Shown: positions 1 through 22,940 of the stretch, piece after piece
Layout of the letters: the number at the start of each line of letters is the position of its first letter
Numbering within the stretch: the stretch's first letter is position 1
Source: a virus
DNA length: 22,940 nucleotides
IMG/VR virus record: IMGVR_UViG_3300044609_000067
Coordinates: 1 to 22,940 of that record
Reading direction: 5' to 3' (one strand)
Notes under the pieces: model-generated
The model's database searches: none
Told to the model about the DNA's origin: nothing
Seen by the model: only the letters and a program-made list of their open reading frames with translations
Made by a program: the position numbers and the translations under genes

Positions 1-720
1 TGGTTACCATATACTGAAACTATTTGTTCAGTAGACCCATCTGGTAGAGGTACAGACGAAACAGCAGCTTCTTTCCTATCCCAACGTAATGGTTTTATCT
101 ATCTTCATGAGATACGTGCTTATCAAGATGGTTATAGTGATGCTACACTACTAGACATCCTAAGGGGTTGTAAAAAGTATGGTGTCACTAAACTCCTAAT
201 TGAAACAAACTTTGGTGATGGTATTGTTGGTGAACTCTTTAAAAAACACCTACAACAAACTAAACAAGCTATTGACATTGAAGAAGTACGTGCTAATGTA
301 CGTAAAGAAGACAGAATTATTGATACCTTAGAACCTATCCTAAATCAACATAAACTTATTGTTAATAGAACAGTAGTTGAGTGGGATTTTAACTCCAATA
401 AAGACGCAGCACCTGAAACACGACTCTTATACATGTTATTCTATCAGATGAGTAGAATGTGTCGTGAAAAAGGTGCAGTAAGACATGATGATAGACTTGA
501 TAGCCTAGCTCAAGGTGTTAAATACTTTACAGATGCTCTTGCTATCTCTGCCTATGAAACTGTTAAACTACGTAAGCAAGAAGACTGGAATGATATGCAA
601 GAAGCTTGGTTAGATGACCCCCAAGCAGCTGCTAGTCATATGGCATTTGGATTCAATTTAGACCAACGTAAACAAGCAAGACAACTAGCTGGTAAAAGTT
701 CAGTCCCCACCTGGGTTTAA
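1..720 (+). CDS. terL: Terminase large subunit (TerL), C-terminal part
   Basis: Frame 1 is open from the first base to a TAA at 718-720, so the N-terminal ATPase half lies outside the window. The visible 239 residues are the RNase H-like nuclease domain that cuts concatemeric DNA during packaging. They open with SVDPSGRGTDE, matching the T7 gp19 nuclease motif DPSGRGKDE, and continue with the equivalents of ESNFGDG (here ETNFGDG) and KGAxxHDDRLD (here KGAVRHDDRLD), which carry metal-binding acidic residues. A late LLYMLFYQMSR segment also matches gp19. The gene is visibly more AT-rich in codon choice than the replication genes downstream. It is followed by a hairpin-rich intergenic stretch and then early-type genes, which places it at the right genome end in T7 order. 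The assignment is firm; only the missing 5' part is unknown. Confidence 0.95.
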   Translation, partial: WLPYTETICSVDPSGRGTDETAASFLSQRNGFIYLHEIRAYQDGYSDATLLDILRGCKKYGVTKLLIETNFGDGIVGELFKKHLQQTKQAIDIEEVRANVRKEDRIIDTLEPILNQHKLIVNRTVVEWDFNSNKDAAPETRLLYMLFYQMSRMCREKGAVRHDDRLDSLAQGVKYFTDALAISAYETVKLRKQEDWNDMQEAWLDDPQAAASHMAFGFNLDQRKQARQLAGKSSVPTWV

Positions 721-743
721 GGGCAAACCGCCCCGTATACAGG
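721..743 (+). promoter_or_regulatory. Candidate phage RNAP promoter, copy 1 (after TerL)
   Basis: This 23-nt element starts at the base after the TerL stop codon and recurs at 6192-6214 with one difference (C/T at the 11th base). It contains GGGCA, a CCCGTA core and an AGG at the end. As I recall the Syn5 RNA polymerase promoter, it has the same parts in the same order (GGGCA, CCCGTA, then a GGG start), though more tightly spaced. In T7, promoter phiOR lies in the same place, just after gene 19. GGGC and GCCC at 721-724 and 730-733 could also pair. Promoter function is inferred. Confidence 0.5.
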
Positions 744-769
744 AGAAGGGAGGGTGGACCCGACTCCTG
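740..769 (+). other. Small hairpin CAGGAG/CTCCTG
   Basis: CAGGAG at 740-745 is complementary to CTCCTG at 764-769, enclosing an 18-nt loop rich in G and C. It lies between the candidate promoter and the larger terminator-like hairpin. Its function is unknown, and it might form the 5' end of a transcript starting at the 721-743 element. Confidence 0.4.
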
Positions 770-772
770 CGG

Positions 773-820
773 GAGGAATAATCCAAGACAAACAAGTTGT
801 CTTGTCCTTATTCCTCTCTT
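773..820 (+). terminator. Strong two-part hairpin with pyrimidine tail after TerL
   Basis: GAGGAATAA (773-781) pairs with TTATTCCTC (808-816), and inside it CAAGACAA (784-791) pairs with TTGTCTTG (797-804) around a 5-nt loop. That gives 17 bp in two perfect helices with a small internal loop, followed by a T/C-rich tail (TCTTTCTTT). The geometry fits an intrinsic terminator for late transcription ending past TerL. An RNA-processing site is also possible. Confidence 0.7.
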
Positions 821-825
821 TCTTT

Positions 826-879
826 AATGAACAGTGAGGGAATAAAAGACCAAAGACAAACTCTCCCTCTTAGTTCATT
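826..879 (+). other. Second long hairpin downstream of TerL
   Basis: AATGAAC (826-832) pairs with GTTCATT (873-879), and GAGGGA (836-841) pairs with TCCCTC (864-869), separated by a symmetrical 3/3-nt internal loop. No T-run follows. With the terminator just upstream, two consecutive stable structures occupy the 721-965 gap. The rest of that gap (880-965) shows only a weak possible -10 hexamer, TATACT at 947-952. Confidence 0.45.
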
Positions 880-965
880 CATCTACTCTACTTACTGAAT
901 CTTGTGAGTACTGATTCTCCCAATTCTTCTGAATCCTGTCACTACTTATACTACTGTATGCAACA

Positions 966-1157
966 ATGAGTAGAACATATCGTAAGCAACCATTACGTAA
1001 TCAGTTCCGTCACCCACATACACATAACGAACGTAAGCAACAATGTGATACTTATAACGATACTCAATATACGGTAAGTACTAGGAATCGTTATATCCCT
1101 ACAGCATACGACGATATCACTGCTACATCCATCTACCAAAACGATTACCACCAATGA
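966..1157 (+). CDS. Small basic hypothetical protein (63 aa)
   Basis: This ATG ORF ends in TGA and overlaps the thyX start by 4 nt (ATGA), the arrangement used by many gene pairs here, which is the main reason to accept it. The product is polar, with many Arg, His, Asn, Gln, Thr and Tyr residues, no hydrophobic segment and no domain I recognise. The N-terminal half is basic (RTYRKQPLRNQFRHPHTHNERK). No clear Shine-Dalgarno sequence precedes it. It could be a translated leader coupled to thyX. Function unknown. Confidence 0.5.
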   Translation: MSRTYRKQPLRNQFRHPHTHNERKQQCDTYNDTQYTVSTRNRYIPTAYDDITATSIYQNDYHQ

Positions 1158-1786
1158 CAGTATCACTTATCCATTCCACCAAAGATGGTGATGACCTTAT
1201 TGCCTATATGGCACGTGTTTCTAACCCAGCTAATCAAAACACTAAAGATAGTGCTCGTTTAATTAGCTACCTTATTAAACATAACCACTGGTCACCGTTT
1301 GAAATGGTGAACATGTGTGTAGAAATTGAGACAACACGTAGTATTGCAGCACAGATCCTTAGGCATCGGAGCTTCTCCTTTCAGGAATTTAGTCAACGGT
1401 ATGCACAAGTAGTTGGTGAACCCGTCCTGCCTCAACTACGCAGGCAAGATACTAAGAACCGACAGAATAGCATTGATGATCTAGATAGCATGGAGGTTGC
1501 TTACTTACAACAACAGATTGTTGATCACTTTGATGAAGGTGTAGCACTGTATGGAAGATTGCTGGAAGCTGGGGTAGCCAAGGAATGTGCCCGTGAAGTG
1601 CTGCCATTAGCAACGCCTACTAAGCTTTATATGAATGGTACTCTGCGGTCCTGGATACACTATTGTAACCTTCGGTGTGGGAATGGTACACAACTGGAGC
1701 ACAAGCGTATTGCAGAGGCTTGTAGAGGTCTTATACAGCAGTCTTTTCCTAATACGTATGAGGCTGTGTTCTCTATTTCCGCATAG
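1154..1786 (+). CDS. thyX: Flavin-dependent thymidylate synthase ThyX
   Basis: ThyX methylates dUMP to dTMP using methylene-tetrahydrofolate, NADPH and FAD, supplying thymidine for phage DNA synthesis. The 210-residue length is normal for the family. The signature RHRSFSFQEFSQR (residues 70-82) fits the ThyX RHRx(7-8)SxR motif, and the preceding HNHWSPFE (around 43-50) fits the conserved HxSxxE region. The C-terminal part has LYMNGTLRSWIHYCNLR, the usual nucleotide-binding and active-site region, although the common AQxEIR is replaced by TQLEHKR. The start overlaps the upstream small ORF. thyX is known from cyanophages and fits with the ribonucleotide reductase and MazG genes in this window. 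Family assignment is secure; activity is inferred. Confidence 0.93.
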   Translation: MTVSLIHSTKDGDDLIAYMARVSNPANQNTKDSARLISYLIKHNHWSPFEMVNMCVEIETTRSIAAQILRHRSFSFQEFSQRYAQVVGEPVLPQLRRQDTKNRQNSIDDLDSMEVAYLQQQIVDHFDEGVALYGRLLEAGVAKECAREVLPLATPTKLYMNGTLRSWIHYCNLRCGNGTQLEHKRIAEACRGLIQQSFPNTYEAVFSISA

Positions 1787-1806
1787 CGAATAGGGGTCGT
1801 TAGTTT

Positions 1807-1834
1807 TTAACAGAAATTTCTCAAGCCTTATACT
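1807..1834 (+). promoter_or_regulatory. Sigma70-type promoter at the left edge of the non-coding region
   Basis: TTAACA (1807-1812; 5 of 6 to TTGACA) is followed after 16 bp by TATACT (1829-1834; 5 of 6 to TATAAT). Transcription would begin near 1841, exactly where the structured, gene-free stretch starts and 55 bp after the thyX stop. The -10 context CTTATACTAC occurs identically at 945-954. Reading by host RNA polymerase is inferred. Confidence 0.55.
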
Positions 1835-1876
1835 ACGCTGAGGCAGCGACGCAACCCCCCATAGGGGTGCCCCCGA

Positions 1877-2003
1877 ATGCACACGTACACACCTGCCCGC
1901 CACCCGCATGTACGCACGCACACGCGTGTATGCACGTGTCCAGCGCATCTGCATCACACACAGGTACGCAGGACATAGGCGTGCAGGCAGGCGCACACGC
2001 GCG
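1877..2003. repeat. Alternating purine/pyrimidine (Z-DNA-prone) cluster
   Basis: Bases 1905-1939 alternate pyrimidine and purine without a break for 35 nt, mainly CA, CG and TG steps, including the palindrome ACACGCGTGT (1920-1929). Shorter perfect runs flank it at 1877-1892 (16 nt) and 1991-2003 (13 nt). Composition is far more GC-rich than the neighbouring genes. Such tracts can adopt Z-DNA under negative supercoiling; whether this one does is unknown. Confidence 0.6.
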
Positions 2004-2596
2004 AGAGGCAGCAACAACTATGCGGCACCACGCATAACCACATCTGACACATCTGTCGACCCTTACTGAGAACACTATTGAGAACCCAGTGATACCAACC
2101 GATCTCAGCTAAACACTGTACCATAAGCAACCCTGATAACCACTGCAACAACAGGGATCAGGCTGTACTATGTGCCACTTGCTGTCACTGTCCACCGATC
2201 AGCGGTGCTAGGCTAAACCCATACTCTTCTTTGAATGTTGAGAGTTACTCGACTCTCCCTGTTAAGGGTGAGGAGAGTCTCGAAACTTCAACCAGAAGAG
2301 ATGAGAGACACCACCAACTGAATACGGCGAACCAGCCCTTGGCACTGTGCCACCTGGTGAACCGGCCACCACTCCTTGACAAGCCGCTCCAGCCATGCTA
2401 TGGTGAGAGCATCGAACCTCGAAAACCAAAGAGCCAAGGCTGAGTAGGACCACGGGTCACTGCCGCCACAACTGCCGAGCGGGTTCCGGTTGTGGGTTAG
2501 GGTACACTCCTTAGGTGCCAGCCGTGCCACGCCGAGAAGGGTGAGCACACCAACCGCAGACCCACATGCGGTATACAAGTTTGCTCATGGGTTACA

Positions 2597-2636
2597 TGCG
2601 TCTGTTATAGCGGTGAAAGCGATACGCTAAGACGCA
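2597..2636 (+). other. 3'-terminal stem-loop of the non-coding region
   Basis: TGCGTCT (2597-2603) pairs perfectly with AGACGCA (2630-2636), and TAGCG (2608-2612) with CGCTA (2625-2629), leaving a one-sided GTTA bulge and a 12-nt loop. A T-rich stretch (2648-2656) follows ten or so bases later, just before the next start codon. It could be the 3' end of the candidate RNA or a leader element of the next gene. Confidence 0.55.
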
Positions 2637-2658
2637 CCTATCCACTTGTCTTTTAATT

Positions 2659-2901
2659 ATGTTCAGCTTCAACGTTGTTGATCGCACTTCTTCTGCTGTT
2701 GATTGTCTGCTTGTTGATCCCATTCGTGGCACTGCATGTGTCATCTTCCAGAATGGGTATGCATACAGCTACATCAATGTGTCTCGTCGTGCTATCCTTA
2801 ACCTGCTTGCACAACCTAACATGTCGCTTGGATTCTGGGTTAACCAGAACCTTGTGAATGCAACCCGAGTGTATGAGAATCCTCTTCAGACTATCGGTTG
2901 A
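2659..2901 (+). CDS. Small KTSC-domain-like protein (80 aa)
   Basis: This is the first gene after the non-coding stretch. The sequence VDRTSSAVDCLLVD...ACVIFQNGYAYSYINVS with a later SLGFWVNQNL resembles the KTSC family pattern: a Ser-rich start, then a beta-strand ending in F-x-N-G-x-x-Y-x-Y-x-x-V, then a G-x-x-x-N segment. KTSC domains are short, occur alone in many phages and have no firm function. No signal peptide or membrane segment is evident. The start ATG is preceded by a T-rich leader without a clear ribosome binding site. The ORF itself is convincing because its codon use matches the neighbours; the family call is moderate. Confidence 0.7.
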   Translation: MFSFNVVDRTSSAVDCLLVDPIRGTACVIFQNGYAYSYINVSRRAILNLLAQPNMSLGFWVNQNLVNATRVYENPLQTIG

Positions 2902-2936
2902 TAGCTACACTTTTCCATCCTTTTAACTAACAACTT

Positions 2937-3107
2937 ATGCAATACCAAATCAACTACAATCGTGGTGGTAACACATCAATATGTGCCACTGAATATACCT
3001 ACGCTGACACGTATAGTGAGGCATGGGTAAAGGGTGACTGCATGGCTCAATATCCTGAGCAGGTATGTGATGTCTACCCTGTCAACAATGATGAGTATAA
3101 CTATTAA
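2937..3107 (+). CDS. Small hypothetical protein (56 aa)
   Basis: An ATG ORF of 56 codons lies 35 bp after the previous stop and ends TAA at 3105-3107. The product starts MQYQINYNRGG and is rich in Tyr and acidic residues (EYTYADTYSEAW, NNDEYNY), with two Cys and no hydrophobic segment. The spacing pattern AYADTYSEAW...KGDCMAQYPEQV resembles small cyanophage proteins of unknown role. No recognisable domain. Accepted for its compact fit between genes and coding-like composition. Confidence 0.55.
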   Translation: MQYQINYNRGGNTSICATEYTYADTYSEAWVKGDCMAQYPEQVCDVYPVNNDEYNY

Positions 3108-3108
3108 A

Positions 3109-3143
3109 TAACGTTCACACAATGTGATCACTAACGTTCACAC
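3109..3143. repeat. Pair of 12-bp direct repeats (TAACGTTCACAC)
   Basis: TAACGTTCACAC occurs at 3109-3120 and again at 3132-3143, a 23-bp centre spacing of about two helical turns. Each copy contains the palindrome AACGTT, and GTGATCAC (3124-3131) lies between them. The pair sits in the 121-bp gap before the 182-aa gene and resembles an operator. The binding protein, if any, is unknown. Confidence 0.5.
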
Positions 3144-3191
3144 TCATAACCTGATTGTTACACTTAGCCCTCCTAAATGTGTGGGTTTTCT

Positions 3192-3207
3192 GTAGCATTC
3201 TTGCTAC
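3192..3207 (+). other. Leader stem-loop GTAGCA/TGCTAC
   Basis: GTAGCA (3192-3197) and TGCTAC (3202-3207) form a perfect 6-bp stem around TTCT, ending 21 bp before the next start codon. No T-run follows, so a terminator is unlikely; an mRNA 5' stabiliser or processing site is more plausible. Confidence 0.4.
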
Positions 3208-3228
3208 GTTATCCTTTGTTAATGATTA

Positions 3229-3777
3229 ATGACTACTGCAACAATGCCTCTTGTTGGTGATGCTCTGCTTGCCCACATTGAGAAGTTTAAAGATGCATCT
3301 AAGACTGAACAATGCCTCACTGCTGGTTATGTAACCGACAAAGGTAAGCCTGCCTATGTTGCATTCTACACAGAAGTACTTAACTCTACACCTATTGTGA
3401 CTGACAAGAGCAAGGACGCAGCTGATGATGCTGAGTATGATGCGCTTGATGATGACAAGCGTGCTTTGTATGATGAGGTACATGATCGCTTCGGTGAGAA
3501 GTGGAATCATGAGCAGATCATGGAGTTTATTGATGAGTTGAGTGACATTGGCATTGATGGTGTAACACAACTTGATGAGTCTTATGTCTACATGAGTGAT
3601 GACTATCGTGCTGAGCGAGAGTTCGCTGAGCATTGGGTATGTGAGATCATGTGTGAAGCACCTGCTGATGTGATTGCAGCTGCTGTAGATTGGCAAGCTG
3701 TGTGGGATCATAACCTCAGGTATGATTTTAACGCCATTGGGTTTGATGGTGACATGTACTTTTTCTTCAACAACTGA
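3229..3777 (+). CDS. Acidic ArdA-like antirestriction protein (putative)
   Basis: A 182-residue, strongly acidic protein. The C-terminal half resembles ArdA: an aromatic and acidic run (DESYVYMSDDYRAEREFAEH) is followed by VDWQAVWDHNLRYDF and a terminal aromatic strand MYFFFNN, fitting the ArdA layout of F/Y-x-G-x-Y/F, an (I/V)D(W/Y) helix and a final YVF-type strand. ArdA proteins mimic DNA and block type I restriction enzymes. An early position and acidic charge fit such a role, comparable to T7 Ocr in timing. The first 50 residues (EKFKDASKTEQCLTAGYV...) are a separate part I do not recognise. The gene is secure; the ArdA call is tentative and an unrelated acidic early protein is possible. 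Confidence 0.6.
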   Translation: MTTATMPLVGDALLAHIEKFKDASKTEQCLTAGYVTDKGKPAYVAFYTEVLNSTPIVTDKSKDAADDAEYDALDDDKRALYDEVHDRFGEKWNHEQIMEFIDELSDIGIDGVTQLDESYVYMSDDYRAEREFAEHWVCEIMCEAPADVIAAAVDWQAVWDHNLRYDFNAIGFDGDMYFFFNN

Positions 3778-3947
3778 TGCAAGTTAACAAACAACGGCTA
3801 CTATCCAGCTGCATTGATGATGGTTTGGAGTCGGCAGTATATGCTATCGACGACATGCCATATCCTAAGATGCAGGAGTTTATCTTCAAAGCCAAAGAAC
3901 TCATCTGGCAAGAGATAGACGCCTACTTCATCTTCGACGATAACTGA
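3777..3947 (+). CDS. Small acidic hypothetical protein (56 aa)
   Basis: The start ATG overlaps the stop of the previous gene (TGATG, 3775-3779), so translation is probably coupled. The product begins MQVNKQRLLSSCIDDG, continues with a predicted helix (MQEFIFKAKELIWQEIDAYF) and ends FDDN. It is acidic and has no membrane segment or motif I know. Coupling to the ArdA-like gene suggests a shared early, host-takeover role, but this is inference from position only. Confidence 0.55.
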   Translation: MQVNKQRLLSSCIDDGLESAVYAIDDMPYPKMQEFIFKAKELIWQEIDAYFIFDDN

Positions 3948-3967
3948 TCACTTACCCACCATTGACA

Positions 3968-4225
3968 ATGTCTGTCTTCACACTAACCCGTTACTGCGAA
4001 TGTGGTAACACTGTTATCCTTGGTGTCTTTGACTCTATGGAGGCAGTGCTAGAACGTCTCCGTCTTATGGCTGCTAACACTGATCCTGGTGATGAGTATC
4101 GCATTGAATGCTTCCCTCTTCGTGACTATGAGACAGAGCTAGCGCAAACGGAGAGCACACTACGTAGTCGTGCTAAATGGGCAGCTAGGCAAGCCCGCTT
4201 TGATGAAATGATGGAGGACAACTGA
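3968..4225 (+). CDS. Small hypothetical protein (85 aa)
   Basis: I chose ATG 3968 over an in-frame TTG at 3962, which would add two residues. The N-terminal half (FTLTRYCECGN...FDSMEAVLERL) has a C-x-C pair followed by a short helix. The C-terminal third is charged and helical (LRSRAKWAARQARFDEMMEDN). No known domain. It ends in a TGATG overlap with the next gene, as expected for a compact early operon. Function unknown. Confidence 0.65.
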   Translation: MSVFTLTRYCECGNTVILGVFDSMEAVLERLRLMAANTDPGDEYRIECFPLRDYETELAQTESTLRSRAKWAARQARFDEMMEDN

Positions 4226-4413
4226 TGTTCAGTGAACACACCACTTCAGTGCGAGTTGATGTCTACCCCGATGAGTTCAAGCCTATCATGAAGGCATTGA
4301 AGTACGCCCTATGTTGCGATAGCAAGGATGCACTCTTTACTAGGGAGGAGGCAGACATGCTAGAATCCTTCCTTGATAACTTTGTCGACATTGCACTTAA
4401 CGAAGCTATCTGA
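4225..4413 (+). CDS. Small hypothetical protein (62 aa)
   Basis: It starts in a TGATG overlap with the preceding gene and stops 2 bp before the next ATG, so it sits tightly in the operon. The sequence has a beta-like start (TTSVRVDVYPDEF) and two predicted helices (KPIMKALKYAL, EEADMLESFLDNFVDIAL) with an acidic bias. No catalytic motif or membrane segment. Function unknown. Confidence 0.6.
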   Translation: MFSEHTTSVRVDVYPDEFKPIMKALKYALCCDSKDALFTREEADMLESFLDNFVDIALNEAI

Positions 4414-4415
4414 AC

Positions 4416-4685
4416 ATGAAACTTTCCACTAACTACAAGATCGAGACCAAAGTATCTCATGTGTCGTACTATAGTGGGGATGAATCACTCACTATCTATA
4501 GCGAAGATGATGAGATGCTTGAGGTCTATGGTGTAGACTTTGGTACGATCCTATGCTTCACACGTAACCTACTTGTGGTTGATGCTAAACGTCACACATT
4601 TACTAAGCATCAGATCGACTCGTTGCGTGAGATCAAAGACGCACTGACCAACTACCTTGGAGATAAAGATGAAGCTACCAAGTGA
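4416..4685 (+). CDS. Small hypothetical protein (89 aa)
   Basis: This ATG ORF begins 2 bp after the previous stop. The protein alternates polar beta-like segments (YKIETKVSHVSYYSGDES, LLVVDAKRHTF) and ends with a helix and charged tail (HQIDSLREIKDALTNYLGDKDEATK). No domain recognised. Its last 17 bases overlap the next ORF, whose ribosome binding site (GGAG, 4659-4662) lies within this gene. Function unknown. Confidence 0.6.
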   Translation: MKLSTNYKIETKVSHVSYYSGDESLTIYSEDDEMLEVYGVDFGTILCFTRNLLVVDAKRHTFTKHQIDSLREIKDALTNYLGDKDEATK

Positions 4686-4869
4686 TACTCTTGTGGGACA
4701 ATACCTACAGTATTTCACACTCATAATGGCTGCAAGTATCGCGTTTATGTATACTTGTGGTTATACTTTGGGTCTCTTTGTCCATTCACTGAACGATAAA
4801 TGTACACAACTCACAAAGGATTACGTGAATATGAGATCACCCTTTGTTCAGGTGTTTGGTATCTACTAG
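4669..4869 (+). CDS. Small single-pass membrane protein (66 aa)
   Basis: I chose ATG 4669 because GGAG lies 6 bp upstream; a TTG at 4657 is less likely. Residues 12-38 or so (YFTLIMAASIAFMYTCGYTL and onward) form a hydrophobic membrane span, followed by a polar tail with Lys and Asp. Position and size could fit a holin-like or membrane-targeting early protein, but there is no specific evidence. It overlaps the next ORF by 70 bp in another frame, which is unusual here, so one of the two might be shorter than annotated. Confidence 0.5.
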   Translation: MKLPSDTLVGQYLQYFTLIMAASIAFMYTCGYTLGLFVHSLNDKCTQLTKDYVNMRSPFVQVFGIY

Positions 4870-4964
4870 CACCTGACTCTGAGCAAGCTGCATGGAATGC
4901 TCTGGAGTTATCCAGCAAACGTAACGAGAAACTACTTAATGTGAGGCGTAGTGATGAGTGGTAA
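4800..4964 (+). CDS. Small hypothetical protein in overlapping frame (54 aa)
   Basis: ATG 4800 opens a 54-codon frame that ends TAA at 4962-4964. It overlaps the membrane-protein gene by 70 bp at its start and the next gene by 11 bp at its end. The non-overlapping central part (VWYLLAPDSEQAAWNALELS, then SSKRNEKLLNVRRSDEW) reads like a genuine soluble helical protein and fills what would otherwise be an 80-bp gap. Function unknown. Confidence 0.5.
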   Translation: MYTTHKGLREYEITLCSGVWYLLAPDSEQAAWNALELSSKRNEKLLNVRRSDEW

Positions 4965-5286
4965 AAAGAAACCTTACTATGACAACAACTGGCAAGAATA
5001 CAAAGATGCACCTGATGATTTGTTTGAGCGTCACACCTTCGAGGAGGTAATGCATTGGAAAGTAGGCGGTTGGGAGCTACCGAGTAGTGTGTGCTGTGTC
5101 ATCCGTGCTACTGACCTAGACACACATAAGGTAACTGAGTATGTGTACCGTAAACATTCGGCTGCACAACGTAAGGTCAACGAGTTAATCAACACACGCA
5201 ACGTAGAATTCGTTGTATGTGATCACGAGTCCATTCATTTCCTTTCACCTGCTGACATCTCTGACTATGACAATGATGACGCTTGA
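4954..5286 (+). CDS. Hypothetical protein (110 aa)
   Basis: Start ATG 4954 is preceded by GAGG (4942-4945 region); a GTG one codon earlier is possible. The protein starts basic (MSGKKKPYYDNN), has a central segment VCCVIRATDLDTHKVTEYVYRKHSAAQRKVNELI that reads as strand-strand-helix, and ends with an acidic tail DYDNDDA. No domain recognised. It overlaps the next tiny gene by 14 bp. Function unknown; probably part of the early block preceding the RNA polymerase. Confidence 0.65.
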   Translation: MSGKKKPYYDNNWQEYKDAPDDLFERHTFEEVMHWKVGGWELPSSVCCVIRATDLDTHKVTEYVYRKHSAAQRKVNELINTRNVEFVVCDHESIHFLSPADISDYDNDDA

Positions 5287-5383
5287 TGAGTTCAACGAGT
5301 TCAGTGAGCAGTATCCTGAGCTTGCACAACTTGTATGTCTTGATGAAGTAGAGCTGCCCATTGATTGGCTGGAGGATAACTGA
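5273..5383 (+). CDS. Tiny acidic protein upstream of RNA polymerase (36 aa)
   Basis: Two in-frame ATGs (5273, 5276) open a 35-36 codon frame that ends TGA at 5381-5383, overlapping the RNA polymerase start (TGATG). The product is acidic (LDEFNEFSEQYPELAQL, DEVELPIDWLEDN). It carries the GGAGG ribosome binding site of the polymerase gene in its last codons (5371-5375), so its translation may control polymerase synthesis. Real coding status is likely but not certain. Confidence 0.5.
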   Translation: MMTLDEFNEFSEQYPELAQLVCLDEVELPIDWLEDN

Positions 5384-7722
5384 TGCCTACACCTGCTCAG
5401 ATTGATGAACAGGTGCAGCTTGAGCGTGACCAAATACGTCAAGGTCTCAAGCGATTAAGGGATAACACTGACGCACTACAGCAGCGCAGCTATGCGTCTG
5501 CTACGGTGTACGGTGTGGCTTCTATTGATCTTCTTCTCCCAGTACTTGTCAAACGTATTGAAGATACTAACCATCGAATACATGAGAGAAAGAATGGTGT
5601 AGCATTCAAAGAGATCGCACAATACATTAGTGGTCTAGAGCCTCTTGCTGCTGCTGCTATTGCACTGAAGCTTACCTTTGATAAGGTCTTCAGTTACAAG
5701 GATGGCAGTGATCAGGTGCAAGCCGTATGCGATGGTATCGGCTCAGCTGTTGAGGCTGAGTGTCAGATGCGTTACTATGAGCGATGTGCGCCTGGTCTTC
5801 TCACTACCTTGAAGAAGAACTACTGGCATAAGTCATGTGGTACTGATCAAAAACTAACGGTCATTCAAACATTGATGAACCGTAGTGATATCCAACAATG
5901 GCAATCATGGGGAAGGGCTAACCGAATCAAGTTAGGTGGGTGGTTGCTTGATTGTATCATTGAGACATCACAGTGGTTCACCAAGGACCTACGCAGAGAG
6001 GGTAGGCGAACAGTTAACTACATCATCCCAACACCTGAGTTCATCTCAATCAAAGACAAGGTGATGGCTGATGCTGAGCTATTTGCTCCACTTGCTTGGC
6101 CAATGCTCATCGAGCCCAATGATTGGACAAACGAGCGAGCTGGTGGCTACATACTCAATGAGGTGATGCGTGGGCACGATCTGGTACGTAGGGGCAAACC
6201 GTCCCGTATACAGGGAGAAACACCGATCAACTTTCTGAACAAGATTCAGAGGGTTGCCTTTACCTTAAATCCTTTTATTGTAGGGGTTGCGGAAGAACTA
6301 GATAGATTGGAACGAGCAGTTGGTAAGTTCCTCCCTATTGTGAATCATGAGTTACCGCCAAAGCCTTTTGATATTGCAGAGAACAAAGATTCTCGTAAGG
6401 CATATCGAAGAGCAGCGGCGGAGACAATGAACTTGAACGCACAAGAGTTTAAGAAATCTTGTCGTACTCGGATGACTATGGAGGCAGTGAATAGATTCAA
6501 GGACGTAGCTAAGTTCTACATTCCTTGGAGCTTTGACTATAGAGGAAGAGCTTATCCTATTCCTGCCTTTCTTACTCCTCAGGATACTGACTTTGGAAAA
6601 AGTTTACTAGTATTTGCTGATGGGTCTTATGTAACACCTGAAGCAGAGGGGTGGTTAGCCTTTCAAGTAGCTACTACATTTGGTCTTGATAAAGCACCAA
6701 TGACTGAGCGTCTTGAATGGGCAAGGAATAACCATGAGTTATTCACACTCATAGCAACAGATCCTATTGGTAACTTACACCTTTGGGAAGAAGTTGAAGA
6801 ACCTTGGCAGTTCCTAGCTGCTGCTGAAGAGTATTACCATTGTGTCGTAGTTGCTGATAGGCAGTTTACGCGTCTTATGGTGGCAACCGATGCTACTTGT
6901 TCAGGATTACAAATCCTGGCAGGATTAGCTAGGGATAAGTCCACTGCACGTCTTGTGAATGTCCTACCTGGTGATAAGCCACAGGATGCATATAGGGTAG
7001 TTGCTGAAACAGCTACACCTTACTGTCCTGAGTCCATTCAACCTTATATGGACAGAAAAACGGTCAAGCGAGTAGTGATGACCGTGCCTTATAATGCCAA
7101 GCCATTCTCAAATCGTGGGTACATCAGAGACGCACTGGCTGAGAAAGGTGTAGAGATTAGCAAGGAAGACCTCACTGCAACAGTTAAGGCAGTACGTAAT
7201 GCCATGGATGTGGTCGTACCTGGTCCTATGGCTGTAATGAAGTGGATCGAGGAAGAAGTAGCTGAGGCTATCAAGGCAGGCAAGGAGTATCTTGAGTGGA
7301 CAACACCATCTGGTTTTGTTGTTCATCAAAAGCTCAACAAGAAACTCCTTGTAAGGATTGAGCTACAACTTCTTGGCACTTGTAAGATGAGTGTCGCGGT
7401 TGATGATTCAGATGAGGTTGATCTCAACCATCACAAGAACGCAACAGCTCCTAATCTTATTCACAGCTTAGATGCTAGCCTACTGCACTTAAGTGTCTTA
7501 AACTTTGACGCACCTATTGCTCTCATTCACGATTCTGTCCTTTGTCGTGCAACGGACATGTCCACCTTGTCATCCATTGTTCGACAAACATACATGCACC
7601 TGTTCGCAGAGCATGATTACCTAGAAGACTTTGCTTCTCACATTGGAGCAAAGACCAAACCACCGATTGTTGGAGACCTTGAGCCGGAATCCGTAATCGA
7701 ATCCACCTACTTTTTCTGTTAA
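5383..7722 (+). CDS. rpo: T7-like single-subunit RNA polymerase
   Basis: This DNA-dependent RNA polymerase transcribes the middle and late phage genes from phage-specific promoters. It has 779 residues, shorter than T7 RNAP (883) as is usual in cyanophages. FDYRGRAYP near residue 385 matches the T7 DWRGRVY region. Motif A is ATDATCSGLQ with catalytic Asp503. Motif B is KRVVMTVPYNAK with Lys562 and Tyr570, the same 8-residue spacing as T7 Lys631 and Tyr639. Motif C is IHDSVL with catalytic Asp717. The protein ends TYFFC where T7 ends DFAFA. A strong GGAGG lies 8 bp before the ATG. A copy of the 23-nt candidate promoter lies inside the gene at 6192-6214. Assignment is secure. Confidence 0.97.
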   Translation: MPTPAQIDEQVQLERDQIRQGLKRLRDNTDALQQRSYASATVYGVASIDLLLPVLVKRIEDTNHRIHERKNGVAFKEIAQYISGLEPLAAAAIALKLTFDKVFSYKDGSDQVQAVCDGIGSAVEAECQMRYYERCAPGLLTTLKKNYWHKSCGTDQKLTVIQTLMNRSDIQQWQSWGRANRIKLGGWLLDCIIETSQWFTKDLRREGRRTVNYIIPTPEFISIKDKVMADAELFAPLAWPMLIEPNDWTNERAGGYILNEVMRGHDLVRRGKPSRIQGETPINFLNKIQRVAFTLNPFIVGVAEELDRLERAVGKFLPIVNHELPPKPFDIAENKDSRKAYRRAAAETMNLNAQEFKKSCRTRMTMEAVNRFKDVAKFYIPWSFDYRGRAYPIPAFLTPQDTDFGKSLLVFADGSYVTPEAEGWLAFQVATTFGLDKAPMTERLEWARNNHELFTLIATDPIGNLHLWEEVEEPWQFLAAAEEYYHCVVVADRQFTRLMVATDATCSGLQILAGLARDKSTARLVNVLPGDKPQDAYRVVAETATPYCPESIQPYMDRKTVKRVVMTVPYNAKPFSNRGYIRDALAEKGVEISKEDLTATVKAVRNAMDVVVPGPMAVMKWIEEEVAEAIKAGKEYLEWTTPSGFVVHQKLNKKLLVRIELQLLGTCKMSVAVDDSDEVDLNHHKNATAPNLIHSLDASLLHLSVLNFDAPIALIHDSVLCRATDMSTLSSIVRQTYMHLFAEHDYLEDFASHIGAKTKPPIVGDLEPESVIESTYFFC
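6192..6214 (+). promoter_or_regulatory. Candidate phage RNAP promoter, copy 2 (inside RNAP gene)
   Basis: It is identical to 721-743 in 22 of 23 positions and is followed here by GAGAAA, giving a GGGAGA start region like that of T7 promoters. It encodes RGKPSRIQG in the polymerase, a stretch that may itself be conserved, so protein constraint could explain this copy but not the one outside any gene. If functional, it would start transcription of the replication genes from within the polymerase gene. Confidence 0.45.
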
Positions 7723-8288
7723 TGGCACAAACCATCCACGTTACTCAAAAGCCTGTTGTCCTTGAAGGCTACCAGGCTGTACTGAAACCCAGCAAGTTTG
7801 GGTATTCACTGTCTGCTATTGTTGATCAAGCACTTGTTGAGCGGCTTGAAGAAGATCGAGTTGAGTCTGTCAAGTGGGCAGAGTCTAAGCTGAAGAACCC
7901 CAAGCGTTCTACCTTGAAGCCCGAACCTTGGGAAGAGGTGTCTGACGGTAAGTTTAAGGTTAAGTTCAGTTGGAATGAAGAAACCAAACCACCTGTAGTC
8001 GATACTGAAGGTACGGTAATCACCGACGAGAACACTCCCCTTTATAGTGGTAGCACTGTTAAGCTTGCCTTCCGTCAAAAGCCTTATATCCTTCGGGATG
8101 GTGTTACCTATGGCACAAGCCTTAAACTTGTAGGAATCCAAGTAGTTACTGTTGGGTCTGCTGCAGGTGTCGATACAGGTGACCTTGGTGAAACTGAAGT
8201 GGCAGCACTCTTTGGTCAAACAAAGGGCTACAAGACTTCTGAACCTAACATCACGGCCACACCTGAAGTAGAGGACGACGACTTCTGA
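7722..8288 (+). CDS. Single-stranded DNA-binding protein (gp2.5-type)
   Basis: This would bind ssDNA at the replication fork and contact the polymerase and helicase. It has 188 residues (T7 gp2.5 has 232). The body is rich in beta-type segments (FKVKFSWNEET, TVKLAFRQKPYIL, SLKLVGIQVV) as expected for an OB fold. The C-terminal tail EVEDDDF is acidic and ends in Phe, the hallmark of gp2.5 through which it binds partners. It overlaps the RNA polymerase stop by one base (TAATG) and is followed by endonuclease I, the same relative position as T7 gene 2.5 before gene 3. Assignment is strong from tail and order. Confidence 0.88.
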   Translation: MAQTIHVTQKPVVLEGYQAVLKPSKFGYSLSAIVDQALVERLEEDRVESVKWAESKLKNPKRSTLKPEPWEEVSDGKFKVKFSWNEETKPPVVDTEGTVITDENTPLYSGSTVKLAFRQKPYILRDGVTYGTSLKLVGIQVVTVGSAAGVDTGDLGETEVAALFGQTKGYKTSEPNITATPEVEDDDF

Positions 8289-8641
8289 TGGCTTTCCGCT
8301 CAGGACTTGAAGAGAAGGTCGCTGATCTTCTCACCAACCTGGGTGTTAAGTACGAGTATGAAAGCACTAAGGTTCCTTACGTATTGCAATGCAATTACAC
8401 GCCAGATTTCCTCCTTCCCAACGGTATTTATCTAGAGACGAAGGGGCAACTAACTGAAGAGGATCGTCGTAAGATGAAGGCAGTCAAGGCTGCTCATCCT
8501 GACCTTGATATTCGATTCGTATTCCAAGCACCCTATAACAAAATCTACAAAGGATCTAAGACAACTTACGCAAAGTGGTGCGAAAGGCACGGCTTCCAAT
8601 ACTGTTCATTCCAATCCATCCCCGTTGAATGGCTAACTTGA
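8288..8641 (+). CDS. Endonuclease I (Holliday junction resolvase, gp3-type)
   Basis: It resolves branched DNA and helps degrade host DNA. The 117-residue sequence aligns closely with T7 endonuclease I: FRSGLEEKV at residues 3-11 matches FRSGLEDKV, YTPDFLLPNGIYLETKG (37-53) matches the T7 stretch with catalytic Asp55, Glu65 and Lys67, and PDLDIRFVF matches PELDIRIVF. The predicted catalytic set is Glu8, Asp40, Glu50 and Lys52, all present. It lacks the 12-residue N-terminal and the basic C-terminal extensions of T7 (149 aa). The start overlaps the SSB stop by one base and its end overlaps the next gene by 13 bp. Confidence 0.95.
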   Translation: MAFRSGLEEKVADLLTNLGVKYEYESTKVPYVLQCNYTPDFLLPNGIYLETKGQLTEEDRRKMKAVKAAHPDLDIRFVFQAPYNKIYKGSKTTYAKWCERHGFQYCSFQSIPVEWLT

Positions 8642-8838
8642 AATACGGAACTGCTGAGTATTACGCTGAAGGATTTGCTGACTTCCTTGCTGATGTAGAT
8701 GCAACTGATCCTGCTACTACAGATAACTTGATCAAAGGTTTCTATCTCGCCATTGATGAATGGTTCGAGCATCACGATGCACAAGCCCGAGCATATGCAG
8801 ACATCCGAAAGCGAATTCGTAAGACACTTACCGTGTGA
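8629..8838 (+). CDS. Small hypothetical protein (69 aa)
   Basis: It begins inside the last codons of endonuclease I and overlaps the start of the primase/helicase gene. The protein is helical and acidic in the first two thirds (EYYAEGFADFLADVDATD, GFYLAIDEWFEHHD) with a basic tail (YADIRKRIRKTLTV). No domain recognised. A small gene in the same place between endonuclease and primase fits a replication-operon accessory protein. Function unknown. Confidence 0.6.
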   Translation: MANLKYGTAEYYAEGFADFLADVDATDPATTDNLIKGFYLAIDEWFEHHDAQARAYADIRKRIRKTLTV

Positions 8839-10375
8839 TAATTGTGGGTCATCTGATGCCAACTCTTTGTATACAGATGGCCACACTTTTTGTTTCTCTT
8901 GCAATAGTTACGGGCACACAGAAGAAGATGTTGTTCACACTCACAACAAAATGTCATCAACCACCTTACAAGGTGTAGCCACTAGACTACAGAAACGTAA
9001 CATCTCAGAGAAAGTATGCCAACAGTATAAGATCTACCGTGATGGTGATCTACTCAGGTTCCACTACTATGATGAGTCTGGTACTCTGATTGGGTGTAAG
9101 ACAAGAACAAAGGATAAGAATTTTCGTTATGAAGGACAACCACCTACCTGCCTCTTTGGACAACATTTGTTTTCCGCCACTGGAAAACGAGTCGTTATCA
9201 CCGAGGGAGAACTCGATGCGGCTTCATGTAGTGAGGCTATGCCGGGGTGGCAGATGGTATCTCTACCTAGCGGTGCCGCTGCGGCAAAGAAGTCGATTCA
9301 ACGGGCTATCCCATGGCTGCAGGGTTATGAGGAGATTGTCCTGTTCTTCGACAATGACGAGGCAGGCCGTAAGGCGTCGGAGGAAGCAGCAGGGGTCCTA
9401 CCACCTGGCAAGACAAAGATCGCAAGACTTGAGAGCTACAAGGATGCGTCAGACGCTCTACAAGCCAATGACTCTGAAGCAATTCGTCGAGCGATTTGGG
9501 ATGCAAAGCCGTATCGTCCAGATGGAATTGTAGATGGCAAATCCCTTCTCGATTTAGTTACCACACCCACGCCACCTTCTGACCATGACTATCCATTTCA
9601 AGGAATTCAAAACAAACTACACGGGATCAGGTTTGGAGAACTTGTTACAATCACTGCTGGATCTGGTATCGGCAAGTCCAGCTTCTGTCGTGAACTCGCA
9701 ACTCCTCTGCTATGTGACGGCGAGCGGGTCGGTTACTTGGCTCTTGAGGAATCCAACCGTCGTACAGCTCTCGGATTGATGTCCGCAGCAGTTGGTAAAT
9801 CACTACACATTGGAGAACATGACAGAGCTACTCTCACCCAAGCTTATCAAGACACTCTTGCTAACTGGAATCTTTTTCTTTTCGACGGCTTCGGTTCTTT
9901 TGATCCTGATCTCATCTACAACCGAATTGAGTACTTGGCAACGGGTCTTGATACAAGGGTAATCTTTCTGGATCACCTAAGCATCCTTCTTTCTGGTTTG
10001 GACGGTGATGAGCGTCGAATGATTGATACCACAATGACAAGGCTACGTTCGCTTGTAGAGCGCACAGGTATTGCTTTGTTTCTTGTCTCTCACCTTAAAC
10101 GTACATCTAGTGACCAGAATCATGAAGAAGGCGCAAGAGTCACGCTTGGACAATTGCGTGGTAGCGCAGCTATCGCACAACTTAGCGATGGAGTTATCGC
10201 GCTTGAAAGGAATCAGCAAGCACAGTCTGGATCTGGCACAACAACTGTACGAGTCCTTAAGAATCGATATAGCGGAGAGGTAGGTGTTGCCTGTCATCTT
10301 GACTATGACCTGTCCACTTGTAAATTCAATGAAACTCAACCTAATGACGACTTCGACCCAACAACCGATTTCTAA
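8795..10375 (+). CDS. DNA primase/helicase (gp4-type)
   Basis: This bifunctional enzyme primes lagging-strand synthesis and unwinds DNA as a hexamer. The zinc motif (C14, C17, C33, C36 in PCDNC and FCFSC) opens the protein, then the TOPRIM primase (EGELDAAS with E137; FDNDEAGRKA with D186 and D188), then a RecA-type helicase with Walker A GSGIGKSS (K294), LEESNRRTALG, FLDHLSILLS (motif 2) and LRGSAAIAQLSD. The protein ends DPTTDF, acidic with a terminal Phe like T7 gp4. ATG 8795 puts 11 residues before HLPC, similar to T7; in-frame ATGs at 8753 and 8777 are possible but increase overlap with the upstream gene. Length from 8795 is 526 residues (T7: 566). Confidence 0.95.
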   Translation: MQTSESEFVRHLPCDNCGSSDANSLYTDGHTFCFSCNSYGHTEEDVVHTHNKMSSTTLQGVATRLQKRNISEKVCQQYKIYRDGDLLRFHYYDESGTLIGCKTRTKDKNFRYEGQPPTCLFGQHLFSATGKRVVITEGELDAASCSEAMPGWQMVSLPSGAAAAKKSIQRAIPWLQGYEEIVLFFDNDEAGRKASEEAAGVLPPGKTKIARLESYKDASDALQANDSEAIRRAIWDAKPYRPDGIVDGKSLLDLVTTPTPPSDHDYPFQGIQNKLHGIRFGELVTITAGSGIGKSSFCRELATPLLCDGERVGYLALEESNRRTALGLMSAAVGKSLHIGEHDRATLTQAYQDTLANWNLFLFDGFGSFDPDLIYNRIEYLATGLDTRVIFLDHLSILLSGLDGDERRMIDTTMTRLRSLVERTGIALFLVSHLKRTSSDQNHEEGARVTLGQLRGSAAIAQLSDGVIALERNQQAQSGSGTTTVRVLKNRYSGEVGVACHLDYDLSTCKFNETQPNDDFDPTTDF

Positions 10376-10460
10376 ACCCAAGCCCCCCAATCCTCCCACA
10401 GCTGCGGCAATCAAGCGAGCACAGTTCGTTGACAAGACGTACAAGTGGGTTGGTAAATGA
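10344..10460 (+). CDS. Tiny Pro/Lys-rich protein after primase (38 aa)
   Basis: ATG 10344 (or in-frame ATG 10329, 43 aa) opens a frame that overlaps the end of the primase gene and stops at 10458-10460, overlapping the next start (ATGA). The product is basic, with a Pro-rich middle (ISKPKPPNPPTAAAIK) and a C-terminal FVDKTYKWVGK. It fills the 81-bp gap between its neighbours precisely. No known domain. Function unknown. Confidence 0.55.
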   Translation: MTTSTQQPISKPKPPNPPTAAAIKRAQFVDKTYKWVGK

Positions 10461-10639
10461 CTGACCTTTCCCCTGCCGCTCAAGCGGTGTTGAATGCGTA
10501 CTTCACTGAAGCCGATCGTCTTGACCGCGAGGTCAGTGATAACGAGATGCTTGCTGCCGTCCTTCGCGCTGCTGCCCTGTTCTGCAAGCGCGACGCCGTG
10601 ATCCTTCTGGCTATCGCCGACGAGCTAGAGGTTGAATGA
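10457..10639 (+). CDS. Small Ala-rich helical protein (60 aa)
   Basis: The protein is almost wholly helical and Ala/Leu-rich (LSPAAQAVLNAYF, MLAAVLRAAALF, AVILLAIADELEVE). Similar short LSPAAQAVLxA proteins occur, as I recall, in picocyanobacteria and their phages, with no established role. Codons are much richer in GC (gccgtccttcgcgctgctgcc) than in adjacent genes, suggesting recent transfer from a host. It starts in an ATGA overlap and ends in a 4-bp overlap with the exonuclease ORF, so it is embedded in the replication operon. Confidence 0.65.
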   Translation: MTDLSPAAQAVLNAYFTEADRLDREVSDNEMLAAVLRAAALFCKRDAVILLAIADELEVE

Positions 10640-11154
10640 ACCTAGTCTTTGACCTAGAAACAAACGGTCTATACGATGATGCTTCCAAGATCCACTGTAT
10701 TGGCGTCTACGATCTTGACTCTAAGCAGACTCTTGTCTTCAACGATACAGGAAGTGCGGAGCCAATCACAAAAGGCATTCAACTTCTTGAGGATGCCCGT
10801 TGTCTTATTGGTCACAACATTATTGGGTACGACATTCCTGTTATCCGCAAGCTTTTTCCATGGTTCAGTCCCAGTGCTCTTACTGTGGATACTTTGGTGC
10901 TATCTCGCATTTACCACGCTGATATGCTGAAGACAGATCAGAAGAGAACATGGAAGCACATGCCTCTACAGCTCTACGGTCGCCACTCCTTAGAGGCCTA
11001 TGGTCACCGTCTTGGTGAGTACAAAGGCTCTTTCGGTAAAACAGCTGACTGGAAAGAGTGGTCTGAGGAGATGCAATCCTACTGTCTGCAAGATGTCCAC
11101 GTAACCACTAAACTATGGAAGCATTTCCAAAAATACCTGACTTCATCCAATTAG
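10636..11154 (+). CDS. DNA polymerase, 3'-5' exonuclease domain (split gene, part 1)
   Basis: The 172 residues match only the proofreading domain of T7 DNA polymerase. Exo I is FDLETNGL (Asp5 and Glu7), Exo II is GHNIIGYDIP, and Exo III is YCLQDVHVT with the Y-x-x-x-D signature; TVDTLVLSRIYHAD and HSLEAYGHRLGEYKG also align with T7. The frame stops at TAG (11152-11154), whereas the rest of the polymerase continues in the -1 frame from the overlap onward. Slipping back one base at the AAAAA run (11131-11135) would join both into one protein of about 585 residues. Either the gene is truly split, uses programmed -1 frameshifting, or carries a one-base error here. Confidence 0.9.
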   Translation: MNLVFDLETNGLYDDASKIHCIGVYDLDSKQTLVFNDTGSAEPITKGIQLLEDARCLIGHNIIGYDIPVIRKLFPWFSPSALTVDTLVLSRIYHADMLKTDQKRTWKHMPLQLYGRHSLEAYGHRLGEYKGSFGKTADWKEWSEEMQSYCLQDVHVTTKLWKHFQKYLTSSN

Positions 11155-12383
11155 AACTTGATGTCGCAACTATCCTCTCAACCCAAGAATTATATGGATG
11201 GTACTTTGACGAAGTTGCTGCACGGGAACTTGCACAAGCTCTCTATTCCGAGCTTGATGGTCTTAATCGTGTACTACGGGAGCGGTACCCTTACGTTGCA
11301 GGACGCGAATTTACTCCGAAGCGAGTTAACAGCAGTACAGGATATGTAGCTGGTGCGCCCCTAACAAAGCTTAAAGAGTTCAGCCCTACCAGTCGTGATC
11401 ACATCGCCTGGGTAATGCAGAACCTACACGGTTGGAAGCCTGACAAAGAGACAGCAAGTGGCAAGACTGCCATCGATGAAACTGTTCTCAAAGACATAGG
11501 TACAGAGGAAGCATTACAGTTCTTTCGCTGCCTAGAGCTTACCAAACAACTGGGTATGTTGTCTGAGGGTAAGAACGCTTGGCTTAAGCTAGTCAAGGGT
11601 AGCCGCATTCACCACCACTGTTCAGTAGCTACTAACACGCACCGTTGTGCTCACCGTAATCCAAACCTTGCACAGGTACCTAGTGATCTTAACTTTAGAA
11701 AGCTATTCATCGCTAGCCCTGGCTTTTGCATGGTTGGTGCTGATCTCGCAGGGATTGAGTTACGAATGCTTGCCCACTACTTGGCTCGATATGATGGAGG
11801 CAGGTACGGAGACGTTCTTCTCAACGGTGACATTCACCAGGAGAACGCCGACAAGATAGGTATCTCACGCCGACTTGTTAAGACGGTGACATACGCCTTC
11901 CTCTATGGGGCAGGTGATCAAAAAATTGGACTTAGTTATGACCAAAGCCTTCCCCCGAACAAGGCGAAAGAAAAGGGTGCAGAAATCAGAGCTGCTTATG
12001 TTGCTGCCATTGACGGCTTGGGTGATCTTCTTACCGCTGTTCGTTCAGCGGGTGAGCGAGGCTCTATCAAAGCGATAGATGGACGCAAGATTTCTGTAGA
12101 TAGCCCTCACAAGGCACTCAACTACTTGCTCCAGTCAGGAGCTGGTGTTGTTGCTAAACGGTGGATGGTTCACACTCATAATGTAATCCACCAATGTGAA
12201 ATTAATGCACATCAGCTAGCGTTCATTCACGATGAATTGCAGTTTGAATGCCCCCCAGACTATGCTGATACTCTATCGTCAGCTCTAACTATCTCAGCTC
12301 TCACTGCAGGAGAGCACTATAAACTCAGGATACCTATCGAAGCGGAAGCCAAGGTGGGGAACACCTGGGCAGACGTACACTAA
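11115..12383 (+). CDS. DNA polymerase, polymerase domain (split gene, part 2)
   Basis: This holds the family A polymerase of the T7 type: STGYVAGAPLTKL and SSxDHI-like TSRDHIAWVMQ, HRCAHRNPNLAQVP, motif A GADLAGIELRMLAHY (catalytic Asp), motif B RRLVKTVTYAFLYGAG (Arg, Lys and Tyr of the O helix), SPHKALNYLLQSGAG, and motif C FIHDELQFEC (catalytic Asp). All catalytic residues are present. ATG 11115 has no visible ribosome binding site and its first residues (MEAFPKIPDF) are merely the other frame of the exonuclease C-terminus. True homology to T7 begins around FIQLELDVATIL, which supports a joined product. Active in replication together with SSB and primase/helicase. Confidence 0.92.
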   Translation: MEAFPKIPDFIQLELDVATILSTQELYGWYFDEVAARELAQALYSELDGLNRVLRERYPYVAGREFTPKRVNSSTGYVAGAPLTKLKEFSPTSRDHIAWVMQNLHGWKPDKETASGKTAIDETVLKDIGTEEALQFFRCLELTKQLGMLSEGKNAWLKLVKGSRIHHHCSVATNTHRCAHRNPNLAQVPSDLNFRKLFIASPGFCMVGADLAGIELRMLAHYLARYDGGRYGDVLLNGDIHQENADKIGISRRLVKTVTYAFLYGAGDQKIGLSYDQSLPPNKAKEKGAEIRAAYVAAIDGLGDLLTAVRSAGERGSIKAIDGRKISVDSPHKALNYLLQSGAGVVAKRWMVHTHNVIHQCEINAHQLAFIHDELQFECPPDYADTLSSALTISALTAGEHYKLRIPIEAEAKVGNTWADVH

Positions 12384-12392
12384 ACCACTATT

Positions 12393-12530
12393 ATGGCTGT
12401 AAAATCTAAAACCGCTCTTGGTCGAGTTCAATTCGAATCCAAAGCAAAGTACAAACACACCCGTCAAGGTAATGGCACTCGTAGTCTTCCTTCGCATGGG
12501 CGTAAGCTCAAGCGGGGACAAGGTAAGTGA
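12393..12530 (+). CDS. Small basic protein (45 aa)
   Basis: ATG 12393 lies 9 bp after the polymerase stop. The 45-residue product is strongly basic (KSKTALGRVQFESKAKYKHT, SLPSHGRKLKRGQGK) without acidic clusters, so nucleic-acid binding is plausible. A small basic gene between DNA polymerase and exonuclease is, as I recall, common in T7-like cyanophages. The stop overlaps the GTG start of the exonuclease gene, consistent with coupled translation. Function unknown. Confidence 0.7.
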   Translation: MAVKSKTALGRVQFESKAKYKHTRQGNGTRSLPSHGRKLKRGQGK

Positions 12531-13294
12531 GCCTATTAATTGACGCTGATTACATTGTCTACAAATGCTGCGCTGCTACCGAAACAGAAATTGACTTCGG
12601 AGAAGATCTTATCGTCGTTACCTCCAGATTCGACGAAGCATACGAGTACGTTGAACGGGAACTCTATAACATCGCAAGCAACCTTGGATGCTTCGATGAT
12701 AGTATTCTGTTCTTTAGTGATAGCACTAACTTTCGCAAATCTATTGATCCAGCGTATAAAGGACATCGTAATCGAAAGAAGCCCTGTGGATACCGACGAG
12801 TAATCAACCGACTCAAGGAAGACTACCAAGTAGTTGTACTACCTACCCTTGAGGCTGACGATGCACTCGGTATCTACGCTACTAAAGAGCCCGGACACAT
12901 CATTTGCAGCCCCGACAAGGACATGCGGCAGATCCCTGGGGACCTGTGTGACCTTACCGATGGAGTGGTCACTGTAGAGCCGGAGGATGGCCGTAGATGG
13001 CACCTCATCCAAACGATGGCAGGTGACCAAACTGATGGTTATGCTGGTGTTCCTGGTATTGGTATCAAACGTGCTGTTGCTCTCTTCGAGAAAGATGGGT
13101 ACACTTGGGATACGGTAGTCAAAGCCTTTGCTGAGAAGGATCTTAGTGAGGACGTTGCACTGATGAATGCCCGACTTGCTAAAATCCTACAAGTAGAAGA
13201 CTATGATTTCACCAATCAAGAACCAAGACTTTGGAATCCCAGCCCCAGTGTTGGAGCTGACAATGGAGCAGCAGTTCAAACTGAAACAGATTGA
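12527..13294 (+). CDS. 5'-3' exonuclease (gp6-type, FEN/PIN fold)
   Basis: It removes RNA primers and degrades DNA 5' to 3'. The 255 residues (T7 gp6: 300) contain the metal-binding acidic clusters of the FEN family: LLIDADYI (Asp6, Asp8), TLEADDALG (Glu109, Asp111, Asp112), SPDKDMRQIPG (Asp130, Asp132) and GDQTDGYAGVPGIGIKRAV (Asp167, Asp170), where the last part is the helix-3-turn-helix DNA-binding motif. The start is GTG at 12527, overlapping the previous stop. ACAAGG just upstream may serve as a weak ribosome binding site. The 3' end overlaps the next gene by 32 bp. Confidence 0.93.
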   Translation: MSLLIDADYIVYKCCAATETEIDFGEDLIVVTSRFDEAYEYVERELYNIASNLGCFDDSILFFSDSTNFRKSIDPAYKGHRNRKKPCGYRRVINRLKEDYQVVVLPTLEADDALGIYATKEPGHIICSPDKDMRQIPGDLCDLTDGVVTVEPEDGRRWHLIQTMAGDQTDGYAGVPGIGIKRAVALFEKDGYTWDTVVKAFAEKDLSEDVALMNARLAKILQVEDYDFTNQEPRLWNPSPSVGADNGAAVQTETD

Positions 13295-13490
13295 AGACGC
13301 TCTCCGTCATCCTGAGTCACCTAAGGAAGACATCATCACGATCTTCCTTGCTCTTCAACGCCAATGCTTTGTGCTTGGCAATTCAATGTCTAATCTAGTT
13401 AAGAAATGGCCCACTCCAATTCCACAGGTCCCACCTACTACCAACGCGGAAACATCCAAGTCTGGGATTTCATTCGAGACCAAGAACTAA
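13263..13490 (+). CDS. Small hypothetical protein (75 aa)
   Basis: ATG 13263 is chosen over an upstream TTG because GGAG lies 7 bp before it (13252-13255) and the longer form would run deep into the exonuclease gene. The N-terminal half is a helical segment (EQQFKLKQIEDALRH, EDIITIFLALQRQ) and the C-terminal part is Pro/Thr-rich (TPIPQVPPTTNAET), probably disordered. It overlaps the exonuclease (32 bp) and the DUF3310 gene (85 bp). No known domain. Function unknown. Confidence 0.6.
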   Translation: MEQQFKLKQIEDALRHPESPKEDIITIFLALQRQCFVLGNSMSNLVKKWPTPIPQVPPTTNAETSKSGISFETKN

Positions 13491-13699
13491 ACTTCCACCT
13501 TGGCAATGCTATTAAGTACATTTGCAGGGCTGGACATAAAGACGACAAAGCCGACGACCTAAAGAAAGCAATCCACTACCTCACCAATGAACTCGACAAC
13601 ATCCCCCCAACAGCAAGCCAAGGAGTTTCGGAAAAGTTTCCGGGTCAACAACAGTACGAGTCCAGCTTCACGGACTATGCAACGGACTTTGATCGTTGA
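13406..13699 (+). CDS. DUF3310 family protein (97 aa)
   Basis: The central part fits DUF3310, the short domain in T7 gp1.7 and many phage proteins: YYQRGNIQVWDFIRDQ, then LNFHLGNAIKYICRAGHK (conserved F-x-x-G-N-A-x-K-Y-x-x-R-x-x-K), then DDLKKAIHYLTNEL. T7 gp1.7 has nucleotide kinase activity, so a nucleotide role is possible, but the domain alone does not prove it. The C-terminal 30 residues lie outside the domain and are encoded in the region shared with mazG. Placement beside mazG and ribonucleotide reductase supports a link to nucleotide metabolism. Confidence 0.82.
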   Translation: MAHSNSTGPTYYQRGNIQVWDFIRDQELNFHLGNAIKYICRAGHKDDKADDLKKAIHYLTNELDNIPPTASQGVSEKFPGQQQYESSFTDYATDFDR

Positions 13700-13970
13700 A
13701 GAGTTCAAAGAGTTCCTTGATGCTGAGAACCAGCTAATCATGGGTCTGGTTGTTAACTCAACAGAATGTCTAAAAGAGTTAGCTGACCTTGTGTATGTCT
13801 GCTACCAATATGCAGAGAACCTTGGATGGGATCTTGATGAGGCACTACAACGTGTCCATGATTCCAACATGTCCAAGCTTGACTCTGACGGTAACCCCAT
13901 CTACCGTGAGGATGGGAAGGTTCTGAAGGGACCTAACTATCAACCACCTAACCTTACTGATCTTGTCTAG
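13587..13970 (+). CDS. mazG: MazG-like nucleotide pyrophosphohydrolase
   Basis: MazG-type enzymes hydrolyse NTPs or dNTPs, or related alarmones, to monophosphates. The 127-residue protein has the all-alpha NTP-PPase signature: VEEFKEFLDA with Glu38, Glu39 and Glu42 (E-E-x-x-E) and KELADLVYVCYQYA with Glu64 and Asp67 (E-x-x-D), followed by LGWDLDEALQRVHDSNMSKL and a tail DGKVLKGPNYQPPNL typical of phage MazG. The start overlaps the DUF3310 gene by 113 bp in another frame; this is supported because the family's N-terminal helix (QQQAKEFRKSF) already lies in the overlap. Probably works with NrdA/NrdB to shape nucleotide pools. Confidence 0.88.
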   Translation: MNSTTSPQQQAKEFRKSFRVNNSTSPASRTMQRTLIVEEFKEFLDAENQLIMGLVVNSTECLKELADLVYVCYQYAENLGWDLDEALQRVHDSNMSKLDSDGNPIYREDGKVLKGPNYQPPNLTDLV

Positions 13971-13971
13971 T

Positions 13972-15357
13972 ATGTCCACTGAACTTATTGCCCGTACTGG
14001 ACGGGTTCAATCTTGGATCGATGATCCCAACTCTCGACTGCCGGTATCTTGTACCGTGTTTGTCGTTGAAGACACCATGGAAGGACCAAATGGTATCGAA
14101 GCATCCTGGCGATTTGTTTCCCACGCTCTCCGATACGGAGCTGGCGTTGCTGTCCATCTATCCAAACTACGACCCAAAGGCGCTGAAAATGGCAAAGGAC
14201 TTGTGGCAAGCGGCCCGGTCTCCTTTGCCAAAATCTACAGCACATTAAACGAGATCCTACGACGCGGTGGAGTATATAAAAATGGAGCTGTTGTATGTCA
14301 TCTTGATCTTAACCACCCTGACGTACTTGAGTTTATCACTGTTGGTAGAGCTGATCTTCCATGGGTCAAACGTTGTGTCAACATTAACCAGCATTGGTGG
14401 AATGTTACAACGAAAGAGGTACGGGAAGCGCTGATACTTGGTATCAAACGTGGTGACATCTGGCTCAATAAAACAAAGGTAGACAAAGATGGAAATCGAA
14501 TCAGGGGGAATGTATGCCTCGAGGTATATCTGCCGTCACGAGGAACCTGTCTACTTCAACATGTCAACCTCGGCGGATGTGAACTCGATGACATTCAAGG
14601 TGCGTTTGTCAACGGAATGTCAGAGCTGTGCTCCCTTCACTCCAAAACAAATGTTGGAGAAAGCGGAGAGTACTTGCCTTCAGAGACAGATCGCCAAGTC
14701 GGTCTCGGAATGCTTGGCCTTGCCAACCTACTCCGACGCTATGGAGTCAGTTACCAAGAGTTCGGTGTAGCCCTGGCAGCAGTGAACGACGGCTACAAAG
14801 CTAATTTCTTTGATGCTGCTGGTGTGTTGGCAGAAGCTCTGAAATCGGGTATTGAACAAGCAGCACAAGTAGCACGGTTCAATAACATGGCTCGTGCTTT
14901 TGCTATTGCACCCACAGCAAGCTGCAGCTATCGTTACAAGGATCCTGACGGGTACACCACCTGTCCTGAGATCGCCCCTCCTATTGCCCGCCAGGTTGAC
15001 CGTGATAGCGGTACGTTTGGTGTCCAGAGCTTTGACTACGGTCCGGTTGAGATCGCGTCTGAAGTTGGCTGGGATGCATACACAAGTGTAGTGAATGGCA
15101 TTGTTCGGATGCTTGATAAGACGGGACTCCTCCACGGTTACTCATTCAACAGTTGGAGCGATGTCGTCACATATGACGAAGCATTCATTGAAGAGTGGCT
15201 TAATTCGCCACAAACGTCGCTGTATTACAGCCTCCAAGTCATGGGTGACGTGCAGGATAAGTCGAGTGCATATGCTGCGCTTGACGAGTCCGAAGTTGAC
15301 GACTACCTGGATTCTATCCTTAGTGATCCAGCACCAGATTGTAATTGTGGAGAGTAA
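13972..15357 (+). CDS. nrdA: Ribonucleotide reductase, class I alpha subunit
   Basis: It reduces ribonucleotides to deoxyribonucleotides. The 461-residue chain is much shorter than E. coli NrdA (761) and lacks an N-terminal ATP cone. Seen motifs: first redox Cys27 (LPVSC), finger loop N-x-C-x-E (Asn180, Cys182, Glu184), second redox Cys193 (GTCLLQHVNLGG), phosphate-binding PTAS (314-317), and a Tyr-Tyr dyad (418-419 in TSLYYSLQV) like Tyr730-Tyr731 of E. coli, which carries the radical from the beta subunit. The C-terminus ends with a Cys-x-Cys (457, 459), a likely thiol relay. I chose ATG 13972 over TTG 13963. The Tyr dyad and adjacent beta gene argue for class I, not the B12-dependent class II. 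Confidence 0.9.
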   Translation: MSTELIARTGRVQSWIDDPNSRLPVSCTVFVVEDTMEGPNGIEASWRFVSHALRYGAGVAVHLSKLRPKGAENGKGLVASGPVSFAKIYSTLNEILRRGGVYKNGAVVCHLDLNHPDVLEFITVGRADLPWVKRCVNINQHWWNVTTKEVREALILGIKRGDIWLNKTKVDKDGNRIRGNVCLEVYLPSRGTCLLQHVNLGGCELDDIQGAFVNGMSELCSLHSKTNVGESGEYLPSETDRQVGLGMLGLANLLRRYGVSYQEFGVALAAVNDGYKANFFDAAGVLAEALKSGIEQAAQVARFNNMARAFAIAPTASCSYRYKDPDGYTTCPEIAPPIARQVDRDSGTFGVQSFDYGPVEIASEVGWDAYTSVVNGIVRMLDKTGLLHGYSFNSWSDVVTYDEAFIEEWLNSPQTSLYYSLQVMGDVQDKSSAYAALDESEVDDYLDSILSDPAPDCNCGE

Positions 15358-16070
15358 TGAACCCCTATCGAAAACTACAAGAAAGAAAGCGGACCTGGAC
15401 TCCTGTTCAGACAACTGCGGGACAAGTAAAGGCTGGGGCTGAGGAAGTCATCTTCCGAGCCCTGGCAATGCGTCACATGGAACTACCCGTTGGAGACTTC
15501 ATTGAATCTGCTCTTAGTGAAATTCCAGTTCTATCGCAAGACCTACTTCAATCCAATATCAAAGACGAAGAGAACCACGACCTGGCTCTCGGCTACATTG
15601 CCAATGCTCTCGGCGTTGATCCGAAAGCTGAGGCGGAAGCCAAGAGAATTAGGGAAGCGTGGACTGCGCATCCTGATCACACAGTCCTTAAAGCACTGGT
15701 GGCCGAGCGTGCGTTGTTCTTCGTACTACTCCCATTATTTCGGTTTAATGGTGACGCTGGACTCCGCACCGTAAGTGCCGATATTAGTCGTGATGAACAG
15801 GTTCACGTTGCTGCCAACAGCCTTGTATGCCGAGAGCTTGGGCTTACGCCCTCTGCAAGTCTCGACAAACTGCGTAAGGCAACAATCAATTGGGTGATGC
15901 AACCTCTTAAGGTGTCTAACCCTGATAAATATCTAAGCAAAAAATTTTGGCTGGATGCTAGTGATCGTCTGATGTACGAAGGTAAGGCACCCGAACTTTC
16001 TGACACCAAACGAGCCCGTATGCCTGCCTTCTTTGAACATGCCAACCCCAACTTACCTCAATACGCTTGA
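15357..16070 (+). CDS. nrdB: Ribonucleotide reductase, class I beta subunit
   Basis: The beta subunit makes the radical or metal oxidant used by NrdA. The 237 residues contain two E-x-x-H metal-binding motifs, Glu71-His74 (DEENHD) and Glu147-His150 (RDEQVH), with Glu117 (VAERALFF) between them, in ferritin-like helices. At the spacing of E. coli Tyr122 (four residues after the first His) there is Leu78, so the classic tyrosyl radical site appears absent. ATG 15357 overlaps the nrdA stop (TAATG), with GGAG 5-8 bp before it; a TTG at 15345 is less likely. Such small beta subunits next to alpha genes are known from cyanopodoviruses once labelled as having class II enzymes. Confidence 0.87.
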   Translation: MNPYRKLQERKRTWTPVQTTAGQVKAGAEEVIFRALAMRHMELPVGDFIESALSEIPVLSQDLLQSNIKDEENHDLALGYIANALGVDPKAEAEAKRIREAWTAHPDHTVLKALVAERALFFVLLPLFRFNGDAGLRTVSADISRDEQVHVAANSLVCRELGLTPSASLDKLRKATINWVMQPLKVSNPDKYLSKKFWLDASDRLMYEGKAPELSDTKRARMPAFFEHANPNLPQYA

Positions 16071-16239
16071 GACCCATGGTCTCCAACTGAATGCTTTATT
16101 GCAGCAGCTGGAGGAAAACTTTCCACCCACCACACCCAATCCTAGTGAAACTATTTCACAAATAATGTACCGCTCTGGCCAACGTTCTGTGGTCGAGTGG
16201 ATTGTTAACCGATTATCCGACGAGGATTGCAATGCCTAA
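16039..16239 (+). CDS. Small hypothetical protein (66 aa)
   Basis: ATG 16039 opens a frame that overlaps the last 32 bp of nrdB and ends 8 bp into the next gene. The product begins MPTPTYLNTLETHGLQLNALL, has a Pro/Thr linker (NFPPTTPNPSE) and a final helix (MYRSGQRSVVEWIVNRLSDED). No domain recognised. The position at the boundary between metabolism and morphogenesis genes fits a small structural or accessory protein. Function unknown. Confidence 0.65.
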   Translation: MPTPTYLNTLETHGLQLNALLQQLEENFPPTTPNPSETISQIMYRSGQRSVVEWIVNRLSDEDCNA

Positions 16240-17116
16240 GAACAACAACCAACCTTCAGTACGCCAAGCAATTAAGGCTGCAGGTAGTAACAGCAACATT
16301 AGTAAGAAAGAGCTTCAACAGATCTCGAAGCAGACTGATACGAGTGTTGCTCAGATCATTCGTCAGCTTGATAAGGTCAACGCATCAAGTAATCAAGCAC
16401 CCATCGGCCTAGGTGCTGCTGCCTTCAATACCTTACTCAAGACGCCGACTTCACGTCCCATCATGGGTCAGTCACCGTCAAGCCTTGGCCTGAGTGATCC
16501 GTACAACAATTACGGTACAGGTGGTATTGGTCAAGCAATCATGCAGGGCAAGGGTTCCAACCGTATCTCACAAAACACCGAAGCTGGTGGAACTCTTAGT
16601 CAATACAACGCTGGCACTGGCAGGGTCCCCATGGGTCAGCAAGTGTTCGGTTCCTACAACGGAGCACCACAACTGCAGATCAAACCACAAGCAACTGCAA
16701 ATGCGGGTGGTGCAGGTCCTTACGATGGGATGGATATCCCGCCCTTCAATCCAGCTCGTGGTGGTCCTTTGGCTCCCGGAACTGGTGCAGGAACTGGTGC
16801 AGGAGACGGTACGGGAACTGGTGATCAATTCGATTACCAGTCACTCCTTGATGCTATCGCTGGTATCCAACAACCTGAGTTTGACATGTCAGCCCTGACC
16901 GATATGTTTAACGCTCAGTTTGATGAGCTGAGTTCTAAATTTGATAGCATGAAGCCGCTGCAACTAGCGCAACTTGGCCGAAATTATGGTGGTGATGCTA
17001 TTCGTGCTCGCCAACGTATGCGTAAGACAACGCGTGACTATCGTCGTGGTCTTCCTGCTATGGCTCTTGGTCAATCCCTCGCTAACCTTGCTATCGGCGG
17101 AGGCTTGACACTGTAA
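16232..17116 (+). CDS. Virion protein upstream of portal (gp7.3-like)
   Basis: 294 residues, starting at ATG 16232 with GAGG (16220-16224) upstream. The N-terminal part is basic and helical (VRQAIKAAGSNSNISKKELQQ), the middle is Gly, Ala, Gln and Asn-rich with a low-complexity GTGAGTGAGDGTGTGD run, and the C-terminal part has a predicted amphipathic segment (MFNAQFDELSSKFDSM) followed by basic residues and the end AIGGGLTL. T7 gp7.3, in the same place before the portal gene, is also low-complexity with a basic tail ending SSGGGINI. Role would be a structural or tail-assembly protein. The match rests on position, composition and end, so it is tentative. Confidence 0.6.
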   Translation: MPKNNNQPSVRQAIKAAGSNSNISKKELQQISKQTDTSVAQIIRQLDKVNASSNQAPIGLGAAAFNTLLKTPTSRPIMGQSPSSLGLSDPYNNYGTGGIGQAIMQGKGSNRISQNTEAGGTLSQYNAGTGRVPMGQQVFGSYNGAPQLQIKPQATANAGGAGPYDGMDIPPFNPARGGPLAPGTGAGTGAGDGTGTGDQFDYQSLLDAIAGIQQPEFDMSALTDMFNAQFDELSSKFDSMKPLQLAQLGRNYGGDAIRARQRMRKTTRDYRRGLPAMALGQSLANLAIGGGLTL

Positions 17117-18681
17117 TGTCTGCTAAAGAACGTTATGATTCTTTGTTCGGTGATCGCACTCAATATCTAAACATTGGACGTAGAGCAGCTGAGCTAACCC
17201 TACCTTATGTTATTCGGGACGATGAGGAGGACTACAAAAGTGCTAAGCCATTGCCATCCCCGTGGCAATCAGTTGGTGCTAAAGGTGTAGTCACCCTCAG
17301 TTCAAAGTTGATGCTTGCATTACTCCCTCCACAGACCAGCTTCTTTAAGCTGCAAGTGGATGAAACTATGCTTGGTCAAGAATATGGTCCTGGTATTAAA
17401 TCAGAACTTGATCTAGCATTCGCTAAGATTGAGCGCACCATTATGGAATCCATTGCTGCCAGTGATGATCGTGTCGTTGTACACCAAGCACTGAAGCATT
17501 TGGTGATTGCTGGTAACGCTCTGATTTATATGGGTAAGGATGGGCTTCGGTTGTATCCTCTCAATCGCTATGTTATAGACCGAGACGGCGATGGTAACGT
17601 CATTGAAATTGTAACCAAAGAACGAGTATCTCGTAAGCTTCTTGAAGGCATTCTTCCTGAACCTAAACCTAACGATGTTTCTAGAGACAAACGTGGTAGC
17701 CGTGATGAGGTAGATATCTACACACACGTGCTCCGTGACAACAATCGTTATGTATGGCACCAAGAAGTCGATGATATTGTTATTCCTAAGTCCTTTGGTA
17801 AGGCACCGCTAGATGCTAACCCTTGGTTGGCACTACGCTTTAATTCTGTGGATGGTGAGATGTACGGCAGGGGTCGTGTTGAAGAGTTCATGGGAGATCT
17901 ACGCTCCCTTGAGGCACTCTCTCAGGCACTCGTAGAAGGCTCTGCAGCAGCTGCTAAGGTGGTCTTCGTAGTGTCACCCTCAAGCACTACTAAACCTGCC
18001 ACGCTGGCCGCTGCAGGCAACGGAGCAATCGTTCAGGGGAGACCCGACGATATCGGTGTCGTACAAGTTGGTAAAACTGCCGATTTCCGGACGGCATATG
18101 AGATGGCACTTCAACTTGAACGCCGTCTATCTGACGCGTTCCTCATCATGAATGTTCGTCAGTCTGAACGCACTACTGCTGAAGAAGTGCGGATGACTCA
18201 ACTTGAATTGGAACAGCAACTTGGTGGACTATTCAGTATGCTTACTGTGGACTTCCTTGTTCCTTACCTAAACCGTAAGTTGAGCGTCTTCCAAAAAACT
18301 GGTGAGATCCCTCGTATCCCTAAAGGTATTGTTAAACCTACCATTGTTGCTGGTATTAATGCTCTGGGTCGAGGTCAAGATCGGGAAAGCCTCAGTGCAT
18401 TCCTGATGACTATTGCACAAACAATGGGTCCACAAGCCATTCAAACATTTGTTAACCCTGAAGAGGTTATCAAACGTCTGGCTGCTTCTCAAGGTATTGA
18501 TGTACTCAACCTTGTTAAGTCAATGCAGGATGTACAAGCTGAACAGGCACAATCTATGCAGCAACAGCAGCAACTTGAACTTGTTAAGCAAGCTGGTCAG
18601 CTAGCATCTGCTCCTGCAAACGATCCATCTAAATATCCACAACCTAATGAGCAACCAACCCAGCCGCCCCAGCCGGCGTAA
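17116..18681 (+). CDS. Portal (head-tail connector) protein, gp8-type
   Basis: It forms the dodecameric ring through which DNA enters the capsid. The 521-residue length is close to T7 gp8 (536). The sequence starts MSAKERYDSLFGDRTQYL and proceeds through PSPWQSVGAKGVVTLSSKLM (T7: a similar QSxGAxGVNxLSSKL stretch), LLPPQTSFFKL, and the long conserved stem region with IMNVRQSERTTAEEVRMTQ. The C-terminal 60 residues are Gln and Pro-rich (MQQQQQLELVKQ, PNEQPTQPPQPA) as common in these portals. It overlaps the upstream gene by one base (TAATG) and the next small gene by 35 bp. Assignment is firm. Confidence 0.95.
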   Translation: MSAKERYDSLFGDRTQYLNIGRRAAELTLPYVIRDDEEDYKSAKPLPSPWQSVGAKGVVTLSSKLMLALLPPQTSFFKLQVDETMLGQEYGPGIKSELDLAFAKIERTIMESIAASDDRVVVHQALKHLVIAGNALIYMGKDGLRLYPLNRYVIDRDGDGNVIEIVTKERVSRKLLEGILPEPKPNDVSRDKRGSRDEVDIYTHVLRDNNRYVWHQEVDDIVIPKSFGKAPLDANPWLALRFNSVDGEMYGRGRVEEFMGDLRSLEALSQALVEGSAAAAKVVFVVSPSSTTKPATLAAAGNGAIVQGRPDDIGVVQVGKTADFRTAYEMALQLERRLSDAFLIMNVRQSERTTAEEVRMTQLELEQQLGGLFSMLTVDFLVPYLNRKLSVFQKTGEIPRIPKGIVKPTIVAGINALGRGQDRESLSAFLMTIAQTMGPQAIQTFVNPEEVIKRLAASQGIDVLNLVKSMQDVQAEQAQSMQQQQQLELVKQAGQLASAPANDPSKYPQPNEQPTQPPQPA

Positions 18682-18895
18682 GCCATCACAAGCTGAACCC
18701 GAAATGGATGTCCGTACAGTAGAGCATCCACCTACTGAAAAACCTGTACTTAAGGTAGAAACTCCTAAACCAAATAAGTACGACCCTAAACCTAAGATTG
18801 GTGCTGCTACTCTTGGGCGTTCACCCAACTACGTAACTAAAGTTGGTCTTGGAAATCTTGAAGTAACTACTGCACATGGCAACTCTGACGTATGA
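18647..18895 (+). CDS. Small Pro/Lys-rich protein between portal and scaffold (82 aa)
   Basis: It starts inside the portal gene and overlaps the scaffold start by 20 bp. The sequence is Pro, Lys, Glu and Thr-rich in the first two thirds (SRPSRRKPSQAEPEMD, VETPKPNKYDPKPKIG) and looks disordered, then ends VTKVGLGNLEVTTAHGNSDV. A small gene in this position is shared, as I recall, with other T7-like cyanophages. It may be a minor virion or assembly factor. Function unknown. Confidence 0.65.
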   Translation: MSNQPSRPSRRKPSQAEPEMDVRTVEHPPTEKPVLKVETPKPNKYDPKPKIGAATLGRSPNYVTKVGLGNLEVTTAHGNSDV

Positions 18896-19646
18896 TCCCA
18901 CCCCGGCGGATCAGCCTGAATTCAGTGAAGCTGAGCAAGAAGCTCTTGCCATTGGAGAGGCTGCTGCTAATGAACAGCAACAGCTTCTCGCTGGTAAGTT
19001 TAAAGATGCTGAAGCTCTAGAAAAAGCTTACATTGAACTCCAATCTAAATTTGGTTCTCGTCAAGAAGAATCCTCAAATGAGGAAGAGGCTGATGATGAA
19101 CAAGAGGGTACTGAAGAAGAAGAATCTAATAGTATCCTAGATGCTCTTTGGGAAGATGCTCAGAGTGGTGAGCTATCTAAAGAAACTCAAGAGCAACTAT
19201 CTAAGATGAACCCTGCTGAAGTTGCAGCGGAGTATCTTAAATATCGACAGCAGATCGAAGCAAACCAGCAACCTGAAGAAGACATTAGTGATTCACAAGT
19301 TGCTGAGCTTCGTGGTATTGCAGGTGGTGATGAAAGCTATCAAGAGATGATTGCTTGGGCATCTGAAACCCTCACACCTCAAGACATTCAACGTTATGAT
19401 AATGTAATCGCTAGTGGAAACTACGATGCTATTTCATTTGCTGTTGAAGCACTTAAATCCAAATACACTGAAGCTATGGGCGTCGAAGGTCAACTATTTA
19501 AAGGCAAGCCTGCCAGCAACACTCGTGATGTTTTCCGCTCTCAAGCTGAAGTAGTGGCGGCCATGTCCGATGCTCGCTATGATCGAGACCCTGCATATCG
19601 TCAGGATGTGTTTGCTAAACTTGAACGCTCTGATCTTCAATACTGA
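18876..19646 (+). CDS. Capsid assembly scaffolding protein, gp9-type
   Basis: Internal scaffold guiding procapsid assembly and leaving before maturation. It has 256 residues (T7 gp9: 307) and is highly acidic, with an almost purely Glu/Asp/Ser stretch around residues 64-88 (NEEEADDEQEGTEEEESN). Helical segments (FKDAEALEKAYIELQSKFG, AEVAAEYLKYRQQIEANQQ) fit the coiled-coil nature of scaffolds, and a basic C-terminal helix (SDARYDRDPAYRQDVFAKLE) fits the usual capsid-binding end. Position after portal supports it, though the capsid gene is displaced 3 kb downstream by the hli/psbA block. Assignment is strong by composition and order. Confidence 0.9.
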   Translation: MATLTYDPTPADQPEFSEAEQEALAIGEAAANEQQQLLAGKFKDAEALEKAYIELQSKFGSRQEESSNEEEADDEQEGTEEEESNSILDALWEDAQSGELSKETQEQLSKMNPAEVAAEYLKYRQQIEANQQPEEDISDSQVAELRGIAGGDESYQEMIAWASETLTPQDIQRYDNVIASGNYDAISFAVEALKSKYTEAMGVEGQLFKGKPASNTRDVFRSQAEVVAAMSDARYDRDPAYRQDVFAKLERSDLQY

Positions 19647-19819
19647 TGAACGACACTAACATCTTTGCTAAGGAACCCCCAGTTTATATGGACCCCTCTT
19701 ATAACGTTATGCATAACGAACGTGCTGAACTCATCAACGGTCGCCTTGCTATGCTTGGCTTTGTGGCTGCTCTTGGCGCTTATGTAGTGACTGGCCAAAT
19801 CATTCCTGGAGTATTCTAA
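19646..19819 (+). CDS. hli: High-light-inducible protein (HLIP)
   Basis: A 57-residue thylakoid protein related to plant light-harvesting proteins, which binds chlorophyll and protects photosystems under stress. The core ERAELINGRLAMLGFVAALG (residues 25-44) is the HLIP signature: E-x-x-N-G-R-x-A-M-x-G-F, in which Glu and Asn/Arg bind pigments and the rest spans the membrane once. The ATG overlaps the scaffold stop (TGATG). hli genes in cyanophages are taken from hosts and expressed with psbA, which follows about 950 bp downstream. Confident. Confidence 0.95.
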   Translation: MNDTNIFAKEPPVYMDPSYNVMHNERAELINGRLAMLGFVAALGAYVVTGQIIPGVF

Positions 19820-19869
19820 TGGCTTGTGGTAGCAAAGGACATAAGGGTAATGGCGGAAAGAAAAAGTAA
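19819..19869 (+). CDS. Tiny Lys/Gly-rich peptide ORF (16 aa)
   Basis: ATG 19819 overlaps the hli stop (TAATG) and opens 16 codons, MACGSKGHKGNGGKKK, before TAA at 19867-19869. It contains the start of the next gene in another frame. The TAATG coupling and the basic composition shared with the following three genes suggest it is translated, but a frame this short could be chance or serve only to deliver ribosomes to the next gene. Confidence 0.35.
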   Translation: MACGSKGHKGNGGKKK

Positions 19870-20101
19870 GGCCGTCAGCCTTAAAATAGGTACACACAAA
19901 TCTCGTTCCGGTGGACTAACGAAAGCTGGTAGAGATAAATACAACCGAGAGACAGGCTCTAACCTGAAGGCTCCACAGCCTGAAGGAGGACCACGTAAGC
20001 GTTCCTTCTGTGCCCGTATGGGTGGTGTGAAGGGACCGATGAAGGATGAGAAGGGACGACCTACTCGTAAAGCACTAGCCCTTCGTAAATGGAAATGTTA
20101 A
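19850..20101 (+). CDS. Small basic protein, DUF6321-like (83 aa)
   Basis: ATG 19850 is chosen because AAGGG lies just upstream and the family begins near here; an alternative GTG at 19826 would add eight residues. The sequence contains SRSGGLTKAGRDKYNRETGS, then SFCARMGGVKGPMKDEKGRP and ends LALRKWKC. This pattern (GGLT..G...YN..TGSNL, RK-SFCARM-G--GPMKDEKGRPTRKALALRKW-C) belongs to a family widespread in phages that I recall as DUF6321. It is very basic and contains two Cys. Likely a virion or DNA-associated protein; function not established. Confidence 0.75.
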   Translation: MAERKSKAVSLKIGTHKSRSGGLTKAGRDKYNRETGSNLKAPQPEGGPRKRSFCARMGGVKGPMKDEKGRPTRKALALRKWKC

Positions 20102-20251
20102 ATGGCTAAGCCTGGATTGTATGCAAACATCCATGCCAAACGTAAGCGTATCGCTTCTGGTAGTGGAGAGAAAATGCGTAAGCCTGGAGCCAAAGGTGCT
20201 CCTACAGCTGCTCAATTTAAGAAGTCAGCTAAAACAGCTAAAAAAAACTAA
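20102..20251 (+). CDS. Small basic protein (49 aa)
   Basis: The ATG follows the previous stop directly (TAAATG). The product MAKPGLYANIHAKRKRIASG continues GEKMRKPGAKGAP and ends KKSAKTAKKN; about a third of residues are Lys or Arg. I recall the same KPGL-A-NIHAKRKRI-AGSGEKMRKPG pattern in many phage and metagenome proteins without a function. It is the second of three consecutive small basic proteins. Possibly binds DNA during packaging or forms a minor virion component; inferred only. Confidence 0.75.
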   Translation: MAKPGLYANIHAKRKRIASGSGEKMRKPGAKGAPTAAQFKKSAKTAKKN

Positions 20252-20262
20252 CGGAGTTTATC

Positions 20263-20388
20263 ATGCCTAAGGTTGGAAAGAAGGAGTTCCCATACACTCC
20301 CGCAGGTAAAGCAGCAGCTAAGAAAGCAGCTGCTAAGTCTGGACAAAAGATGAAGCCGATGCCTACTAAGAAAAAGAAGATGATGTAG
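20263..20388 (+). CDS. Small Lys/Ala-rich protein (41 aa)
   Basis: ATG 20263 has GGAG 7 bp upstream (20253-20256), one of the clearer ribosome binding sites in this block. The protein is MPKVGKKEFPYTPAGKAAAK followed by an Ala/Lys stretch and KPMPTKKKKMM, strongly basic and histone H1-like in composition. Short K-G-x-x-F-P-Y-T-x-x-G-K proteins of this kind are frequent in phage genomes. Function unknown; nucleic-acid binding is plausible from charge. Confidence 0.75.
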   Translation: MPKVGKKEFPYTPAGKAAAKKAAAKSGQKMKPMPTKKKKMM

Positions 20389-20397
20389 TATTGGTAG

Positions 20398-20428
20398 TTC
20401 TGCTAATACTGCGCGTGTATTGGCAGAA
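20398..20428 (+). other. Long hairpin upstream of the RlpA-like gene
   Basis: Bases 20398-20409 pair with 20417-20428 as a 12-bp stem with a single G-U wobble and a 7-nt loop. This is among the most stable simple hairpins in the window. It is not followed by a T-run, so a processing site or partial terminator is more likely than a classical terminator. A TAGGAG at 20432-20437 lies 33 bp before the next start. Confidence 0.6.
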
Positions 20429-20469
20429 TTGTAGGAGTAAACAATATTAAAGTTCCTTGCTTTATTATT

Positions 20470-20766
20470 ATGCTACCTCTTCTAACTACTCTGTCAGTCC
20501 TCACTAGTTGGTATGGTCCAGGTTTTCATGGTAACCTCACCGCTAGTGGCGAACGATATAATCAAAACGGCCTTACTGCAGCGCACAAGACACTCCCCTT
20601 TGGAACACGCCTTCGTGTTTGTTTCTTGAGGTGTGCCGTTGTACGGGTCACAGATCGCGGTCCCTACATTCATGGTAGGGGTATTGATCTCAGTAAAGGT
20701 GCGGCTGATGCTATCGGTCTCACTGCCAGTGGAGTTGGTAGGGTCCAAGTTACTCGACTCAACTAA
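20470..20766 (+). CDS. RlpA-like double-psi beta-barrel protein (putative lysin)
   Basis: RlpA proteins cleave peptidoglycan glycan strands as lytic transglycosylases. The 98 residues cover one compact DPBB domain: [20 protein letters not shown] (12-31), [18 protein letters not shown] with the conserved His, and [27 protein letters not shown] with the conserved Asp of the DRGP motif. Both residues known as catalytic in RlpA (His and Asp) are present. The N-terminus [11 protein letters not shown] is hydrophobic but too short for a clear signal peptide, so release would need a holin or other route. Located between the basic-protein cluster and psbA; could serve in lysis or in virion entry. The family call is good, the role inferred. 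Confidence 0.87.
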
Positions 20767-20774
20767 CACTACTA

Positions 20775-21857
20775 ATGACTGCAACACTCGCAGCTCCACA
20801 GTCTCAAGGCAGCCCTTGGGACTCTTACTTAAGCTGGGTAACCAGTACTAACAACCGTCTTTATATTGGCCACTTCGGGGTTCTCATGATCCCTTGTTTG
20901 TTGGCTGCTACCATTTGTTTTATTCTTGCATTTATTGCAGCGCCTCCTGTTGACATTGATGGGATCCGCGAACCTGTCGCTGGGAGTCTTCTCTATGGAA
21001 ACAACATCATATCGGGAGCCGTCGTACCGAGCAGCAATGCCATCGGACTACACCTATACCCAATTTGGGAAGCTAATTCACTTGATGAATGGCTCTACAA
21101 CGGGGGACCATTTCAACTCACAGTCTTCCACTTCCTCATTGGCATCTATGCTTACATGGGACGAGAGTGGGAACTTAGCTATCGACTAGGGATGAGGCCT
21201 TGGATCTTTGTCGCATACTCTGCCCCGGTGGCGGCTGCTACCGCTGTATTCCTTGTCTATCCCTTTGGTCAAGGGAGCTTCTCTGATGCTATGCCTTTGG
21301 GTATCTCGGGAACGTTCAACTACATGCTCGTCTTCCAAGCTGAACATAACATCCTTATGCACCCCTTCCATATGCTTGGAGTCGCGGGTGTATTCGGTGG
21401 GTCTTTGTTTAGCGCGATGCACGGCAGCTTGGTTACGTCTAGTCTTGTTCGTGAAACGACTGAAGAAGTCTCTCAGAACTACGGCTACAAGTTTGGACAG
21501 GAAGAGGAGACGTATAACATCGTTGCCGCTCATGGTTATTTTGGACGTTTGATCTTCCAATATGCATCTTTCAATAATAGCCGTAGCCTTCATTTCTTCC
21601 TTGCTGCTTGGCCTGTTGTTGGCATCTGGTTTGCTGCTCTGGGCGTTTCGACCATGGCTTTCAATCTTAATGGTTTCAACTTTAACCAAAGCTTGGTCAG
21701 CTCTGAAGGGAAGGTGATTAACACCTGGGCTGACACTCTTAACCGAGCTGGTCTTGGTTTAGAGGTGATGCATGAACGTAATGCTCACAACTTCCCACTT
21801 GATCTGGCCAGTGCAGAGGTAGCACCTGTTGCATTGGTCGCCCCTTCTATTGGTTAA
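20775..21857 (+). CDS. psbA: Photosystem II reaction centre protein D1
   Basis: Phage-encoded D1 replaces the photodamaged host protein so that light energy continues to feed infection. The 360 residues cover full D1 with five membrane spans: [86 protein letters not shown] and the C-terminal [13 protein letters not shown], where CtpA cleaves before the extension [15 protein letters not shown]. His and Glu/Asp ligands of the Mn cluster near the C-terminus ([13 protein letters not shown]) are intact. The residue equivalent to position 130 is Glu (GREWELS), as in the high-light D1:2 form. The protein is one residue longer at the N-terminus than Synechocystis D1. Certain. Confidence 0.99.
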
Positions 21858-21859
21858 TC

Positions 21860-22039
21860 ATGGCACGAGCTAATCCTTTTGATCCCAAGAACTCCTCGGT
21901 ATCGGCTGTACAATATGTAACGCCTACCGCTGGTTCCCCTGCCTTTGCTACTGCATATGGCGAGGCTAATCAGACCTTGGTTGAGATGAGCCCCAAGGGC
22001 ACTAAGGTACAGGCCAGCACTCTTGCTGCTTGGACCTGA
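21860..22039 (+). CDS. Small hypothetical protein between psbA and capsid (59 aa)
   Basis: ATG 21860 lies 2 bp after the psbA stop. The sequence MARANPFDPKNSSVSAVQYV, then TAGSPAFATAYGEANQTL and a C-terminus KGTKVQASTLAAWT is neutral and lacks hydrophobic segments. It is the last gene before a strong terminator, hence the end of the transcription unit containing hli and psbA. It may be a small virion protein given the surrounding structural genes. Function unknown. Confidence 0.65.
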   Translation: MARANPFDPKNSSVSAVQYVTPTAGSPAFATAYGEANQTLVEMSPKGTKVQASTLAAWT

Positions 22040-22052
22040 TATAGATTGGACT

Positions 22053-22085
22053 GGAGGCACCTCAGAGTAGGACCTCCTTTTCTTT
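22053..22085 (+). terminator. Intrinsic terminator before the capsid gene
   Basis: GGAGG (22053-22057) pairs with CCTCC (22073-22077), and CCT (22060-22062) with AGG (22069-22071) inside it around a 6-nt loop. TTTTCTTT follows at once (22078-22085). Stem plus immediate T-run is a textbook intrinsic terminator. It begins 14 bp after the stop of the small gene. Confidence 0.85.
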
Positions 22086-22231
22086 GACTGAGGCCGGTTA
22101 CGACCGACACCCTTAGTCATGACAGTCGGAGAGACGACACAAAAAATGGACAGTGTGTACTAACGCACACTAACAAAAATTCTAAGCGCTTAGAGAGACT
22201 ACACTTAACAAACTCTCTCTCTTAAACTATT
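22086..22231 (+). promoter_or_regulatory. Capsid gene leader with stacked hairpins and a 14-bp palindrome
   Basis: Directly after the terminator, GACTGAGG (22086-22093) pairs with CCTTAGTC (22111-22118; one wobble), enclosing CGGT/ACCG (22095-22098/22103-22106). Next come AGTGTG/CACACT (22152-22157/22166-22171), the perfect palindrome TCTAAGCGCTTAGA (22181-22194), and AGAGAGA (22192-22198) against TCTCTCT (22214-22220). A promoter must lie here to transcribe the capsid past the terminator, but I see no good match to the 721-743 element or to a sigma70 site. No clear ribosome binding site precedes the capsid start. Confidence 0.5.
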
Positions 22232-22940
22232 GTGGCTAACACTACCCAAACTCTGGTAGGCGCTCTTAACAAAGTTAATGACGGCTCCTACGATTCTAAA
22301 TATGCAACTTACCTGAAACTGTTTTCGGGTGAGATGATCAAAGCCTACGAATCGGCTACGATCGCTAAGGACACTGTGCAGACCCGTACACTGCGTAACG
22401 GCAAGTCTCTGCAGTTCATCTATACTGGCCGTATGCAGGCGGGCTACCATACACCTGGTACGCCTATCCTCGGAAGTGGTGATCCTCCGGTGGCAGAGAA
22501 GACCATCATTTGTGATGACCTTCTGATTAGCTCTGCTTTCGTTTATGATCTCGATGAAACGCTGGCTCATTATAGCCTTCGTTCGGAGATCTCGGCTAAA
22601 ATCGGTCATGCTCTGGCCGAAGCTTATGACAAGAAAATCTTCCGTATCATCGCTAAAGCTGCTCGTCAAGCTCACCCCATCACTGCTGCTCCTGGTCCTG
22701 AGCCCGGCGGTTCTGTGATTCAACTGGGTGCTAATAACGAGTACAATGCACAAGCACTGGTTGATGGCTTCTTTGAAGCTGCTTCTATTCTCGATGAAAA
22801 GAATGTTCCCAAGACTGGCCGTCATGCTGTACTGTCCCCGCGTCAGTATTATGCACTGATCAGCCAAGTTGATACCAACATCCTGAACCGTGACTACGGT
22901 AACACCTCTGGTAATCTGACCAGTGGTGAAGGTCTCTATG
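22232..22940 (+). CDS. Major capsid protein, gp10-type (5' part)
   Basis: The frame opens with GTG 22232 (GTG GCT AAC ACT ACC), giving MANTTQTLVGALNKVNDG; the family typically begins MAN-T, which supports this start despite the rare codon and the lack of a clear ribosome binding site. It remains open to the window end (236 codons). The sequence shows the HK97-fold N-arm and E-loop region expected of T7-like capsids: LFSGEMIKAYESATIAKDTV, IYTGRMQAGYHTPGTPILG, DDLLISSAFVYDLDETLAHY and FFEAASILDEKNVP. The separate leader after a terminator fits high-level expression. Assignment is strong. Confidence 0.93.
   Translation, partial: MANTTQTLVGALNKVNDGSYDSKYATYLKLFSGEMIKAYESATIAKDTVQTRTLRNGKSLQFIYTGRMQAGYHTPGTPILGSGDPPVAEKTIICDDLLISSAFVYDLDETLAHYSLRSEISAKIGHALAEAYDKKIFRIIAKAARQAHPITAAPGPEPGGSVIQLGANNEYNAQALVDGFFEAASILDEKNVPKTGRHAVLSPRQYYALISQVDTNILNRDYGNTSGNLTSGEGLY

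Follow-up and report, generated by a model that had tools for sequence, protein, structure and literature searches.

A folded early leader in T7-like cyanophages and its candidate link to the host boxA signal

What occupies a long stretch without genes between the ThyX gene and the first early gene of a marine T7-like phage? The question is raised by an IMG/VR virus record, analysed here over all of its 22,940 bases (the window), which by gene content comes from a T7-like Synechococcus podovirus: it carries the end of the terminase large subunit gene, ThyX, small early genes, a phage RNA polymerase, SSB, a primase/helicase, a DNA polymerase and psbA. The stretch spans 872 bp (1787–2658) between the ThyX stop at 1786 and the first early gene (2659–2901, + strand), a predicted gene of family phrog_7365 without assigned function. 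S-CBP4 is the nearest isolate over this gap, with weaker matches to S-TIP37, S-SBP1, S-CBP3, S-RIP2 and others, and the order terminase large subunit–ThyX–gap–early gene is also found in relatives. Elsewhere in the window, the DNA polymerase region (10636–12383) consists of two overlapping ORFs of 172 and 422 aa, of which the second was scanned, and represents either a split gene or an assembly frameshift; psbA, an auxiliary gene for the photosystem II D1 protein, lies at 20775–21857.

The gene-free interval and the predicted genome end

The initial annotation described the interval as gene-free, and this is borne out, with only short unsupported ORFs within 1787–2658. A coding reading, suggested by two hypothetical ORFs annotated in S-CBP4, was rejected because indels in relatives are not multiples of three and break the frame. 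Judged by its sequence, the gap is two things: a predicted terminal repeat, followed by a putative folded leader of the first early mRNA that is ~430 nt long.

The predicted direct terminal repeat covers 222 bp (1829–2050) and is present in single copy in the assembly. The genome ends of P-SSP7 have been fixed by sequencing, with a 206-bp repeat that starts with TATACGATGTACACAGGACGCA (PMC3350473). Exact end repeats measure 206 bp in P-SSP7, 150 bp in S-TIP37, 180 bp in S-SBP1 and 237 bp in Syn5. Position 1829 of the window aligns with the genome starts of P-SSP7, S-TIP37 and S-SBP1, and the motif ATCTGTYG, which follows the repeats of S-TIP37, S-SBP1 and Syn5, recurs at 2051; a repeat at 1829–2050 is therefore predicted. 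This is a homology prediction only, made on a 22.9-kb fragment with one copy and with boundaries taken from the four phages with exact repeats. The arms of a proposed helix at 1931–1941/1971–1985 are present as described, but they lie inside this predicted repeat. The inverted repeat that they form (1931–1985) is partly kept in relatives and could act as a signal for packaging or replication. Sequence blocks between the repeat and the leader (2060–2200: TATTGAGAACCCAGTGATACCA; CTGATAACC..TGCA..GGGATC; ACTGTCCACC) recur in related cyanophages, and strings related to them occur in the end regions of P-SSP7 and Syn5.

A promoter ending at 1834 had been proposed as the start of a transcript from the gap. 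The promoter-like TTAACA-16-TATACT exists on the + strand (1807–1834, a 10/12 match), but the predicted terminal repeat starts within it. The −10 hexamer of the match is formed by the first six bases of that repeat, so that linear phage DNA would not carry the complete match at its left end, and it was rejected as the promoter of the leader. Because its hexamers are closer to consensus in some relatives, it is possibly a terminase-cut signal, or a promoter whose two hexamers stay together only in concatemers and at the right end of the genome.

A hairpin leader shared by many cyanophages

The leader runs from an extended −10 element at 2206–2214 up to position 2659, where the first early gene begins. 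A search with the hairpin core detects it in at least 119 stretches of IMG/VR, where it sits downstream of terminase/ThyX and ahead of the early genes. Among 152 hairpin loci, 128 of which hold at least 1.5 kb of upstream sequence, 126 are preceded by the terminase large subunit gene and 125 are followed by a homologue of the phrog_7365 early gene, in both cases on the same strand. The leader is apparently a widespread, undescribed RNA family, and searches of open-access literature returned no description of it or of boxA in cyanophages. It is a mosaic in which middle domains differ between phages as exchangeable modules. No leader match was found in the examined parts of Syn5, P60 and S-CBP2. 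One locus (L099, 3740–4457) carries the leader hairpin twice, ~625 nt apart.

The extended −10 element TGCTAGGCT (2206–2214, + strand) is proposed as early promoter P1, with a predicted start near 2220. Across the family, the pattern TAnnnT is present between positions −43 and −38 relative to the hairpin core in nearly all of 79 distinct upstream sequences, with 75 position hits in that span compared with ~1.3 per position in shuffles; given this fixed distance, transcription would begin at the hairpin. No −35 element is evident for P1. A second promoter candidate, P2 (TTGACA-17-TATGGT with TG before the −10 hexamer; 2376–2404, + strand), is also found in S-CBP4 and close relatives.

The 5′ hairpin (module A; 2220–2303, + strand) is ~85 nt long and has a covarying outer stem, a GA/GA internal loop, a GUUA loop and a tip that is near invariant. 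In an alignment of 55 sequences, two-sided changes occur at all nine pairs of the outer stem, and the covariation score is 0.395 compared with 0.086 for shuffled alignments (0/500) and at most 0.105 when slid, the pair counts here and in all other modules being uncorrected for phylogeny. The covariance model is strand-specific, with 87.7 bits on the + strand and 23.5 bits on the − strand; it finds diverged forms in locus L284 (2.3e-8) and P-SSP2 (3.3e-6) and misses P-SSP7, where a similar hairpin is visible by folding alone. No match to the hairpin family model was obtained in host rRNA loci or in three host-type genomes, a search made without a positive control, and on that basis a host origin of the hairpin was rejected. 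All complementary arms listed in the initial annotation are present as written, and their fates differ. Within the 5′ hairpin, for example, the helix 2251–2258/2272–2279 gives way to a conserved nested register with which it competes and which is stronger (−17.6 vs −12.5 kcal/mol).

boxA and the downstream modules

The boxA of the picocyanobacterial 16S–23S spacer reads GAACCTTGACAACTGCATA in 70 of 81 boxes, and the WH7803 genome contains two copies of this 19-mer, one of which was seen in the ITS at +554. The same element stands behind the phage hairpin: with up to four mismatches it occurs in 90 of 116 distinct 200-mers downstream of the hairpin and exactly in 17, compared with 0 of 2320 mononucleotide shuffles, and a clear boxA is missing within 200 nt in 26 of the 116. 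Of 33 exact copies of GAACCTTGACAACTGCATA found in IMG/VR, 26 follow this hairpin and one (L284) follows a diverged form of it. In two further loci (L271, 1000–1500, and L278), the same exact host boxA is immediately preceded by another kind of leader, which is closed by a long stem, GGTGAACAG..CTGTTCACC. Exact GAACCTTGACAACTGCATA also occurs in GC-rich phages (L270 and L269/L272/L274), with the L270 copy directly behind a short hairpin. A looser pattern, GAACCTTGAMAACTNAATA, matched 119 stretches that are mostly outside hairpin loci and was not used.

In the window itself, the boxA (module B, GAACCTCGAAAAC; 2414–2426, + strand) aligns with the boxA of relatives and is degenerate, with more than four mismatches over 19 nt and two in the 13-nt core, so that boxA function is less certain for this phage than for the family. 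On weak evidence, a partial boxA-like string, CACCAACTGAATAC, lies closer behind the hairpin (2312–2325, + strand; CACCGACAACTGAATAC in relatives). A helix at 2334–2343/2433–2441 that was thought to close a domain is not conserved: its 3′ arm is changed without compensation in L055, L071, L095 and L123, and its 5′ arm is missing in L124 and L132.

The middle domain (module C; 2427–2552, + strand) is of a type that also occurs in L124 and L132, where it follows a different hairpin and boxA and precedes a tRNA-like element. As a whole piece, it folds no better than shuffles. It contains the stem CCACAAC/GTTGTGG (2466–2495, + strand), whose arms change together in relatives, although these changes were not formally counted; the corresponding helix of the initial annotation (2466–2472/2489–2495) is thus plausible, although RNAalifold did not choose it. 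Next comes an H-type pseudoknot (module D; 2553–2592, + strand) with helices 2553–2558/2567–2572 and 2560–2564/2588–2592 and a conserved ACAAGUuUGcUCA linker, for which the covariation score is 0.461 compared with 0.111 shuffled (0/500, 33 sequences). The last module (E; 2597–2636, + strand) is, in the window's type, a hairpin with a GGUGRAAGCGAUAC loop. Its proposed helix 2597–2603/2630–2636 is real and covaries: the inner stem changes from TAGCG/CGCTA to CTGAG/CTCAG, and the outer stem also changes.

In many relatives, the position of this last hairpin is taken by a tRNA-like element, absent from the window, that lacks D and anticodon arms and whose acceptor stem stacks on a T-arm of 5 bp that carries a UUCRANY-type loop (UUCGAGU). 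Its covariation score is 0.336 compared with 0.105 (14 sequences), and the inner two pairs of the acceptor stem form in only a minority of the sequences. ARAGORN reports neither tRNA nor tmRNA in the window and, in most relatives, makes no call at the tRNA-like element; in L132, a tRNA-Met call spans the tRNA-like region. For WH7803, the host of S-SBP1, an attP reading of the element was rejected, as no match to the 3′ end of a host tRNA was found with up to three mismatches. P-SSP7 seems to have another tRNA-like T-arm, placed between the first of its early genes (L266, 1000–1050).

Proposed function, alternatives and known systems

NusB scores above cut-off in three Synechococcus-type genomes (WH7803, WH5701 and SynAce01), and no Rho match above the family cut-off was found in three such genomes, where weak Rho-model matches are probably other ATPases. 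Judged by sequence, the boxA stands next to a hairpin and behind a host-type promoter, whose −10 element lies at a fixed distance from that hairpin. We regard it as reasonably probable from these sequence features that the element is an rrn/nut-like Nus-factor (antitermination) leader of the early transcript; by analogy, the phage probably borrows the host Nus machinery for early transcription. Host RNA polymerase would start at the extended −10 promoter (2206–2214), and probably also at P2 (2376–2404). The nascent RNA would then fold into the hairpin and expose boxA, the signal of the host 16S–23S rRNA spacer. By analogy with antitermination at rrn and lambda nut, boxA would be bound by NusB together with S10 (NusE), and this complex, along with NusA and NusG, would associate with host polymerase during elongation. 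The polymerase would thereby become processive enough to traverse the long leader, which is not translated, and then the early genes as far as that of the phage RNA polymerase. Further folding or regulatory roles may fall to the pseudoknot and to the exchangeable middle domain, and in relatives RNase P and RNase Z could split the leader from the mRNA at the tRNA-like element. If Rho is absent, there is less call for boxA antitermination in its classical sense. RNA folding may be the main process that Nus factors assist at rRNA (PMC5725501), and the gain to the phage could therefore lie in folding or processivity rather than in protection from Rho.

Several other readings account for part of this evidence. 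The hairpin might mainly stabilise the early mRNA, or be an RNase III or RNase E site like those of T7 early mRNA ends, with boxA secondary or vestigial, notably in the lineage of the window. The hairpin's place at the expected 5′ end, its status as the most conserved part of the leader with a near-invariant tip and the degenerate boxA of the window all fit such a role, which has perhaps a modest chance of being correct; arguing against it are the boxA sequences of many lineages, which lie behind variable spacers and are identical to that of host rRNA, and the L271 and L278 leaders, in which another closing stem precedes the same boxA. Somewhat more doubtful is the idea that cleavage frees the leader from the mRNA (at the tRNA-like element in relatives) and that it persists as a stable RNA that mimics rRNA, recruits Nus factors and diverts NusB–S10 from host rRNA transcription, with middle domains swapped like cassettes. 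Base-pair covariation alone fits RNA and DNA hairpins alike, and the element adjoins the terminal repeat, so it could act as DNA near the genome end, as a replication origin, packaging signal or cruciform whose inverted repeats are protein-binding sites. That is plausible for the 1807–2050 part; for the element at large it is improbable given the fixed upstream −10 element, the + strand preference of the hairpin covariance model and the fact that the boxA, the pseudoknot and the tRNA-like T-arm are likewise + strand features.

The initial annotation envisaged a single giant non-coding RNA of ~800 nt, starting at 1841 and resembling GOLLD and ROOL. The + strand of 1841–2645 does fold more stably than its dinucleotide-shuffled versions (−280.2 vs −251.3, z −4.0, 20 shuffles), but the excess is confined to two pieces, 2220–2309 with the 5′ hairpin (z −5.2) and 2590–2645 with the 3′ hairpin (z −2.7); pieces inside 1841–2040, 2041–2180, 2310–2408 and 2427–2545 have ordinary or weak folds (z −0.1 to −2.0). 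Covariation in homologues likewise favours structure only for parts of 2220–2636, with strong comparative support for the 5′ hairpin, the pseudoknot and the 3′ hairpin. The first part of the supposed RNA is homologous to terminal repeats, and the proposed domain-closing helix is not conserved. At the gathering threshold, no Rfam covariance model matched the window, where a relaxed threshold (E ≤ 10) returned spurious miRNA and snoRNA matches only, with no GOLLD, ROOL, OLE or HEARO; these four were equally absent from relatives, in which only a genuine tRNA matched. A giant RNA of this kind is thus very unlikely. A genuine structured phage RNA is present; its length and start had been misjudged, and the structured leader has ~430 nt and separable modules.

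As a Nus-factor leader, the element would resemble several known systems. rRNA operon (rrn) antitermination, which involves NusB/NusE–S10, NusA, NusG and SuhB, likewise has a boxA that follows a hairpin in a leader transcribed by host polymerase, and the same exact 19-nt host spacer boxA is present in many phage relatives; it differs in that the phage leader belongs to an early mRNA, its hairpin is not found in host rrn loci and the hosts have no Rho that passes the cut-off. Lambda nut and HK022 put RNAs are also phage leader RNAs near early promoters in which boxA and/or hairpins modify host polymerase. Here, in contrast, the phage is lytic and T7-like with its own RNA polymerase, the model needs no N-like protein and the hairpin precedes boxA, as in rrn. 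We know of no sequence relationship between the nut or put hairpins and the leader hairpin. The left end of T7, with its terminal repeat, early host promoters and early mRNA leader, shares the gene order and genome-end position, whereas the cyanophage leader is long and modular; to our knowledge, the T7 leader has no such boxA or pseudoknot. GOLLD and ROOL are also structured phage RNAs but differ in size, structure and position, and their covariance models do not match the leader. Other structured RNAs of cyanophage 5′ regions, manA, wcaG and PhotoRC-II, were described from T4-like phages or near psbA (PMC2864571), and no Rfam model matches the present leader.

Among ocean viruses, T7-like cyanophages form a major group, and little is known about how host polymerase is directed to their early genes. 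The leader family is ready for an Rfam entry. A leader with the host boxA would extend the hijacking of Nus factors, known from temperate phages of the lambda type, to marine T7-like phages with a lytic life cycle and, in hosts without detected Rho, it offers a test of the role of boxA where Rho termination is not an issue.
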